A stretch of DNA of 64,000 bases from Microcella alkalica (GTDB taxonomy: Bacteria > Actinomycetota > Actinomycetes > Actinomycetales > Microbacteriaceae): assembly GCF_014137945.1 (NCBI RefSeq), contig NZ_JACGWX010000002.1:1-64000 (forward strand). Reading direction: 5' to 3'. Position numbers and translations under genes: made by a program. The notes under the pieces were generated by a model. It was not told the origin of the DNA. It worked only from the letters and a program-made list of their open reading frames with translations, and searched no databases. Every line of letters begins with the position of its first letter. The stretch's first letter is position 1. Below are positions 1 through 64,000 of the stretch, piece after piece.

Positions 1-168
1 GTCACCGGGCTCGTGATCACGAAGCTCGACGGCTCCGCCAAGGGCGGCTTCGTCCTCGCCGTCCAGGAGCGCACGGGCATCCCCATCAAGCTCATCGGCC
101 AGGGCGAGGGCATCGGCGATCTCACGGGCTTCACGCCGCACGTGTTCGCGGCGTCGCTCGTCCCGTAG
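1..168 (+). CDS. ftsY: FtsY, signal recognition particle receptor (3' end only)
   Basis: This is the last 55 codons of a gene that begins before the window. The frame reads TKLDGSAKGG near its start, the G4/closing-loop motif of SRP-type GTPases, then IGQGEGIGDLTGF, which is typical of the FtsY C-terminus. FtsY is the membrane-associated receptor that docks the Ffh-ribosome complex at the translocon. Its partner Ffh is encoded 590 bp downstream, which supports the call. The KLDGSAKGG form separates it from Ffh, which has KLDGDARGG. Only the end of the G domain is visible, so nothing can be said about the N or A domains. Confidence 0.9.
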   Translation, partial: VTGLVITKLDGSAKGGFVLAVQERTGIPIKLIGQGEGIGDLTGFTPHVFAASLVP

Positions 169-185
169 CCGTCGCGTCGGGGCGC

Positions 186-698
186 TCAGTCCTCGATCGC
201 GGCGTGCTCGCGCGAGAGCATCAGGTACGCCTCGGCATTGCGGCGGATGCCCGCGACCTCGTCGTCCGTGAGCGCGCGCCGCACCTTCGCCGGCACGCCG
301 GCCACGAGCGACCGGGGCGGCACGACGGTGTCCTCGAGCACGACCGCGCCGGCGGCGACGAGAGACTCGCTGCCGATCACCGCGCGGTTGAGCACCGTCG
401 CGCTCATGCCGATGAGGCAGTCGTCCTCGATCGTGCAGCCGTGCAGGACGGCGCCGTGGCCCACGCTCACCCGCCGGCCGACGATCGTGGGCGTTCCGGG
501 ATCGCAGTGGACGGTCACCGAGTCCTGCAGATTCGAGTCCTCGCCGAGCACGATCGCGGCGCGGTCGCCGCGCAGCACGGCGCCGTAAAAGACGCTCGCC
601 CCGGCGTTAACCGAGACATCGCCGATGAGCACGGCCGTCGGGGCGATCCACGCCCGATCATCGACCGCGGGCTCCTTGCCGAAAATGCGTCGTCGCAT
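186..698 (-). CDS. gamma-carbonic anhydrase-like left-handed beta-helix protein
   Basis: The protein has 170 aa and shows hexapeptide-repeat (left-handed beta-helix) sequence almost throughout, with the [LIV]-G-x4 rhythm. Three histidines at about residues 64, 81 and 86 (contexts VTVHCD, VGHGAVLHGC) match the zinc or iron ligands of the gamma-class carbonic anhydrase / PaaY / YrdA family. Family members form trimers in the cytoplasm. Many have weak or no CO2 hydratase activity, and PaaY is a thioesterase, so the reaction is not certain. It lies alone on the reverse strand between ftsY and ffh. The ATG start has an SD-like GAGGAGA 5 nt upstream. Confidence 0.85.
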   Translation of the reverse strand: MRRRIFGKEPAVDDRAWIAPTAVLIGDVSVNAGASVFYGAVLRGDRAAIVLGEDSNLQDSVTVHCDPGTPTIVGRRVSVGHGAVLHGCTIEDDCLIGMSATVLNRAVIGSESLVAAGAVVLEDTVVPPRSLVAGVPAKVRRALTDDEVAGIRRNAEAYLMLSREHAAIED

Positions 699-742
699 CC
701 CGTCTCCTCGCTCTCGGCTCCAGTCAACCAGACCGCCTCTTC

Positions 743-748
743 TAGAAT
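743..748 (+). promoter_or_regulatory. -10 box of ffh
   Basis: TAGAAT lies 9 nt before the ffh ATG, so transcription would begin about 3 nt before the start codon, giving an almost leaderless mRNA. No convincing -35 hexamer is visible. Confidence 0.5.
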
Positions 749-757
749 GGGCGGATC

Positions 758-2353
758 ATGGCGACCTTCGGCACCCTCTCCGACCGGCTGACTCAGACCT
801 TCAGCGCCCTCCGCACCAAGGGCAAGCTCAGCCCCGCCGACGTCGACAAGACGGTGCGCGAGATCCGCCGCGCGCTGCTCGACGCCGACGTCGCGCTGCC
901 CGTCGTGAAGGACTTCACGAGCACGGTGCGCGAGCGCGCCCTCGGCGACGAGGTGAACAAGGCGCTCAACCCCGCGCAGCAGGTCGTGCAGATCGTCAAC
1001 GAGGAGCTCGTGGCCATCCTCGGCGGCGAGCAGCGCAGGCTGGAGTTCGCGAAGAACCCGCCGACGGTCATCATGCTCGCCGGTCTTCAGGGTGCGGGGA
1101 AGACGACCCTCGCGGGCAAGCTCGCGAAGTGGCTCAAGGCTCAGGGGCACACGCCCCTTCTCGTCGCCGCCGACCTCCAGCGGCCGAACGCCGTCACGCA
1201 GCTGCAGGTGGTCGGCGAGCAGGCGGGCGCCGCCGTCTTCGCGCCGGAGCCCGGCAACGGCATCGGCGACCCGGTGCGCGTCGCGAAGGACGCGGTGCAG
1301 TTCGCCCGCACGCGCCTGCACGACGTCGTGATCGTCGACACGGCCGGCCGTCTCGGCGTCGACGCCGAGCTCATGAAGCAGGCCTCGAACATCCGCAAGG
1401 CCGTCGACCCCGACGAGGTGCTCTTCGTCATCGACGCGATGATCGGCCAGGACGCGGTCGCGACCGCGCAGGCCTTCCAGGAGGGCGTCGACTTCACCGG
1501 CGTCGTCCTGTCGAAGCTGGATGGCGACGCGCGCGGCGGCGCCGCGCTCTCCGTCGCCTCGGTGACCGGCCGCCCCATCATGTTCGCCTCCACGGGCGAG
1601 GGGCTCGACGACTTCGAGCCGTTCCACCCCGACCGCATGGCGAGCCGCATCCTCGACCTCGGCGACATCCTCAGCCTCATCGAGCAGGCGCAGAAGGCCT
1701 TCGACCAGGACGAGGCGCAGAAGGTCGCGGAGAAGTTCGCAACCGACACCTTCACCCTCGAGGATTTCCTCGCCCAGATGCAGCAGCTCAAGAAGATGGG
1801 CTCGATCAAGGGCATGCTCGGCATGCTCCCCGGCGCCCGCGGGATGCGCGAGCAGCTCGACAACTTCGACGAGAGCGAGATCACCCGCACCGAGGCGATC
1901 ATCCAGTCGATGACGCCCGCCGAGCGCCGCATGCCGAAGCTCCTCAACGGCTCGCGCCGCCTGCGCATCGCCCGCGGTTCCGGGACGACGGTGACCGAGG
2001 TCAACGCGCTCGTCAACCGGTTCGAGCAGGCTGCGAAGATGATGAAGACCGTCGCCAAGGGCGGCGTGCCGAACGTTCCCGGCATGGGGCCCATCCCCGG
2101 CATGGGCGGGGGCGGCGGCGCCGCGTCCGCGCGCAAGGCCGCGGCGAAGAAGAAGGGCAAGGGCGGCTCGAAATCGGGCAACCCCGCCAAGCGGGCTGCC
2201 GAGCAGGCGGCGCGCGCCGAGGGCGTGCGGCCCGGCGGTGCCGCGGGCGGATCGGGCTTCGGGCTCGGCGGTCTCGGCGGAGCGGGCGCAGCGGGCGGCA
2301 CCGAGCCGACGCCCGAGGAGCTCGCCGCGCTGCAGAAGTTCCTCGGCCGCTAG
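758..2353 (+). CDS. ffh: Ffh, signal recognition particle protein (SRP54)
   Basis: The 531-aa protein carries an N-terminal helical bundle (about 1-90), a GTPase domain with P-loop GLQGAGKTT (109-117), DTAGR (194-198) and SKLDGDARGG (from 251), then a methionine-rich M domain (about 325-450) that binds 4.5S RNA and signal peptides. It forms the cytoplasmic SRP that delivers nascent membrane proteins to FtsY. The C-terminal tail (about 455-531) is low-complexity Gly/Ala/Lys, longer than in E. coli (453 aa) but usual in actinobacteria. ftsY lies just upstream. The ATG follows a near-leaderless -10 box. Confidence 0.97.
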   Translation: MATFGTLSDRLTQTFSALRTKGKLSPADVDKTVREIRRALLDADVALPVVKDFTSTVRERALGDEVNKALNPAQQVVQIVNEELVAILGGEQRRLEFAKNPPTVIMLAGLQGAGKTTLAGKLAKWLKAQGHTPLLVAADLQRPNAVTQLQVVGEQAGAAVFAPEPGNGIGDPVRVAKDAVQFARTRLHDVVIVDTAGRLGVDAELMKQASNIRKAVDPDEVLFVIDAMIGQDAVATAQAFQEGVDFTGVVLSKLDGDARGGAALSVASVTGRPIMFASTGEGLDDFEPFHPDRMASRILDLGDILSLIEQAQKAFDQDEAQKVAEKFATDTFTLEDFLAQMQQLKKMGSIKGMLGMLPGARGMREQLDNFDESEITRTEAIIQSMTPAERRMPKLLNGSRRLRIARGSGTTVTEVNALVNRFEQAAKMMKTVAKGGVPNVPGMGPIPGMGGGGGAASARKAAAKKKGKGGSKSGNPAKRAAEQAARAEGVRPGGAAGGSGFGLGGLGGAGAAGGTEPTPEELAALQKFLGR

Positions 2354-2356
2354 CGC

Positions 2357-2381
2357 GCCCGACCCGGCGCATCGGTCGGGC
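2357..2381 (+). terminator. hairpin after ffh
   Basis: GCCCGACC and GGTCGGGC form a perfect 8-bp stem with a 9-nt loop starting 3 nt after the ffh stop. There is no U tract, so it may be an intrinsic terminator of the GC-rich type or simply an mRNA 3' end stabiliser. Confidence 0.45.
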
Positions 2382-2390
2382 ACCGCGTCG

Positions 2391-2396
2391 TAGGGT
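2391..2396 (+). promoter_or_regulatory. -10 box of the amidase gene (leaderless layout)
   Basis: TAGGGT is followed by exactly 6 nt and then ATG at 2403. This spacing places the transcription start on the A of ATG and favours ATG 2403 over the in-frame GTG at 2397. Confidence 0.5.
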
Positions 2397-2402
2397 GTGG
2401 CC

Positions 2403-3797
2403 ATGAGCCTCCCCGCCGCCGCCGCGGAGACCGCCGTCGCGACCGCCGCCGCCGTGCGCGCCGGCCGGACGACCGCGGTCGTCGAGACCCGCGTCGCCCT
2501 CGACCGCATCGCGGCCCTCGACCCGCCGCTCGGCGCCTTCCAGCTCGTGCGCGGCGAGCGCGCCCTCGCCGAGGCTGCGGCGGTGGATTCCCGTATCGCC
2601 GCGGGCGAGGACCTCCCGCTCGCGGGCGTGCCCATCGCGATCAAGGACAACATCCCCGTCGCGGGCGAGCCTATGCGCGAGGGCAGCGCGGCGACGAGCA
2701 CGACCCCGAGTCCCGCCGACCACGAGGTCGTGGCGCGGGTTCGCGCGGCGGGCGCGGTCCCCATCGGCCTCACGCGCGTGCCCGAGCTGTGCGTCTTCGG
2801 CACGACCGACTCCTCCTACGGCACGACCCGCAGCCCGTGGAATCCCGACCGCACCGCGGGCGGGTCCTCCGGCGGGTCTGCGGCCGCCGTCGCGAGCGGG
2901 ATGGTCGCGATCGCGCACGCCGCCGACGGTATGGGATCGATCCGCATCCCCGCCGCGAACTGCGGCATCGTGGGTCTCAAGCCCGGCGCGGGGCTCGTCC
3001 CCGCCGACATGGGCGCCCACAGCTGGTTCGGGATGAGCGAGAACGGCCCCCTCTCCACGACGGTGGCGGATGCTGCTCTCCTGCTCGCGGTCATGGCGGG
3101 CCGCCCCGCCCTCGCCGACGTCGCGCCGGCCGGCCGTCGCCTGCGCATCGGGCTCGCGCCGGGCATCCCCACCCCCCTCGCGCGACTCGATCCGCGCTGG
3201 GAGGCGGCGGCGCGGCGGACGGCCGCGACGCTCGCGGATGCCGGCCACGAGATCGTCGAGCTCGCCCTCCCGTACCCGGCCGACCCGCTGCCGGTGCTCG
3301 CACGATGGTTCGCGGGAGCCGCCGCGGACGCCAACCACCTCGGTCTCGACGACCGCCTGCTCGAGCCGCGGGTGCGCGCGCACGTCCGCGCCGGGCGCGC
3401 GCTCTCCCGGCTCGGGGCGCTGCGGCCCGGCCCGGTCGACCGGCTGCGTGCCCGCATCGACGCCGCGACCGCCCGCGTCGACGTCCTCCTGACCCCGGCG
3501 CTCGCGCAGCCCGGGCCGGAGGCCGACGGCTGGCACCGTCGCGGCTGGATCGCGAACCTGCGCTCCAACATCTCCTACGCGCCCTACGCCGCCCTCTGGA
3601 ACCTGCTCGGCTGGCCCGCCGCGGTCGTGCCCGCTGGCTGGCACGATGCCGCCGCGGTGCCGCTCGCCGTGCAGCTCGTCGCCAGGCCGGCCGCCGACGG
3701 CGCGGGAGAGGCGCTCCTGCTCGCGATCGCCGCCCAGCTCGAGCTCCTCGCCCCGTGGGAGCGCACGGCCCCGGGGACGGCGACGACCCTAGTCTGA
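2403..3797 (+). CDS. amidase signature family hydrolase
   Basis: A 464-aa amidase-signature enzyme. The Ser-cisSer-Lys triad is visible: Lys in VPIAIKDN (about residue 80), cis-Ser in the glycine/serine-rich [10 protein letters not shown], and the nucleophile in [14 protein letters not shown]. Such enzymes hydrolyse amide bonds of diverse small molecules; GatA is a relative, but there are no gatB/gatC neighbours here, so a free-standing catabolic amidase is more likely. The substrate cannot be inferred. A start at GTG 2397 is possible, but the -10 spacing favours ATG 2403. It is followed after 4 nt by the LLM oxidoreductase gene, whose own -10 box overlaps the last codons of this gene. Confidence 0.88.
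3790..3795 (+). promoter_or_regulatory. -10 box of the LLM oxidoreductase gene (leaderless layout)
   Basis: TAGTCT is followed by 6 nt and then ATG 3802. The box lies inside the final codons of the amidase gene, so the downstream gene may have its own leaderless promoter despite the 4-nt gap. Confidence 0.45.
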
Positions 3798-3801
3798 GAA
3801 C

Positions 3802-4593
3802 ATGACCATGCGACCCATCCGCATCGGGGTTCAGCTGCAGCCCCAGCACGCTCCGTACGAGCTCATCCGCGATCGCGTCACAGAGCTCGAGGAGCTCGGC
3901 GCCGACATCGTCTTCAACTGGGACCACTTCTACCCGCTGTACGGAGAGCCCGACGGCCTCCACTTCGAGTCATGGACGATGCTCGCGGCGATCGCCGAGC
4001 AGACGAGCCGCATCGAGCTCGGCGCGCTCGTCAACTGCAACTCGTACCGCAACCCCAACCTGCAGGCCGACATGGCCCGCACGATCGACCGCATCAGCGC
4101 GAAGGGAACCGGAACCGGGCGCTTCATCTTCGGAACGGGCTCCGGCTGGTTCCAGCGCGACTACGCCGAGTACGGCTACGAGTTCGGCACCGTCGGCTCA
4201 CGGCTCAACGACCTTGCGCGGGAGCTGCCGATCATCCGCGACCGCTGGACGAAGCTCAATCCGCCGCCCACGCGCGATATCCCCGTCCTGATCGGCGGAG
4301 GGGGAGAGAAGAAGACCCTCCGCCTGGTCGCCGAGCACGCGAGCATCTGGCACAGCTTCAGCGATGCCGAGACCCTCGAGCGCAAGCTCGGAATCCTCGC
4401 CGGTCACTGCTCCGACGTCGGCCGCGACACCGGCACGATCGAGATCTCGGTCGAGCTCGGGCGCAAGTCGGCGGGGGAGGCCGACGAGCTGCGGGCCCTG
4501 GGTGCGAGCCTGTTCACGATCGGACTCACCGGCCCGGAGTACGACCTCGCCCCGGTGCGGGAATGGCTCGCCTGGCGCGACGGCTCGCGCTGA
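3802..4593 (+). CDS. LLM-class F420-dependent oxidoreductase
   Basis: A 263-aa luciferase-like (TIM-barrel) flavin-type oxidoreductase. It starts RPIRIGVQLQPQHAPYE and contains NWDHFYPLYG, LGALVNCNSYRNP and LIGGGGEKKTLRLVAEHA, the pattern of bacterial F420-dependent LLM enzymes. It would use reduced or oxidised F420, and the F420 genes cofC and fbiC occur at 41.7-45.1 kb of this window. An FMN-using relative cannot be excluded. The protein is shorter than most LLM enzymes (about 300-350 aa), but both ends look intact. The substrate is unknown. Confidence 0.85.
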   Translation: MTMRPIRIGVQLQPQHAPYELIRDRVTELEELGADIVFNWDHFYPLYGEPDGLHFESWTMLAAIAEQTSRIELGALVNCNSYRNPNLQADMARTIDRISAKGTGTGRFIFGTGSGWFQRDYAEYGYEFGTVGSRLNDLARELPIIRDRWTKLNPPPTRDIPVLIGGGGEKKTLRLVAEHASIWHSFSDAETLERKLGILAGHCSDVGRDTGTIEISVELGRKSAGEADELRALGASLFTIGLTGPEYDLAPVREWLAWRDGSR

Positions 4594-4632
4594 GCATCCG
4601 CCGCACGCCGACACCTGATCCAGGCCGGATGC
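4594..4632 (+). terminator. weak hairpin after the LLM oxidoreductase gene
   Basis: GCATCCG (4594-4600) and CGGATGC (4626-4632) form a 7-bp stem with a 25-nt loop directly after the stop codon. No T-run follows. The remaining 160 nt to rpsP probably hold the rpsP promoter and leader; an AAGAAT/TAGGCG stretch near 4665 is the best -10 candidate. Confidence 0.3.
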
Positions 4633-4792
4633 GGACGGTAGGCGACGGCTCGCGGAATCTGCAAGAATAGGCGGTCGAGTGCCCGCGCGCCCGACCCTCT
4701 AATCAGGCCAGCGAGCAACCCTTACGAGCTTTCGCGCCGAGTGTGCCCCACGCAACCGGCGACGACTCACCCCGTTCACACTCTGGAGAATC

Positions 4793-5278
4793 GTGGCTGT
4801 CAAGATCCGTCTCAAGCGCATGGGCAAGATCCGTGCGCCCTACTACCGCATCGTCGTCGCCGACTCGCGCACCAAGCGCGATGGTCGCGTGATCGAGGAG
4901 ATCGGCAAGTACCACCCCACCGAGGAGCCCTCGGTCATCGAGGTCGACTCGGCTCGCGCGCAGTACTGGCTCAGCGTCGGCGCGCAGCCGACCGAGCAGG
5001 TCGCCGTTCTGCTCAAGCTCACCGGCGACTGGGGCACCTTCAAGGGCGAGAAGGGTGCCAAGAGCACCGTTCGCGTCGCCGAGCCGAAGGAGGCGTTCCA
5101 GTTCGACGCCGCCAAGAAGCCCGTCCTGAAGCCCAAGGCCGAGAAGAAGGCCGAGGAGGCGCCCGCCGCCGAGGCCCCCGCCGAGAGCGAGTCGGCCGAG
5201 GCCGAGGTCGTCGAGGCTCCCGAGGCCGCTGAGGCGGAGGCCCCCGCGGCCGACGCCGCCGAGGCCGATAAGGCCTAA
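4793..5278 (+). CDS. rpsP: 30S ribosomal protein S16
   Basis: A 161-aa S16 with the canonical start [20 protein letters not shown]. The conserved ribosomal domain occupies about residues 1-85. The rest is an acidic Ala/Glu/Pro-rich tail ([14 protein letters not shown] and similar), a common actinobacterial extension. The GTG start follows CTGGAGAATC. It is the first gene of rpsP-khpA-rimM-trmD, the conserved ribosome-maturation operon, with gaps of 6-9 nt between genes. Confidence 0.97.
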
Positions 5279-5284
5279 TGCATC

Positions 5285-5521
5285 GTGCTCGCTGACACGC
5301 TGGAACATCTGGTCAAGGGGATCGTCGATCACCCTGACGATGTCGCTGTCGTCGCGCAGAGCACGGGTCGCGGCGAGGTCCTCGAGGTGCGCGTGCACCC
5401 CGAGGACCTCGGCCGCGTCATCGGCCGCGGCGGACGCACCGCCAAGGCCCTGCGCACCGTGATCTCGTCGCTCGCCGACGGTCGCCGGGTGCGCGTCGAC
5501 GTCGTCGACACCGACGCCTAG
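5285..5521 (+). CDS. khpA: KH-domain RNA-binding protein KhpA
   Basis: A 78-aa single KH domain with the GxxG loop in VIGRGGRTAKALR. It starts MLADTLEHLVKGIVDHPDDV, the usual KhpA/YlqC N-terminus. KhpA partners with KhpB (Jag) and binds many RNAs; in other Gram-positives it affects division and cell length. The position between rpsP and rimM is conserved. The GTG start lies 6 nt after the rpsP stop, so translation is probably coupled. Confidence 0.93.
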   Translation: MLADTLEHLVKGIVDHPDDVAVVAQSTGRGEVLEVRVHPEDLGRVIGRGGRTAKALRTVISSLADGRRVRVDVVDTDA

Positions 5522-5527
5522 GCGATC

Positions 5528-6142
5528 GTGGCCGAGGTGAAGATCCCGCGCCCCGACGCGTCGACCCAGCAGCTCCGGGTCGGCCGCCTCGTCAAGGCGC
5601 ACGGGCTCAAGGGCGCGCTCAAGCTCGAGCTCTACACCGACGATCCCGACCGGCGCTTCACGCCGGGGGCCGTCTTCACGCTCCAGGTGCCGACGAGCTC
5701 GCCGTGGCACGGCGCGACCCTCACGCTCGCGGAGCTGCGCTGGTACAACGGCCAGCCCGTCGGCTTCTTCGAGGGCGTCGCCGATCGCACGGCCGCCGAG
5801 TCGCTCGTCAAAGCGATCCTCTGGATCGACCAGGACGCCGAGGAGGAGCCGGAGGAGGACGCCTGGTACGACTTCCAGCTCGTCGGCCTCCGCGCGCAGC
5901 GGGACGGCGAGGAGGTGGGCCGCATCGTTCGCGTCGAGCACTTCCCCGCGCAGGATCTCCTCGTGATCGACACGGGCGAGCGCGAGGTGCTCGTGCCGTT
6001 CGTCTCCGCGATCGTTCCCGCCGTCGACATCGCCGCGGGCGTGGTCACCATCACGCCGCCGCCCGGGCTCCTGGAGGAGCTCTCTGAGGAGCCGACTACG
6101 GAGGCCGAGCCGGCCCCCGACATCGAAGAGCGCGAGCTCTAG
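5528..6142 (+). CDS. rimM: 16S rRNA maturation factor RimM
   Basis: A 204-aa protein with the N-terminal RimM domain (RVGRLVKAHGLKGALKLELYTDDPDRRF) and a C-terminal PRC-barrel (WYDFQLVGL ... VLVPFVSAIVPAVD). It assists assembly of the 30S head around protein S19. The tail is acidic (SEEPTTEAEPAPDIEE). The start is GTG 6 nt after khpA. It stands in the conserved operon before trmD. Confidence 0.96.
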   Translation: MAEVKIPRPDASTQQLRVGRLVKAHGLKGALKLELYTDDPDRRFTPGAVFTLQVPTSSPWHGATLTLAELRWYNGQPVGFFEGVADRTAAESLVKAILWIDQDAEEEPEEDAWYDFQLVGLRAQRDGEEVGRIVRVEHFPAQDLLVIDTGEREVLVPFVSAIVPAVDIAAGVVTITPPPGLLEELSEEPTTEAEPAPDIEEREL

Positions 6143-6151
6143 GCTCGAGCC

Positions 6152-6835
6152 GTGCGCGTCGACATCGTCACGATCTTCCCCGAGTTCTTCGGGGTGCTCG
6201 ACGTGTCGCTGCTCGGGAAGGCCCGCCAGAGCGGGCTTATCGACGTCAATGTGCACGACCTGCGCGACGCGGCCCACGATCGCCACCGCACGGTCGACGA
6301 CACTCCGTACGGCGGAGGCGCCGGCATGGTCATGAAACCCGAGCCCTGGGGTGAGATGCTCGACGGGATCGTGACGGAGACGACGACGCTCATCGTGCCG
6401 AGCCCGGCCGGGCATCCCTTCACGCAGGCGACGGCGCGCGAGCTCGCCGGGCGCGAGCATCTCGTGTTCGCCTGCGGACGCTACGAGGGCATCGACCAGC
6501 GCGTGATCGAGCATTACGCTGACCGCATCGAGGTTCGCGAGGTGAGCCTCGGGGATTACGTGCTCAATGGCGGGGAGGTGGCGGCGATGGCGATCATCGA
6601 GGCTGTGGGCCGACTCGTGCCCGGCGTCATCGGCAACCCGGCGAGTCTCGACGAGGAGAGCCACGAGGCCGGCCTCCTGGAGTACCCCAGCTACACCAAG
6701 CCCGCGGTCTGGCGCGACCGGGCCGTGCCCGCCGTGCTGCTGAGCGGCCATCACGGCGCGGTCGACGCTTGGAGGCGCGAGCAGCGGCTCGAGCGCACGC
6801 GTCGGGTCCGACCCGATCTGATCGGCGGCGAGTGA
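6152..6835 (+). CDS. trmD: tRNA (guanine-37-N1)-methyltransferase TrmD
   Basis: A 227-aa SPOUT-class methyltransferase. Its start [13 protein letters not shown] is diagnostic. [13 protein letters not shown] and the knot segment [19 protein letters not shown] form the SAM-binding trefoil knot. It methylates G37 of tRNAs reading CNN/GGN codons and so prevents frameshifting. Last classical member of the rpsP operon. In most genomes rplS follows, but here a small membrane gene and a reverse map-tetR pair intervene. Confidence 0.96.
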
Positions 6836-6837
6836 TC

Positions 6838-7326
6838 ATGGGCGAGCGGATGTGGATGCTCGCGCAACCCCTCATCGCGGCGCTCGCGATCGCAGGCTCC
6901 GTCGCGGCGGCCGTCTTCCAGGCCGCCGACCGGACGGATCTCATCCCCTCCGTGCAGGCCCTCATCACCGCGTCGTTCGTCTACCCGGGGCTCGCGCTGT
7001 CGATGATCGTCAACCACTCGATCGTGATGGCCCGCCGCCCACGACGCCTCACGACCGTCGAGAAGATCCTGGTCGTCGGTCAGCTGCTGATCGCCGGCCT
7101 GCTCGCCGTCACTTCGCTCGAGCCGGGGGCCCTCCTGCTGGGGTTCCTGCTCTGGCCGCTCCTCATCGCCGCCGCCGTCACGGCATGCTGGACGATGACG
7201 GGCACCACGGTGCGCAGCCGTAGAGCCCAGCGGATGCGGCGCGAGCTCGACGACGACGAGGCTCGTCGCGATCTGGACGATCACCCCGGCACCGGGGAGA
7301 TCGTCGGCGTCGGACCGCGGACCTGA
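6838..7326 (+). CDS. small multi-pass membrane protein, unknown function
   Basis: A 162-aa protein starting at ATG 6838, 2 nt after the trmD stop; longer in-frame starts would run into trmD. Hydrophobic segments near residues 6-24, 38-58, 74-92 and 97-115 suggest four membrane helices, followed by a charged cytoplasmic tail rich in Arg, Asp and Glu (RAQRMRRELDDDEARRDLDD). I recognise no family motif. The tight spacing suggests co-transcription with trmD. It converges on the reverse map gene, with 4 nt between the two stops. Confidence 0.7.
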   Translation: MGERMWMLAQPLIAALAIAGSVAAAVFQAADRTDLIPSVQALITASFVYPGLALSMIVNHSIVMARRPRRLTTVEKILVVGQLLIAGLLAVTSLEPGALLLGFLLWPLLIAAAVTACWTMTGTTVRSRRAQRMRRELDDDEARRDLDDHPGTGEIVGVGPRT

Positions 7327-7330
7327 CCGC

Positions 7331-8098
7331 TCAGCCGCGCGCGGTGAGGACGAGCGGCCCGTCGGCCGTGATCGCGACCGTGTGCTCGGCGTGCGCGGCG
7401 CGTGCGCCGGTACGGCTCTTCAGAGTCCAGCCGTCGGTGTCGGTGTAGATCTCGTCGGTGTCGTGGATGAACCACGGCTCGATCGCGATCACGAGACCGG
7501 CCTTGAGCTTGAGCCCTCGGCCGGCACGGCCATCGTTCGGCACATGCGGGTCGCCGTGCATCGTGCGACCGACGCCGTGACCGCCGAAGTCGAGGTTGAC
7601 CAGCAGGCCGGCATCGTGCGCGACGTCGCCGATCGCGGCGGACACGTCGCCCATGCGATTGCCCGCTCGAGCGGCGGCGATGCCCGCCGCGAGCGCGCGC
7701 TCCGTCGTGGCGATGAGCCGGGCATCCTCATCGCGGGGCGTGCCCACGATCACGGTCGTCGCGGAGTCGCACACCCAGCCGTCGACGGAGGCCGCGAAGT
7801 CGACGGAGAGGACGTCGCCATCGCGGAGGACGTAGTCGAAGGGAAGCCCGTGGAGGGCGGCGTCGTTGACGGAGGTGCAGATGACCTTGCCGAACGGCGA
7901 GCCACCGAACGAGGGGTGGTAGTCGATGTAGCAGCTCTCGGCACCCTCGGCGCGGATCATCTCGTGCGCGAGCGCATCGAGCTCGAGCAGGTTGACGCCG
8001 ACCGCGGCGGCGCGGCTCGTCGCCTCGATCACGCTCGCGACGAAGCGCCCCGCTGGCCGCATCTTCTCGATCTCGGCGGGGGTTCTCAGTTCGATCAT
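7331..8098 (-). CDS. map: type I methionine aminopeptidase
   Basis: A 255-aa MetAP. It removes the N-terminal Met from nascent proteins. All five metal ligands are present: Asp100 (LSVDFAASVDG), Asp111 (CDSATT), His174 (GHGVGRTMH), Glu207 (AIEPWF) and Glu238 (AEHTV). The start is ATG 8098, which begins 4 nt before the upstream tetR stop (ATGA overlap), so the two reverse-strand genes are translationally coupled. The longer open frame upstream is the out-of-frame tetR region. Actinobacteria usually carry two map genes, and this may be the second copy. Confidence 0.93.
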   Translation of the reverse strand: MIELRTPAEIEKMRPAGRFVASVIEATSRAAAVGVNLLELDALAHEMIRAEGAESCYIDYHPSFGGSPFGKVICTSVNDAALHGLPFDYVLRDGDVLSVDFAASVDGWVCDSATTVIVGTPRDEDARLIATTERALAAGIAAARAGNRMGDVSAAIGDVAHDAGLLVNLDFGGHGVGRTMHGDPHVPNDGRAGRGLKLKAGLVIAIEPWFIHDTDEIYTDTDGWTLKSRTGARAAHAEHTVAITADGPLVLTARG

Positions 8099-8781
8099 CG
8101 GGTCCTCGGGTGAGGCTGCTCGGCGGGCAGCGGGATGTTCGTCGTCAGGTAGTCGGTGCAGAGCCGCCGCGTCGCCTCTATGAAGCGCTCGTCGCCGGAC
8201 TTGTCGAGCTGGAAGGCCCGGCCCAGGAGCCCGCTCGCCATCTCGATCGCGACCTCGACGTGGAAGACGACATCCTCGCCGGGCTCGAAGTCGTACGTGT
8301 CGCCGATCTGCCTGGTGAACTCGCGGGCGAGGATCGAGTTGTTGCTGAGCTCCGGGTTCAGGAAGCGCTGGTCGATCACATCGCCGAACCGCAGTGCGCG
8401 GAACCCCGGCTCGTCGCGATTCATCTCGATGAAGATGTCGAGCGTGCGGTCGAACGAGCTCCACGGGCCGGGAGGCGAGGAGGCCACGTTCTCCTGGACG
8501 CGCTCGACGTAGCGCTCCATGTTGCGAACGGCGAGGGCGCGCAGCAGCGTCTGGATGTTGGGGAAGTAGCGGTAGACGACTCCCACAGAGCTCTTCGACT
8601 TCTTGGCCACGGCGCTCGTCGTGACTCCGTCGATGCCGCCCTCGTCGATCAGCTCGGCGGCCGCATCGAGGAGAGCCTCGATGCGCTCGGCGCTGCGCCG
8701 CTGGATGGGCTCCGTGCGCATGACGACCTTGTCAGTCGCGAGAGTCGGTTCCTGCGTCGTTTCGTCGATCATCGACGACAT
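8095..8781 (-). CDS. TetR family transcriptional regulator
   Basis: About 228 aa, with a typical TetR helix-turn-helix near residues 25-75 ([17 protein letters not shown] ... [19 protein letters not shown]) and a ligand-binding C-terminal half. The start is ATG 8781 or ATG 8772. A strong SD, GAGGGGGAG, precedes the first directly and lies 9 nt from the second. Its gene overlaps map by 4 nt, so it may control map or itself, an unusual pairing. No inverted repeat stands out in the 214 bp between it and rplS. Confidence 0.88.
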
Positions 8782-8995
8782 CTCCCCCTCAGAAGCGGTC
8801 GCGGCGGGTCGCGGCGGGTCGCGGCGCATGCGGATCTCGCGGATTGGCCGGACGGCGCCCAGTATGGCATCATTTCACTTTGTGCCTCGGCACGGTTCTG
8901 CCACAGGGGAGCCGTCGACTCTCGAGGCGAGAACCACTCTTCGAAACCCCTTCCTACCGCGATCGACCTGTGGCGGTGGCAGAGAGCGAACAGCC

Positions 8996-9343
8996 ATGCA
9001 CATCCTCGACCACGTCGACGCAGCCAGCCTGCGCACCGACATCCCCGACTTCCGCGCCGGCGACACCGTCAAGGTGCACGTGAACATCGTCGAGGGCAAC
9101 CGCTCGCGCATCCAGGTCTTCCAGGGCGTCGTCATCGGCCGCTCGAACGAGGGCGTCCGCGAGACCTTCACCGTCCGCAAGGTGAGCTTCCAGGTCGGCG
9201 TCGAGCGCACCTTCCCCGTGCACTCCCCGGTCATCGACCACATCGAGGTCGTCACCCGCGGTGACGTGCGCCGCGCCAAGCTCTACTACCTGCGCGCCCT
9301 GCGCGGCAAGAAGGCCAAGATCAAGGAGAAGCGCGACAGCTAG
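8996..9343 (+). CDS. rplS: 50S ribosomal protein L19
   Basis: A 115-aa L19. [19 protein letters not shown] leads into the conserved [14 protein letters not shown] and the basic end [11 protein letters not shown]19 sits at the 30S-50S interface. ATG 8996 gives the normal family length; the longer open frame is spurious. About 115 nt of untranslated leader precede it, with CTGCCA near 8898 able to pair with TGGCAG near 8979, but no defined autoregulatory motif was recognised. Confidence 0.97.
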
Positions 9344-9364
9344 TCTGTCGATCGATTCTTCGAC

Positions 9365-9395
9365 ACGGGCTCCGTCGGCATCCGACGGGGCCCGT
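9365..9395 (+). terminator. strong hairpin terminator after rplS
   Basis: A 14-bp stem (ACGGGCTCCGTCGG with CCGACGGGGCCCGT, one G-U pair) with a 3-nt loop lies 22 nt after the rplS stop. No U tract follows, as is usual for actinobacterial terminators. lepB has its own -10 downstream. Confidence 0.7.
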
Positions 9396-9454
9396 CGTCG
9401 TATCCGGGCGGATGCTCGGCGCGCCCCCGGCCGAACCGCGAGCCGAGCGCCGCC

Positions 9455-9460
9455 TAGACT
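9455..9460 (+). promoter_or_regulatory. -10 box of lepB
   Basis: TAGACT is followed by a short leader that holds an SD-like AGGGGAG (9474-9480) before ATG 9483. Confidence 0.5.
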
Positions 9461-9482
9461 GGACGCGAGGCACAGGGGAGTC

Positions 9483-10265
9483 ATGACAGAGAACGCAGCG
9501 CAATCGACGGACGTGGCATCCCCGTCCTCCGGTGCGGCGTCTCTGCCGACGGAGGCCCGCACCAGCCGGCGGCGCACCCTCCTCCTCTTCCTGCGTGACG
9601 TCGTGATCATCGTCGGCGTCGCGCTCCTCATCTCCTTCCTCATCAAGACCTTTCTGATCCGGTCGTTCTACATCCCGAGCGAGTCGATGCGGTCGACGCT
9701 CGAGGTCAACGACCGCATCATCGTGAACCAGCTCGTGCCCGAGGCCGTGCCGATCGAGCGGGGCGACATCGTCGTGTTCCGAGACCCAGGAGGGTGGCTG
9801 GCGTCCACGCCCGAGCCGCCGCAGCCGCCCGTGCAGGCTGCGCTCGACTGGATCGGCTCGGTCGTCGGCATCTCTGCGCCCGACAGTGACGAGCACCTCG
9901 TCAAGCGCGTCATCGGACTGCCGGGCGACCGCGTGGTGTGCTGCAACGACCTCGGGCAGATGAGCGTCAACGGAGTCCCGCTCGACGAGCCGTACGTCCG
10001 TCTGCCTGCCGGGGCGACCGCGGTGAGCGCCGACGACTTCCAGGTCCAGGTGCCGGCGGAGTCCCTGTGGGTCATGGGTGACAATCGCTACGATTCCTCC
10101 GACTCGCGGTACAACCGCAGCACCTTCACCGAGGGCTTCGTGCCCCTCGACGACGTCGTGGGGCGCGCCGTCGTGATCAGCTGGCCGATCGACCGCTGGA
10201 GCTGGCTCGACAACTACCCGCTCGTGTTCGACGGCGTTGGTGCCGCGCAGGTGCCGGCAGACTGA
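9483..10265 (+). CDS. lepB: signal peptidase I
   Basis: A 260-aa type I signal peptidase. One N-terminal membrane helix (about 38-57) precedes the catalytic serine at Ser68 (YIPSESMRSTL). The general-base lysine is Lys141 (LVKRVIGLPGDRV), and the box MGDNRYDSSDSR lies near the end. It removes signal peptides on the outer face of the membrane. ATG 9483 was chosen for its SD AGGGGAG; the longer frame reaches back into rplS. It sits between rplS and rnhB, the conserved order. Confidence 0.95.
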   Translation: MTENAAQSTDVASPSSGAASLPTEARTSRRRTLLLFLRDVVIIVGVALLISFLIKTFLIRSFYIPSESMRSTLEVNDRIIVNQLVPEAVPIERGDIVVFRDPGGWLASTPEPPQPPVQAALDWIGSVVGISAPDSDEHLVKRVIGLPGDRVVCCNDLGQMSVNGVPLDEPYVRLPAGATAVSADDFQVQVPAESLWVMGDNRYDSSDSRYNRSTFTEGFVPLDDVVGRAVVISWPIDRWSWLDNYPLVFDGVGAAQVPAD

Positions 10266-10267
10266 CC

Positions 10268-10942
10268 GTGCCTCCCGCCGACCCCACGCTCGACGTCGAG
10301 CGCTCGCTGTTCAGATCGGGGGCGCCCGTCGTGATCGGAATCGACGAGGTCGGGCGCGGGGCGATCGCCGGCGTCGTCGCGGTGGGCGCGTGCGCGATCG
10401 TGTCGGTGTCGGATGCCGCGCCCGCGGGGCTGCGCGACTCCAAGCTTCTCTCCGCTCCCCGCCGGGCCGCGGTCGAGCCGCTCGTCCGCTCGTGGGCCCT
10501 CGCAGTCGCCGTCGGCGAGGCCGAGCCGGCCGAGGTCGACGCGCTCGGGATCATCGCCGCTCTCGGGCTCGCGGGTCGCCGGGCGCTCATCCAGCTGTTC
10601 GAGCAGGGCGTCGACGTGGCAGCCTCCTGCGTGCTCCTCGACGGAAGCCATGACTGGCTCACCCCCGCGCTGGTCTCGCCGCCGCGGGTGATCGCGCGCG
10701 TCAAGGCCGATCGCGACTGCGCCGCCGTGGCGGGAGCATCCGTCGTCGCGAAGCAGCACCGCGACGCCCTCATGGTCGCCGACCACGAGCTGTGGCCGCC
10801 CTACGAGTGGTCGGGCAACAAGGGCTACGGTAGCGCCGGCCACTTCGCGGCGATCGCCGAGCACGGCGCGACCGAGCGCCACCGTCGCACCTGGCTGAGG
10901 TCGGCGTCGGCCGCCGCGGAGACCCTGCCGATCTCGGTCTAG
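10268..10942 (+). CDS. rnhB: ribonuclease HII
   Basis: A 224-aa RNase HII that cleaves the RNA strand of RNA-DNA hybrids and misincorporated ribonucleotides. Acidic active-site residues are visible: Asp26-Glu27 (GIDEVGRGAIAG), an Asp near 125 (LLDGSHDW) and Asp148 (VKADRD). The conserved LRDSKLLS and NKGYGS are also present. The GTG start lies 2 nt after the lepB stop, implying coupled translation. Confidence 0.95.
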   Translation: MPPADPTLDVERSLFRSGAPVVIGIDEVGRGAIAGVVAVGACAIVSVSDAAPAGLRDSKLLSAPRRAAVEPLVRSWALAVAVGEAEPAEVDALGIIAALGLAGRRALIQLFEQGVDVAASCVLLDGSHDWLTPALVSPPRVIARVKADRDCAAVAGASVVAKQHRDALMVADHELWPPYEWSGNKGYGSAGHFAAIAEHGATERHRRTWLRSASAAAETLPISV

Positions 10943-10945
10943 ACT
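10940..10945 (+). promoter_or_regulatory. -10 box overlapping the rnhB stop codon
   Basis: TAGACT contains the rnhB stop TAG and is followed by 7 nt and ATG 10953, a nearly perfect leaderless arrangement for the DUF2469 gene. Confidence 0.45.
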
Positions 10946-10952
10946 GCGTGGG

Positions 10953-11276
10953 ATGGACGACGACGAATTCGAGGACTACGACCGCGAGGTCGAGCTCGCC
11001 CTGTACCGGGAGTACCGCGACGTGGTCTCGCAGTTCCAGTACGTGGTGGAGACCGAGCGGCGCTTCTACCTCGCCAATGAGGTGACGCAGGTCGTGCGCG
11101 AGGTCGCGGGCGACTTCTTCTTCGAGCTGACCCTCACCGACGTGTGGGTGTGGGACGTCTACCGCAGCGACCGCTTCGTCAAGAGCGTCAAGGTGCTCAC
11201 CTTCAAGGACGTCAACGTCGAGGAGCTCGGCAAGAAGGAGCTCAAGCTGCCGAAGGAGCTCGCGCTCGACGAGTAG
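10953..11276 (+). CDS. DUF2469 family protein
   Basis: A 107-aa acidic protein starting MDDDEFEDYDREVELALYRE, matching the actinobacteria-specific DUF2469 family, which nearly always lies directly after rnhB. It has FYLANEVTQVVREVAGDFFFELTLTDVWVWDVYR in its middle, rich in aromatic and acidic residues. Its function is not known. It probably has its own leaderless promoter. Confidence 0.88.
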   Translation: MDDDEFEDYDREVELALYREYRDVVSQFQYVVETERRFYLANEVTQVVREVAGDFFFELTLTDVWVWDVYRSDRFVKSVKVLTFKDVNVEELGKKELKLPKELALDE

Positions 11277-11385
11277 CGCTCACCGCTCGTCCCCATCGGA
11301 GTCGCGCGGTGCTTTCGCCCCCGATTCCCCTCCTCCCTGCTGAGGGGCTCGGATGCCCCGCCATCCTCCTTGCCAGGAGGAACCC

Positions 11386-11736
11386 ATGGCACGCAAGGAC
11401 GTACTGGGTCGCACGGGCGAGCAGCTCGCGGTCGACCACCTGATCGACGAGGGCTTCGAGATCATCGCCCGCAACTGGCGATGCGCGGCCGGCGAGATCG
11501 ACATTGTGGCGCTGGATGCCGGGACGACCGTCGTCGTCGAGGTGAAGACGCGCGCAGGGCTCGGATTCGGGCATCCGCTCGATGCGATCACGCCCGTCAA
11601 GCTCGCCCGGCTGAGACGGCTCGCGGGCGCGTGGTGCGCCGAGAACTCGCCGGGCGGGCGCGTGCGCATCGACGCGGTCGCCGTCATCGCGGGCCGCCAC
11701 GGCATCGCGATCGAGCACGTGCGGCAGGTGTGCTGA
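11386..11736 (+). CDS. YraN / UPF0102 family nuclease-like protein
   Basis: A 116-aa protein with the restriction-endonuclease-like fold of UPF0102: LGRTGEQLAVDHL at the start and CAAGEIDIVALD followed by VVVEVKTR, giving the E...D...ExK catalytic pattern. ATG 11386 follows the SD CAGGAGGAACCC. The biochemical role of this family is unsettled; Holliday-junction-linked roles have been suggested because of its link to comM/dprA. It overlaps the comM start by 1 nt (TGATG). Confidence 0.88.
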   Translation: MARKDVLGRTGEQLAVDHLIDEGFEIIARNWRCAAGEIDIVALDAGTTVVVEVKTRAGLGFGHPLDAITPVKLARLRRLAGAWCAENSPGGRVRIDAVAVIAGRHGIAIEHVRQVC

Positions 11737-13268
11737 TGCCCGTCGCCCGCACGCGCGCCGTCGCCCTGAGCGGCGTCGACGGCTCGCTCGTAGAGATCGA
11801 GGCGGATCTCGCCAACGGACTCCCCGCGTTCACCATCATCGGCCTCCCCGACACCGCCCTCGGCGAGGCGAAAGACAGGGTGCGATCGGCGGCCTCCAAC
11901 TCGGGGCTCGAGCTGCCGTCCCGGCGCGTGACGGTGAACCTGTCGCCAGCGTCACTGCCCAAGCACGGCTCGGCCTTCGACGTCGGCATTGCCGTGGCGG
12001 CTCTCGCGACGACGGGGGCGCTCGCGCTCGACCACGTCGCCGAGACCGTCCACATCGGCGAGCTCGGGCTCGACGGCCGACTGCGGCCCGTCGCCGGCGT
12101 CCTGCCCGCGGTGCTCGCCGCGCGACGGGCGGGCGCGCGGCTCGTCGTCGTGCCATGGGGCAATCGTGCCGAGGCCGAGCTCGTGCCGGGCATCCGAATC
12201 ATCGCCGCGGCGACGCTGCGCGACGTCCTCGCCGTCCACGGCGCTGAGATCGAGCCGCCCGCCGAGCCGGTCGAGCCGATCCACTCGCCGCCGGTCGTCG
12301 AGTCGCGGACGAGCGACGGCGACCTCTCCGACGTCATCGGACACCCCGAGGCCGTCGAGGCGTTGCAGGTCGCCGCGGTCGGCGGCCACCATCTCATGAT
12401 GCTCGGGCCGCCAGGGGCGGGAAAGACGCTGCTCGCGTCGCGGCTGCCCGGGCTGCTGCCCGACCTGGACGCCGATGCTGCGGTCGAGGTGTCATCGGTG
12501 CGCTCGCTGGCCGGGCTCGGCGTGGGGGAGGGGCTCGTCACGCGACCGCCGCTCGAAGCGCCGCACCACAGCGCCACGACCGCATCGCTCGTCGGAGGAG
12601 GAAGCGGACTGGTCAGACCCGGCGCGATCTCCCGCGCCGCCCACGGCGTGCTCTTCCTCGACGAGGCGCCCGAGTTCCCGTCGGCGGTGCTGGATGCTCT
12701 GCGACAGCCGCTCGAGACCGGAGAGATCACCATCCATCGAGCGCGGTCGGTCGCGCGATTCCCCGCGCGGTTCCAACTCGTCCTCGCGGCGAACCCGTGC
12801 CCGTGCGGGCAGGCGGGCACCGGGGACGCGGAGTGCACGTGCACCCCGAACGCCAGGCGGCGGTACCTCGCGCGGCTCTCGGGCCCCCTGCTCGACCGCG
12901 TCGACCTGCGGCTCACGGTGCGGCGCGTCGGAACCGTGCAGCTCACCGGGGCGGAGGGCGGCGCGATCACGACGGCCGAGGCGCGCGCGCGAGTGGTCGC
13001 GGCGCGGGAGCGCACCCGCGCGCGCTGGGGCGAGCACGGCTGGACGCTCAACGCGCACGTGCCCGGCACGCCGCTCCGCAGCCCGCGTTGGCGCCTCGCT
13101 CCCGCCGATCGCGCGTCGCTCGACCGTGCGCTCGAGCGCGGCGGGCTCACCATGCGCGGTTACGACCGCGTGCTCCGCGTGGCGTGGAGCATCGCCGACC
13201 TTGAGGGCGACGACCGCCCGCGCGCCGACCACGTGGGCCGCGCGCTGTACCTGCGGAAGGGGATCTGA
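11736..13268 (+). CDS. comM: ComM / YifB-family Mg-chelatase-like AAA+ ATPase
   Basis: A 510-aa protein: an N-terminal Lon-like (ChlI) domain (about 1-180, GLPAFTIIGLPD, NLSPASLPKHGSAFD), a Mg-chelatase AAA+ domain with Walker A GPPGAGKT (224-231) and Walker B VLFLDE (305-310), a CPCG/C zinc-like cluster (NPCPCGQAGTGDAECTC), and a C-terminal helical domain. ComM is a helicase that promotes branch migration during natural transformation. It overlaps yraN and dprA by 1 nt each, a three-gene DNA-processing operon. Confidence 0.93.
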   Translation: MPVARTRAVALSGVDGSLVEIEADLANGLPAFTIIGLPDTALGEAKDRVRSAASNSGLELPSRRVTVNLSPASLPKHGSAFDVGIAVAALATTGALALDHVAETVHIGELGLDGRLRPVAGVLPAVLAARRAGARLVVVPWGNRAEAELVPGIRIIAAATLRDVLAVHGAEIEPPAEPVEPIHSPPVVESRTSDGDLSDVIGHPEAVEALQVAAVGGHHLMMLGPPGAGKTLLASRLPGLLPDLDADAAVEVSSVRSLAGLGVGEGLVTRPPLEAPHHSATTASLVGGGSGLVRPGAISRAAHGVLFLDEAPEFPSAVLDALRQPLETGEITIHRARSVARFPARFQLVLAANPCPCGQAGTGDAECTCTPNARRRYLARLSGPLLDRVDLRLTVRRVGTVQLTGAEGGAITTAEARARVVAARERTRARWGEHGWTLNAHVPGTPLRSPRWRLAPADRASLDRALERGGLTMRGYDRVLRVAWSIADLEGDDRPRADHVGRALYLRKGI

Positions 13269-14518
13269 TGATCGACTGGGGACTGCCCGAGAGCACCGTC
13301 GCGGCTCTCGTGCGCGGAGCGGGTCGCGCTGGCGAGTCCGTCGCCGAACGCGACGAGGCGGTCGCGCGTGCGCTGTGGAGCGTCGTCGTGGAGCCGGGCG
13401 ACGGCGACGCCGGCGTGCTGGTGGGGGCCGTCGGCGCGATCGAGGCGGCGCGAACTCTTCTGGAGCATCCCGCACCGATCTCGCTCGCGACCGCGACGGA
13501 CGGCGAGCTCACCGGGTCGGCGGCGGAGCGTGCGCTCGGCCGATGGCTGCCGCGGCGGAGGCAGGCGGACGTGGTGCGAGCGTTCGAGTCCGCCGCACGC
13601 ACCCGTGCTCGTCTTCTCGTCCCGAGCGACCCGGAATGGCCCGCAGCCCTCGACGATCTCGGCGCGCACGCGCCGTTGGCGCTGTGGTGCCGCGGCGACG
13701 TCACTCTGCTCTCGCGCCCGAGCGTCGCGCTCGTGGGCGCACGGGCGGCGACGGGGTACGGCGAGCACGTCGCCATGGAGCTCGCGGCGGGCGCCGTGAG
13801 CAACGGGTCTGCCGTCGTGTCCGGCGGCGCGTACGGGATCGACGGCATGGCGCATCGCGCAGCTCTCGCGTCCGGCGGCGACACGATCGCAGTTCTGGCG
13901 GGCGGCGTCGATCGCTTCTACCCGGCCGGTCATGAGGCCCTCCTGACGCGGATCGCCCAGCAGGGCGTCGTCGTGAGCGAGGCGCCCGGCGGCACGGCTC
14001 CCACCCGATGGCGGTTCCTGCAGCGCAACAGGTGCATCGCCGCGCTCGCCGGGGCGACGATCGTCGTCGAGGCCGGGCGGCGGTCGGGGGCGCTCAACAC
14101 GGCGCGTCACGCGCTCGACCTCGGTCGCCCCGTCGGCATCGTGCCCGGCCCCGTGACGAGTGCATCGAGCGCGGGATGCCATGCGATGCTGCGGGACTAC
14201 CCGGTGGTCTGCGTCACAAGCGTCGCCGAGCAGATGGAGCTTCTCCGAGGCGGGGTGTCGACGATCGGCGACTGCGACGGCGACGGGCGCCGTGTCTCGG
14301 GCGCGAATGACGACGTCGTCGGCCCGCGCGACCCCGATGGCATGGTCACTCGCGTGCTCGACGCGCTGCGGCCGAGACGCGCGCAATCCGTCGAGGAGAT
14401 CGCGCGTTCCGTGGGGGAGTCGCCCGCGCGCATCCGAGGCGTTCTCGGGGCGCTCTCCCTCGAGGATCGCGTCGTCTCGAAGGCCGATGGGTGGGTGCGT
14501 CGAGGGCCCGGAGCGTGA
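13268..14518 (+). CDS. dprA: DNA-processing protein DprA
   Basis: A 416-aa protein with an N-terminal variable region, the Rossmann-like DprA core (ALVGARAATGYGEHV, VVSGGAYGIDGMAHRAAL, FLQRNRCIAAL) and a C-terminal winged-helix segment (QSVEEIARSVGESPARIRGVL). DprA loads RecA on single-stranded DNA during transformation. The family usually has SGxAxGID; here it is SGGAYGID. The ATG overlaps the comM stop by 1 nt. Competence itself is not shown, since many non-competent actinobacteria keep dprA. Confidence 0.94.
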   Translation: MIDWGLPESTVAALVRGAGRAGESVAERDEAVARALWSVVVEPGDGDAGVLVGAVGAIEAARTLLEHPAPISLATATDGELTGSAAERALGRWLPRRRQADVVRAFESAARTRARLLVPSDPEWPAALDDLGAHAPLALWCRGDVTLLSRPSVALVGARAATGYGEHVAMELAAGAVSNGSAVVSGGAYGIDGMAHRAALASGGDTIAVLAGGVDRFYPAGHEALLTRIAQQGVVVSEAPGGTAPTRWRFLQRNRCIAALAGATIVVEAGRRSGALNTARHALDLGRPVGIVPGPVTSASSAGCHAMLRDYPVVCVTSVAEQMELLRGGVSTIGDCDGDGRRVSGANDDVVGPRDPDGMVTRVLDALRPRRAQSVEEIARSVGESPARIRGVLGALSLEDRVVSKADGWVRRGPGA

Positions 14519-14566
14519 TCGACCGCGCGCCCGGGGAGAACGCGAACCTCGTTCACCGCAAAGGAG

Positions 14567-14572
14567 TAGCCT
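14567..14572 (+). promoter_or_regulatory. -10 box of the CpdA-like gene (leaderless layout)
   Basis: TAGCCT plus 6 nt plus GTG 14579 fits a leaderless promoter and supports the GTG start over ATG 14588. An AAGGAG directly upstream (14561-14566) is too far (12 nt) from the GTG to be its ideal SD. Confidence 0.5.
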
Positions 14573-14578
14573 GCTCGC

Positions 14579-15514
14579 GTGATTCAGATGGGTCAGCATC
14601 CCCCCGCGTCGCGTGTCATCGCGCACCTCTCCGACACCCACCTGCTCGGCGAAGGGCGACCGCTCTACGGGAGGGTCCCCGTCCAGGACCGGCTACGCGT
14701 CGCGCTCGAGCGGCTCGAGGCCTCGCCCGTCGAGCCGGATGCGATCGTGTTCACCGGCGATCTCACCGACATCGGCGAGCCCGATGCATACCGCCGCCTC
14801 CGGGACGACGTCGAACCGGTCGTGCGGCGGATGGGCGCGCAGCTCGTCTGGGTCATGGGGAACCACGACGACCGAGCGGCGTACTCCTCGCTCCTGTTCG
14901 ACGAGGAGCCCAGCGAGAAGCCGCAGGACAGAGTGCACGACATCGGCGGGCTGCGCATCATCTCGCTCGACACCACCGTGCCCGGCTACCATCACGGCGA
15001 GCTCGACCCCGCGCAGCTCGAATGGCTCCGCGCGGTCCTCGCCGAACCCGCCCCCCTCGGCAGCATCCTCGCCCTCCACCACCCGCCCATCCCGACGCCG
15101 CTCGAGGTCATGGCCGTGCTCGAGCTCCATCGTCAGGACGAGCTCGCCGATGTCGTGCGCGGCTCCGACATCCGCGGGATCCTCGGCGGCCATCTGCACT
15201 ACTCGACCCACTCGACCTTCGCCGGGATCCCCGTGCATGTCGCCTCGGCCACGTGCTACACGCTCGACCTCGGCGCCGACGCGAGCCGACTGCTCTCCGG
15301 CGTCGACGGCGGGCAGTCGTTCGACCTCGTGCACGTGTACGAGGACGTCGTCGTCAGCTCGACCGTCCCGCTCGCCTCGCATCCCGAGGCGACGGGCTTC
15401 TCGAGCGACTACCGCCCGATGATCGAGGGCATGCCGGCGGACGTCCGCCTCGAGCAGCTCTCCAGCAAGTCCTCGCACCTGAACCTCAACGAGGCCGCGA
15501 GCTCCGGGAGCTAG
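14579..15514 (+). CDS. CpdA-like metallophosphoesterase
   Basis: A 311-aa calcineurin-like phosphoesterase. The di-metal motifs are in order: SDTH (AHLSDTHLLGEG), GDL (FTGDLTDIG), GNHD (VMGNHDDRA), the histidine of LALHHPPIP and GHLHYS near 205. The layout resembles the class III cyclic-nucleotide phosphodiesterase CpdA/Rv0805. The actual substrate, cAMP or another phosphodiester, is not decided by sequence. Its stop TAG overlaps the stop of the reverse marR gene within CTAG, so the two genes converge with no spacer and no separate terminator. Confidence 0.87.
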   Translation: MIQMGQHPPASRVIAHLSDTHLLGEGRPLYGRVPVQDRLRVALERLEASPVEPDAIVFTGDLTDIGEPDAYRRLRDDVEPVVRRMGAQLVWVMGNHDDRAAYSSLLFDEEPSEKPQDRVHDIGGLRIISLDTTVPGYHHGELDPAQLEWLRAVLAEPAPLGSILALHHPPIPTPLEVMAVLELHRQDELADVVRGSDIRGILGGHLHYSTHSTFAGIPVHVASATCYTLDLGADASRLLSGVDGGQSFDLVHVYEDVVVSSTVPLASHPEATGFSSDYRPMIEGMPADVRLEQLSSKSSHLNLNEAASSGS

Positions 15515-16059
15515 GCCTCCGGCGGCCGGGCGGGTGAGCCGGAGCCCGAGGGTCGGCGCGGCGGAGCATCCGCCCGCCAGGCGCGGGGGCGCTCGGCGGG
15601 GCCGGCATGCTCGCGATAGGTGTCGACGACGCGCTGCAGGTATCGCGTTATGATCATCTGCTCGTCATCGTCGAAGTCGTGGATGGCGCTGTCGACCTCG
15701 GTCACCATCGGGATGATGCGGCTCATCGCGCGCCCCACCGAGGCTGGCTCCGGCACAACGAGCGTGCCTCGGCGGTCGTCGGGATTCGGCGTTCGGCGCA
15801 CGTGCCCGAGTCTCTCGAGCCGGTCGATCACCGTCGTGACGGCCGCGGACGACAGGTCGAGACGCTCGGCGAGAGCGGTCGGGCTCAGCGACCCCGCGAC
15901 GATCAGATGCTGCATCGCCGTGAGATCGGTCGGATTGACCGCGAGCTCGCCGCCGAGGGAGCGCTCGAAATCCTCCGTCACGTCCAGGAGCTCGCGCAGC
16001 AGAAGCGTCGCCGCGTGCGACGTCCCGAAACGCGGCGCCCCCTGGGTCGATTCGCTCAC
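15511..16059 (-). CDS. MarR family transcriptional regulator
   Basis: A 182-aa winged-helix protein with the MarR core LTAMQHLIVAGSLSPTALAE ... SSAAVTTVIDRLERLGHVRRTPNPDDRRG at about residues 50-105. The tail is Arg/Pro-rich. The start is GTG 16059: on the reverse strand TACACT is followed by exactly 6 nt and GTG, a leaderless layout, and longer frames run into mmpL. It is divergent from the MMPL transporter gene with an inverted repeat between them, the classic arrangement of a MarR repressor and the efflux pump it controls. Confidence 0.9.
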   Translation of the reverse strand: MSESTQGAPRFGTSHAATLLLRELLDVTEDFERSLGGELAVNPTDLTAMQHLIVAGSLSPTALAERLDLSSAAVTTVIDRLERLGHVRRTPNPDDRRGTLVVPEPASVGRAMSRIIPMVTEVDSAIHDFDDDEQMIITRYLQRVVDTYREHAGPAERPRAWRADAPPRRPSGSGSPARPPEA

Positions 16060-16065
16060 CTGGCC

Positions 16066-16071
16066 AGTGTA
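16066..16071 (-). promoter_or_regulatory. -10 box of marR (leaderless layout)
   Basis: On the reverse strand TACACT plus 6 nt (GGCCAG) plus GTG. It lies 12 nt from the inverted repeat at 16083-16111, so a bound regulator would cover the -35 region. Confidence 0.5.
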
Positions 16072-16082
16072 CGACCAACTGC

Positions 16083-16111
16083 CTCGATAGGTTAGTATTT
16101 CGACTATCGAG
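16083..16111. promoter_or_regulatory. inverted repeat, likely MarR operator
   Basis: CTCGATAG (16083-16090) and CTATCGAG (16104-16111) are perfect 8-bp arms around an AT-rich 13-nt centre. The site lies between divergent marR and mmpL and stands out as AT-rich in GC-rich DNA. Binding by the adjacent MarR is an inference. Confidence 0.6.
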
Positions 16112-16161
16112 ATATACCTGTCTGCCGCCCGCGGTCGCGGGTCGTCCTGAGGAGCCTCATC

Positions 16162-18309
16162 ATGATCGCGATCTCGCGCTTCATCGCCGCCGCACGAACG
16201 TCTTGGATCGTGCTCGTCGCCGGCATCGCCGCGACCGCCGCCCTCTTCGTCGTCGCCGGATACCAGTCGGCCGACTCGGCTCCTCCCGTAGGCCTTCCCG
16301 ACTCGGCCGAGTCGATCCAGGCGGCGAACCTTCAGGAGCAGTTCCGCGACGACGACTCCACGAGCGGCATCCTCGTGTTCGGGCGCGAGAGCGGCGAGCT
16401 CAGCGCGGACGACGTCGCCGCGATCACGGTGCGAGCGGGCGAGCTCGGCGACATCGCTCTCGACGGATTCGTGCCGCCAACCACCGTCTCGGAGGACGGC
16501 ACGACCGCGCTCGTCGCGGTGCCGCTCGAGATCGAGGAAAGAGTCTCCGTCCAGGCCGAGCGCGCGGACGAGATCCGATCGATCGCCGCGGACGGGCTCC
16601 CCGACGGCATCGAGGTCTGGTTCACAGGCGCGGAGGGCTTCCTCGTCGACATCTCGGCCGTGTTCGAGGGCGCCAACTTCGTGCTCCTCGGCGTCACCGC
16701 GCTCGTCGTCGCGGTGCTTCTGATCATCACCTACCGCAGTCCGATCCTCTGGATCGTCCCCCTCGGCGTCGTCGGCGTCGCGGATGTCATCGCCGGCATC
16801 GCCGCGCGCCTGGTCGCGGACGCCGCGGGCATCACGCTCGACGGCTCGGTGACAGGCATACTCTCGGTGCTCGTGTTCGGAGCGGGCACGAACTACGCAC
16901 TCCTGCTCATCGCCCGGTACCGGGACGAGCTGCGACTGCACGCGGATCGCCGTGAGGCCATGGCGATCGCGCTGCGCGGCGCCGGCCCCGCGATCATCGC
17001 GAGCGGATCGACCGTCGCGCTCGCCCTCGCCACGCTGCTCTTCGGCGAGCTGTCGGGCAACCGCTCGCTGGGCCTCGCGGGTGCCGTCGGAATCGTCGTC
17101 GCGATGGCGTACGCCCTGCTCGTCCTCCCCGCCGCGCTCGTCGTCTTCGGCCGCTGGCTCTTCTGGCCCCTCGTGCCTCGCTACGGCACCCCGGACACGA
17201 TCTCGCGTAGCCCGTGGGGCAGGCTCGGCCGGTCCGTGAGCACGCGCCCGGTGATCGTCGCGATCGCGGGCTTCGCGGTGCTCGCCGCCTTCGCCTCGGG
17301 GCTCACGACGCTCACCGTCGGGCTCTCGCAGAACGACCGCTTCATCGTCAAGCCCGAGGCCGTCCTCGGCCAGGAGCGCCTCGCGGAGGCCTTCTCGGCC
17401 GGCAGCACCGCGCCCGCCGCTGTGATCGTGCCCGCCGCCGACGCCGCCGAGGTGAGCGACGGACTCGCCGAGGTCGACGGCGTCGTCGAGGTGAGGCCGG
17501 GGCCCTCCGACGACGACATCGCGCAGCTCGACATCGTGCTCGACGCCGACCCCGAGAGCCAGGAGGCGTTCGCGATCGTCTCCGACGTGCGGCTCGCGCT
17601 CGACGATCTCGGCGACGGCTCCGGGCTCGTCGGCGGCATCGACGCGGAGGGTCTCGATCTGCGCGACGCCCAGCAGCGCGATCAGAACCTCGTGATCCCG
17701 CTCATCCTCGTGCTCGTGCTGGCCGTGCTCATCGTGCTCCTGCGCTCGCTGCTCGCGCCGGTCCTCCTGCTGCTCGCGGTCGTCGCGAGCTTCTTCAGCG
17801 CGGTCGGCATCGGATCGATCCTGTTCGAGACGGTATTCGGGTTCCCCGGCGTCGACACGAACGTGCTGCTGTTCAGCTTCCTGTTCCTCGTGGCGCTCGG
17901 CGTCGACTACTCGATCTTCCTCGTCACCCGCGCCCAGGAGGAGGTCCCGAGGCTCGGAACCTCCGAGGGCATGGTGCGCGCGCTCGCCGCGACGGGCGGC
18001 GTCATCACGAGCGCGGGCGTCCTGCTCGCCGCGGTCTTCGCGGTGCTAGGCGTGCTCCCGCTCATCACGCTCACCCAGGTCGGCGTCATCGTCTGCATCG
18101 GCGTCCTCATCGACACCCTCCTCGTGCGCACCGTGATCGTGCCCGCGATGACCTTCATCGCCAAGGACCGCTTCTGGTGGCCGCGCCGCCCCGAGCTCAC
18201 CGACGCCGAGGCCGCCGCACGCGGCGCGAACGGGCAGGCCGAGCGGATGCCCGACGACGTCGTCGACGCCGCGCCGCCTGCGTCGCGCGAGGCCGTCGCG
18301 AGCCTCTGA
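16162..18309 (+). CDS. MMPL/RND family membrane transporter
   Basis: A 715-aa transporter with the two-halved MMPL plan: an N-terminal helix (about 13-32), a periplasmic-type loop, five to six helices from about 165, a second external loop, then a second helix block from about 510. [23 protein letters not shown] and its repeat [20 protein letters not shown] carry the conserved GAGTNY / GVDYSIF proton-relay segments. It likely exports a lipid or hydrophobic drug by proton antiport. The ATG follows TGAGGAG. Divergent MarR probably represses it. Confidence 0.92.
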
Positions 18310-18326
18310 ACCCCGCCCGTCGTCTC

Positions 18327-18363
18327 GGGCCCTCGTCCCGGCCTGTCGCCAGCGCGAGGGCCC
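18327..18363 (+). terminator. hairpin between mmpL and xerC
   Basis: GGGCCCTCG and CGAGGGCCC form a perfect 9-bp stem with a 19-nt loop, 18 nt after the mmpL stop. xerC has its own -10 just downstream. Confidence 0.5.
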
Positions 18364-18374
18364 TGGCGAGGGCG

Positions 18375-18380
18375 CATGCT
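18375..18380 (+). promoter_or_regulatory. -10 box of xerC (leaderless layout)
   Basis: CATGCT plus 6 nt (GGGGGA) plus GTG 18387. The G-rich spacer could also act as a Shine-Dalgarno motif for a second GTG at 18399. Confidence 0.35.
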
Positions 18381-18386
18381 GGGGGA

Positions 18387-19310
18387 GTGCACGAGCAGGT
18401 GAGCGCGCTGAGAGCAACGATCGACGCATACGTGCGCGCCGTCGAGCTCGAGCGCGGAGCCTCCCCGCACACCGTGCGGGCCTACCGCGGTGACCTCGAG
18501 ACTCTTGCCGCATTCGTCGAGACGCGCGGCGCCGAGCCCGATCCGGCCCTGCTCGACCTCGAGCTCCTGCGCGAGTGGGTGTGGCAGCAGAACTCCGCGG
18601 GCCTCGGTGCCTCGACGCTCGCCCGTCGAACCTCCACCGTGCGCGGGTTCACGGCCTGGCTAGCGCGCACCGGCCGCGCTCCCGCCGATGCCGGCGTGCG
18701 CCTGCGCGCTCCGCGAGCCGACCGGCACCTCCCGCGCGTCCTCACGCGCGCGCAGATCGACGGGATCCTCGACGGCCTCGACGCGCGCGCCGCGGCGGAC
18801 GAACCGCTGGCGCTGCGCGACCGGGCCATCATCGAGCTCCTGTACGCGAGCGCGCTGCGCGTGAGCGAGCTCGTCGGGCTCGACCTCGGCGACGTCGACG
18901 ACGCCCGCCGCACCGTGCGGGTCATGGGCAAGGGGGCGAAGGAGCGCATCGTGCCATTCGGGATGCCCGCCCAGCGCGCCCTCGGCGCCTACCGCGAGCG
19001 CGGGCGCCCCGCGATCGCGGCGCCCCGCTCGGGAGCCGCGCTGTTCCTCGGCGCCCGGGGGGGGCGCGAGTCGACGCGCGGGGTCTACTCCCTTGTCGCT
19101 GGCCTCCTCGCCGATCTGCCCGGCAGCGGCCCTGCCGGCCCGCACGCTCTGCGACATACGGCGGCGACCCACCTGCTTGACGGAGGGGCAGACCTGCGCG
19201 CCGTGCAGGAGATCCTCGGCCACGCGAGCCTCGGCACGACCCAGATCTACACGCATGTGGGCGCCGAGCGGCTCGTGGAGGCGTACCGCACCGCGCACCC
19301 GCGGGCCTGA
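18387..19310 (+). CDS. xerC: tyrosine recombinase XerC
   Basis: A 307-aa tyrosine recombinase. The SAM-like N-terminal domain covers about 1-105, the catalytic domain about 115-307. Catalytic residues are all present: Arg158 (ALRVSEL), Lys182 (GKGAKER), His253 and Arg256 ([12 protein letters not shown]), His279 (GHASLGTTQ) and the nucleophile Tyr288 (IYTH). With XerD it resolves chromosome dimers at dif. The gene context (between dprA and rpsB) matches chromosomal XerC rather than a phage integrase. GTG 18387 is favoured, with 18399 possible. Confidence 0.92.
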
Positions 19311-19325
19311 CGGCCGGACCGGCGC

Positions 19326-19850
19326 TCATCCCTCGAGCGGCAGGAGCACCGCTCGCCCCAGACCGCCGAGCCAGCGCAGGGGCGACACGTACGCCCCCGC
19401 CTCCCTCACGCCGAGGTGCACGCACGGGGCGGCGCAGTGCCCCGGCTCGAGCACTCCGATCGGGTCGCCCGCCCTCACGGCCTCACCCATCGCGACCGTC
19501 GCCGCGACGGGCTCGACCGTCACGAGCAGCGAGCCCGACCGGATCGTCACGACGCCGCGATCGACGACGCGACCGGCGAAGTGGATGCTTCCGCCCGTCG
19601 CGGCGCGCACGACCGCGACGGCGCTCTCGGCGCGCAAATCGACGCCGCGATGACCGGCGCCGTACGGAGTGGGCGGGGCGGCGAAGGGGCGCTCGACCAC
19701 GCGCGGCCCGGCGACGGGCCACTCCCAGCCCGGAGCGGGGGCGGAGACCGCGGCGTCGCGCGCGAGCGGGGGAGCCGCGGCAGCGGCCGAGGGGCCGCTC
19801 GCGAGGACGAGCGCGAGCACGGCGAGAGGAGCGAGCGATCGGTAGCGCAT
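19326..19850 (-). CDS. exported M23 (LytM-like) peptidase domain protein
   Basis: A 174-aa protein with a Sec signal peptide ([24 protein letters not shown], cut near residue 25) and a compact M23 domain. Zinc ligands His67 and Asp71 lie in AGHRGVDLR. In the final HxH motif the first His is replaced: APCVHLGVR has Cys143 and His145. The C/H change recurs in actinobacterial M23 proteins but removes the usual general base, so it may be a weak hydrolase or an activator. ATG 19850 gives the signal peptide. It converges with xerC, 15 nt apart. Confidence 0.85.
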
Positions 19851-19945
19851 GCCGACGATCGTGGGCGATGCGGGCATCCCGCGCGCCGTCGCCGAGGCGA
19901 TCGGGGGAGAGAGCGACGGCCGCGACCGGTGCGGGGGAGCGGTGA

Positions 19946-19951
19946 TATGCT
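19946..19951 (+). promoter_or_regulatory. -10 box of the rpsB leader
   Basis: TATGCT in the sequence GGTGATATGCTGG is the best -10 hexamer upstream of rpsB. It would give a leader of roughly 170 nt. Confidence 0.45.
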
Positions 19952-19957
19952 GGTCCA

Positions 19958-20127
19958 CGCAGTCGGCATGTCCGGCTGACTTCGCGTGCCCATCACGGCG
20001 CACACCCCCATCAGTCCCGTACGGCTCCCGGAAACGGGAGGACAGTCGCGCGGGTCGGGGGCAGCGCCGGGCACCAGGGCCCCTCCCGTCGGGCGGGGCG
20101 ACAACTGAGAACAGAAGGAGTACGGCC
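19958..20127 (+). promoter_or_regulatory. structured 5' leader of rpsB
   Basis: The leader holds a perfect hairpin with a GNRA loop, CTCCCG-GAAA-CGGGAG (20025-20040), and a second stem at 20080-20098 (CCCC/GGGG and CCCG/CGGG with one mismatch). The SD AGAAGGAG follows at 20114-20121. Leaders of rpsB bind free S2 for autorepression in other bacteria. Whether this structure does so is an inference. Confidence 0.45.
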
Positions 20128-21063
20128 ATGGCCGTCGTCACCATTCGCCAGCTGCTCGACAGCGGCGTTCACTTCGGGCACCAGACCCGCCGCTGGAACC
20201 CGAAAGTCAAGCGCTTCATCCTCACCGAGCGCAGCGGCATCCACATCATCGACCTGCAGCAGTCGCTCGCCTACATCGACAAGGCGTACGACTTCGTGAC
20301 CGAGACGGTCGCGCACGGTGGCACCATCCTCTTCGTCGGCACCAAGAAGCAGGCGCAGGAGTCGATCGCCGAGCAGGCCACGCGCGTCGGCCAGCCCTAC
20401 GTCAACCAGCGCTGGCTGGGTGGTCTGCTGACCAACTTCCAGACCGTGTCGAAGCGCCTTGCGCGCATGAAGGAGCTCGAGGAGCTCGACTTCGACGACA
20501 CCACCAAGGGCTTCACCAAGAAGGAACTGCTGATCAAGAAGCGCGAGCTCGACAAGCTGCACAAGTCGCTCGGCGGTATCCGCAACCTCACCAAGACCCC
20601 GAGCGCCATGTGGGTCGTCGACCCCAAGCGCGAGCACCTCGCGATCGACGAGGCCAAGAAGCTCGGCATCCCCGTCATCGGCATCCTCGACACGAACGCC
20701 GACCCGGACGAGCTCGCGTACCCGATCCCGGGCAATGACGACGCCATCCGCTCGGTCGCGTTGCTCACGCGCATCATCGCCGACGCCGCCGCCGAGGGCC
20801 TCATCCGCAAGCACCAGAAGCCCGAGGCCGAGGGCAACGTCTCGGCCGTCGAACCGCTCGCCGAGTGGGAGCGCGAGCTTCTCGAGCAGGGCAATGCTGC
20901 CGCCGAGGAGTCGGCCGCCGCCGACGCAGTCCCGGCCGAGGAGCCCGCAGCCGAGGAGCCCGCCGCTGAGGAGGCGCCCGCCGAGGCCGCCGCCGAGGAG
21001 CCCGCAGCGGAGGAGGCGCCGGCCGACGACGCCGAAGCCCCCGCCGCGACGCCCGCTCCGTAA
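20128..21063 (+). CDS. rpsB: 30S ribosomal protein S2
   Basis: A 311-aa S2. [20 protein letters not shown] is the canonical start, and [22 protein letters not shown] and [13 protein letters not shown] are all present. The last 60 residues are an Ala/Glu/Pro repeat ([16 protein letters not shown]), an actinobacterial-style tail absent from E. coli S2. ATG 20128 follows AGAAGGAG. First gene of rpsB-tsf, with a 31-nt gap to tsf. Confidence 0.97.
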
Positions 21064-21094
21064 CCCGACCAGAACCACGAGAAGGAGTCCCTCC

Positions 21095-21922
21095 ATGGCC
21101 AATTTCAGCCTGGAAGACGTCAAGAACCTGCGCGAGCGCCTCGGCACCGGCATGGTCGACACCAAGAACGCTCTCGTCGAGGCCGACGGCGACGTCGAGA
21201 AGGCCGTCGAGATCCTGCGCCTCAAGGGAGCGAAGGGCAACGCCAAGCGCGCCGACCGCTCCACGAGCGAGGGTCTCATCGCCGCTCACGAGTCGGCCGG
21301 CGCCGCGACGCTCATCGAGCTCGCGTGCGAGACCGACTTCGTCGCGAAGGGCGACAAGTTCGTCGCCCTCGGCGACAAGGTGCTCGCCGCCGTCGCCGGA
21401 GCCAGCGCGTCGACCGTCGAGGAGGCCCTCGCCGCCCCCGTCGACGGCACGACCGTCGCCGCCGCGATCGACGACGAGGCCGCGATCATCGGCGAGAAGA
21501 TGGAATTGCGTCGCGTGGCGCGCGTGGAGGGCGAGAAGTTCGCCGTCTACCTGCACCGCACGAACAAGGACCTCCCGCCGCAGGTCGGCGTGGTCGTCGC
21601 CTACACGGGCGACGACGCCGAGACCGCGCGCAGCATCGCGCAGCACATCTCGTTCGCCGACCCGCAGTATCTGTCGCGCGACGAGGTCCCGAGCGAGGCC
21701 GTCGAGACCGAGCGCCGCATCGTCGAGGAGATCTCGCGCAACGAGGGCAAGCCCGAGGCAGCCCTGCCGAAGATCGTCGAGGGCCGCGTCGGCGCGTTCT
21801 TCAAGCAGGTCGCGCTCCTCGAGCAGGACTATGCCCGCGACAACAAGCAGTCGGTCGCGCAGGTCCTCAAGGACGCCGGACTGACCGTGACGGGCTTCGC
21901 CCGCTTCAAGGTCGGCGCCTAG
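21095..21922 (+). CDS. tsf: elongation factor Ts
   Basis: A 275-aa EF-Ts. The N-terminal UBA-like domain carries the signature [19 protein letters not shown], and [10 protein letters not shown] is also typical. It recycles EF-Tu by GDP/GTP exchange. ATG 21095 follows GAAGGAG. A strong terminator hairpin follows the stop, so pyrH probably also starts from its own promoter. Confidence 0.97.
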
Positions 21923-21932
21923 CACTGATGAG

Positions 21933-21968
21933 ACGGGGTCCGGGTCGCGAGAGCGATCCGGACCCCGT
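21933..21968 (+). terminator. strong hairpin terminator after tsf
   Basis: A perfect 11-bp stem (ACGGGGTCCGG with CCGGACCCCGT) extends inward to about 16 bp, closed by a GAGA tetraloop. It begins 10 nt after the tsf stop and is the strongest hairpin in the core part of the window. Confidence 0.75.
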
Positions 21969-21992
21969 TCCCATGCGTGAGCCGATCTTCAC

Positions 21993-21998
21993 TACCCT
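21993..21998 (+). promoter_or_regulatory. candidate -10 box of pyrH
   Basis: TACCCT lies 34 nt before the pyrH ATG, just after the tsf terminator. AGAGGAAC precedes the ATG as SD. Confidence 0.4.
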
Positions 21999-22032
21999 GA
22001 AAACGACATCCCCCACGGAAACAGAGGAACTC

Positions 22033-22743
22033 ATGACCGAACGCCGCCGACGTGTGATGCTCAAGCTCTCGGGTGAGGCGTTCGGTGGTGGCTCCCTCGG
22101 CGTGAACCCGGATGTCGTGGGCGCGATCGCGCGCGAGATCGCCGAGGCGGCGAAGGACGTCGAGGTCGCGATCGTCGTCGGCGGCGGCAACTTCTTCCGC
22201 GGCGCCGAGCTCAGCCAGCGCGGCATGGACCGCGGGCGCGCCGACTACATGGGCATGCTCGGCACGGTCATGAACGCTCTCGCCCTGCAGGACTTCCTCG
22301 AGCAGGCCGGGGCGCAGGTGCGGGTGCAGTCGGCCATCCAGATGACGCAGGTCGCCGAGCCGTACATCCCGCTGCGCGCCGAGCGCCACCTCGAGAAGGG
22401 CCGCGTCGTCATCTTCGGTGCCGGCGCGGGCCTGCCCTACTTCTCGACCGACACGGTCGCCGCTCAGCGCGCGCTCGAGATCAGCGCCGACGAGGTGCTC
22501 GTCGCGAAGAACGGCGTCGACGGCGTCTACTCCGACGACCCGCGCCGCAACCCCGGCGCCCACAAGCTCGACGAGGTCAGCTACCAGGATGCGCTCGTGA
22601 AGGGCCTCAAGGTCGTCGACTCGACCGCCTTCAGCCTCTGCATGGACAACCGCATGCCGATGATCGTCTTCGGCATGGAGCCCCAGGGAAACATCGCGCG
22701 CGCCATTCGCGGCGAGCGCATCGGCACGCGCGTCTCCGCGTGA
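22033..22743 (+). CDS. pyrH: UMP kinase
   Basis: A 236-aa amino-acid-kinase-fold UMP kinase. [32 protein letters not shown] and [13 protein letters not shown] are the expected nucleotide and UMP contacts. It makes UDP in the pyrimidine pathway. The ATG follows AGAGGAACTC. Its stop overlaps the next start by 4 nt (GTGA), tying it to the EamA gene. Confidence 0.96.
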
Positions 22744-23633
22744 TCGCCGCGCTCCTCATCGCCGGGGGAGCGCTCGCCCACGCCGCCTGGAACATCGCCC
22801 TCAAGGCCTCGACGGCCGGCGGAATCCGCTTCGTCGCGCTCACCGTGGTGCTCGCGACGGCGCTGCTCGCCCCGGTCGGCGCACCGGCGCTGCTGCCGGT
22901 CCTCGTCGAGCACCCGTCCGTCGCCGGCCTGCTGCTCGCGAGCGGGGCCCTGCACTGCGGCTACTTCCTGCTCCTGCAGCGGTCGTACGCGGTCGCCGAC
23001 GTCTCGGTCGTCTACCCGCTCGCTCGCGGCACCGGCCCTTTCCTGAGCGTCGTCGCGGCGGTCGTCCTGCTCGGCGAGCGTCCCGCGTCCGTCGCCCTTC
23101 TCGGGGGTGGCGTCGTGGTCGCCGGCGTCGTCGTCATCGGGCTCGCGGGTGCCCGCCCGTCGAGTGCGCCGTCGACCTCGGATGCGGCGACGGATGCCCG
23201 CCGCCGCCGCCGTCGCCTGGGCATCGTGCTCGGTGCGGGCGTCGGCATCCTCATCGCGGGCTACACGGTGCTCGACGCCGTCGCGGTGACCGCTGCGGGT
23301 CTGAGCCCCGTCGGCTACTTCTGGGGATCCCTCGTCGTGCAGCTCATGATCCTGGCCCCCTTGCTCATCGCGAACCCGGGCGAGACGGTCGCGACCGCGC
23401 GACGGCACCCGCGCGCGATCGCGGCGGTGGGCATTCTCTCGCCGATCGCGTACGTGCTCGTGCTCGCCGCCTACGCCCACGCGCCGGTCGCGATCGTCGC
23501 GCCCGCTCGGGAGGTCAGCGTCGTCCTGATCGCGCTCGCGGGGTGGCTGCTGTTCCGCGAGCCTCACCCCGTCCAGCGGCTCATCGGGAGCGCTGTCGTC
23601 GTGGCGGGGGTGGCTCTCCTCGCCTCCGGCTGA
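22740..23633 (+). CDS. EamA-type drug/metabolite transporter
   Basis: A 297-aa protein with ten hydrophobic helices in two homologous halves, typical of the DMT/EamA superfamily. The starting segment [17 protein letters not shown] and the ends of each half ([25 protein letters not shown]) are typical. The central loop (about 140-160) is a charged Arg-rich linker. Substrate unknown. The GTG start overlaps the pyrH stop by 4 nt, so it is translationally coupled. It interrupts the widely conserved pyrH-frr adjacency. Confidence 0.85.
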
Positions 23634-23645
23634 GCGACCGCCCAC

Positions 23646-23651
23646 TACACT
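23646..23651 (+). promoter_or_regulatory. candidate -10 box of frr
   Basis: TACACT lies 27 nt before the frr GTG. The SD AAGGAG (23667-23672) has a 6-nt spacing to GTG 23679, which decides that start over TTG 23673. Confidence 0.45.
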
Positions 23652-23678
23652 CGTCAGCGACCCACGAAGGAGTTGCCC

Positions 23679-24233
23679 GTGATTGCCGATGTGCTCGCCG
23701 AAGCCACTGAGAAGATGACCAAGGCCGTCGAGGTCGCGAAAGAGGACTACGCGACCGTCCGAACGGGCCGTGCGAATCCGCAGCTCTTCCAGAAGATCCT
23801 CGTCGACTACTACGGCACTCCGACGCCGCTCGGCCAGCTCGCGAGCCTGCAGAACCAGGACGCCCGCACCCTCGTCATCACGCCGTACGACAAGAGCGCG
23901 CTGAAGGAGATCGAGAAGGCGATCGTCAACTTCCCGAACCTCGGCGCGAACCCCAGCAACGACGGCACGATCGTGCGGGTGACGATGCCCGAGCTCACCG
24001 AGGACCGCCGCAAGGAGTACGTGAAGATCGTCAAGGGGAAGGCGGAGGACGCCAAGGTCGCGATCCGCAACATCCGCCGCAAGGCGAAGGAGGACCTCGA
24101 CAAGCTCAAGAGCGAGGTCGGCGACGACGAGGTGGCTCGTGCCGAGAAGGAGCTCGAGGCCCTCACGAAGAAGCACACCGACGGTGTCGACGAGGCGCTC
24201 AAGAAGAAGGAAGCCGAGCTCCTCGAGGTCTAG
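23679..24233 (+). CDS. frr: ribosome recycling factor
   Basis: A 184-aa RRF, the usual length. The three-helix bundle sequence is clear ([51 protein letters not shown]). With EF-G it splits post-termination ribosomes. GTG 23679 was chosen because AAGGAG lies 6 nt upstream. The cdsA ATG follows the stop with no gap. Confidence 0.96.
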
Positions 24234-25241
24234 ATGACCGACTCATCCTCCGGCGCCCCCGACGCCTCGAGCCCCCTCGACCCCGTCCCCGCGGCCGCCG
24301 TGCGCCGGCGCCGCGGCGCTGCCGCGCGCGCCGACGTCGAGGCGCGCATCCATGACGTCGAGAGCGCGCTGATGGACCTCGAGGCGCGGGCGCGCGAGAT
24401 GGATGCCCGCATCGAGGCGCGCGCCGGCCGCAACCTGCCCAAGGCCATCTTCTTCGGTCTCATCCTCGGCCTGTCGCTGCTCTTCAGCCTGATCGTGGTG
24501 AAAGAGCTGTTCATGCTCTTCGGTGCGGCGCTCATGGTCTTCACCGTCTATGAGCTCGCGAGCGCACTGCGGTTCGCGGGCCGCGACATCCCGCGCATCC
24601 CTCTCGTCATCGCGTCGCTCGCGGTCGTCCCCTCGGCGTTCTACCTCGGCGCCGAGGGCCTGTGGTGGTCGTTCCTCGCAGGCCTCGCGTTCGTGAGCCT
24701 GTGGCGGATCGCCGAGTCGGCGAGACCCTCGATGCGCGGGCCGGGCGTCTCGCTGCCGACCGACCTCGGGGCGGGCGTGTTCGTGCTCGCGTACGTCGCA
24801 CTGCTCGGCGGCTTCTCGATCGTCATGACGGCAGAGGAGGGCGGCCAGTGGTGGACGCTCGCCTACCTCATCATTGTGATCTCGATCGACACGGGCGCGT
24901 ACGCATCCGGGCTCGCGTTTGGCAAGCACCCGATGGCGCCGCGCATCAGCCCGAAGAAGACGTGGGAGGGCTTCGCCGGCTCCGTCGTCGCCGCGATCAC
25001 CGCGGGCATCCTGCTGGCCCTCCTCATGCTCGGCGAGGTGTGGTGGGTCGGGCTCGTCCTGGGTCTTGCGCTCGTGGGAACGGCCACGCTCGGCGACCTG
25101 ACCGAGTCGCTCATCAAGCGAGACCTCGGCATCAAGGACATCTCGACCTGGCTCCCCGGGCACGGCGGCTTCCTCGACCGGCTCGACTCGATCCTCCCGT
25201 CGACGATCGTCGCCTACGTGCTCTTCACCCTGCTGGGGTGA
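24234..25241 (+). CDS. cdsA: phosphatidate cytidylyltransferase
   Basis: A 335-aa membrane enzyme that makes CDP-diacylglycerol from CTP and phosphatidate. The N-terminal 65 residues are cytoplasmic and coiled-coil-like (RADVEARIHDVESALMDLEARAREMDARI). About eight helices follow. The family signature is GDLTESLIKRDLGIKD ... LPGHGGFLDRLDS near the end, with its conserved acidic residues. ATG begins directly after the frr stop. The N-terminal coil is an extension absent from E. coli CdsA. Confidence 0.94.
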   Translation: MTDSSSGAPDASSPLDPVPAAAVRRRRGAAARADVEARIHDVESALMDLEARAREMDARIEARAGRNLPKAIFFGLILGLSLLFSLIVVKELFMLFGAALMVFTVYELASALRFAGRDIPRIPLVIASLAVVPSAFYLGAEGLWWSFLAGLAFVSLWRIAESARPSMRGPGVSLPTDLGAGVFVLAYVALLGGFSIVMTAEEGGQWWTLAYLIIVISIDTGAYASGLAFGKHPMAPRISPKKTWEGFAGSVVAAITAGILLALLMLGEVWWVGLVLGLALVGTATLGDLTESLIKRDLGIKDISTWLPGHGGFLDRLDSILPSTIVAYVLFTLLG

Positions 25242-25264
25242 TGAGCGCGGTCCCCACTCTCGGG

Positions 25265-25270
25265 CAGAAT
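25265..25270 (+). promoter_or_regulatory. -10 box of the DivIVA-domain gene (leaderless layout)
   Basis: CAGAAT plus 6 nt (GGTCGA) plus GTG 25277. This supports the internal GTG over ATG 25241, which overlaps the cdsA stop by 1 nt. Confidence 0.35.
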
Positions 25271-25276
25271 GGTCGA

Positions 25277-25825
25277 GTGACCTCGACGTTCCCGCTCGCG
25301 CGCAAGGGCAAGCCGGGCTACGACGTCGACGAGGTCGAGTCCTTCCTGGCGGATGCCAGGCGCGCGTACTCCGCGATCGACGGAGGCGGCCTCTCGAGCG
25401 ACGCCATCCGGCACACCGCGTTCCGCGTCGTCCGCCGCGGCGGCTACTCGGTGCGGCACGTGGATGCCGCTCTCGAGCGGCTCGAGGAGGCCTTCGCCGC
25501 GCGCGAGCGCGACCGCGCGGTCGCCGAGCGCGGCGAGGAGGCGTTCTACGCCGAGATCCGTCAGACCGCCCAGGAGCTCGTCGACCGGTTCGCTCGACCG
25601 CCCGGCCAGCGCTTCCGCCGCGCGAGCGCGCTCGCGCGCGGCTACCACCCCGCGGACGTCGATGCCTTCGCCGATCGGATCGCGGGGTACTTCCAGAACG
25701 ATGACCCCCTCTCCGTCGACGCGGTGCGCACGATCGCCTTCCGGAGCCGCTTCGGAGGGTACGACGAGACGCAGGTCGATGTCGTCCTGGACGCGGTCGT
25801 CCGGGTCATGCTGGCTGTTCGCTGA
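25277..25825 (+). CDS. DivIVA-domain protein
   Basis: About 182 aa (194 if ATG 25241 is used). The segment RKGKPGYDVDEVESFLADARRAY matches the DivIVA/GpsB N-terminal membrane-targeting motif, and the pattern recurs (FRRASALARGYHPADVDAFADRIAGYF), giving two or three DivIVA-like modules. These proteins sense membrane curvature at poles or septa. The role here is unassigned. The start is ambiguous: the -10 spacing favours GTG 25277, whereas operon overlap favours ATG 25241. Confidence 0.8.
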   Translation: MTSTFPLARKGKPGYDVDEVESFLADARRAYSAIDGGGLSSDAIRHTAFRVVRRGGYSVRHVDAALERLEEAFAARERDRAVAERGEEAFYAEIRQTAQELVDRFARPPGQRFRRASALARGYHPADVDAFADRIAGYFQNDDPLSVDAVRTIAFRSRFGGYDETQVDVVLDAVVRVMLAVR

Positions 25826-25846
25826 GCGCTGGAGCCCGCACTCGGG

Positions 25847-25852
25847 TAGACT
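25847..25852 (+). promoter_or_regulatory. -10 box of the exported transglycosylase-like gene
   Basis: TAGACT is followed by 9 nt and GTG 25862, near-leaderless. GTG 25856 is 6 nt further upstream and would leave only a 3-nt spacer. Confidence 0.4.
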
Positions 25853-25861
25853 CATGTGATC

Positions 25862-26569
25862 GTGGGTAAGCACATCGCGCATTCTTTGCGCCCCGCCGCT
25901 TCGGCTCGTCGCTCCTCGCAGCGCGTGTCGACCCGGCCAGGAGGCGCCGCCCCCACGCGACCCCTCTCGCTCGAGCGGCACGTCCGCTCGCCATGGTCGC
26001 TTCCCGTCTTCAGCTCCATCGCCGTGGTCTCGCTCGCGCTCGTGTCGATCTCCGACACCTCCGCACCGGCCACGGCGATCGAGACGATGGCCCCATCGTT
26101 CCCGATCGTCGGCCAGGAGTTCACCGCGACCGCCGCGCACTCTATCGGCGCGTCAGTCGCGAGTTACGAGATCGTGGAGCCGCCGCCGGAGCCGGAGCCG
26201 GAGCCGGCTCCCGCGCCCGCGTCCGAGGCGCGGTCATTCAGCGCCCCTGCTGCCGGGCCCCCCGACCCCGGCTCGGCCAAGGCCATCGCCGCCGACATGG
26301 TGGCCGCGCGCGGCTGGGGCTCGGGCGAGTTCGACTGCCTCGTCGCCCTCTGGAACAAGGAGTCCGGTTGGAACGTGTACGCGACGAACCCGAGCTCGGG
26401 CGCGTACGGGATCCCGCAGTCGCTTCCCGGCAACAAGATGGCGACCGCCGGGTCCGACTGGCAGACGAACCCCGCGACGCAGATCACCTGGGGCCTGGGC
26501 TACATCGAGGGCCGCTACGGCACGCCGTGCGGCGCCTGGGCTTACAGCCAGTCGGTCGGCTGGTACTAG
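25862..26569 (+). CDS. membrane-anchored transglycosylase-like (SLT-type) protein
   Basis: About 235 aa: a basic N-terminus, one membrane segment (about 45-65, WSLPVFSSIAVVSLALVS), a Pro/Glu linker (PPPEPEPEPAPAPAS) and a C-terminal domain of the lytic-transglycosylase/aggregation-promoting-factor type. The likely catalytic Glu lies in LWNKESGWN, and the fold markers YGIPQSLPG and ITWGLGYIEGRYG follow. It would act on peptidoglycan outside the cell. Two cysteines (DCLVAL, TPCGAW) may form a disulfide. GTG 25856 is an alternative start. Confidence 0.84.
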   Translation: MGKHIAHSLRPAASARRSSQRVSTRPGGAAPTRPLSLERHVRSPWSLPVFSSIAVVSLALVSISDTSAPATAIETMAPSFPIVGQEFTATAAHSIGASVASYEIVEPPPEPEPEPAPAPASEARSFSAPAAGPPDPGSAKAIAADMVAARGWGSGEFDCLVALWNKESGWNVYATNPSSGAYGIPQSLPGNKMATAGSDWQTNPATQITWGLGYIEGRYGTPCGAWAYSQSVGWY

Positions 26570-26580
26570 CAAGCGCTGCT

Positions 26581-26880
26581 GTGCCGCGCTCCAATCGGCC
26601 GCGCCACCGGCGTACCGCGGCTGACGACGACGGCCTCGACCTCGACCGGGTTCGTCGCGGACTCAAGCGGGTCGAGTCGAAGCGCTCGGGGGAGTGGAAC
26701 GTCCAGCCCGTGACCGCCGCGGGCGCCAGAAAGCCGTACGTCTGCCCGGGCTGTCGCGGCGAGGTGAGCGTCGGCGTAGCGCACCTCGTGACCTGGCGGG
26801 CTGACGCGCTGCTGGGTGACCAGGCGGCGCTCGCCGACCGCCGCCACTGGCACGAGCACTGCTGGCGCATCGCGCCCTGA
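26581..26880 (+). CDS. zinc-ribbon-like small protein, unknown function
   Basis: A 99-aa basic protein. A Cys/His set, YVCPGCRGEV and later HWHEHCW, looks like a zinc knuckle. Close relatives are common in actinobacteria, often labelled only as ATP/GTP-binding proteins, a label the sequence does not justify because no P-loop is visible. The GTG start at 26581 follows the previous stop by 11 nt. Function unknown; a nucleic-acid-binding role is possible. Confidence 0.75.
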   Translation: MPRSNRPRHRRTAADDDGLDLDRVRRGLKRVESKRSGEWNVQPVTAAGARKPYVCPGCRGEVSVGVAHLVTWRADALLGDQAALADRRHWHEHCWRIAP

Positions 26881-26917
26881 TCGGCGCGAGGGCGCCGCGA
26901 TGCGAGAGGATCGAACC

Positions 26918-27637
26918 GTGACCGACATCATCCGCGGAGGATCACTCCTGCCCGCCCGTCGCGAGAACATCGAGCTGCTCACACCCGACGGCCTCACCCT
27001 CGTCGGCGAGCTCAGCCTCCCGGCCGAGCGCGACCCGATCGCCACGCTCGTCTGCCTCCACCCGCTGCCCACGGCCGGCGGCTTCATGGATTCGCACATT
27101 ATCCGCAAGGCGGCAGCGCGTCTTCCCGCTCTCGCCGACATCGCGGTGCTGCGCTTCAACTTCCGCGGCGTTTCGAGTCCGCGCGGCCGCTCGCAGGGCG
27201 AGTTCGGCCACGGCGACGCCGAAGGATTCGATCTCGACGCTGCCGTCGCGTTCGCCGAGGACCGCGGCCTCCCGCTGCGGTGGCTTCTCGGGTGGTCCTT
27301 CGGCACGGAGGTCGCGCTCAAGCACGGGCTTCAGCACGATGTCGTCGGGGCGATCCTGCTCTCGCCGCCCCTGCATCGCACGAGCGAGGACGAGCTCGCC
27401 GCGTGGGAGGGCAGCGGCAAGCGCCTCGTCGTCGTCGTCCCTGAGCTGGACGACTACCTGCGCCCTGCGGAGGCCGAGGAGCGCTTCGCCGTCGTGCCCG
27501 AGCGCGAGCTCGTCGCCGTCGAGGGAGGCAAGCATCTGTGGGTGGGCGAGAACCAGACGTATCGTGTGCTGACCGAGATCGTCGAGCGGCTCAACCCGGC
27601 AGCGCTCCCGCTGCCGACCTCGTGGCCGGAGGCGTAG
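26918..27637 (+). CDS. alpha/beta hydrolase
   Basis: A 239-aa alpha/beta-hydrolase. The nucleophile is Ser127 in GWSFGTE, the fold motif CLHPLPTAGGFMDSH supplies the oxyanion region, and His near the end (GGKHLWVG) would complete the triad. The type resembles the KANL3/Tex30-like or CocE-like small hydrolases. Substrate unknown. GTG 26918 was chosen for the upstream AGAGG; ATG 26900 is an alternative. Convergent with the AI-2E gene downstream. Confidence 0.82.
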   Translation: MTDIIRGGSLLPARRENIELLTPDGLTLVGELSLPAERDPIATLVCLHPLPTAGGFMDSHIIRKAAARLPALADIAVLRFNFRGVSSPRGRSQGEFGHGDAEGFDLDAAVAFAEDRGLPLRWLLGWSFGTEVALKHGLQHDVVGAILLSPPLHRTSEDELAAWEGSGKRLVVVVPELDDYLRPAEAEERFAVVPERELVAVEGGKHLWVGENQTYRVLTEIVERLNPAALPLPTSWPEA

Positions 27638-27687
27638 GCGCGATCGAGGATGCGGGCGATGCCGCCGCAAGCGGCGCACACGCAGCC

Positions 27688-27700
27688 AGGGGTATCCCCT
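27688..27700. terminator. short palindrome between convergent genes
   Basis: AGGGG-TAT-CCCCT overlaps the stop codon of the reverse AI-2E gene. A second hairpin, GCCGC/GCGGC, lies at 27664-27675. Either could help end both transcripts, but both are short. Confidence 0.3.
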
Positions 27701-28760
27701 ACAGGCGCTCCTGCCTGGGCACGACCACCTGGTCGATGATGATGAGGATGGACGCCGCCACGGGGATGGCGATGAGTGCGCCCAGGACGCCCAGGAGGGT
27801 CCCGCCGATGAGCGCGGCGATCACCACGACCGAGCCGGGGACCTTCACGGCGCGGTTCATGATGTTCGGGCTCAGCAGGTATGCCTCGACCTGCATGTAG
27901 ATGAGGTAGTAGATGCCCACCGTGACGACGGTGGATATCGACTCGGGGTTCGTGATGAACTGCGTGAATACGATGAGCACCGAGCCGGAGAGCGTGCCGA
28001 CGAGCGGCACGAGCGAGAAGAGGAAAGCCACGAAGGCGAACAGCGCCGGGTACTCGGCGCCGATGAACGACAGGAACAGGAAGCTCAGGACGCCGTTCAC
28101 GAGCGCGAGGCTCGCCTGGCCCACGACGAAGCGACCGACGGCGGAGGCGACCTGCTCGGCGATGCCGACGAAGGTCGTGCGGCGCGACGCCGGCACGAGG
28201 CGGTAGAGCGCGCTCTTCATGCTCGAGAGCGACGCGACGAAGTAGAGGGTCAGGATGAGGATGATGAGGCCGCCGAACACGCCGGAGGCGACCGCGATGC
28301 CGACGCCGAGCACTCCGCCGCCGATCTCGGCGAGATTCGCCGGATCCTGGAGGAAGGTGATCGCGCCGTCGACGGCCTGCTGGACGTCGAGGACCTCCAC
28401 CGGCACGAAGGTCTGGGCCGTCGCCACGAGCTCCTCGAGCGACTCCACGGATCCCAGGAAGTCAGCGATCTGCTTCACGAGGCGACTGACCTGCTCGACG
28501 ATGACGGGGACGATCGCGAAGATCAGACCGGTGAAGAGCCCCAGCACGCCCACGAGCACCGTGAGGATGGCGGCCCATCTCGGCCACTTGCGGTCCTCGA
28601 GCCACGAGACGATCGGGTCGAGACCCAGCGCGATGAACAGCGCGGCGCCGATGTAGGTGATGATCGTCGCAAGAGAGCTGATCGCGCCGCCGATGAGCAG
28701 AGCGACGAGAACGCCGAGTCCGCCGAAGAGCCCGAACCGGAACGCGTTCTGGATCCTCAT
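27699..28760 (-). CDS. AI-2E family (PF01594-type) transporter
   Basis: A 353-aa protein with about eight membrane helices. The segment LGLDPIVSWLEDRKWPRWAAI, the long extracytoplasmic loop with VSRLVKQIADFLGSVESLEEL, the later LVPLVGTLSGSVLIVF and VVVIAALIGGTLLGVLGALIAIPVAA identify the AI-2E/TqsA/YdiK family. Members have been linked to export of the quorum signal AI-2, but many transport other solutes or protons. ATG 28760 follows AGAGAGG. The coiled-coil gene lies upstream on the same strand; the stop of that gene is 73 bp away. Confidence 0.87.
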   Translation of the reverse strand: MRIQNAFRFGLFGGLGVLVALLIGGAISSLATIITYIGAALFIALGLDPIVSWLEDRKWPRWAAILTVLVGVLGLFTGLIFAIVPVIVEQVSRLVKQIADFLGSVESLEELVATAQTFVPVEVLDVQQAVDGAITFLQDPANLAEIGGGVLGVGIAVASGVFGGLIILILTLYFVASLSSMKSALYRLVPASRRTTFVGIAEQVASAVGRFVVGQASLALVNGVLSFLFLSFIGAEYPALFAFVAFLFSLVPLVGTLSGSVLIVFTQFITNPESISTVVTVGIYYLIYMQVEAYLLSPNIMNRAVKVPGSVVVIAALIGGTLLGVLGALIAIPVAASILIIIDQVVVPRQERL

Positions 28761-28833
28761 TGAGGGTACCTCTCTTCAGCGGCGGGATGTCCGCGGATCC
28801 AGAGGATCGCGCGGATCAGTTCGTCGGGCCGCG

Positions 28834-31290
28834 TCACTCGTCGCTGATCGAGCCCGAGATCTTCTCTGCCTGCGACAGTACCCCGCGCAGGCCCTCGAGG
28901 TAGCCAGCCACGGCGTCGCGCTCGACGCGGAGCCGCGCCAGGCGCTCCTCCGCCTCCGACACGAGCGCTGCGGTGCGCTCCTCCGCGTCGGCGACGAGCG
29001 CGGCCGCACGTTGCTCGGCGTTCTCCAGCACGGCGCGGGCGGTGGCATCGGCCTCGCTGCGCAGGCTCTCGGTCTCGGCGCGCGCCGCGCGCGTCAGCTC
29101 CTCCGTCACCGCGCGGGCCTCGGCGGCCGCCTGCTGCGCGGCGGTGAGCTGCGCAGTGGCCTCGTCGAGGTACTTCTGCGTCTGCGCACTCGCCTCCTGC
29201 TGCCGGGCGAGGTACTCGCGCTCGGCCTCATCCCGCCGCGCCGCGAGCTCGACATCGAGATCGATGCGCGCCTGCTCGGCCGCGCGCGCGAGCTCGGCCC
29301 GCTGCTCCTCGATCTCGCGGGCAAGCGTGGCACGTGACTGCGCGGCCTCGTCGGCGAGGGCGCGCTCCTGATCGGATGACGCACGGGCGAGCGCGGCCCG
29401 GCGCGCCTTCTCGTCGGCCTCCAGAGCCGCGGTGCGGGTCGCAAGGTCGCGCTCGACGGACTCCAGTGCCGTGGTCTGCTCGCGCTCCGCGGTCGCGTGC
29501 CGCTCGGACAGCTCGGCATCGAGAGACGCGCGGGCGCTCGTCGTCTCGCGCTCGAGCTCCTCGCGGGCCGCTGCGAGCTCGAGCGCCAGGTCGTTGCGCG
29601 CGGCGGTGAGCTCGCGCGCGAGGTCGGCGCGCGTCGCCGCGGCCTCGCGCTGCAGCTCGGCGCGCGCGGTCGTCGTCTCGCGCTCGAGGTCGGCCGCTGC
29701 CATGCTGAGCCGAGCCTGGAGGGCCGCCTGCTTCTCGGCGATCGCCGCGTCGCCGCTCGCCCGCTGCTCGGCCGCGTGCGCCTCGGCGGCAGCACGAGCA
29801 TCCGCCGCGTACGCATCCACCTCGGCGCGCGTGTCGAACGCGTAGGCGTCGGCGCTCGCCCTCAGCTCGAGCGCCGCGGCCTCGGCGGCGCGCTGCAGCT
29901 CCTCGGCGGCGGCGGCGGCCTCGGCCCGCAGATCGGCGGCGTAGGCGTCGGCGGCCTGCCGCACCTCGGCGGCTGCGGCGACAGCAGCGGCGCGTGTCTC
30001 GGCGGCGTAGGCATCAGCCGCCTGCCGCACCTCCTGGACATACGACTCAGCGCCTTCGCGCGCAGTCGCGGCGTCGGATTCGGCGGCCTGGCGCAGCTCG
30101 CCTGCTCGCGCCTCAGCGTCCGCGCGCACGCTCGTGCCGTGCGCGTCGGCAGCGCTGCGGGTGTCGAAGGAGTACGCGTCGGCGGCCGTGCGCGTCTGCT
30201 CTGCGTAGGCGTCGGTCTCCGCTCTCACCTGCTCGGCGTAGGCTTCGGCGTCTCCCCTGGCCTGATCGGCGTAGCGGTCGGCGTCGCCGCGGACCTCCTG
30301 CACGTAGCGGTCGGCCTCCCCGCGGGCCGCATCGATCTCCCTGTGGAGCTCGGCCCGAGCGGTCGAGAGCTCGGCGTCGAGCGAGGCGCGGGTGCGCTCC
30401 TGCAGCTCCGCGATCTCGCGGCGCGTGCGCTCCTCGAGCGTCGCGACCTCGTCGCGGCGGCGCGCCTCCTCGGCATCCCATTCGGCGCGCTCGCGCTCGA
30501 GATCGCTCATCACGGCCGCGCGCGCGGTCGAGAGCTCGTGGTCGAGCTCGGCGCGACCCGCCTCGATGTCGGCCTCGAGCTGCGCGCGGCGCGTGCCGCT
30601 CTCGCTCTCGAATCGAGCGCGCTCCTCCGCCGTCTCCCGGGCGAGCGCACCGGCCGACGCGCGGGCGTCGGCGACTTCGCGGTCGGCGACCACGCGCAGC
30701 TCGGCGACGTCGCGCTCGGCCTCGGCACGAATGGCGCCGGACTCCCGCTTGGCCATCGAGCGGGTCTCCGCCGCCTCGGTCGCGACGGCGCCCCGGATGG
30801 TCGCGGCCTCTCTCGTCGCCTCCTGCACGAGCTGGTCGGCGTCGTCGCGGGCTCGTTCGAGGAGCTCCTCGGCCTCGCGGGCGGCGTTCTCGCTCGTCGC
30901 GGCGGCGCGCTGCGAGGCCTCGGCGACCATGCGCTCTATGCGCTCCGCGGCCTCGGTCTGCAAGCGATCGACGTCGGACTGGGCGGACGTGCGGACGCGC
31001 TCGGCGTCGATGTCCGCCTGGCTGATGAGGCGCGTCGACTGCTCCTCCGCGAGGCGCAGCGTCTGCTCGAGCTTCGTGCCCAGTCCCGCGTAGGTGGGGC
31101 GGCCGACCTCGTCGAGCTCGGCCTGGAGGTCGTCCACGACCGCCTGGAGACGCTTGAGCTCTTTCGCAGTCTCCGCCCGGTCGGCGTTCGCCTTGATGAC
31201 GTGCCGGCGGAGCTCCTGGATCGCCTTGTCGACCTCGTCGCGCTTGTAGCCGCGCATCTCGGTCCCGAAGTCGCTGTCGATCGCTGCCAC
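28834..31290 (-). CDS. DivIVA-like protein with a long hendecad coiled coil
   Basis: An 818-aa protein. The N-terminus (IDSDFGTEMRGYKRDEVDKAI) matches the DivIVA-type targeting segment, followed by a short heptad coil (about 35-62). From about residue 92 to 809 the sequence is built from 11-residue units without a break (see the repeat entry), rich in Ala, Arg, Glu, Asp. It should form a rod of about 100 nm if fully helical. By family it most resembles the actinobacterial polarity/cytoskeleton coils (Scy, FilP, DivIVA partners). The GTG start 31290 follows GGGAGACCACAC. The neighbouring DivIVA-domain gene at 25.3 kb may be functionally linked; this is inference. Confidence 0.85.
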   Translation of the reverse strand: MAAIDSDFGTEMRGYKRDEVDKAIQELRRHVIKANADRAETAKELKRLQAVVDDLQAELDEVGRPTYAGLGTKLEQTLRLAEEQSTRLISQADIDAERVRTSAQSDVDRLQTEAAERIERMVAEASQRAAATSENAAREAEELLERARDDADQLVQEATREAATIRGAVATEAAETRSMAKRESGAIRAEAERDVAELRVVADREVADARASAGALARETAEERARFESESGTRRAQLEADIEAGRAELDHELSTARAAVMSDLERERAEWDAEEARRRDEVATLEERTRREIAELQERTRASLDAELSTARAELHREIDAARGEADRYVQEVRGDADRYADQARGDAEAYAEQVRAETDAYAEQTRTAADAYSFDTRSAADAHGTSVRADAEARAGELRQAAESDAATAREGAESYVQEVRQAADAYAAETRAAAVAAAAEVRQAADAYAADLRAEAAAAAEELQRAAEAAALELRASADAYAFDTRAEVDAYAADARAAAEAHAAEQRASGDAAIAEKQAALQARLSMAAADLERETTTARAELQREAAATRADLARELTAARNDLALELAAAREELERETTSARASLDAELSERHATAEREQTTALESVERDLATRTAALEADEKARRAALARASSDQERALADEAAQSRATLAREIEEQRAELARAAEQARIDLDVELAARRDEAEREYLARQQEASAQTQKYLDEATAQLTAAQQAAAEARAVTEELTRAARAETESLRSEADATARAVLENAEQRAAALVADAEERTAALVSEAEERLARLRVERDAVAGYLEGLRGVLSQAEKISGSISDE
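28864..31017 (-). repeat. about 65 uninterrupted 11-residue (hendecad) coding repeats
   Basis: Read in steps of 33 nt, the protein from about residue 92 to 809 keeps one register. Residues 326-523 (29722-30315) form 18 near-identical units of the type ADAYAxxxRxx, for example ADAYAAETRAA. Residues 524-700 form LxxELxxARxx units such as LARELTAARND, with hydrophobic residues at positions 1, 5 and 8 of each unit (a, e and h of a hendecad). Hendecads give nearly straight coiled coils rather than the left-handed twist of heptads. Confidence 0.85.
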
Positions 31291-31326
31291 GTGTGGTCTC
31301 CCTGTCCGATGAGGCGAACGGGTTCG

Positions 31327-31332
31327 AGTGTA
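31327..31332 (-). promoter_or_regulatory. candidate -10 box of the coiled-coil gene
   Basis: TACACT on the reverse strand, giving a leader of about 30 nt with the SD GGGAGA. The divergent + strand shows TAAGCT at 31401-31406 as a possible -10 for the following gene with a 150-nt leader. Apart from these boxes I see nothing in the 264 bp between the two genes. Confidence 0.4.
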
Positions 31333-31554
31333 ATCGGCGCGCGAGACCGCGCCTCCTGCGCGGCGGCTGAGCGCGAATCGGCGAGTGAGAGCGATTCCGG
31401 TAAGCTGGAACGTCTTTGTTCTGCTGGCCGGAGATCTCGAACCCCGAGCCTCCGTCCGAGATCCGTTGCTTGAGGGCGCGTGACCGCCGCCCGTAGCGGA
31501 TGGTCGGGACGCGCGTACCCAAGCACGCCGGGCCAGCATGAGAGGAGTGAACCC

Positions 31555-33435
31555 GTGCGATTCATCATCGCGATCGTTCTGTTCGTCGTCGCCTTCGCGG
31601 GCATAGGACTGGGCATCGCCGAGCGCACCGTCTTCGCCGAGGCGGATCGAGTGACCGAGTCGGTCTCGCTCGACTCGACCGCGCCGGTGACCGTCATCGA
31701 CGGCTCGGCGCTCAACGCCTTCGACGGGCGGCAGACGCTCGCCATCCTCGGCGGCGTCGAGGCGGGCGTCGGCTCAGTGCCGGTTCCGACTCCGAGCGGC
31801 TCGCCCGCCACGCCGGCGAGCCCGTCGCCCGCCGCGTCGGAGGATGCTGCCGGCGCTTCCGCCACCGAATCCGACGCGATCGCCGCCGTCTACGGCACGA
31901 CGACGGATGTCCTGGGCTGGGTGGGGGAGTCCTCGCACACGCTCGTCACCTGGGACGCGGAATCGCAGTCGCTCGTCGCGGAGGAGGTCGTCGGCACCGA
32001 ATCGACCGTGCCCAGTCCGATCGGCAGCGACCTCTGGTACGGCGAGTTCGAGGGCTCGGGCGAGCTGGGGCTCACCGTCAACGTGCCCCGCACCGTCTCG
32101 CTCCTCATGGTCTCCGACGGCACCCTCCCCGCGCCGCAGGAGTTCTCCATCACGTGGCCTCTCGACGTCTCGTCCCCGATCGCGACGCCGCTCACCCTCG
32201 CGGGCTTCGCGGCACTGCTTCTCGGCCTTCTCGCGCTCATCTGGGCGCTCATGCACATGCGCAAGCAGCGCGGGCCCCGACGCAAGTCCCCGAAGGGTCC
32301 GAAGATGCCGCGCGTGCCCAAGCCTTCGCGCTACCGCCCGGTCAAGAAGAGCACGCTCATCGGGCGGCCCAAGGGCCGACGCGCCGTCCGACGCATCGCG
32401 CTGCTCCCCGGCATGCTCGCGGCAGCGCTGCTGCTCAGCGCGTGCGGGATCGGAGAGGGCATGAGCATCTCGGAGCCCACAGAGGCTGCGACTGCCTCGT
32501 CGTCCGCCGAGCCCGAGGAGGAGCTCCCGCCCGTCGCGGTGACCGCTCGGCAGGCCGAGCGCATCCTCGGCCGACTCTCGGCGACGGTCGCCGAGGCGGA
32601 TGAGGCGGCGAACGGCGACCTCGCCTCCGCTCGGCTCGCGGGGCCCGCTCTCGCGCTGCGACAGGCCAACTACGCGGCTCGCGCCACCGACGGGGAGGTC
32701 GGCGCCCTGCTGCCGATCCCCACCGGCTCCGTGGACCTCGTGCTGCCGCAGCAGACCGACATCTGGCCGCGGCAGGTGTTCGCGATCGTCTCCGACCCGG
32801 AGGACGAGACGGTGCCGCCGCTCGCGATCGTGCTGACGCAGGCGACCGCGCGGGATCAGTATCGCGCGACCCACCTGATCACCCTCGAGCCGCAGGCCGC
32901 GCTCCCCGAGGTGCCGCCGGCATCCCTCGGAACGGCGTTCCTCGGAGCGGACACGCCGTTCCTGCCGGTGCAGCCGGCGACGGTCGTTCAGTCGTACGCC
33001 GAGGTGCTCCTCCTCGGCGAGGCGGGTGCGGAGGGCTTCTCGCTCTTCCAGGCCGAGGGCGACAGCCTCCGATCGCAGATCGGGTTCGAGAAGAAAGAGG
33101 AGCGCCGCGCCGCGATCCCCTCCACGGCGGCGATCGACTTCACGAACGAGTTCGGAGACTCCGACGTGATCACGATGAGCACGCTCGACGCCGGCGCGCT
33201 CGTGATCGGCTATCTCACCGAGACCGAGACGGTCACGCCGACCCAGTCGGGGGCCACGGTGAACGCGAGCGGCACGGTCGCGGCTCTCGCGGGCGTGGAG
33301 TCGAGCGAGCGCGGCATCACCGCGACCTACGGCGTGCAGGTGCTCTTCTACGTGCCGTCGCTCGAGAACCCCGATGACCCCGTCGTCCTGCTCGGCTACA
33401 CGCAGGGGCTCATCGCCGCTTCGGAGGTGCAGTGA
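31555..33435 (+). CDS. membrane protein with an internal lipoprotein signal
   Basis: A 626-aa protein of unknown family. Membrane segments: about 3-22, 211-234 and 281-297. A Ser/Pro/Ala linker (about 75-105) and an external domain lie between the first two. Between the second and third is a very basic cytoplasmic stretch (KQRGPRRKSPKGPKMPR and onward). The third segment reads LLPGMLAAALLLSACG, a classic signal peptide ending in the lipobox LSAC at Cys297. The C-terminal half (about 300-626) looks like an ordinary secreted lipoprotein domain. The GTG start follows AGAGGAG. The next gene overlaps its stop by 1 nt. Confidence 0.72.
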   Translation: MRFIIAIVLFVVAFAGIGLGIAERTVFAEADRVTESVSLDSTAPVTVIDGSALNAFDGRQTLAILGGVEAGVGSVPVPTPSGSPATPASPSPAASEDAAGASATESDAIAAVYGTTTDVLGWVGESSHTLVTWDAESQSLVAEEVVGTESTVPSPIGSDLWYGEFEGSGELGLTVNVPRTVSLLMVSDGTLPAPQEFSITWPLDVSSPIATPLTLAGFAALLLGLLALIWALMHMRKQRGPRRKSPKGPKMPRVPKPSRYRPVKKSTLIGRPKGRRAVRRIALLPGMLAAALLLSACGIGEGMSISEPTEAATASSSAEPEEELPPVAVTARQAERILGRLSATVAEADEAANGDLASARLAGPALALRQANYAARATDGEVGALLPIPTGSVDLVLPQQTDIWPRQVFAIVSDPEDETVPPLAIVLTQATARDQYRATHLITLEPQAALPEVPPASLGTAFLGADTPFLPVQPATVVQSYAEVLLLGEAGAEGFSLFQAEGDSLRSQIGFEKKEERRAAIPSTAAIDFTNEFGDSDVITMSTLDAGALVIGYLTETETVTPTQSGATVNASGTVAALAGVESSERGITATYGVQVLFYVPSLENPDDPVVLLGYTQGLIAASEVQ

Positions 33436-34358
33436 TGGAACCGTTCAACCCGTCCGCGATGCGCGGCGCCGTCGACCTGTCGGGTCTCGTCAGCCGTGCG
33501 AGCGCCCCGGAGGCCGCGCCCGGCCGTCCGGCGCCTGCTTCGACCGGTGCGAGTGCGCGAGCGGAGGGCATCGTGCGCGAGGCCGACGACGCGTCCTTCG
33601 GCGACGTGCTCGAGCTCTCCCAGCGCGTGCCCGTCATCGTCGAGTTCTACGCGAGCAGCATCGAGCCGGCGCTCGAGTCGATCGTCGCGACCTACGGCGG
33701 CCGGATCGCTCTCGTCACCGTCGACGGGGATCGCTCTCCGCAGCTCGCCCAGGCGTTCCAGGTGCAGCAGGTTCCCGCCGTCGCTGCGGTCATCGGCGGC
33801 CGGCGGTTCCAGTTGTTCGTCGGGATGCCCGCGGAGATCGAGGTGCGGCAGGTGCTCGACCAGGTGCTCGAGCTCGCGCACCAGCAGGGCGTCACGGGAG
33901 TCCTGGAGCAGGGCGAGGCGCCCACCGAGCCCGCCGAGGAGCCTCTGCCGCCGCTGCATCAGGAGGCCTACGATGCGATCGCCCGCGGCGACTACGCGGC
34001 CGCGGCATCCGCCTATCGCAGCGCGATCGCGCAGAGCCCGCGCGATCAGGAGGCCGTCGCGGGCCTCGCGCAGGTGAACCTCCTGCTGCGCCTCGAGGGT
34101 GCGGTCGCCTCCGAGATCCGCGCGGCCGCCGCGGCGAACCCGGACGATGCGGATGCCCAGCTCGCGGTCGCCGACCTCGACCTCAGCGGGGGGCACGTGG
34201 ATGACGCGTTCGTGCGACTGCTCGACGTGTTCCCCGCGCTCGATGCGGACGGCCGCACGGCAATCCGCACGCGGCTCCTCGACTACTTCGAGATCGTCGG
34301 CGCCGATGACCCGCGCACGATCGCGGCCCGTCGGCGCCTCACCGCGCTGCTGTACTGA
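33435..34358 (+). CDS. thioredoxin-fold/TPR protein (YbbN/CnoX-like), cysteine-less
   Basis: A 307-aa protein: an N-terminal Ala/Pro stretch, a thioredoxin fold (about 48-150), and C-terminal TPR-like helices (about 170-300, QEAYDAIARGDYAAAASAYRSAI). Where thioredoxin has WCGPC it reads YASSIEP (about 72-78), so there is no redox motif at all. FQVQQVPAVAAVIGGRR keeps the conserved cis-Pro region. It resembles the holdase co-chaperone CnoX, which lost the CXXC in E. coli too. A chaperone-like role is an inference. The ATG overlaps the preceding stop, so translation is coupled. Confidence 0.85.
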   Translation: MEPFNPSAMRGAVDLSGLVSRASAPEAAPGRPAPASTGASARAEGIVREADDASFGDVLELSQRVPVIVEFYASSIEPALESIVATYGGRIALVTVDGDRSPQLAQAFQVQQVPAVAAVIGGRRFQLFVGMPAEIEVRQVLDQVLELAHQQGVTGVLEQGEAPTEPAEEPLPPLHQEAYDAIARGDYAAAASAYRSAIAQSPRDQEAVAGLAQVNLLLRLEGAVASEIRAAAAANPDDADAQLAVADLDLSGGHVDDAFVRLLDVFPALDADGRTAIRTRLLDYFEIVGADDPRTIAARRRLTALLY

Positions 34359-34367
34359 CCCGCCCTG

Positions 34368-36629
34368 CTACCGCTCGGGGGCGAGCCACAGGCCCGCGAG
34401 CGGCGGGAGGGTGAGCTCCGCCGAGGCCGGACGGCCGCCCCACGGGGTGTCGTCGCCCGTGACCGAGCCCAGGTTGCCGACTCCCGACCCGCCGTACTCG
34501 TGCGCGTCGGTGTTGACGACCTCCCGCCACGCCCCCGCGTGGGGGAGTGGCAGGCGGTAGGGGCCGACGGTGTTGCCGCTGAAGTTGAAGACGCCCACGA
34601 CGGGGCTTCCGTCGGCGGCGCGGCGCTCGAAGGCGATCACGTTGTTGCCCGCGTCGCCTCCCTCGAGCCACGAGAAGCCGCCGGGCTCGTTGTCGAGCTC
34701 CCACAGCGCGGGGTTCTCGCGGTAGACGGCGTTGAGGCGCGAGACGAGCGAGTGCAGACCGCGGTGGACGGGCTGGTCGAGGATCCACCAGTCGAGGCCG
34801 CGCTCCTCGCTCCACTCGCTCGGCTGGCCGAACTCCTGCCCCATGAACAGCAGCTGCTTGCCGGGGTGCGCCCACATGAAGGCGAGGTAGGCGCGCACGT
34901 TGGCGAGCTTCTGCCACTGATCGCCCGGCATCTTGCCGAGCAGCGAGCCCTTGCCGTGCACGACCTCGTCGTGGCTGATCGGCAGCATGAAGTTCTCGCT
35001 GAAGGCGTAGAGGAAGCTGAAAGTGATCTCGTTGTGGTGGTGCGAGCGCCACATCGGGTCGCGCTGGAAGTACGACAGCGTGTCGTGCATCCAGCCCATG
35101 TTCCACTTCATGCCGAAGCCGAGGCCGCCGTCGCTCGTCGCGCGCGTGACGCCCGGCCACGAGGTCGACTCCTCGGCGATCATGACGATGCCGGGCACGC
35201 GCTTGTACGCGGTCGCGGTGGCCTCCTGCAGGAAGCTGATCGCCTCGAGGTTCTCCCGCCCGCCGTGCTGGTTGGGCAGCCACTGCCCCTCCTCGCGCGA
35301 GTAGTCGAGGTAGAGCATGCTCGCGACGGCGTCGACGCGGAGGCCGTCGATGTGGAACTCCTCGAGCCAGTACAGGGCGTTCGCGACGAGGAAGTTGCGC
35401 ACCTGGCTGCGGCCGAGGTCGAAGATGTAGGTGCCCCAGTCGGGGTGCTCACCGCGTCGCGGGTCGGGATGCTCGTACAGGGCCGCGCCGTCGAATCGGC
35501 CGAGCGCCCACTCGTCCTTGGGGAAGTGGGCGGGGACCCAGTCCATGATCACGCCGATGCCGGCCTGGTGGAGGCGGTCGATGAGGTAGCGCAGGTCGTC
35601 CGGGTGCCCGAATCGGGCCGTCGGCGCGAAGTAGCCGGTCACCTGGTAGCCCCACGACGGTCCGTACGGGTGCTCGGCGAGCGGCATGAACTCGATGTGC
35701 GTGAACCCGAGCTCGGTCACGTACTCGATGAGCGGATCGGCGATCTCGCGATAGCCGAGCCCGGGCCGCCACGAGCCGAGGTGCATCTCGTAGACGCTCA
35801 TCGCGCCCGAGTGCGGATCGCTCGCGGCGCGGCGGGCCATCCAGTCGCCGTCACCCCACTCGTAGTGCGACTCGCCCACGACGGAGGCGGTCGCCGGCGG
35901 CGTCTCGGTGAAGCGGGCCATGGGGTCGGCGCGCGTCACCCACGCCCCCTCGGCGGTGAGCAGCTCGAACTTGTAGGCCGAGCCCGCGCCGAGACCCGGC
36001 ACGAAGAGCTCCCACACGCCGTTGTCGTCGAGGCGGCGCATCGCGTGCAGCTCGCCGTTCCAGCCGTTGAAGTCGCCGATGACCCGTGCGGCCTTCGCGT
36101 GCGGGGCCCAGACGGCGAAGGCGGTGCCGTCGACGCTCTCGTGAGCGCGCCGGTGGGCGCCGAGCACGTGCCAGAGCTGCTCGTGCCGGCCCTCGCCCCA
36201 CAGGTGGAGGTCGACCTCGCCGACGCTCGGCACGAACCGGTAGGGGTCGTCGGCGTTCCAGTCGGGGCCGCCGTCGTACGTGGTGCGCACGGTGTAGGCC
36301 TGCCCGTCGGCAGGACCGCCAGGAAGGAGGCCGTGCCACAGGCCGTCGGCGTCGTGCTCGAGAGCGTGCTCCGAGCCGTCGGCGCGGACGACCGTCACGG
36401 TCGCGGCGAGCGGTCGCACGATGCGCACGACCCATCCCTCGTCGCCGAAGTGCTGGCCGAGCGCGTCGTGGGGGCGGGGGTGACGGCCCTCGACGAGCGC
36501 GCGGCGGTGGTCGGGATGCAGGGGTGCGGGCCCTGCGGAGGCGGCGGCCGTCGATGGGGCGGCCACGGCATCCCCGCTCGGACCGGCGGTGCCGGGCACG
36601 GAGGTGTGCGTCTTCTTCTCGATCGCCAT
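34368..36629 (-). CDS. glgB: 1,4-alpha-glucan branching enzyme
   Basis: A 753-aa GH13 enzyme. A Pro/Ala/Thr N-terminal tail (about 1-35), a CBM48-type module, then the barrel with [14 protein letters not shown], nucleophile in [18 protein letters not shown], acid/base in [13 protein letters not shown] and [12 protein letters not shown]. It makes alpha-1,6 branches in glucan. It is cotranscribed with glgE: its ATG shares 1 nt with the glgE stop (TGATG). GlgE supplies linear alpha-1,4 chains from maltose-1-phosphate, and GlgB branches them. Confidence 0.95.
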
Positions 36630-38650
36630 CAGAGGCCCTTCGGGTAGTCGATGCGGAGGATGTGCACGGGCTCGGTGAATGCGTCGAGGCGCACGTAGTT
36701 GTCGGTTCCCCAGCGGTACCGCGCACCCGTGATGAGGTCCTTGACCTCGAACGTGCTGCCGGGCTCGAGCCCGAGCGCCTCGAGGTCGAGGTGCACGGTC
36801 GTCTCGCGCACCGAGTGCGGGTCGACGTTCGCGACGACGATGATGCCGTCGGGGCGACCCGAGCGCACGAAGCGGCCTGGCAGGACCTTCGAGTAGACGA
36901 GGATCGCATCGTCGTCGCTCCAGTGCACGCGCAGGTTGCGCAGCTGGCGCAGCGCCGGATGCTGGGCGCGGACGGTGTTGAGCTGCGTGAGGTACGGCGC
37001 GATCGTCGAGCCGCTCTTCGCCACGGCTGCCCAGTCGCGCGCTTTGTACTCGTATTTCTCGTTGTCGATGTTCTCCTCGCTGCCGGGGCGCGCGACGTTC
37101 TCGATGAGCTCGTAGCCGGCGTAGACGCCCCAGGTCGGGCTCGCCGTCGCGGCGATCGCGGCGCGGATGCGGTACGCGGGCACCCCGCCGAACTGCAGGT
37201 ACTCGGTGAGGATGTCGGGCGTGTTGACGAAGAGGTTGGGGCGCAGGAAGGCGCTCGTCTCGTGGCTGAGCTCGGTGAGGTAGGTCTCGAGCTCCTTCTT
37301 GGTGTTGCGCCACGTGAAGTAGGTGTACGACTGCTGGAACCCGACGGCGGCGAGCGACTGCATCATCGGGGGGCGCGTGAAGGCCTCGGCGAGGAAGACG
37401 ATGTCGGGGCGCTCGGTGTTGATGATGCCGAGCAGCCACTCCCAGAACTGCAGGGGCTTCGTGTGCGGGTTGTCGACGCGGAAGATCGTGACGCCGAGGT
37501 CGATCCAGTACCGCACGATGCGCAGGATCTCCTCGCGCAGGCCCTCGGGATCGTTGTCGAAGTTGAGCGGGTAGATGTCCTGGTACTTCTTCGGAGGGTT
37601 CTCGGCGTAGGCGATCGAGCCGTCCGGGAGCGTCGTGAACCACTCGGGGTGCTCGGTGACCCAGGGGTGGTCGGGCGCGCACTGCAGGGCGAGGTCGAGC
37701 GCGACCTCGAGGCCGTTCTTCTTCGCGGCGGCGAGGAAGGCGGTGAAGTCGTCGACGGTGCCCAGGTCGGGGTGGACGGCGTCGTGGCCGCCCTCCGCGG
37801 CCCCGATCGCCCACGGGCTGCCCGGATCCTTCGGGCCGGGGGTGAGCGTGTTGTTGGGCCCCTTGCGGTTGACGCGCCCGATCGGGTGGATCGGGGGGAG
37901 GTACAGCACGTCGAAGCCCATCTGGGCCACGGCGGGGAGGCGTCGGGTCGCCGTGCGGAAGGTGCCGGAGGTGAACGAGCCGTCCTTCTTCCGCTTCGCG
38001 CCCTCGCTGCGCGGGAAGAACTCGTACCAGCTTCCGAGCCCGGCGCGCGAGCGCTCGACGCGGAGCAGCTGCTCGTCGCTCAGCGTCTCGTGGCTCATGA
38101 GTCGGTGCCGCGCGACGGCGGCGACGACGCGCGCGTCGGTGGCGACGGCGAGGCGGGCGGCGGGCGTCTGCTTCGCGTTCTGCATGGCCTTGCGGGCCTG
38201 GGTCAGCACGGTCGCATCCGGGGTGCCCTTCGCCATGATGCGGGCGCGATCGAGCAGCTGCGCACCGGCCAGGAGCATGACGTCGACGTCGACGCCCGCT
38301 CCGATCTTCACGGTCGCGTTGTGCAGCCAGGTCGCCCAGTCGTCGGTGTAGGCGCGCACGTGCCAGCGCCAGAGGCCCTCGTGGTCGATGAGCGCCTCGG
38401 TCTCCCAGCGGTCGGTTCCCTTGACGCGCATCGCGAGGGGATGCTCGCTGGTCTCGCCGTCGGGGGAGAGCAGGACGAGGTCCCCGCCGAGGACGTCATG
38501 CCCCTCGCGGAAGATCGTCGCAGCGAACGGGACGACCTCGCCGGCGTACGCCTTGCTCGGCCAGAGGTTCTCGGGCTGCTGGGGGGAGAGGTGGCGGATG
38601 GGGATCCGGCCGATCCTCGGGCTGAAGGGGAAGTGCTCTCTCTGGGCCAC
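36629..38650 (-). CDS. glgE: alpha-1,4-glucan:maltose-1-phosphate maltosyltransferase
   Basis: A 673-aa GH13_3 enzyme. The catalytic nucleophile is Asp393 ([14 protein letters not shown]) and the acid/base Glu422 ([12 protein letters not shown]), with the GlgE-specific start [12 protein letters not shown] and [16 protein letters not shown]. It extends glucan with maltosyl units. The usual GlgE pathway also needs TreS and Pep2 (maltokinase) or GlgM; these are not in the window. The GTG start 38650 has TAGCGT exactly 6 nt upstream on the reverse strand, a leaderless layout. Confidence 0.95.
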
Positions 38651-38656
38651 CCCTCG

Positions 38657-38662
38657 ACGCTA
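38657..38662 (-). promoter_or_regulatory. -10 box of glgE (leaderless layout)
   Basis: On the reverse strand TAGCGT plus 6 nt (CGAGGG) plus GTG 38650. No SD other than the CGAGGG spacer itself. Confidence 0.5.
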
Positions 38663-38768
38663 CCCCCGGTGGGCGGTCGGAGGAGGGCGGATGTGCAGGT
38701 CTCTGCCAGAACCCGCGGAGGATTCTTCGAGGCTGGCCGCGCATGTCGGCAATAGGGGGGACAGAAAT

Positions 38769-38786
38769 GTACCCCGGCAGGGGTAC
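38769..38786. promoter_or_regulatory. perfect palindrome GTACCCC-GGCA-GGGGTAC
   Basis: Seven-base arms with a 4-nt centre in the middle of the glgE-glgP divergent region. Could be an operator for shared control of glycogen genes, or a stem-loop in the glgP leader if the distal promoter is used. No adjacent regulator gene exists to name a binder. Confidence 0.5.
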
Positions 38787-39057
38787 GCGAATCCGCGTCA
38801 CTTCTCTTGCGCGCGGCGCGCAGATGCGTACTGTCATAGGAGGCGCTCATCGCGTCGGAGGCCTCCCGAAGCTCCCGACGTCGAGCGCAGCATCCGAAGC
38901 GACCCGAACGCGGCGGATGAGATGCAGGACCGAGATCCGTCGCCCATGACGGAGACCGGTCCTGCTCCTCGTTAACGGCGCCGCAGGCCGGGGCGCGGAC
39001 GCAGCCCCGCACGAGGCCGTCTCGCCTGGAACCGATTGCAGATTCGAGCCCGCGCGA

Positions 39058-39088
39058 TTGCGGCCACCGGCATCCCCTCGCTTAGGCT
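39058..39088 (+). promoter_or_regulatory. candidate promoter of glgP
   Basis: TTGCGG and TAGGCT separated by 19 bp, giving a leader of about 43 nt to GTG 39138. A weaker pair lies near 38807-38834. Confidence 0.4.
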
Positions 39089-39137
39089 GTCCCTTCGTGG
39101 GCATCCGCCACCCTGCCCGCGCTCGAGGAGTGATGTC

Positions 39138-41690
39138 GTGAAGGCCATCCGCCGTTTCACCGTTCGTACCGTTCTGCCGACCGCGCTGGCCGCAGTGGGC
39201 GACCTCGCCGCCAACCTCCGCTGGTCGTGGCACGAGCCGACGCGGCAGCTCTTCGAGCGGATGGACCCGGAGCGGTGGGACGAGCTCGGGCACGATCCGA
39301 TCGCCCTTCTCGGCGGCATCGACCCGGCTCGACTCGACGAGCTCGCGAACGACTCCGCGTTCGTGGCCGACGCGGAGGCGCTGCGCGACGATCTGCGCTG
39401 CTACCTCGGCGAGCCGCGCTGGTACCAGTCGCTGCAGAACGCGCCAGAGCGCATCGCCTACTTCTCGCCCGAGTTCGGCATCGCCTCGGCGATCCCCCAG
39501 TACTCCGGCGGCCTCGGAATCCTCGCAGGCGACCACCTCAAGAGCGCATCGGACCTCGGGCTTCCGCTCATCGGCGTCGGCCTGTTCTACAAGGCGGGCT
39601 ACTTCCGCCAGGCGATCGACCGCGACGGCTGGCAGAAGGAGAGCTACCCCGTCCTCGACCCCGACGGCCTGCCGATGCAGCTGCTCCGCGACGCCGACGG
39701 CGCCGCCGCTCTCGTCACCCTCGCCCTGCCGGGCGGCGAGGCGATGCACGCGCACGTGTGGCAGATGACCGTGGGGCGCGTCGTCCTCCTCCTGCTCGAC
39801 ACCGACATCCACGAGAACAGCGAAGCGCTGCGCGGCGTGACCGACCGCCTCTACGGCGGCGGCGGCGAGCACCGCCTCCTTCAGGAGCTCCTGCTCGGCG
39901 TGGGAGGCGTCCGCGCGATCAAGCGCTACGTCGAGGTCAGCGGCACGCCCGCGCCCGAGGTCTTCCACACCAACGAGGGCCACGCCGGCTTCCTCGGCCT
40001 CGAGCGCATCAGCGACCTCATCGCCCAGGGGCTCAGCTTCGACGAGGCGCTGCAGGTCGTGCGCGCCGGCACCCTCTTCACGACCCACACGCCCGTTCCC
40101 GCGGGCATCGACCGCTTCGACCTCGGCCTGATCGAGCGCTACTTCTCGACCGAGCTCCTGCGCGGGGTCGACGTCGCCGACGTGCTCGCGCTCGGCGCGG
40201 AGGACTACGAGGGCGGCGACTCGGGGGTCTTCAACATGGCCGTCATGGGCCTGCGTCTCGCGCAGCGCGCGAACGGCGTGTCGCAGCTGCACGGCGAGGT
40301 CTCGCGCGGCATGTTCGGCGCCCTCTGGCCCGGCTTCGACCAGGCGGACGTGCCGATCACCTCGGTCACCAACGGCGTGCACGCACCCACCTGGACAGAC
40401 CCGCTCATGGTCGGGCTCGTCCACGAGAAGCTCGGCCACTTCGAGACCTCGGCCGCCGACTTCGCGGGCCCCGCGATCACCGACGGCGACCTGTGGGCCG
40501 TGCGCCGCGCGATGCGCGAGCAGCTCGTCGCCGATGCCCGCTGCCGCGTCAAGGCCGCGTGGGAGGAGGAGAACCCCGGCATCGCCGCTCCGGCGTGGAT
40601 GGACTCGCTCCTCGACCCCGACGTCCTGACGATCGGGTTCGCACGGCGCGTGCCGACCTACAAGCGCCTGACGCTCATGCTCCACGACGAGGATCGCCTG
40701 CGGGCGCTCCTGACCGACCCCGAGCGCCCCGTGCAGCTCGTGATCGCCGGCAAGTCGCACCCGGCCGACGACGGCGGCAAAGCGCTCATCCAGCGCCTCG
40801 TGCAGTTCGCGAGCGCGCCCGAGCTGCGCGAGCGCATCGTCTTCCTGCCGAACTACGACATCGCCATGGCGCGACTGCTCTACCCCGGCACCGACATCTG
40901 GCTGAACAACCCGCTCCGCCCGCTCGAGGCGTGCGGCACCTCGGGCATGAAGGCCGCCCTCAACGGCTCGCTCAACCTGTCGATCCTCGACGGCTGGTGG
41001 AACGAGTACTACGACGGTGAGAACGGCTGGGCGATCCCGACCGCCGACGCTGCGGGCGACGGCGCCGAGCGCGACAAGCTCGAGGCCGACGCGATGTACG
41101 ACCTCATCGAGCACCAGATCGCGCCGCGCTTCTACGAGCGCGACGAGCACGGGGTCCCGCGCCGCTGGGTGCAGAGCATCCGCCACACGCTCTCGACGCT
41201 CTCGCCGGAGCTCTCGGCCGACCGCATGGTGCGCGAGTACGTCGAGCGCCTCTACATGCCCGCCGCCGAGGCGCAGCGCATCATCTCTCAGGAGGACCAC
41301 TACCCGGCCAAGCACCTGTCGGCCTGGAAGGAGCGCGTGCGGGCCGAGTGGCCGAGCGTGTCGGTCGCCCACGTCGAGTCGGGCGGCGTCGAGTCGCCGC
41401 AGCTCGGCGACGAGCTCGAGGTGCGCGCGTACATCGAGCTCGCGAACCTCACGCCCGACGACGTGCTCGTCGAGGTCGTCCACGGCCGCGCCCGCAACGG
41501 CGACGACCTCGTCGACGTGCAGCGCCAGCGGCTCGAGCTCGTCTCGCACGACCTCGGCCAGCCGGCGACCTTCGCGGGCACCGTGCGCCTGTCGCGCTCG
41601 GGCTCGTTCGGCTACACGGTGCGCGTGACGCCGCGGCACGAGCTGCTGGCCTCGCCGGCCGAGCTCGGCCTCGTCGCCGTCGCCCACTAG
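39138..41690 (+). CDS. glgP: alpha-glucan phosphorylase
   Basis: An 850-aa GT35 phosphorylase that releases glucose-1-phosphate from alpha-1,4-glucan. YFSPEFGIASAIPQYSGGLGILAGDHLKSA, TLFTTHTPVPAGIDRF and the PLP/catalytic block CGTSGMKAALNGSLNLSILDGWW are diagnostic of the short-form MalP/Rv1328-like class. GTG 39138 follows GAGGAG; longer frames extend into intergenic DNA. It is divergent from glgE-glgB, so the region encodes both building and mobilisation of glucan. Confidence 0.94.
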   Translation: MKAIRRFTVRTVLPTALAAVGDLAANLRWSWHEPTRQLFERMDPERWDELGHDPIALLGGIDPARLDELANDSAFVADAEALRDDLRCYLGEPRWYQSLQNAPERIAYFSPEFGIASAIPQYSGGLGILAGDHLKSASDLGLPLIGVGLFYKAGYFRQAIDRDGWQKESYPVLDPDGLPMQLLRDADGAAALVTLALPGGEAMHAHVWQMTVGRVVLLLLDTDIHENSEALRGVTDRLYGGGGEHRLLQELLLGVGGVRAIKRYVEVSGTPAPEVFHTNEGHAGFLGLERISDLIAQGLSFDEALQVVRAGTLFTTHTPVPAGIDRFDLGLIERYFSTELLRGVDVADVLALGAEDYEGGDSGVFNMAVMGLRLAQRANGVSQLHGEVSRGMFGALWPGFDQADVPITSVTNGVHAPTWTDPLMVGLVHEKLGHFETSAADFAGPAITDGDLWAVRRAMREQLVADARCRVKAAWEEENPGIAAPAWMDSLLDPDVLTIGFARRVPTYKRLTLMLHDEDRLRALLTDPERPVQLVIAGKSHPADDGGKALIQRLVQFASAPELRERIVFLPNYDIAMARLLYPGTDIWLNNPLRPLEACGTSGMKAALNGSLNLSILDGWWNEYYDGENGWAIPTADAAGDGAERDKLEADAMYDLIEHQIAPRFYERDEHGVPRRWVQSIRHTLSTLSPELSADRMVREYVERLYMPAAEAQRIISQEDHYPAKHLSAWKERVRAEWPSVSVAHVESGGVESPQLGDELEVRAYIELANLTPDDVLVEVVHGRARNGDDLVDVQRQRLELVSHDLGQPATFAGTVRLSRSGSFGYTVRVTPRHELLASPAELGLVAVAH

Positions 41691-41705
41691 CGACCGGTCG
41701 ACCGC

Positions 41706-42389
41706 GTGCCGTCGTCGGCGCCGCCGGCGGGCAGGGATGCCCGCGGCGGCGCCGTCCGCGTCGGTCTCGTCATCCCCGTGCGAGGCGGCGACCGCGGCAA
41801 GACCCGCCTCGACGTGGAGCAGGCGCGGCGTTCCGCGCTCGCCGCGGCGTTCGCGCTCGACACGGTCGCGGCGGCGCGGGCCGCGTCGCTCGTGGGGGAG
41901 GTCGTCGTCGTCGGCGCCCTCGCCGAGCCGGTCGACGGCGTGCGGGTGATCGCCGATCCGGGTGGCGGGCTGCTCGCGGCGGTGCTCGCGGGGCTCGGGG
42001 CGCTGCGCATGTCGACCGCGCAGGCGGGCGCGGGTGCTGACGCGGGAGCCGGTGCGGGCCCCGCGCCGACGGCCGTGCTCCTCGGAGACCTCCCGGCGCT
42101 CCGCCCGGTCGAGCTCGACGACGCCCTCGCCGCGGCCGCGCTGCACGAGCGGGCGTTCGTGCCCGACGCCGAGGGCTCGGGAACCTCGCTCATCGTCGCG
42201 CGGGTCGGCGTGCCGCATGCCCCGCGGTTCGGCCCCGATTCAGCCGCGCGCCACCGCGCGGCCGGCTACGTCGAGCTCGCGCTCCCGGCGGGGTCGGGTC
42301 TGCGCCACGACGTCGACACGCTCGATCAGCTGCGGGCCGTGGCATCCCTCGCTCTCGGGCCGCGAACGCGCGCCCTCCTCGACGACTGA
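41706..42389 (+). CDS. cofC: CofC/FbiD, guanylyltransferase of F420 biosynthesis
   Basis: A 227-aa nucleotidyltransferase with VIPVRGGDRGKTRLD (N-terminal substrate loop), GEVVVVG, VLLGDLPALRPVELDDAL and DAEGSGTSLIV, which mark CofC/FbiD. In actinobacteria FbiD makes enolpyruvyl-diphospho-5'-guanosine from PEP, the side-chain donor of F420. An Ala/Gly-rich insertion (about 100-120, AQAGAGADAGAGAGPAP) is unusual. GTG 41706 lies 15 nt after glgP. It converges with fbiC, an F420 gene as well. Confidence 0.85.
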   Translation: MPSSAPPAGRDARGGAVRVGLVIPVRGGDRGKTRLDVEQARRSALAAAFALDTVAAARAASLVGEVVVVGALAEPVDGVRVIADPGGGLLAAVLAGLGALRMSTAQAGAGADAGAGAGPAPTAVLLGDLPALRPVELDDALAAAALHERAFVPDAEGSGTSLIVARVGVPHAPRFGPDSAARHRAAGYVELALPAGSGLRHDVDTLDQLRAVASLALGPRTRALLDD

Positions 42390-42482
42390 CTCGCCGCGGA
42401 CACCGGCCCGTCCCGGGCGCGAGCACTGCACCCCCGTCGACGCCGTGCGCGCGGCTCGCCGCCGGTCACGCCGATGGCCCGC

Positions 42483-45104
42483 CTATGCGCCCGCGCGCAC
42501 CTCGGCGATCGTGAGCGCGAGCCGCCGACCGGTCGCCGCGTAGCCCTCGGTGCGGTGGGCGCGCGCGGCCGCGAGGCGCTCGTCGCTCGGGGTGCCGTAG
42601 GTCGTCGTGCGCTGCCGGGCGGGTCGGCCGATCGCGGCGGCGAGCTCCTCGAGCTCGGCGACGGTCTTCTCCGAGCCGTTGTCGGCGCCCGCCATGCGGC
42701 TGATGGTCTCCTCCATGAGGGTGCCGCCGACGTCGTCCGCCCCGCCCTGCAGCATGAGCTGCGTGCCGGCGGTGCCGAGCTTGACCCACGAGGTCTGGAT
42801 GCGGTCGATGCGGCCGTGCAGCATGAGGCGCGCGACGGCGTGCACGGCGCGGTTCTCCTGCGCGGTCGGGCCGGGGCGCGCGACGCCCGCGAGGTAGACG
42901 GGCGAGCTCGCGTGCACGAAGGGCAGCAGCACGAACTCCGTGAAGCCGCCCGTGTCGTCCTGCAGCGCGGCGAGCGTGCGCAGGTGGCCGACCCAGTGCG
43001 TGGGGTTGTCGACGTGCCCGTACATCATCGTGCTCGATGAGCGGATGCCGAGCCGGTGCGCGGTCGAGACGATCTCGGCCCACGTCGCGGCGGGCAGCTT
43101 GCCCTTCGTGAGCACCCAGCGCACCTCGTCGTCGAGGATCTCGGCGGCCGTGCCGGGGATCGTGTCGAGCCCGGCCTCCTTCGCGGCCGTGAGGAACTCG
43201 GCGAACGACAGCCCCGTGCGGGTCGCGCCGTTGACGATCTCCATGGGGCTGAAGGCGTGCAGGTGGATCTCGGGCTGCCGGCGCTTGACCTCGCGCGCGA
43301 GGTCGAAGTAGGCGGTGCCGGGCAGGTCGGGGTGGATCCCGCCCTGCATGCAGATCTCGGTCGCGCCGAGGGCCCAGGCCTCGTCGACGCGGTCGCCGAC
43401 CTGCGTCATCGACAGCGTGTACGCATCCGCGTCGGTGCGCCGCTGCGCGAAGGCGCAGAAGCGGCAGCCGGTGTAGCAGACGTTGGTGAAGTTGATGTTG
43501 CGGTTGACGACGTAGCCGATGGGGTCGCCGACCGTATCGCGCCGCACGTCGTCGGCGAGCGAGGCGAGGGCGTCGAGGTCGTCGCCGTCGGCCTCGAGCA
43601 GCGTCAGGTACTCGGCATCGGTGAGGCCGGCCGGGTCGGTCTCGGCGCGGCGCAGCGCTGCGCGCACGCCCGCCGACAGGGCGGGGGATGCCGTGGGCAC
43701 CCTGGTCGTGTCGCCGACGGCCTCGCGCAGCTCGTCCCAGTCGCCGTACACGGCGTCGACGTCGCCGCGAGCCGCCGTGCGGCGCCCCTCGGTGTCGATC
43801 GCGGTGTGCAGGTCGACGCGGCCGGAGCCGGCCCAGTCGGGGTCGGGCTCCTGCCACGGCAGGCCGACGGGCAGCACCGACTCGTCGGCGAGGCCGTCGG
43901 GCCCGGCGAGCGCGCGCACGTGCGGCAGCACGCGCGGGTCGAGCCAGGGCTCCTCGGCGCGCACGTAGTGGGGGTGCGCGGTGAGCCGCTCGCGCAGCGT
44001 GAAGCCCGAGACCGCGGTGAGGCGCGCGAGCTCGTCGATCTGCGGCCACGGGCGCTCGGGGTTGACGTGGTCGGGCGTGAGCGGGCTCACGCCGCCCCAG
44101 TCGTCGATGCCCGCGCGGATCAGCAGGCCGAGCTCCTCGGCGTCGGTGAGGTTGGGCGGCGCCTGGAGGCGAGCACCCGGCCCGAGCACGAGGCGCGAGA
44201 GGGCGACCGCGGCGATGTACTCCTGCAGGTCGAGGTCATCGGCCGCGCGCATCGCCGTCCGCGGCTTCGCGCGGAAGTTCTGGATGATGACCTCCTGGAT
44301 CGCCCCGAAGCGGCGCGAGGTCGCGCGCAGCGCGAACAGGCCGTCGACGCGCTCGGCGTAGGTCTCGCCGATGCCGAGCAGGAGCCCGGAGGTGAACGGC
44401 ACGGAGGAGCGGCCGGCGTCCTCGAGGACGCGCAGGCGGACATCCGGGTCCTTGTCGGGGCTGCCGAAGTGCGCGAGGCCGCGCGTGGCGAACAGGCGCC
44501 GCGAGGTCGTCTCGAGCATCATGCCCATCGAGGGCGCGACGGGCTTGAGGCGCTGGATCTCCTCCCACGTCATGACGCCGGGGTTGAGGTGCGGAAGCAG
44601 ACCGGTCTCCTCGAGCACGCGGATCGCCATCGCCCGCAGGTAGTCGATCGTCGAGTCGTAGCCGTGCGCGTCTAGCCACTCGCGGGCGGCGGGCCAGCGA
44701 TCCTCGGGGCGGTCGCCGAGCGTGAAGAGCGCTTCCTTGCAGCCGAGCGCGGCCCCCTCCCGGGCGATCTCGAGCACCTCGTCGGGGCTGAGGTAGGGCG
44801 CCTTGCCCTGCGCGGCGAGCTGGTTCGGAGTCTGCACGAAGACGCAATAGTGGCAGCGGTCGCGGCACAGGTGCGTGAGCGGAATGAATACTTTCCGCGA
44901 GTACGTGATGACGCCGGGTCGCCCCGACCGGTCGAGCCCGGCATCGCGCACGCGGGAGGCGACGGCGAGCAGCCGGTCGAGGTCGTCGCCGCGCACGTGC
45001 AGCAGGGTTTCAGCCTCGGTCGCGTCGAGCGCCACCCCATTTTCAGCGCGTCTCAGCGCACGAGATATCGCGGAAGGCGTCGGGGTATATTCGAGCTCCG
45101 TCAC
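42483..45104 (-). CDS. fbiC: FO synthase (CofG-CofH fusion)
   Basis: An 873-aa two-domain radical SAM protein. The CofG half has the CxxxCxxC cluster C80/C84/C87 ([10 protein letters not shown]), and the CofH half a second one, C543/C547/C550 ([10 protein letters not shown]). Together they join tyrosine and the pyrimidine precursor into FO, the deazaflavin core of F420. The fused form is typical of actinobacteria. The start is GTG 45104; TATGCT lies 8 nt upstream. The convergent cofC gene lies downstream. IS element insertion occurred 90 bp upstream of its start. Confidence 0.95.
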
Positions 45105-45112
45105 AGTCCCCG

Positions 45113-45118
45113 AGCATA
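45113..45118 (-). promoter_or_regulatory. -10 box of fbiC
   Basis: TATGCT on the reverse strand, 8 nt before GTG 45104; near-leaderless. Confidence 0.45.
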
Positions 45119-45174
45119 CGCCTGGACAGCGAGTTGTCGTATCGCTTTTTTCGTTGAAGAGGTCACCCTAACTT

Positions 45175-45190
45175 TTCTCTGCAAAGAGAA
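45175..45190. repeat. inverted repeat TTCTCT-GCAA-AGAGAA
   Basis: A perfect 6+4+6 palindrome just outside the insertion sequence. It lies 12 bp from the left end of the element and 57 bp before the fbiC -10. It could be an operator or a short terminator. No other copy was seen. Confidence 0.35.
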
Positions 45191-45194
45191 CTCA

Positions 45195-45202
45195 GCATAA
45201 CG
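45195..45202 (+). repeat. 8-bp target site duplication, left copy
   Basis: GCATAACG directly precedes the element; an identical copy follows the right end at 46626-46633. Eight base pairs is the usual duplication of the ISL3 family. Confidence 0.85.
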
Positions 45203-46625
45203 GGCTCTTCGCAGTTGAGGGTGTAGACCTCCGTGCCGCGTCGTTGCCGGGGTAGAGGTCGAGGTCTTCCAGGATGGGAGTTCCTACGCTCACCGTCCGA
45301 AAGACCTCGACGTGCTCAACGCTACCTTCGACGCGCCCTGCCTCACCACGTTCTGCCGGCTCGACGAGCTCGGTCTGGAGGTGACGGGTCAACGGCTTGA
45401 GCGCGACCGGGCGGTGCTCGCCTGCCGGGTCATCGAGGCCGACGACTGGTGCCGCGCCTGCGGCTGCCGGGGCGTGCCGCGCGACACGGTCACGCGTAGG
45501 TTGGCGCATGCGCCGTTCGGGCATCGGCCGACGACCTTGCTGCTGCGCCTGCGCCGGTATCGCTGCAGCGGATGCGGCCGCGTCTGGCGGCAGGACACGG
45601 CCGCGGCGGCGGAGCCGCGTGCGAAGATCTCTCGCGCGGGACTGCGCTGGGCGCTGGACGCGCTGGTGCTCGACCATCTCACCGTCTCGCGCGTCGCGGC
45701 CGGCCTGGGCGTCGCCTGGCACACCGCCAACACCGCCGTGCTCGAGGAGGGCAGGCGCCGCCTGCTCGACGACCCGGCACGGTTCGAGGGGGTCGCGGTG
45801 CTGGGCGTGGACGAGCACGTCTGGCGTCACACGCGCCGCGGCGACCGCTACGTGACCGTCATCATCGACCTCACCCCGATCCGCGACAAGACGGGGCCAG
45901 CCAGGCTGCTGGACATGGTCGAGGGCCGCTCCAAGCACGCGTTCCAGCAGTGGCTCGCCGCCCGACCTCAGGCGTGGCGAGACGGCGTCGAAGTTGTCGC
46001 GATGGACGGCTTCTCCGGCTTCAAGACCGCCACCGTCGAGGAGCTGCCCGAGGCGGTGGCCGTCATGGATCCGTTCCACGTCGTCCGCCTCGCCGGCAAC
46101 GCGCTCGACAGCTGCCGGCGGCGCGTCCAGCAGCAGATCCACGGCCACCGCGGCCGCAAGGGCGATCCGCTCTACGCCGCCCGCCGCACCCTCCACACCG
46201 GTGCCGCGTTCCACACGCCGCGCCAGCAGCAGCGGCTCGACGCGCTCTTCGCCGACGAGCGGCATGCCGCCGTCGAGGTCACCTGGGGCATCTACCAGCA
46301 CATGGTCGCCTCCTACCGCGACCCCGACCGAGCCGCGGGCAAGCAGCTGATGATCGAGCTGATCGACACGGTCAGCGTCGGCGTCCCCGGGGCGCTCCGC
46401 GAGGTCATCGCCCTCGGCCGGACGCTGAAACAGCGCGCCGCCGACGTGCTCGCCTACTTCGACCGGCCCGGCACCTCGAACGGGCCGACCGAGGCGATCA
46501 ATGGCCGTCTCGAGCACCTCCGCGGCTCCGCCCTCGGCTTCCGCAACCTCACCAACTACATCGCCCGATCCCTGCTCGAGGCCGGAGGCTTTAGACCGTT
46601 GCTACACCCCCAAATGCGATGAGCC
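45203..46625 (+). mobile_element. ISL3-family insertion sequence, intact
   Basis: 1423 bp. The left inverted repeat is 45203-45226 and the right one 46602-46625; they match at 21 of 24 positions. Perfect 8-bp duplications flank both ends, so it inserted as a unit and neither end has been lost since. A single full-length transposase is inside, and its stop codon lies within the right repeat. It separates the core fbiC gene from the AT-richer accessory cluster. Confidence 0.9.
45312..46622 (+). CDS. ISL3 family transposase
   Basis: 436 aa. The N-terminal zinc-binding region has Cys47/Cys50 and Cys85/Cys88 (DDWCRACGCRG, RCSGCGRVWRQD). A helix-turn-helix (about 105-145) precedes the DDE domain, with Asp167 (VLGVDEHVW), Asp232 (VVAMDGFSGF) and Glu394 (NGPTEAINGRLE). 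The frame is open and complete, so the element may be active. The start is GTG 45312. The last codons run into the right inverted repeat. Confidence 0.93.
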   Translation: MLNATFDAPCLTTFCRLDELGLEVTGQRLERDRAVLACRVIEADDWCRACGCRGVPRDTVTRRLAHAPFGHRPTTLLLRLRRYRCSGCGRVWRQDTAAAAEPRAKISRAGLRWALDALVLDHLTVSRVAAGLGVAWHTANTAVLEEGRRRLLDDPARFEGVAVLGVDEHVWRHTRRGDRYVTVIIDLTPIRDKTGPARLLDMVEGRSKHAFQQWLAARPQAWRDGVEVVAMDGFSGFKTATVEELPEAVAVMDPFHVVRLAGNALDSCRRRVQQQIHGHRGRKGDPLYAARRTLHTGAAFHTPRQQQRLDALFADERHAAVEVTWGIYQHMVASYRDPDRAAGKQLMIELIDTVSVGVPGALREVIALGRTLKQRAADVLAYFDRPGTSNGPTEAINGRLEHLRGSALGFRNLTNYIARSLLEAGGFRPLLHPQMR

Positions 46626-46633
46626 GCATAACG
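46626..46633 (+). repeat. 8-bp target site duplication, right copy
   Basis: GCATAACG, identical to 45195-45202. The pre-insertion sequence would have read ...CAGCATAACGGGCACATTC.... Confidence 0.85.
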
Positions 46634-46780
46634 GGCACATTCGACACACTTAATCTGAACAGCGAAGTTCGATAATGGGTGTCCCTGAGCGTAACCCTTA
46701 AGTCGGGAAAATTCCCCTCCTGCCAGGTGATATGAAAGCGCGCCGCGCAGGTCAGGTATTGTCCGCCGCGATGGCGCATA

Positions 46781-46793
46781 CTCTTTCCAAGAG
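46781..46793 (-). terminator. weak hairpin downstream of the hydroxyacyl-CoA dehydrogenase gene
   Basis: CTCTT-TCC-AAGAG lies 12 bp after the stop of the reverse-strand gene, in AT-rich DNA. The rest of 46634-46804 shows no gene. Confidence 0.35.
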
Positions 46794-46804
46794 CATTATT
46801 CGCA

Positions 46805-47650
46805 CTATTTCCACTCAAAGAACCCCTTACCTGTCTTGCGACCGAGTTCGCCCGCGGCAATCTTCGCCCGCAGTATCTCGGGCGGTGCAAAGCGCGGCCC
46901 CAGCTCAAGAGTGAGGTGCTCGGCGATCGCGAGGCGGACATCGAGACCGACAATATCTGTTGTGCGCAGCGGACCCATTGGATGCCGGTAGCCGAGCGTC
47001 ATTGCGGTATCGATGTCGGCCGCGCTCGCCACGTTTTGCTCCACCATCCGCATCGCTTCCAGTGCTAGGGCAACGCCCAGGCGGGATGAGGCGAATCCGG
47101 GCAGGTCTTTGACGACGATCGAAGTCTTGCCGAGCCCCGCGACCCACGTCACCGCCAAGTTCACGAGCGAGTCCGGGGTGGTCGATCCAACGACGATCTC
47201 CACCAGTTCACTCGCGGGTACCGGGTTGAAGAAGTGAAGCCCTACCAGGTTGTGCGGACGCCGGAGCGCAGAAGCAATCAGGCTGACCGAGAGCGAACTT
47301 GTATTGGTCGCTAATACTCCGGTGGGTGCGACTGCCTCCGCGGCCGCCAGGACCTCTTGCTTCAGAGCCACGGTCTCCGGCACCGCTTCCACGATGAGCT
47401 CACATTGGCTCAGCGCCTCGATGGTGGTGACAGTCCTGAATCGAGTGGTCACGTGATCCACCGAGTCGCGCAGAGTACCGCGCTCCTGGGCCCGCCGCAG
47501 GCTCGCCGAGACACGCTCGCGAGCCGCGCGAGCGGCATGATCGGTTGCCTCGCTGATTGTGACGTGGGCTCCGGAACTGAGGAACGCGTGAGCGATCCCC
47601 GCACCCATTCGACCTCCCCCGATGACTCCCACTCGATGGGGAACGCCCAT
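46805..47650 (-). CDS. 3-hydroxyacyl-CoA dehydrogenase family protein
   Basis: 281 aa, the size of PaaH/3-hydroxybutyryl-CoA dehydrogenase. The NAD-binding loop is GVIGGGRMGAGIA (about 8-20). Catalytic Ser (TNTSSLS), His (GLHFFNPVPA) and Glu (ELVEIV) are present. The asparagine usually found in the C-terminal domain (PGFxxNRL) reads PGFASSRL here, so Ser replaces Asn, as in a known subfamily. It oxidises a 3-hydroxyacyl-CoA with NAD+. It is on the reverse strand, divergent from the small ABM-like gene, and likely belongs to the catabolic cluster. ATG follows GAGGAG. Confidence 0.86.
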   Translation of the reverse strand: MGVPHRVGVIGGGRMGAGIAHAFLSSGAHVTISEATDHAARAARERVSASLRRAQERGTLRDSVDHVTTRFRTVTTIEALSQCELIVEAVPETVALKQEVLAAAEAVAPTGVLATNTSSLSVSLIASALRRPHNLVGLHFFNPVPASELVEIVVGSTTPDSLVNLAVTWVAGLGKTSIVVKDLPGFASSRLGVALALEAMRMVEQNVASAADIDTAMTLGYRHPMGPLRTTDIVGLDVRLAIAEHLTLELGPRFAPPEILRAKIAAGELGRKTGKGFFEWK

Positions 47651-47701
47651 GGCCCACTCCTCGTTTTTCGGTCGAGCGTCTCATCGACGTCCCAACGCCA
47701 G

Positions 47702-47707
47702 TATGAT
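47702..47707 (+). promoter_or_regulatory. candidate -10 box in the divergent region
   Basis: TATGAT lies 42 nt before GTG 47749. TACTGT at 47731 is an alternative. The whole gap (47651-47748) is AT-richer than the core DNA. Confidence 0.35.
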
Positions 47708-47748
47708 CGCGCTCAGAGTATGCGCAAGGCTACTGTCAAGGAGGACAA

Positions 47749-48072
47749 GTGCCACTAGAGATCGCCTTCATTCCGGTCAACGGCGCTCATGCCGACCGTT
47801 TCGCTCAAGCCGCAACCGTTGCGCTCACGGACATCTTCCCCCAGGCACCCGGGTTCATCCGCGGCGAGTGTCGTCGCGGGGTAGAGCGCCCGGACACTTT
47901 CGTGTTGCTCCTTGAGTGGGAGCGGCTGGAGGACCACACTGAGGGGTTCGTGAAGTCGGAACTCTTCATACGCTGGGTCGAGCTCACGGACGGGCTCATC
48001 GCCGGTGCGCCAGTGGTGGAGCACTGGGAGAGCACGAGCGGGCGCGGTTCGGCCGAAAAGGCCCTCGCCTGA
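47749..48072 (+). CDS. ABM-like small (dimeric alpha/beta barrel) protein
   Basis: A 107-aa protein with the pattern of the antibiotic-biosynthesis monooxygenase (ABM) fold: a starting beta strand PLEIAFIPV, a helix HADRFAQAATVALTD, then GFIRGECRRGVERPDTFVLLLEWERLEDHTEGFVKS and a final strand. ABM-like proteins can be cofactor-free monooxygenases or isomerases; active-site residues are not diagnostic. GTG 47749 follows AAGGAGGACAA. The regulator gene starts 24 nt downstream, so they may be cotranscribed. Confidence 0.75.
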   Translation: MPLEIAFIPVNGAHADRFAQAATVALTDIFPQAPGFIRGECRRGVERPDTFVLLLEWERLEDHTEGFVKSELFIRWVELTDGLIAGAPVVEHWESTSGRGSAEKALA

Positions 48073-48095
48073 CCTCAAGTCGGTAGGTGGACAGA

Positions 48096-49961
48096 ATGAA
48101 CACCAACGGCCCTGTTGCTGTCCAGGGTGCCTTGCCGAATGCCGAAGGCGGGCGTGAGTGGGCGATCGCCGGCGTCGAAGTCGCGAGGTCTGGGTATCTC
48201 GAGAACTCCATCCCTAGCGTCGTGAGCCAAGTCGCGGAGCGCGCCCGCAAGCTTCTCGGCATGGACATGTGCGCGGTGATGCTGCCCGACTCCACGCAGT
48301 CACGCTTGATGGTCGCCGGTTCTGCCGGTCTCTCTGGTCAATACATTGAACACCTACACGCCGACCACCCGCTCACTGTCGACCGGAGCGGCACCTCGAC
48401 CCCGAGTCCCTCGGTGGAGGCCTTTGTCTCCGGCCGCACCGTCGATGTCCCCGACATTTCACGGTCTGAGGGGATGGTCAACTGGCGTGAGCTGGCACTC
48501 GCCGAGGGCTATGCCTCTCTTATTGCCACCCCACTCCGAGAGGGCGATCGCACAAACGGTGTCCTGGTGGGCTATTCGCGCGCGCCACGGCACTTCCCTG
48601 ACGAGCAGGTGAACTTGCTCGAGATGTTCGCCGTCCACGCGGGAGCAACGATCAAGGCCGCTCACACCCGCGAGGAACTACAGGCCACCATCGACAAACT
48701 ACATGCGGCCAACGCAGTGCTGCGTCGGCAGCGTCGAAATCTCGAACTCGTGGATCACCAGCACCGTCGGCTACTTCAGGTTATGGCGAACGACGTAGGC
48801 ATCTCGGGCGTTGTCTCCATGCTCGCCGAATTGTTGAACTGTTCAGTCACCGTGGAAGACACGGACGGGAAAGTAGTCGCAACGGCAACAAGCGGAATCT
48901 ACGTCTCACCTCCGCACCGCGCCGAACGGGAGGTACCAACGGCCGCAGAATTACTGGCGAACGTCTTGTCGAAGCGGTCTGGCGCTGCAGAGTTCCCGTC
49001 TCTCGATGGTGAGGGCGCTTCGTTCTGGGTGACCCCGGTGACGCTCCAAAATGAGGTCGTCGCACTTCTCTGGGTGGGACGCCCCAGGTTCCAGCTTGAT
49101 GACGTCGGACGGCTCGGTCTCGAGGGATTCGCGCTGGCCGTCGCGCTCGAGATCTCGAATCAGCGAAACGTTGCGCAGAGATCGTTCCGCCTGTCCAAAG
49201 ATCTCGTGGCCGACATGCTGGTGGAAACTACCCCCGCCGATCGCGCGGCCCTCCTCAAGCGCGCCGCAGCGCTCGGGTACGACTTGGCTGCCAATCACAC
49301 CATCGTGGTCCTCAGACAGGACCCATCGGCGGGGGCCGATGGTCTGCGGCACGGACTGGGCGACACCGCCGCCGGGGTTGTTAGGGAGATCTCTCCTGGC
49401 ACCCTAGTAGGCACAACGGGCGACGACGTGGTCTTGTTGGTGCCATCTGAGGGCTCGCTCTCCGCCGAAGAGGTGGTGGAGGTCATCCGTGCAGACCATC
49501 GACGACGGAATCCTGATCGCTCAGCCTCCGCCCTCGTCTGGGGGGACGTGAGCCATATTGCGGAAGTCGCTGCGGCCTATCGAGCCGCCCACGGCGCATT
49601 CGATCTCCTCGCTCGTCGCAAACCGGACACGGTCTCCCGAATCGGTGATCTGGGTGTTGCCGCACTCCTTCTCTCGCATGGTGATCCGAAAGCCCTCAGT
49701 CAATTCGCTGACCGCCTGCTAGGCCCACTGGACGACATTGATCCTCGCAGGGCGGAGGAGCTTGTTGACACGCTGACCGTGTGGCTGAGGGAGGACCGGT
49801 CAACGAGTCGGGCGGCTGAGCGACTGTTGGTGCACGTCAATACCGTCGGGTACCGGCTGAGGGCTCTGGAAGACCGGCTCGAGAACTCTCTCCACGACAA
49901 CTCCTTCCTCGTCGATCTTCAGATGGCCCTCGCGATTCGGCGCATCAACGCACAATCGTGA
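48096..49961 (+). CDS. GAF-domain PucR-type transcriptional regulator
   Basis: A 621-aa protein. The N-terminal half contains a GAF sensor (about 20-185: ARKLLGMDMCAVMLPD, VDVPDISRSEGMVNW, LIATPLREGDRTNGVLVGYS). A middle region (about 225-370, VSMLAELLNCSVTVEDTDGK) looks like a second sensory module, followed by a PucR-like core and a C-terminal helix-turn-helix of the PucR/CdaR type (LREDRSTSRAAERLLVHVNTVGYRL, about 555-600). It probably activates catabolic genes in response to a bound inducer. The ATG was chosen because the SD AGGTGG is 5 nt upstream; GTG 48087 is a longer option. Confidence 0.88.
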   Translation: MNTNGPVAVQGALPNAEGGREWAIAGVEVARSGYLENSIPSVVSQVAERARKLLGMDMCAVMLPDSTQSRLMVAGSAGLSGQYIEHLHADHPLTVDRSGTSTPSPSVEAFVSGRTVDVPDISRSEGMVNWRELALAEGYASLIATPLREGDRTNGVLVGYSRAPRHFPDEQVNLLEMFAVHAGATIKAAHTREELQATIDKLHAANAVLRRQRRNLELVDHQHRRLLQVMANDVGISGVVSMLAELLNCSVTVEDTDGKVVATATSGIYVSPPHRAEREVPTAAELLANVLSKRSGAAEFPSLDGEGASFWVTPVTLQNEVVALLWVGRPRFQLDDVGRLGLEGFALAVALEISNQRNVAQRSFRLSKDLVADMLVETTPADRAALLKRAAALGYDLAANHTIVVLRQDPSAGADGLRHGLGDTAAGVVREISPGTLVGTTGDDVVLLVPSEGSLSAEEVVEVIRADHRRRNPDRSASALVWGDVSHIAEVAAAYRAAHGAFDLLARRKPDTVSRIGDLGVAALLLSHGDPKALSQFADRLLGPLDDIDPRRAEELVDTLTVWLREDRSTSRAAERLLVHVNTVGYRLRALEDRLENSLHDNSFLVDLQMALAIRRINAQS

Positions 49962-50022
49962 CCCGGCCGTGACTTATTGGTGACGGGCGGCCTTCCCAAG
50001 TACTGCGGAATCAAGGCCCTTT

Positions 50023-50036
50023 TGTGTTTCAACACA
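50023..50036. promoter_or_regulatory. palindrome TGTGTT-TC-AACACA
   Basis: Perfect 6+2+6 palindrome about 126 bp upstream of the FAD monooxygenase start. Placed after the PucR gene, it is a candidate binding site for that regulator or another one. Confidence 0.5.
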
Positions 50037-50112
50037 GTGTCATCCAGACAAGATGATGTTGGCCCACATGGACTCGCAAGGTGGAACACTCGAATACTGA
50101 CCGTCAACAGTT

Positions 50113-50130
50113 CACGTCGTGTGTGACGTG
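50113..50130. promoter_or_regulatory. inverted repeat CACGTC-GTGTGT-GACGTG
   Basis: Perfect 6-bp arms with a 6-bp centre, 32 bp upstream of the monooxygenase GTG. An operator this close to the start would affect transcription or fold in the leader. Confidence 0.5.
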
Positions 50131-50162
50131 GGATCAACGACGATCACTGGAGAGGTGTCACG

Positions 50163-51362
50163 GTGAATTACACCGGGAAGCGAGTCGCCGTAATCGGCGG
50201 ATCTATCGGAGGCCTCACGACAGGCCTTCTCCTTCGCGATTTGGGGTTCGAGGTCGATGTGTATGAGCGCACCCCCGGCGAGCTCGATGGTCGCGGGGGA
50301 GGGATCGTGTTGCAGCCGGAGGTGCTCCGCTGGTTTAAGGAGCGCAGCGAGCTCACCCCGGGGCAGATCTCCACTCACTCCCGCGTCATGCGCGTCATCG
50401 GGGACGGCAACAGCGTTGAGTTCGAGGAAGAGGTCGAGTGGCGCTTCACCTCCTGGGGAACTCTCTACCGCGCGCTCCTGTCAGACTTTGGTCGCGAGAA
50501 CTACCACCTCGGGCACACTTTCGTCGGTCTCGACCAGAGTTCCGACTCGGTGTCCGTGAGGTTCGCCAACGGCCGCAGCGCAGACGCAGACCTCGCTATC
50601 TTTGCTGACGGCATCACGTCGGTGGGTCGGAAACGTCTTCTGCCAGACCACCAGCTCGACTACGTAGGGTACATCGGGTGGCGTGGGACGGTGCCCGAGA
50701 CGCAGCTGAGTTCAGAAACACGGGCGGTTCTGGGCGATTCCCTCACCTACTCATTCGCCGACCAGACCCACATCTGCATGTACCCCATTCCCGGACCCGG
50801 TGATGCGGTGGAGGTCGGCGGGCGTCTCCTGAACTATGTCTGGTATCGCAATATTCCGGGCACAACTGAACTCGATGAAATCATGACCGACACCTTCGGG
50901 TTTCGGGGCGAGGTATCTGTGCACCCTGGCAAAGTGCAAGAGCGGTACGTCGAGGAAATGAAAGATGCTGCATCCACACTCGCGCCGGCGGCGACGGAGT
51001 TAGTGCGATCAACGGCGCAACCCTACATCCAACCAATCATGGATTTCCGCCCGCCACGAATGGTGTTCGGTCGGGCCGTTACCATCGGCGACTCGGCATT
51101 CGTCGCGCGGCCGCACGCCGCCGCAGGCACAGCGAAGGCCGCTGCGGAGGCCTGGGCACTCGCCGACGCCCTGTTGGCCGCGAAGGGGGACATCGACGGT
51201 GCGTTGCGAGCCTGGGAGCCCCGACAGCTAGAGGTAGGAAATGCCTTGCTTGATCGCATCAAGATCATGGGCCGCGCCGCTCAGATCGACAACACCTGGA
51301 CGCCCCACGACCGCAGGTTGCGCTTCGGCTTGCTCGAAGGCGCTCTTCAGCCCGCGTACTAG
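50163..51362 (+). CDS. FAD-dependent monooxygenase, 2,6-dihydroxypyridine 3-monooxygenase-like
   Basis: A 399-aa group A flavoprotein hydroxylase. It has the GxGxxG-type loop VIGGSIGGLTTGLLLRDLG (about 10-28), the mid-domain WRGTVPETQ and the FAD motif GDSAFVARPHAAAGTAKAA. The order GGGIVLQPE, WRFTSWGTLY, GYIGWRG, YPIPG, RPHAAAG matches my recollection of the dihydroxypyridine hydroxylase of nicotine degraders. It would hydroxylate an aromatic or N-heteroaromatic ring using NADH and O2. The GTG start follows AGAGG. Its exact substrate is unknown. Confidence 0.85.
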   Translation: MNYTGKRVAVIGGSIGGLTTGLLLRDLGFEVDVYERTPGELDGRGGGIVLQPEVLRWFKERSELTPGQISTHSRVMRVIGDGNSVEFEEEVEWRFTSWGTLYRALLSDFGRENYHLGHTFVGLDQSSDSVSVRFANGRSADADLAIFADGITSVGRKRLLPDHQLDYVGYIGWRGTVPETQLSSETRAVLGDSLTYSFADQTHICMYPIPGPGDAVEVGGRLLNYVWYRNIPGTTELDEIMTDTFGFRGEVSVHPGKVQERYVEEMKDAASTLAPAATELVRSTAQPYIQPIMDFRPPRMVFGRAVTIGDSAFVARPHAAAGTAKAAAEAWALADALLAAKGDIDGALRAWEPRQLEVGNALLDRIKIMGRAAQIDNTWTPHDRRLRFGLLEGALQPAY

Positions 51363-51405
51363 AACCGTGCGGCGTCATGCCGTGCACTGATGTAGGAGGT
51401 AAGAA

Positions 51406-52440
51406 ATGAAAGCGCTTGTTTACAACGGTCCCGACAGCATTGAGTGGACGGAACGCCCTGATCCGAAGATCGAGCAGGACACGGACGTCATCATGAAGGT
51501 GACTACGACCACGATTTGCGGCTCCGACACCCATATTCTGAAGGGTGGCGTCCCCGACACTCCCCTCGGCACGATCCTCGGTCACGAAGGTGTAGGAATC
51601 GTCGAAGAGGTGGGGCCGGCTGTGCACAACGTGGTGCCGGGTGATCGCGTTCTCGCCACGTGCGTGTCGGCCTGTGGGCATTGCCGGTTCTGCACTTCCG
51701 GCCAGTACGGGCAGTGCCTGAACGGCGGCTGGGCGCTGGGTCACCTGATCGACGGTGTGCAGGCCGAGTTCGCGCGGGTACCATTCGCGCAGAACTCCAT
51801 GTATCGCATCCCTGACTCGCTGAGCGATGAGCAGGTCGTCTTCTTGACCGACATCCTCTCGACCGGATTCGAGACTGGTGTGCTGGCGGGCCAGGTCGCC
51901 CCGGGCGACACCGTCGTCATAGTGGGGGCAGGCCCGGTCGGTCTGTCGACCGTGCTCACGGGGCGGCTGTTCTCCCCTGCGAATTTAGTTGTCGTGGATC
52001 TCGTCGAATCTCGGCGCAAGAAGGCACTCGAGCTCGGAGCCACGCACGCAGTTGCTCCGGAAGACGCGAAAGAGCTCGTGATGGAGCTGACGGGCGGACT
52101 CGGCGCAGACGTCACGATCGAGGCAGCCGGCTTCCCGGCGCCTTTCGAGCTGGCAGCCGACCTTGTTCGGTCGGGGGGACGTATCGCCAACATCGGCGTT
52201 CACGAGGAGCCCGTGACGCTCCACCTCGAGACTCTATGGGCGAAGCAGGTGACTATCACCACGGGCATACCGTCAACCCTCAAGATTCCCCAGTTGATGC
52301 GAGCGATTGAGACCGGCTCCCTGGACGCCACTGCGCTGATCAGCCACCGCATGCCGCTCTCGGAGACCGTGAAGGGTTACGACACGTTCAAGAATGCAGC
52401 CAAGACAAACGCTCTGAAGGTGGTGCTGACCAATGGCTAA
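51406..52440 (+). CDS. zinc-dependent alcohol dehydrogenase (MDR family)
   Basis: A 344-aa medium-chain dehydrogenase. Catalytic zinc ligands Cys38, His60 and Glu61 (ICGSDTH, LGHEGVG) and structural zinc Cys90/93/96/104 are complete. The NAD-binding motif is VGAGPVGLST (about 174-183). It resembles the AdhB-like/isopropanol dehydrogenase group. It would oxidise an alcohol or reduce an aldehyde in the pathway. ATG follows AGGAGG. The cupin gene starts inside its last codons (8-nt overlap). Confidence 0.88.
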   Translation: MKALVYNGPDSIEWTERPDPKIEQDTDVIMKVTTTTICGSDTHILKGGVPDTPLGTILGHEGVGIVEEVGPAVHNVVPGDRVLATCVSACGHCRFCTSGQYGQCLNGGWALGHLIDGVQAEFARVPFAQNSMYRIPDSLSDEQVVFLTDILSTGFETGVLAGQVAPGDTVVIVGAGPVGLSTVLTGRLFSPANLVVVDLVESRRKKALELGATHAVAPEDAKELVMELTGGLGADVTIEAAGFPAPFELAADLVRSGGRIANIGVHEEPVTLHLETLWAKQVTITTGIPSTLKIPQLMRAIETGSLDATALISHRMPLSETVKGYDTFKNAAKTNALKVVLTNG

Positions 52441-52873
52441 CGACGTCAAGTTCTTGAGTGACCTGCCCCTCGCCGGCACCGTCATCGGCGTCGATTTCGA
52501 GGGATGGTCCGATGACCTTAAGGAGGAGTTCGAGACACATGCCTTCGATGGGCACGTGGGATCTCGACTTCTCAGCGAGAACGATCGCGTGCGTGTCTGG
52601 GAAATCCGTCTCGCCCCAGGCGAACGGTGGCACGCGCATCGGCACGTTCTCGACTACTTCTGGACGGCAGTGAACGCCGGTACGAGTCGACAGCACACCT
52701 TCGACGGCACCACTCGCGATGTGTCGTACGAAGCGGGTGAGACTCGACACTTCCATTTCGGAGTAGGCGAGTATCTCCTGCATGATATCGAGAATGTAGG
52801 GAGTTCCGAGTTGGTATTCACCACAGTGGAGCACCTGAATTCTGATAATGAGGCGCTCCCAGTCGGCGGGTAA
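52433..52873 (+). CDS. cupin-fold protein
   Basis: A 146-aa protein with one cupin barrel. HAHRHVLDYFW is the metal-binding motif 1 and the later HFHFGVGEYLLHDIENVGSSEL supplies motif 2. It may bind Fe, Mn or Ni and act as a dioxygenase, isomerase or lyase. It overlaps the alcohol dehydrogenase end by 8 nt, so translation is coupled. Substrate unknown. Confidence 0.78.
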   Translation: MANDVKFLSDLPLAGTVIGVDFEGWSDDLKEEFETHAFDGHVGSRLLSENDRVRVWEIRLAPGERWHAHRHVLDYFWTAVNAGTSRQHTFDGTTRDVSYEAGETRHFHFGVGEYLLHDIENVGSSELVFTTVEHLNSDNEALPVGG

Positions 52874-52985
52874 TGCGCGATGCCGGGGGGTGCGCAAGCC
52901 AGGCGCCCCTCGCAGATTCACAGGCGGCAGTCATCTTTGGCGGCAAATCGCGTGTATTCAGTTATCCCACAAACTTTAAGGAACA

Positions 52986-54503
52986 ATGGTGTCCCTACTA
53001 CAAGTGTCAGGATTAGCCAAGAAGTATGGTGACGCCATCGCGTTGAGCGGTGCCGATATTGAGGTTGAGGCTGGCGAAATACATGGTCTTATCGGAGAAA
53101 ATGGTGCGGGAAAGTCCACGCTCGTCAAAGTACTCTCTGGAATGGTCAAGCCCGATGCCGGGGACGTCACCATCGGGGGAGAGCAGCTCAGGCTGGGGCA
53201 CCTGAGGGCTTCGAGAAATGTGGGGATTCGAACCGCCTTCCAGGAGCTCACGCTTCTTCCGCGGTTCACCGTTGCAGAAAACCTCCTCGTGGATGAGTTA
53301 CCGACGCAGCTGGGTATGCTGCGGCGTCGGGCACTGCAGTCTCGCGCGGCGGACATCCTGCAAGAGTGGGACGTGACTGACATCGATCCGTCCACCCCCG
53401 CGTGGCAGCTGCCGCTCAGCGCGCAGCAGCGTCTGGAAATCGTACGGGCCCTCAACGGGGACCCGCGACTCCTCATTCTTGATGAGCCGACCGCCGCGCT
53501 CCCTGACACCGCGTGGATCTTCAAGCACGTGCGGGCGGCTGCGGAGCGAGGCGCAGCGGTGCTTTACATCTCTCACAAGCTGGCAGAGATCGAAGAGCTC
53601 TGCGATCTAGGAAGCATCATGCGCAACGGCCGCATTGTCGGACAGTTCACGCGAGGCGCGTTCGACCATGACGACGTGATCTCTCAGATGATCGGTCGGT
53701 CGATCGACATCGCTTTCCCGCCCCCCCTCAACCGCGTCGACACGTCTGCAGCGCCGGCCTTGCATGTTGAGAGCCTCGCCGTCGGTGAGCAGGTGGTCGA
53801 TGTCTCTCTGGACGTTCGTCCCGGCGAGATAGTCGGTGTGGCGGGCCTAGAAGGCCAGGGGCAACGGGAAATCTTCTATGCTCTCGCGGGCGCGACAGGG
53901 TTGACCTCCGGCCGAGTGTCCCTCGACGGCCAGCCCGCCGACCTCGCATCACCGCGCTCCGCAATGCGGTCAGGCCCCGGTGTGGCACTCGTTCCAGAGG
54001 AGCGCAAGCGCGAGGGGCTCTTCGCAGACATGTCCACCACGCAGAACATCTCCGTACCTATCCTGAAGTCCCTGACGCGCTTTGGACTTGTGCGTCGTCG
54101 CGCCGAGCAGAGCCGGAGCGGGCAGGCTGCGGAGGAGCACTACATTCGGCCCGACTATCTTGCGCGGCAGATCGGCAGCCTCTCGGGCGGCAACCAGCAG
54201 AAGGCCATCCTCGCTCGGACTGCGCTGACCGGGTCGAGCATCATGCTGATGTTTGACCCGACTCGCGGCATCGACCCGGCCGCAAAGCTCGAGGTTTACA
54301 AGACGCTGCGGGAAGCGTCGGCTGGTGGTGCCGCGATCCTTTTCTACTCCACAGAGATCCCCGAGTTGATCGGGATGTGCGACCGCGTGCTCGTCGTTTA
54401 CGGGGGCAGCATCGTTGCTGAGTTGACCGGATCAGCCATGACGGAAGACGCGGTCATGCGCCATGCCGTCGGCAAGACACTGCAGGAAGCGGAGAGCATC
54501 TGA
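52986..54503 (+). CDS. sugar-type (RbsA/MglA-like) ABC transporter ATPase
   Basis: A 505-aa protein with two ATP-binding domains. NBD1 has Walker A GENGAGKST (about 37-45), a degenerate signature LSAQQRLEI and Walker B LLILDEPTAALP. NBD2 has LEGQGQRE in place of a full Walker A, the intact signature LSGGNQQKA and a Walker B reading IMLMFDPTRGID, where Asp takes the place of the usual DE pair. These features are known in the carbohydrate uptake subfamily 2. It powers the importer with the next three genes. ATG follows AAGGAACA. Confidence 0.9.
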   Translation: MVSLLQVSGLAKKYGDAIALSGADIEVEAGEIHGLIGENGAGKSTLVKVLSGMVKPDAGDVTIGGEQLRLGHLRASRNVGIRTAFQELTLLPRFTVAENLLVDELPTQLGMLRRRALQSRAADILQEWDVTDIDPSTPAWQLPLSAQQRLEIVRALNGDPRLLILDEPTAALPDTAWIFKHVRAAAERGAAVLYISHKLAEIEELCDLGSIMRNGRIVGQFTRGAFDHDDVISQMIGRSIDIAFPPPLNRVDTSAAPALHVESLAVGEQVVDVSLDVRPGEIVGVAGLEGQGQREIFYALAGATGLTSGRVSLDGQPADLASPRSAMRSGPGVALVPEERKREGLFADMSTTQNISVPILKSLTRFGLVRRRAEQSRSGQAAEEHYIRPDYLARQIGSLSGGNQQKAILARTALTGSSIMLMFDPTRGIDPAAKLEVYKTLREASAGGAAILFYSTEIPELIGMCDRVLVVYGGSIVAELTGSAMTEDAVMRHAVGKTLQEAESI

Positions 54504-55516
54504 TGGAGAGACGTGGATTCGTTGCCAGAGTGCTACGAAACGGAACGGTCCGTGCGGCACTGGTGCTTGCGGTCTTTCTGATCGCGTGGTCGGTGTTGCA
54601 GCTCGGCGGGCTGAGCGTCTTCCTCATCAATAGCTGGCTGTTGCTCTCCTTGCCGCTGGTTCTCGCGGCGAGCGGCGTCACGCTCGTGATATTCACGGGC
54701 GAATTCGACCTATCGGCCGCGGGTGTCGTCGCAGTGACCAACGTCCTCATGGCGACCTGGTTGAGTGAGCTTGGCTGGCTCGGGCTTCCCCTCGCCGTGC
54801 TCGTTGGCGCCGTTGTCGGTCTGTTCAACGGATTCCTCGTTGTGGTGATGCGGCTACCGGCGATCGCGGTCACGCTGGCCACGTTCATCATCCTTGGCGG
54901 GCTGGCGCTCGTCATTCTGCCCACCCCGGGCGGACGGATTGATCCGGGCATCATCGACTTCTTCACCGGGCAACTGGTGGTGCCGCGCAGCATCATCTTC
55001 CTCATGGTGATTGCGCTCCTGTGGTTGCTGTACCGAAACACGAGGATGGGGGTTCACGCGTATGGCGTCGGTCAGGACGCGGAGGCGTTGCGGCTGTCGG
55101 GGGTCGCTGTCGACCGCGTGAAATTCGGGGTGTTCGCCTTGGCCGGAACCCTCTACGGGCTCGCCGGCGCCGTGCTTGCGGCCGTGGTCCAAACCGGCGA
55201 CGCGACAATCGGATCGTCTTACCTTTTGGCGACTTTCGCCGCTGTCGCTATCGGTGGCGCGGCATTCACCGGCGGTAGCGGCTCTGTCCTCGGCACAATG
55301 CTGGGCGCCCTGACCCTCACGGTCATCCCAAAAGTGCTATTCGTGCTGGGCATCAGCGGATGGGTACAGAGAGTGTTCGAGGGAATGCTGATTATTGCTG
55401 CCGTACTCGTCGGTGCTGTCGCTACGCAGAGCGAGCAACGAAAAGTCCAAGCAGTGAAAACCACACCGAAAGTGGAGGCGCCGACGGTAAGCGTTTCGGG
55501 AGGAGAGCGACCATGA
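54503..55516 (+). CDS. ABC transporter permease (BPD_transp_2 type)
   Basis: A 337-aa RbsC-like permease of about ten helices. The motif GEFDLSAAGVVAVTNV and the later AFTGGSGSVLGTMLGALTL match the permease family paired with RbsA-like ATPases. The ATG shares 1 nt with the ATPase stop. The Arg/Thr tail is cytoplasmic. Together with the next gene it forms a heterodimeric channel. Confidence 0.9.
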   Translation: MERRGFVARVLRNGTVRAALVLAVFLIAWSVLQLGGLSVFLINSWLLLSLPLVLAASGVTLVIFTGEFDLSAAGVVAVTNVLMATWLSELGWLGLPLAVLVGAVVGLFNGFLVVVMRLPAIAVTLATFIILGGLALVILPTPGGRIDPGIIDFFTGQLVVPRSIIFLMVIALLWLLYRNTRMGVHAYGVGQDAEALRLSGVAVDRVKFGVFALAGTLYGLAGAVLAAVVQTGDATIGSSYLLATFAAVAIGGAAFTGGSGSVLGTMLGALTLTVIPKVLFVLGISGWVQRVFEGMLIIAAVLVGAVATQSEQRKVQAVKTTPKVEAPTVSVSGGERP

Positions 55517-56571
55517 CCCTAACACCTACTGAATCACTCGCTACGATTTCCCGGGAGCGGCTCTCCGTGTGGAGTTCACCAGGCGTCGCCCGGCCCATCA
55601 CTTTGATACTCCTGGCTGTCGTGGCGCTGTTCGCGGGCAGACTCTTCAGCGCGGGCCTGCCGTCCTGGACGGCGGCGGAAGCGATCCTCACGCAGAGTCT
55701 TTTCGTCGCGGTGCTCGCTTTCGGGCAGGGCCTCATCATGCTGATTGGCGGGCTGGACCTGTCCATCCCCGGCGTCGTCGCCCTATCGGCGACCATCGTG
55801 GCTCTCTCGACGAGCGTGTATGGGGTGGAGACGTGGCTCGCGGTCCTCCTGGCACTGATCGCATCCGCCCTGGTCGGGCTCCTCGACGGCTACCTGATCT
55901 CGAGGTTCAAGATTCCTGCGTTCATCGTCACCCTTGCGATGGGCGGAATTTTGATCGGCCTCACAATCGGATTCACCTTCGGGCGTCAGGCACCCTCTGC
56001 GCCACCGATCCTGATTGAACTATTCAGCGGCAGCGGAAAGATCTTCGGCATCGGTATTCCCATCGTCGTCTTCCTGATCGTGGGGGCGCTTGGATATGTC
56101 ATTCAAGCCCGCAGCAGATTCGGCCGGAGTGTGCACCTGTTCGGCAGTTCCCCAGCTGCGGCGCGCATCGCCGGTATGCCAGTTCGCCGTATCGAGGTGA
56201 GCGTCTACGTGGTCGGCGCATTAGCCTCCGGAGTCGGCGGGATCATGCTCCTGGGTTTCTCAGGGAACGCTCGCCTGAGTCTGGGCGACGCCTGGCTCAT
56301 GCCAGCGATCGCCGCTGTACTGGTTGGCGGGACGATCATCGGAAGCGGTTTCGGCTTCTGGCAGTCGACATTGATGGCGACGGTACTGCTGACGACGATC
56401 ACCGTGGTGATAGGCGCTACAGGGCTTTCCCAGGGATGGAAAGACGTCCTATACGGGGTCATCATTCTGATCGCGTTGAGCTTCATGCGTCGCGATGGCG
56501 GAGCCCTCAAGCGCGTCTTCGCTGGATTGAGGAAAACCCAAGAACGGCCTGCCGTTCAGTCGGCACCTTAG
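55513..56571 (+). CDS. ABC transporter permease, second subunit
   Basis: A 352-aa paralogue of the preceding permease with similar motifs (LIGGLDLSIPGVVALSATIV, LVGGTIIGSGFGFWQSTLMA). ATG 55513 overlaps the previous stop by 4 nt (ATGA). The two permeases differ enough to form a heterodimer. The binding-protein gene follows 53 nt later. Confidence 0.9.
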   Translation: MTLTPTESLATISRERLSVWSSPGVARPITLILLAVVALFAGRLFSAGLPSWTAAEAILTQSLFVAVLAFGQGLIMLIGGLDLSIPGVVALSATIVALSTSVYGVETWLAVLLALIASALVGLLDGYLISRFKIPAFIVTLAMGGILIGLTIGFTFGRQAPSAPPILIELFSGSGKIFGIGIPIVVFLIVGALGYVIQARSRFGRSVHLFGSSPAAARIAGMPVRRIEVSVYVVGALASGVGGIMLLGFSGNARLSLGDAWLMPAIAAVLVGGTIIGSGFGFWQSTLMATVLLTTITVVIGATGLSQGWKDVLYGVIILIALSFMRRDGGALKRVFAGLRKTQERPAVQSAP

Positions 56572-56623
56572 ACGGCGCGCTGCGGTTTCGATGGCGCGCT
56601 CTTCAAAGATGAAGGGAATACAA

Positions 56624-57931
56624 ATGCGATTCACCAAGAGAGCTGGAATCAGTATCGTCGCAGTGATGAGCGCAGCAATGCTCACTCTCTCTGCGTGCGC
56701 GACAGGAGTCGATTCGGGTGGAGGCGACGCCGGTGGGGGCGGGTCCGACTGTGTAGCGGAAGGTGCGAACGCGCCTCGCGCCGGGGGTGACAAGTACATC
56801 GTCTACATGAACGCGCTGAACATTGGAAACGCGTGGCAAGAGGAAGCCGCAAACCTCGGTTCGGCGGTCGCGAAGATGGCACCTTACAGCGACTGTGTTG
56901 AGGTTCGCACGGAGCTCACGGATGACGCGACTCCGCAGGGGCAGATCTCGCAACTACAGTCGATGGTGGCTGCGGGTGCGGACGCAGTTGTCATGTACGC
57001 CTTGTCGCCGACTGCGCTCAACTCGGCCATCAGGGAAGCCTGCTCGCAGGGCGTCACGTTCGTCTCGTATGACGCGACGGTCACTGAGCCCTGCGCGTAC
57101 AACGTGTCGTACATCACCACCGTTCCCACTGGTGCTGAGGAGCCGTTCATGGGGTTCAACTCCATGACTTTGCTCGCTGAGCTCATGGGAGGGACGGGCG
57201 ACATCTTCTTCTCCCGTGGCATCGTCGGCACGTCGACGGATAACGTTCACTATTTGTCGGCCATGGCCGCACTGCAGAACTACCCCGACATGAATGTTCT
57301 GACCGAGTACGAAGGCATGTGGTCCAGTCCTGTAACGCAGACGGAAACAGCTGCGGCTTTGGGATCCTTCCCAAATGTTGATGGGCTGTGGTGCGGGTAC
57401 GGCGAGTCGGGCTGTGTGAAGGCACTCGAGGCCGCCGGGTTGCAGGTTCCTATCTCCGGTGAGACCTCTCAGTACTTCAGGGAGCGGCTCCTCGACGGCT
57501 GGCCGGGTGTGAGCATCGGTTCGCCTCCTGCTCAGGGTGGAATCGGAATGAAGGTGGCGCTCGCCGTCTTGCTCGAAGGTCCCGACGGTATCCCGTTTGA
57601 CATCGAAGTTCCCTACCAGATTGTGACCGCTGAAAACGTGACGGTCTGCGTGGACAACGAGTACCAAGAAGGTTGCAACGTGTTCGAGCCCGGCACCGTG
57701 GGCGACGAGTCGACGGCCGACATCTTCAACGAGATGCTGCCTGAGGCCACCTTGGGTGCGTCTCAGACCGGCGAGCCTGAGGCCGGCGCAGAGGCTGTGC
57801 CGTTCACTGCTTCCTACCTCCAGGGCTTCGAGCAGGATGAGTCAGTGCGATTCGTCACTCGGGAAGCCTGCCCCGAGGGTTGGACGCAGGCAACACTCCC
57901 TCAAAATGTTGAAGGATGCTCGCAGGGCTGA
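56624..57931 (+). CDS. sugar-type ABC substrate-binding lipoprotein
   Basis: A 435-aa periplasmic-binding-protein (type 1 fold) lipoprotein. A signal peptide ends in the lipobox LSAC with Cys25 modified, then a Gly/Ser spacer (GGGDAGGGGS). The binding core reads YIVYMNALNIGNAWQEEAAN and ADAVVMYALSPTALNSAI, similar to RbsB-like proteins but longer. ATG 56624 was chosen for GAAGGG upstream; ATG 56591 would give a longer N-terminus. It is last in the operon; a strong hairpin follows. The ligand is unknown. Confidence 0.87.
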   Translation: MRFTKRAGISIVAVMSAAMLTLSACATGVDSGGGDAGGGGSDCVAEGANAPRAGGDKYIVYMNALNIGNAWQEEAANLGSAVAKMAPYSDCVEVRTELTDDATPQGQISQLQSMVAAGADAVVMYALSPTALNSAIREACSQGVTFVSYDATVTEPCAYNVSYITTVPTGAEEPFMGFNSMTLLAELMGGTGDIFFSRGIVGTSTDNVHYLSAMAALQNYPDMNVLTEYEGMWSSPVTQTETAAALGSFPNVDGLWCGYGESGCVKALEAAGLQVPISGETSQYFRERLLDGWPGVSIGSPPAQGGIGMKVALAVLLEGPDGIPFDIEVPYQIVTAENVTVCVDNEYQEGCNVFEPGTVGDESTADIFNEMLPEATLGASQTGEPEAGAEAVPFTASYLQGFEQDESVRFVTREACPEGWTQATLPQNVEGCSQG

Positions 57932-57945
57932 GTTCCATGAGCAAA

Positions 57946-58000
57946 GCGGGTGGCCTTCGCCGTCACGGAGAAACCTTCGCATCAGGCGAAGGCCACCCGC
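57946..58000 (+). terminator. strong hairpin after the substrate-binding protein gene
   Basis: GCGGGTGGCCTTCGCC pairs perfectly with GGCGAAGGCCACCCGC (16 bp, 23-nt loop). The next gene starts only 43 nt later with no clear promoter in the gap, so some read-through is likely. The hairpin may stabilise the binding-protein mRNA. Confidence 0.7.
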
Positions 58001-58042
58001 CTCTTCACCCCAGTGTGACCACGTAGTAGCGAGGAGCAGGAA

Positions 58043-58921
58043 GTGGCAAAGACAGTAGTCGAAAAAGTTTACGTGCTCGACGGCGGGGAGCTAGAGCTCG
58101 ATGCCTCGGTTATGCTCAATCTCACGAATCCGGGCACCAAGATCCGGATCGCGGTGCGGCAGTTCCTCGTCCAAACGAGCCGCGGTTTCGTCCTCATCGA
58201 CACCGGCAACGACCCCCTGATCGCCCAGGGCCAGAAGATGGCGGAGGAGCGATGGGGTGCGCTGGCCACTGCGGCGAGGCCGATCATGGGCAAGCACCAG
58301 GTGATCAGTGAGCAACTGAAGCTAGTCGGTCTGAGCACCGATGACATCAAAATGGTCGTGTACACGCATCTTCATCACGATCACTGCGGCGCCGCGACCT
58401 ACTTCCCCAAAGCACTGCACATCGTGCAGAAGGCCGAGTACCGCTTCGCCATGAATCTCGACAGCTTCGCCGCGTTCCCGTACGTTCGGCACGAGTACGA
58501 CGATCCCACGATCAACTGGCGTTTCGCCCAGGGTGACTGGACCATCCTTCCGGGCTTTCAACTGATCTCGACCCCGGGCCACACTCCCGGGCACCAGTCG
58601 ATCGCCCTGTGGGATGTGCCTGACGTCGGCAGCCTTATCATCACCGGTGATGCGGTGAACTGTCGTGAGAACATCTCTGCTGACGTGCTCGGCGGAATCA
58701 TCTATGACGCCAAGCAGGCTGCCGACTCGGTGCACCGCATCGTGGCGCTGGCTCAGGCCACTGGAGCCTCGGTGATGGTGAGCCACGACAAGCCGTTCTA
58801 CGACACAGTGCCGCACGCGCCTGAGCCTCTTCGGCCGTTCACCGCCGACGAACAGGCGTTCTGCCAGCACGGAATCAACACGCTCTACTCTGATGTCGAC
58901 GATCCGAACAACCTGATCTGA
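58043..58921 (+). CDS. MBL-fold hydrolase, AHL-lactonase-like
   Basis: A 292-aa metallo-beta-lactamase-fold enzyme. It has the dinuclear motif HLHHDH (109-114), the later TPGHTPGHQ and the Asp in IITGDAV, in the order of AiiA-type lactonases. In a catabolic cluster it may open a lactone or cleave an ester rather than quench AHLs. GTG 58043 follows GAGGAGCAGG. The ApbA-like gene begins 8 nt after its stop. Confidence 0.86.
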   Translation: MAKTVVEKVYVLDGGELELDASVMLNLTNPGTKIRIAVRQFLVQTSRGFVLIDTGNDPLIAQGQKMAEERWGALATAARPIMGKHQVISEQLKLVGLSTDDIKMVVYTHLHHDHCGAATYFPKALHIVQKAEYRFAMNLDSFAAFPYVRHEYDDPTINWRFAQGDWTILPGFQLISTPGHTPGHQSIALWDVPDVGSLIITGDAVNCRENISADVLGGIIYDAKQAADSVHRIVALAQATGASVMVSHDKPFYDTVPHAPEPLRPFTADEQAFCQHGINTLYSDVDDPNNLI

Positions 58922-58929
58922 GTCAGGGT

Positions 58930-59955
58930 ATGAGAGTCCTTGTCGTCGGAGCGGGTGCACTAGGCACCGTCATCGCATCGAAGCTCACGAACGCGGGTAT
59001 CGACACAGTTTGCGTGGACAGCAACGCGGCGCACGCCGCTGCGTGCCGGAACCCGGGAGCCCTCGTCGAGCTGCCCGATGGATCGACCATGACGACAAGC
59101 CTCCAGGTGATCGCGAGTGTGGATCAGGTGCGCGAGCCATACGACTACGCGCTCATCACGCTCAAAGCACCGGCGGTTCCGAGCGTCGTGACAGCGCTCC
59201 GCGACAGTGGACTAGTGGAGAACTACGTCTCGCTGGGCAACGGGCTCATCCAGGAGGTCATCGCAGGTGTCGTCGGTGCCGGTCGGCTTCTGGTCGGCAC
59301 CGTCTCCTGGGGCGCGACGTTCATTGCAGCCGGCCACGTGAGGCAGACCACGTTGGCGCCGTTCGCCGTGGGTGAATGGCGTTACGGGTCGAATTCTGAT
59401 CGGCTGGTCCGGCTCATTGATCTGCTCAGCGTGGTAGCGCCGGCTCACTCGACGGACAACATCGTCGGTCAGGTGTGGTCGAAGCTCCTCTTGAACAGCT
59501 CGCTTTCCGGGCTGGGCACGATCGCGGGCGCCGACTATGCCACCGCGGTCGGCACCGCAGGTGGACGGCAGCTTGCCGTCGGGATGTGGACGGAAGGTTT
59601 ACGCGTCGCTGAAGCGATGGGTCTGAGCCTCGACGAGGTCGCGGGCATTCGACCGGAGCGTATCGACGTGGACGGTCCGGGAGGGTTGTCGGCCGCGAGC
59701 AAGGAGCTGGACGCCCTCCTGGAGGCACTGGGAGCGACGAAGGCGTCGATGCTGCAGGATCTCGAGCGCGGCGTCCCGACAGAGGTTGACGTGATCAATG
59801 GCGCGGTAGTCAGTGCGGGCGCCGACAACGATGTGCCCACGCCGTTGAATCAGCGGTGCGCCGAGATCATCCGACAGTGCGAAAAGGGAACCGTCCGCCC
59901 TGGGCTGGGCAATCTCTCGTTCTTCGATGACCTCCTGTCGGCGACGGTCGAGTGA
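58930..59955 (+). CDS. ketopantoate reductase-like (ApbA/PanE family) dehydrogenase
   Basis: A 341-aa NADP-type dehydrogenase of the ketopantoate reductase fold. The N-terminal GAGALGTV loop (about 7-14) binds NAD(P)H. The second-domain lysine appears in VWSKLLLNSSLSGL, and PTEVDVINGAVV resembles the family C-terminus. Not necessarily in pantothenate synthesis: its position between an MBL hydrolase and an SDR suggests it reduces or oxidises a 2-keto/2-hydroxy intermediate of the pathway. The coupling to neighbours is tight (8 nt and 3 nt). Confidence 0.84.
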   Translation: MRVLVVGAGALGTVIASKLTNAGIDTVCVDSNAAHAAACRNPGALVELPDGSTMTTSLQVIASVDQVREPYDYALITLKAPAVPSVVTALRDSGLVENYVSLGNGLIQEVIAGVVGAGRLLVGTVSWGATFIAAGHVRQTTLAPFAVGEWRYGSNSDRLVRLIDLLSVVAPAHSTDNIVGQVWSKLLLNSSLSGLGTIAGADYATAVGTAGGRQLAVGMWTEGLRVAEAMGLSLDEVAGIRPERIDVDGPGGLSAASKELDALLEALGATKASMLQDLERGVPTEVDVINGAVVSAGADNDVPTPLNQRCAEIIRQCEKGTVRPGLGNLSFFDDLLSATVE

Positions 59956-59958
59956 GCC

Positions 59959-60810
59959 ATGCCCGACGCGACGAAGGACGAACAGATGAGAAAGGTCGAT
60001 GACAGGATGCCACGTTTGGAGGGGCGGACAGCCCTCGTGATGGGTGCGGGGTCGAGCGGGCCAGGTTGGGGCAACGGCAAGGCGACGGCCGTGCTGTTCG
60101 CGCGCGAGGGCGCCGCAGTGCTCTGCGCGGACATCAAAGAGGACGCCGCGCGCGAGACCGCGGAACTGATCCGAGGCGAGGGCGGCACCGCTGAGTACAT
60201 CCACGCCAACGCTGCCAAGGAAGAAGACGTCGTGCGCGTCGTCGAGTCTGCCGTGAGCACATTCGGCGGTATCGACATCCTGGACAACAACGTCGGCATC
60301 GCGCCGGGCGGAGGTGTGACCGAACTCGACGTCGAAACCTGGGATCTCGCACACGACGTGAATCTCAAATCCTGTTTTCTCGGCATGAAGCACGTCATTC
60401 CCGTAATGCTTCAGAAGGGCGCCGGCACCATCATCAACATCTCGAGCGTCGCTTCGATCCGCTATACGGGTGTCAATTACGCGACCTACTACTCCACGAA
60501 GGCGGCGATGAACCACCTGAGCAGAACCGTCGCGGCGGAGTTCGCGAGCAGGGGGATTCGCGTGAACACCATCCTGCCTGGCCTGATGAAGACTCCGATG
60601 GTCGAGAACATGGCTCACCTTGCCGAGGCATACGGCGACGGCGACATCGAAGAGATGTGGCGCCGCCGTGATGAGCAAGTGCCGATGGGCTTCATGGGCG
60701 ATGCGTGGGATGTCGCCCGCGCAGCGCTCTTCCTCGCCTCTGACGAATCCCGCTACATCACCGGTATCGAGCTTCTCGTCGACGGTGGCGTGGCGCTCGG
60801 CAGTCCCTAA
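59959..60810 (+). CDS. short-chain dehydrogenase/reductase
   Basis: A 283-aa classical SDR. The NAD(P)-binding region reads VMGAGSSGPGWGNGKA (longer than usual GxxxGxG). Catalytic Tyr177 and Lys181 (YYSTK) and Ser162 or Ser163 (IINISSVAS) are present. The NNAG motif appears as NNVG. C-terminal GIELLVDGGVALG is typical. It likely oxidises a hydroxyl group in the pathway. The longer N-terminus (about 20 residues) may be an artefact if an internal ATG is used. Confidence 0.86.
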   Translation: MPDATKDEQMRKVDDRMPRLEGRTALVMGAGSSGPGWGNGKATAVLFAREGAAVLCADIKEDAARETAELIRGEGGTAEYIHANAAKEEDVVRVVESAVSTFGGIDILDNNVGIAPGGGVTELDVETWDLAHDVNLKSCFLGMKHVIPVMLQKGAGTIINISSVASIRYTGVNYATYYSTKAAMNHLSRTVAAEFASRGIRVNTILPGLMKTPMVENMAHLAEAYGDGDIEEMWRRRDEQVPMGFMGDAWDVARAALFLASDESRYITGIELLVDGGVALGSP

Positions 60811-60820
60811 GGAGTCTTCG

Positions 60821-61693
60821 ATGACGATGACCACCCCCACTGTGAGCACCGATTGGCTTGTCGCTCACCTCGATGACCCGGACGTCGTCGTTGTGGATGC
60901 CAGCGTTCACCTACCCGACACTGGTCGAGATGCCCGCGCAGAGTATCTGGTTGAGCACATACTAGGCGCCATCTTCTTCGACCTTTCGGTCGTGGCGGAT
61001 CCGGATAATCCTCTCCCGCGCAAAGCGCCGCCCCCTCGGGTGTTCGCCGAGGAAATGGGGCGCCTGGGCATCACGGAAGACACCCACGTCGTCGCCTACG
61101 ACACCCTCGGTCTCTACAGCGCCGCCCGAGTGTGGTGGCTCCTCAATCTCTACGGCCACGACCGGGTCTCGGTACTGGATGGCGGCATGGTCGCGTGGAA
61201 GAAGAGGAACGGCGCTGTGGAGTCGGGAGAGGTGGTCCTTCCGGAGGCCACGTATCCCGTGAGGGAGCGTGGCGAGAGGTTCGCCTCGTGGCGGGATGTC
61301 AAGAGCCGCATCGGGGACGAGTCGACGCAGATCCTCGACGCTCGAACCCCGGGACGCTTCGCAGGAACGGAAGAGGACCGCTATCCGGGTACCCGGTCAG
61401 GACACATCCCAGGAAGCCTCAATCTCTACTGGGGAGACCTGCTCGATGCAGAACAGCGAACTCTGATTCCGACACCCGAGATCGATGCACGACTCAAGGC
61501 TGCGGGGATCCGCGATGACGTCACCGAGACGGTGCTGACCTGCGGGTCGGGCTTGACGGCCTGCATCTTGGCGCTGGGCATGGCCGTGACGGGAAGGACT
61601 GCGTGGCGAGTGTACGACGGCTCGTGGGACGAGTGGGGTCGACGTGATGACCTGCCCATCGGCACGGGGGCGCCGGGGTCTCGCGATGCCTGA
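60821..61693 (+). CDS. 3-mercaptopyruvate-type sulfurtransferase
   Basis: A 290-aa two-domain rhodanese. The second-domain active-site Cys241 lies in LTCGSGLTACI, the CG(S/T)G(V/L)TA type of mercaptopyruvate sulfurtransferases rather than the CRxGx[RT] of thiosulfate rhodaneses. The first domain is inactive, without Cys. It moves sulfane sulfur to a thiol or cyanide. The start is ATG 60821 with AAGGAG upstream. The next gene, an apparent persulfide dioxygenase, would use its product. Confidence 0.86.
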   Translation: MTMTTPTVSTDWLVAHLDDPDVVVVDASVHLPDTGRDARAEYLVEHILGAIFFDLSVVADPDNPLPRKAPPPRVFAEEMGRLGITEDTHVVAYDTLGLYSAARVWWLLNLYGHDRVSVLDGGMVAWKKRNGAVESGEVVLPEATYPVRERGERFASWRDVKSRIGDESTQILDARTPGRFAGTEEDRYPGTRSGHIPGSLNLYWGDLLDAEQRTLIPTPEIDARLKAAGIRDDVTETVLTCGSGLTACILALGMAVTGRTAWRVYDGSWDEWGRRDDLPIGTGAPGSRDA

Positions 61694-61734
61694 GGGTTTG
61701 CGCCACTGGACACGTTGGAACGAGAGGAGTTGCC

Positions 61735-63234
61735 GTGCTCTTGAAACAGATCTATGACGAGGACCTCGCCCACGCGAGCTATCTGATCGGTTGCCAGGCG
61801 GCGGGAGAGGCGATTGTCGTGGATCCGCGACGCGACGTGGATGAGTATCTCGACCTAGCCCGGGCCAACGGCATGACGATCACGGCGGTCGCCGAGACTC
61901 ACATCCACGCTGACTACCTGTCCGGCAGTAGAGAGTTGGCCACGAGAGCAGGTTCCGCCCTGTTCGTCTCGGATGAAGGCGGTCCGGACTGGACCTACGG
62001 ACCGGCTTTCGATGACGCGGTCCGCATGAAGGATGGCTGCGTCATCATCCTGGGGAACGTATTGGTGAAGGCCGTGCACACCCCTGGCCACACGCCGGAA
62101 CACATGTCATTCCTCGTCACGGACGGGGCGCAGGCCGACGCGCCAGGGTTCATCCTCACCGGTGATTTCGTCTTCGTGGGCGACGTTGGTCGCCCAGACC
62201 TTCTCGACGAGGTCGCCGGCCACGTAGACACGCGCTTCCCAGGGGCGAAGGATCTCTTCGCGAGCTTGCGCGATCGTTTCCTGTCGCTTCCGGACTACGT
62301 GCAGGTCTTGCCCGCTCACGGTGCGGGAAGCGCCTGCGGCAAGGCGCTGGGGGCGATTCCGACCTCCACCGTCGGGTACGAACGTGCGTTCTCCTGGTGG
62401 AGCGAGTACCTCCGGAACGATGACGAGCAGGGCTTCGTCGACGAGTTGTTGCAGGGACAGCCGGATGCCCCCTTCTACTTCGCGCGTATGAAGGCTCAAA
62501 ACAAGAACGGCCCGGTCATCATCGGAGCACCGCCCGCCCTGATCGAATACTCACCTGAGGAACTGGCTGCTGCACTCTCTCGCGACGAGGTAATCTTCGT
62601 CGACACTCGTCACAATCGTGAGGTGCACCGGGGGGCCGTCGAACGGTCGCTCAACATTCCGGGCCCGGCGAAGACGGCAAGCTATGGCGCATGGGTGTAC
62701 GACCCCGAGGCGGAGCACCGGCCGCTCGTCCTGCTCGCTCACGACCGGCGTGAAGCCGAGTCGCAACGCGACCATCTTTGCCGAGTGGGTATCGATTCCG
62801 TTGTCGGCTATGCGACCGGTCTCGAGGGGCTCGAGCTGACGACGCCCAAGACCATAGCGCCCCAAGATCTGGACGGATTCGAGCACTCGCTGCTTCTCGA
62901 TGTGCGCAACGCGACAGAGTACGCGGACGGGCACATACCTGGCGCTGACCACATCAGTGGTGCTCGCGTCCTGCGATCACTCGACCGCCTGCCCCACGAC
63001 GGAACCATCGTCGCGTACTGCCAGAGCGGCGTGCGGAGCAGTGTCGTCGCCAGCGCCCTGCGCCGCTCGGGGCTGGACATCACAGAACTTGAGGGTTCCT
63101 ATCTCGGGTGGGCCGCCCTGCCGAGCAGCATTCCCGTGACGGGACTCGCCATGGCGGGTGCCGAGCGCGTCGGCCATGCAGCTGGGCAACCGGATCAGGG
63201 GGCATCGAGAAGCATGAGAGGTGGAGAACGATGA
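61735..63234 (+). CDS. persulfide dioxygenase-rhodanese fusion protein
   Basis: A 499-aa protein: an MBL-fold domain (about 1-250) plus two rhodanese domains (about 270-365 and 375-470). Iron-type ligands His56, His119 and Asp144 lie in ETHIHADYLSG, HTPGHTPEH and LTGDFVF; the fourth residue of HxHxDx is Tyr, as in related mononuclear-iron enzymes. Only the second rhodanese has the catalytic Cys429 (AYCQSGVRSS). It likely oxidises persulfide to sulfite and passes sulfur on. GTG 61735 follows GAGAGGAG. It overlaps the EthD gene by 4 nt (ATGA). Confidence 0.86.
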   Translation: MLLKQIYDEDLAHASYLIGCQAAGEAIVVDPRRDVDEYLDLARANGMTITAVAETHIHADYLSGSRELATRAGSALFVSDEGGPDWTYGPAFDDAVRMKDGCVIILGNVLVKAVHTPGHTPEHMSFLVTDGAQADAPGFILTGDFVFVGDVGRPDLLDEVAGHVDTRFPGAKDLFASLRDRFLSLPDYVQVLPAHGAGSACGKALGAIPTSTVGYERAFSWWSEYLRNDDEQGFVDELLQGQPDAPFYFARMKAQNKNGPVIIGAPPALIEYSPEELAAALSRDEVIFVDTRHNREVHRGAVERSLNIPGPAKTASYGAWVYDPEAEHRPLVLLAHDRREAESQRDHLCRVGIDSVVGYATGLEGLELTTPKTIAPQDLDGFEHSLLLDVRNATEYADGHIPGADHISGARVLRSLDRLPHDGTIVAYCQSGVRSSVVASALRRSGLDITELEGSYLGWAALPSSIPVTGLAMAGAERVGHAAGQPDQGASRSMRGGER

Positions 63235-64000
63235 CTGAGACCATCGAGGTCGCCATGATGAACCTGCTGTGGCCGCGACGAGGGCTGGACCGGGGGTTGT
63301 TCTTCGATTACTGGTCAGGAGCCCACACTCAGATATCCTCGCGGCTCCCCGGCATCCATCAGTATTTCCAGCATCATCTCGATGACGTCACCGGACGCCT
63401 CTTTCCGGGCTCGGACGAACTGTCGTCGGACACCACTCGGTCCCCGGGCTTCTTCGGAGACGCTGAGATCACCTTCGCGACGAGGGAGAACCTCGAGGCT
63501 TTCGCCGCCTCATTGTCGCCACTGATGAACGACGAACAGAACGTGTTCGCGAAGACCATCTCCTACCAAGCGACTACGGAGAACGTCGCAACTCTGATCG
63601 ACGACTGCGTCGACGATTCTCCGAACGGCGATCTGGGGCAGTACGAGAAGTACATGCTGTACCTCCGCCGCCGAGCGGGTTCTGACCTCGAGGGCTTTCG
63701 AGCGATCGTACGCGACGAGGTGGCCCCTTCCCTTGCCTCGAGTCCCGACGTCATCAAGGTCCGATATCGGCTGGTCGACCTCTACGACAACGACGCTGTG
63801 ACCCTCCTCGCGCCGAACGTCTCCAATATTGAACCCGAGTCCACCCAAGCGACCGCCTGCATCGAGGTCGTGTTTCCTGATTCGATGGCGCGCCGTCGGT
63901 ACGGAGCGTCAGCGCTTTCGGCGCGCACTGTCCAGGGCCTCCGAGAGGCCTGCGACGAGGTCGTCGTGATGCGCGCGCTTCGCACCTTCACCGTCTACAA
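63231..64000 (+). CDS. tandem EthD-domain protein (truncated by window end)
   Basis: The open frame runs 256 codons to the window end without a stop. The first half (about 1-125: NLLWPRRGLDRGLFFDYWSGAHTQISSRLPGIHQYFQHHLDD) is a clear EthD-type dimeric alpha/beta barrel. The second half (about 135-256, YMLYLRRRAGSDLEGFRAIVRDE) is a second one. EthD-like proteins are found beside oxygenases and polyketide-like ring breakers. The start overlaps the previous stop (ATGA), so it is in the same operon. Confidence 0.8.
   Translation, partial: MTETIEVAMMNLLWPRRGLDRGLFFDYWSGAHTQISSRLPGIHQYFQHHLDDVTGRLFPGSDELSSDTTRSPGFFGDAEITFATRENLEAFAASLSPLMNDEQNVFAKTISYQATTENVATLIDDCVDDSPNGDLGQYEKYMLYLRRRAGSDLEGFRAIVRDEVAPSLASSPDVIKVRYRLVDLYDNDAVTLLAPNVSNIEPESTQATACIEVVFPDSMARRRYGASALSARTVQGLREACDEVVVMRALRTFTVY

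Follow-up and report, generated by a model that had tools for sequence, protein, structure and literature searches.

A long hendecad rod protein of the FilP type in Microcella alkalica, and a family in which rod length appears to change mostly by 11 residues

The closest described relatives of the protein discussed here are the actinobacterial coiled-coil proteins FilP and Scy and the wider DivIVA-like superfamily. Two conserved N-terminal motifs define the FilP family, whatever the lengths of the segments, and the three members tested all formed filaments in vitro (PMC2680258). FilP rods, predicted to be 40 nm long, measure 37 nm, and the striation is near 60 nm (PMC6599971). In their treatment of the DivIVA-like superfamily, Martinez-Goikoetxea and Lupas describe the FilP and Scy architecture as a DivIVA-like head on a hendecad rod, of fewer than 200 to more than 1000 residues and with Micrococcales included, place Scy in the Streptomycetales only, and set out the coiled-coil periodicities behind the hendecad argument used below (PMC9858780). 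The 64,000 nucleotides of Microcella alkalica analysed here (positions 1 to 64,000 of contig NZ_JACGWX010000002.1, assembly GCF_014137945.1; the window) encode a protein with such a head and rod, and since this architecture is already described, the window protein is a long version of it. It shares with Streptomyces FilP (PMC2680258, PMC6599971) the two N-terminal motifs, a hendecad-rich rod and an end-of-rod motif.

The 818-codon open reading frame reported in an earlier note on this DNA was borne out, and it lies on the minus strand, which that note had not given (Table 1). Its GTG start is conserved in all 23 same-genus copies examined, the window copy included. AlphaFold2, run on the single sequence, predicts helix almost throughout, interrupted by short breaks, at low confidence (mean pLDDT 65, pTM 0.29). 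The gene is under purifying selection: between G000 and G002, the two nearest 818-residue copies, Ka/Ks is 0.15–0.18 in the rod, beside the head value listed in Table 1, and rod segments give 0.03–0.48 across eight pairs. Pfam returns DivIVA together with sub-threshold apolipoprotein and fumarase-C matches and nothing else. The apolipoprotein match (61.8 bits, cut-off 90) was dismissed as a reflection of the 11-residue helix periodicity that apolipoproteins also have. By this search the protein is a coiled-coil rod lacking other known functional domains, as the FilP family is characterized (PMC2680258). A phage origin was rejected as well, with no PHROGs match at 1e-3.

Table 1. Features of the rod-protein gene and its neighbours (window coordinates; residues numbered from the GTG start)
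Feature	Position	Strand	Remarks
AI-2E family transporter gene	27699..28760	-	73 bp downstream, same strand; common neighbour in relatives
Putative FilP-family rod protein, CDS	28834..31290	-	818 aa; GTG start at 31290, stop at 28834-28836
Short tail, residues 810-818	28837..28863	-	Same-genus tail lengths 6, 7 or 9
C-terminal end-of-rod motif LRVERDAVAGYLEGLRGVLSQAE, residues 787-809	28864..28932	-	Family-wide; motif score 51.9
Distal rod, residues 561-786	28933..29610	-	Gap-free in same-genus protein alignments
Variable hendecad array with ADAYA units, residues ~295-560	29611..30408	-	11- or 33-residue gains or losses between species
Proximal rod, residues 66-294	30409..31095	-	Gap-free in same-genus protein alignments (18 pairs; gap places in repeats approximate)
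Second family motif PTYAGLG, residues 65-71	31078..31098	-	Rod start, by alignment with relatives; includes the sole proline of the protein (residue 65)
DivIVA-like head and short coiled coil, residues 1-61	31108..31290	-	Pfam DivIVA match close to the cut-off; Ka/Ks 0.04 (residues 2-90; G000/G002)
First family motif RGYKRDEVD, residues 13-21	31228..31254	-	K where the consensus of PMC9858780 has D
Divergent neighbour, 651-aa ORF	31480..33435	+	No Pfam match at 0.01; common neighbour in relatives
YbbN-type thioredoxin/TPR gene	33432..34358	+	Common neighbour in relatives

The two head motifs, RGYKRDEVD and PTYAGLG, align with FilP and with FilP-like rows from seven other families of the order, and the tyrosine of the second lies 54 residues past RGY. 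Pfam DivIVA matches the head at E 9.9e-6 and 26 bits in the protein search and at 29.6 bits in a whole-genome search, the cut-off being 28. The earlier view that the union of a DivIVA-type head with a hendecad rod stands out does not hold as such, this combination having been described already (PMC9858780). The first motif departs from the strict pattern GY[DN]xx[QE]V[DN] of that paper in having lysine at the first D/N position, a difference from FilP as well; K16 is invariant in the 16 same-genus rows aligned, and elsewhere in the Microbacteriaceae the position holds K, R or S in some rows and a pattern-fitting N in others. The search pattern of PMC9858780 would have missed the window protein. 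Head bit scores in a four-sequence comparison are 37 for FilP, 16 for Scy and 8 for the DivIVA of the same genome, the FilP and Scy sequences being from genomes taken as Streptomyces because of their Scy content; by this measure the protein is nearer FilP than Scy or its own DivIVA. The earlier note, in placing it among the coiled-coil cytoskeletal proteins of the actinobacterial FilP/Scy group, was right in kind, both landmarks and the period of 11 being present.

Several other assignments were considered. DivIVA/Wag31 likewise has a DivIVA-like head, and DivIVA is encoded by a separate gene in the same genome; the rod protein scores 21.1 bits with the DivIVA/Wag31 model NF050102 against a cut-off of 260. 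PolyDIV proteins have 2 to 8 DivIVA-like domains per chain, and a single motif was found on reading the rod protein. Comparison of the head with solved structures gave 15 sequences at E ≤ 1 and no decisive match among them (a designed barrel at 0.0017, keratins at 0.0096 and 0.014, GpsB at 0.12–0.29). The spacing between RGY and YxGLG in heads of the family is often 47 or 54 and once 61, corresponding to heptad steps in the head coil, and distances of 40, 48–53, 55, 60, 62–64 and 68 also occur.

Orthology with Scy, the long scaffold which organises the growing tip and whose null phenotype is tip multiplication, has to be weighed. At 818 residues the window protein falls between FilP (310) and Scy (~1290), and Scy also has a very long hendecad rod with length varying by 11. 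The match to the Scy model (NCBIfam NF041483) is weak (E 2.1e-4), at 19 bits against a cut-off of 1040. At 1e-20 the model has no match in the window's own genome; it finds 15 of 197 class genomes, all of one genus among the 91 genera sampled, and none of nine in the window's family. PTYAGLG is absent from the four Scy copies read, in Scy the interval from RGY to the end motif exceeds 1200 residues, and the Scy head begins at RGY (PMC9858780). Together with the better head score for FilP given above, this makes a Scy orthologue very improbable.

The rod itself has a clear period. At lag 11 the residue identity reaches 0.348, compared with 0.146 ± 0.012 in 500 shuffles (shuffle maximum 0.182), with further clear peaks at lags 22, 33 and 44; the autocorrelation proposed earlier as a choice between 11 and 7 thus came out for 11, and a heptad coil was rejected with lag 7 at the background level of 0.135. 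A 51-residue repeat was reportedly described for Scy and FilP by Walshaw in 2010; as the main period here it was rejected (lag 51, 0.177; z 0.66 among lags). The long array, put at about 65 hendecads in the earlier note, can be written as 66 consecutive 11-residue lines from residue 88 to 813. Its register, described as perfect, is so in sequence identity and length, but not in the hydrophobic core, where the best register shifts along the rod: by sliding phase it is 7, then 3/10, 6, 10/3, 6 and 2, and finally 4 at the end, and the core register is weak in the alanine-rich middle. The core phase declines from about 3.1 to 1.6 residues along the rod, and FilP has a similar total drift over about a quarter of the landmark distance. 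Because of this drift the coil would be nearly rather than perfectly straight. The 18 ADAYAxxxRxx units are also less alike than the 'nearly identical' once claimed, with a mean pairwise identity of 0.40 and exact ADAYA occurring three times. A rod of roughly 100 nm had been estimated, and at a helix rise of 0.1485 nm per residue the 720 residues between landmarks give 107 nm; the corresponding FilP rod is 196 residues, or ~29 nm. Within the ADAYA array (29740–30300, residues 331–517) the tyrosine is core-facing, at position d in register 6 in 9 of 17 units, and a core-facing tyrosine between alanines seems unusual for a hendecad coil.

Rod lengths were compared within the genus using 25 genomes, of which 23 have the head and 22 a complete copy (there is no match in G012 or G016, and G024 is cut by a contig end). 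Between RGY and the tail motif GVLSxAE the 22 complete copies show 11 distinct distances, from 493 to 834 residues, every one of which leaves a remainder of 9 on division by 11. Protein alignments have gaps in nine of 18 same-genus pairs, and in eight of the nine every gap is 11 or 33 residues and lies approximately within residues 295–560. The exception is G000/G010, with scattered gaps of 17, 16, 6 and 5 residues; gapped alignment of rather different long rods scatters gaps, and landmark distances were used for this pair for that reason. At the DNA level gaps are clean 33-bp multiples in G000/G020 and G011/G023, and are partly split or compensated in other pairs.

A rival explanation would be purely mutational, with a 33-bp array that recombines, a length that is neutral and a coiled-coil register that is irrelevant. 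The DNA does have a detectable, weak 33-bp periodicity (at 29611–29694, 29904–29980, 30172–30250 and 30388–30451), but its units are degenerate, with 71–80% matches and 1.9–2.5 copies per detected array. The indels sit in the most repetitive part of the gene, and close species differ widely in length with no obvious trend; yet Ka/Ks of this variable middle is 0.18 for G000/G002 and 0.08–0.48 across eight pairs (the maximum being G017/G013). In-frame differences of other sizes do occur in the tail, where 6, 7 or 9 residues follow the end motif in 4, 11 and 7 of the 22 copies respectively, yet such differences have left no net trace across rods of 493–834 residues in any of the 22.

For the comparison across the family, YxGLG and the end-of-rod motif served as landmarks. 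Motif scores are 29–62 in a set of 96 non-duplicate proteins, and the top score among shuffled proteins (one shuffle for every third protein) is -8.3. The first 80 named loci are the best matches to the window's head and so an uneven sample, and the set omits G025/L044 (no rod), L077, L095, L101 and L120 (no YxGLG), four Scy rows and ten duplicates. The distances leave remainders modulo 11 of 9 (63 proteins), 5 (28, all Microbacteriaceae), 2 (three), 8 (one) and 0 (one). FilP is in the commonest class, 9, and the window protein in class 5, a shift of 7 or -4 from it. L071 and G033 deviate by amounts beyond any single heptad or stutter. A tree built from the head and end segments calls for a minimum of 32 distance changes and for five changes modulo 11, compared with 23–30 for moduli 5–10 and 12–18. 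Three loci from two other genera of the window's family (L157–L159) have a distance of 441, remainder 1, a further shift of 7 (or -4) from 5.

A broader set of 135 rows adds 39 of 60 class-wide loci, hand-chosen to cover most genera with a head match, and in it end-motif scores go as low as 0.3. The 21 loci dropped were four duplicates, one incomplete copy and 16 with weak landmarks; these 16, left uncounted, comprise four with remainder 9 and 12 with others (6, 10, 2 and 7), many of the 12 being short and paralogue-like, and the landmarks there may be non-homologous. The 135 remainders are 9 (97 rows), 5 (28), 2 (three), 1 (three) and one each of 8, 0, 6 and 10. The tree, a quick one with many weak forks, requires at least 38 length changes and seven changes modulo 11, with 26–36 for the control moduli. 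In one reconstruction 27 of the 38 steps are multiples of 11, seven are shifts of 7 or 4 and four are others (2, 8, 1 and 10), two of these four falling in short paralogue-like rows. At a chance of 1/11 per step the probability of at least 27 of 38 is 3e-20, for steps that are not fully independent on an uncertain quick tree. Scy behaves similarly from RGY to its end motif: 12 loci were tried, eight could be measured (L138, L141 and L144 were missed by the search pattern, and L142 is without the end motif), and seven of the eight leave a remainder of 6 (1227, 1238, 1249 and 1315), the eighth (1311) being off by 4. These sequence comparisons suggest that evolution changes rod length mostly by whole 11-residue units, with the packing face kept aligned. 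They also bear on the mutational explanation. Among the 11 steps that involve something other than whole hendecads, 7 amount to a shift of 7 or 4; such shifts are tolerated by a coiled coil and would not be expected to be favoured by a 33-bp engine. When remainders are reconstructed instead, such shifts make up 3 of 7 changes and other amounts the remaining four. A purely mutational origin for the rule seems unlikely, although it may be partly mutational, units that repeat each 33 bp recombining in 33-bp steps, and we infer that selection, rather than mutation alone, is the cause.

The reading we prefer, and consider probable, is that the window protein is a filament-forming scaffold rod of the FilP family whose length evolves mainly in hendecad steps with the register kept. 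Its dimeric state, filament formation and polar location we infer by analogy with its relatives. Two chains would pair through the DivIVA-like head and form a parallel coiled coil, rich in alanine and largely hendecad, that extends ~107 nm to the conserved end-of-rod motif; end-to-end and lateral association of the rods would then build filaments close to where the wall grows. A hendecad is 3+4+4 and would give a nearly straight coil; with 11 residues more the core face would stay where it is, with 7 more or 4 fewer it would move by one third of a residue, and with most other numbers it would rotate away. Length changes would survive mainly as whole hendecads (1.63 nm each), since the proximal and distal parts are conserved and the coil core between them has to remain in phase, with rarer survivors differing by 7 or 4 modulo 11 (a heptad or a stutter) and others seldom. 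New lengths would arise when the mid-rod region gains or loses 33-bp units, and we propose the weak 33-bp DNA periodicity as the raw material.

A rod of the same family might instead act as a spacer, for example one that separates the DivIVA layer at the pole from chromosome or cell-wall factors, and form no filaments of its own. Coiled coils often serve as spacers (PMC5082667), and the extreme length and alanine-rich coil of the window protein would suit such a role. A spacer is expected to be of constant length, yet the rods span 493–834 residues within one genus, and the filaments formed by the tested family members (PMC2680258) also speak against it; we regard this role as rather improbable. 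For the filament-forming scaffold, the 37-nm FilP rods with their ~60-nm striation lead to the prediction that a 107-nm rod would give a much longer striation. A possible but doubtful extension is that FilP and Scy rods are rulers of adjustable length, in which whole hendecads set the filament period or reach and heptad-sized shifts are the main other step, so that most lengths are a constant + 11n + 7m, with length selected for cell width, the wall growth zone or partner spacing.

For FilP and Scy no hendecad length rule was found in the literature searched; key hendecad and Scy papers outside the scope of that search may contain it. The abstract of a hendecad survey in J Struct Biol in 2023 reportedly tells of continuous amplification of hendecads, and the rule would seem reasonable to a coiled-coil specialist. 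It is not mentioned in the available portion of PMC9858780. Coiled-coil rods are usually conserved in length, with 3.6-fold lower length variation than other regions (PMC5082667); this family in contrast spans 196–764 residues between landmarks in well-supported rows, mostly in hendecad steps. It thus puts the coiled-coil register rule to a natural test, and its natural variants offer a direct way to test how filament spacing relates to rod length in an intermediate-filament-like protein of bacteria.

The own genome contains one match to the whole rod protein, and the head profile at 1e-8 matches in 108 of 197 class genomes. The work places a FilP-type gene in the Microbacteriaceae, the family in which Scy was found in none of the nine sampled genomes. 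In another genus of this family all five sampled genomes (G143, G175, G185, G204 and G223) are without a FilP-family head at 1e-8, possibly because the gene was lost there. In most Microbacteriaceae loci a hydrolase, the AI-2E transporter, the 651-residue reading frame, the YbbN-type gene, GlgB and GlgE are near the rod gene, within the reach of each stretch; the exceptions are GlgB, not found in L065 and L066, and YbbN, not found in L074. Beyond this family the hydrolase and transporter are near the gene in Actinomadura relatives, and the 651-residue reading frame and YbbN in Ruania and several Actinomyces. None of these neighbours is present at 1e-8 in 25 of 115 loci, including nearly all Jiangellaceae and all five FilP/Scy stretches (17 kb each), in which none of ten window neighbours was found at that threshold. 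We note that a PolyDIV-type protein of 195 residues, of the type described in PMC9858780, is encoded 3 kb from the FilP-type gene (25238–25825, plus strand). It has four GYxxxxV motifs (at residues 27, 69, 135 and 174) and a Pfam DivIVA match at 5.4e-10, and its gene immediately follows cdsA and frr, with an amino-acid-kinase-family gene upstream.
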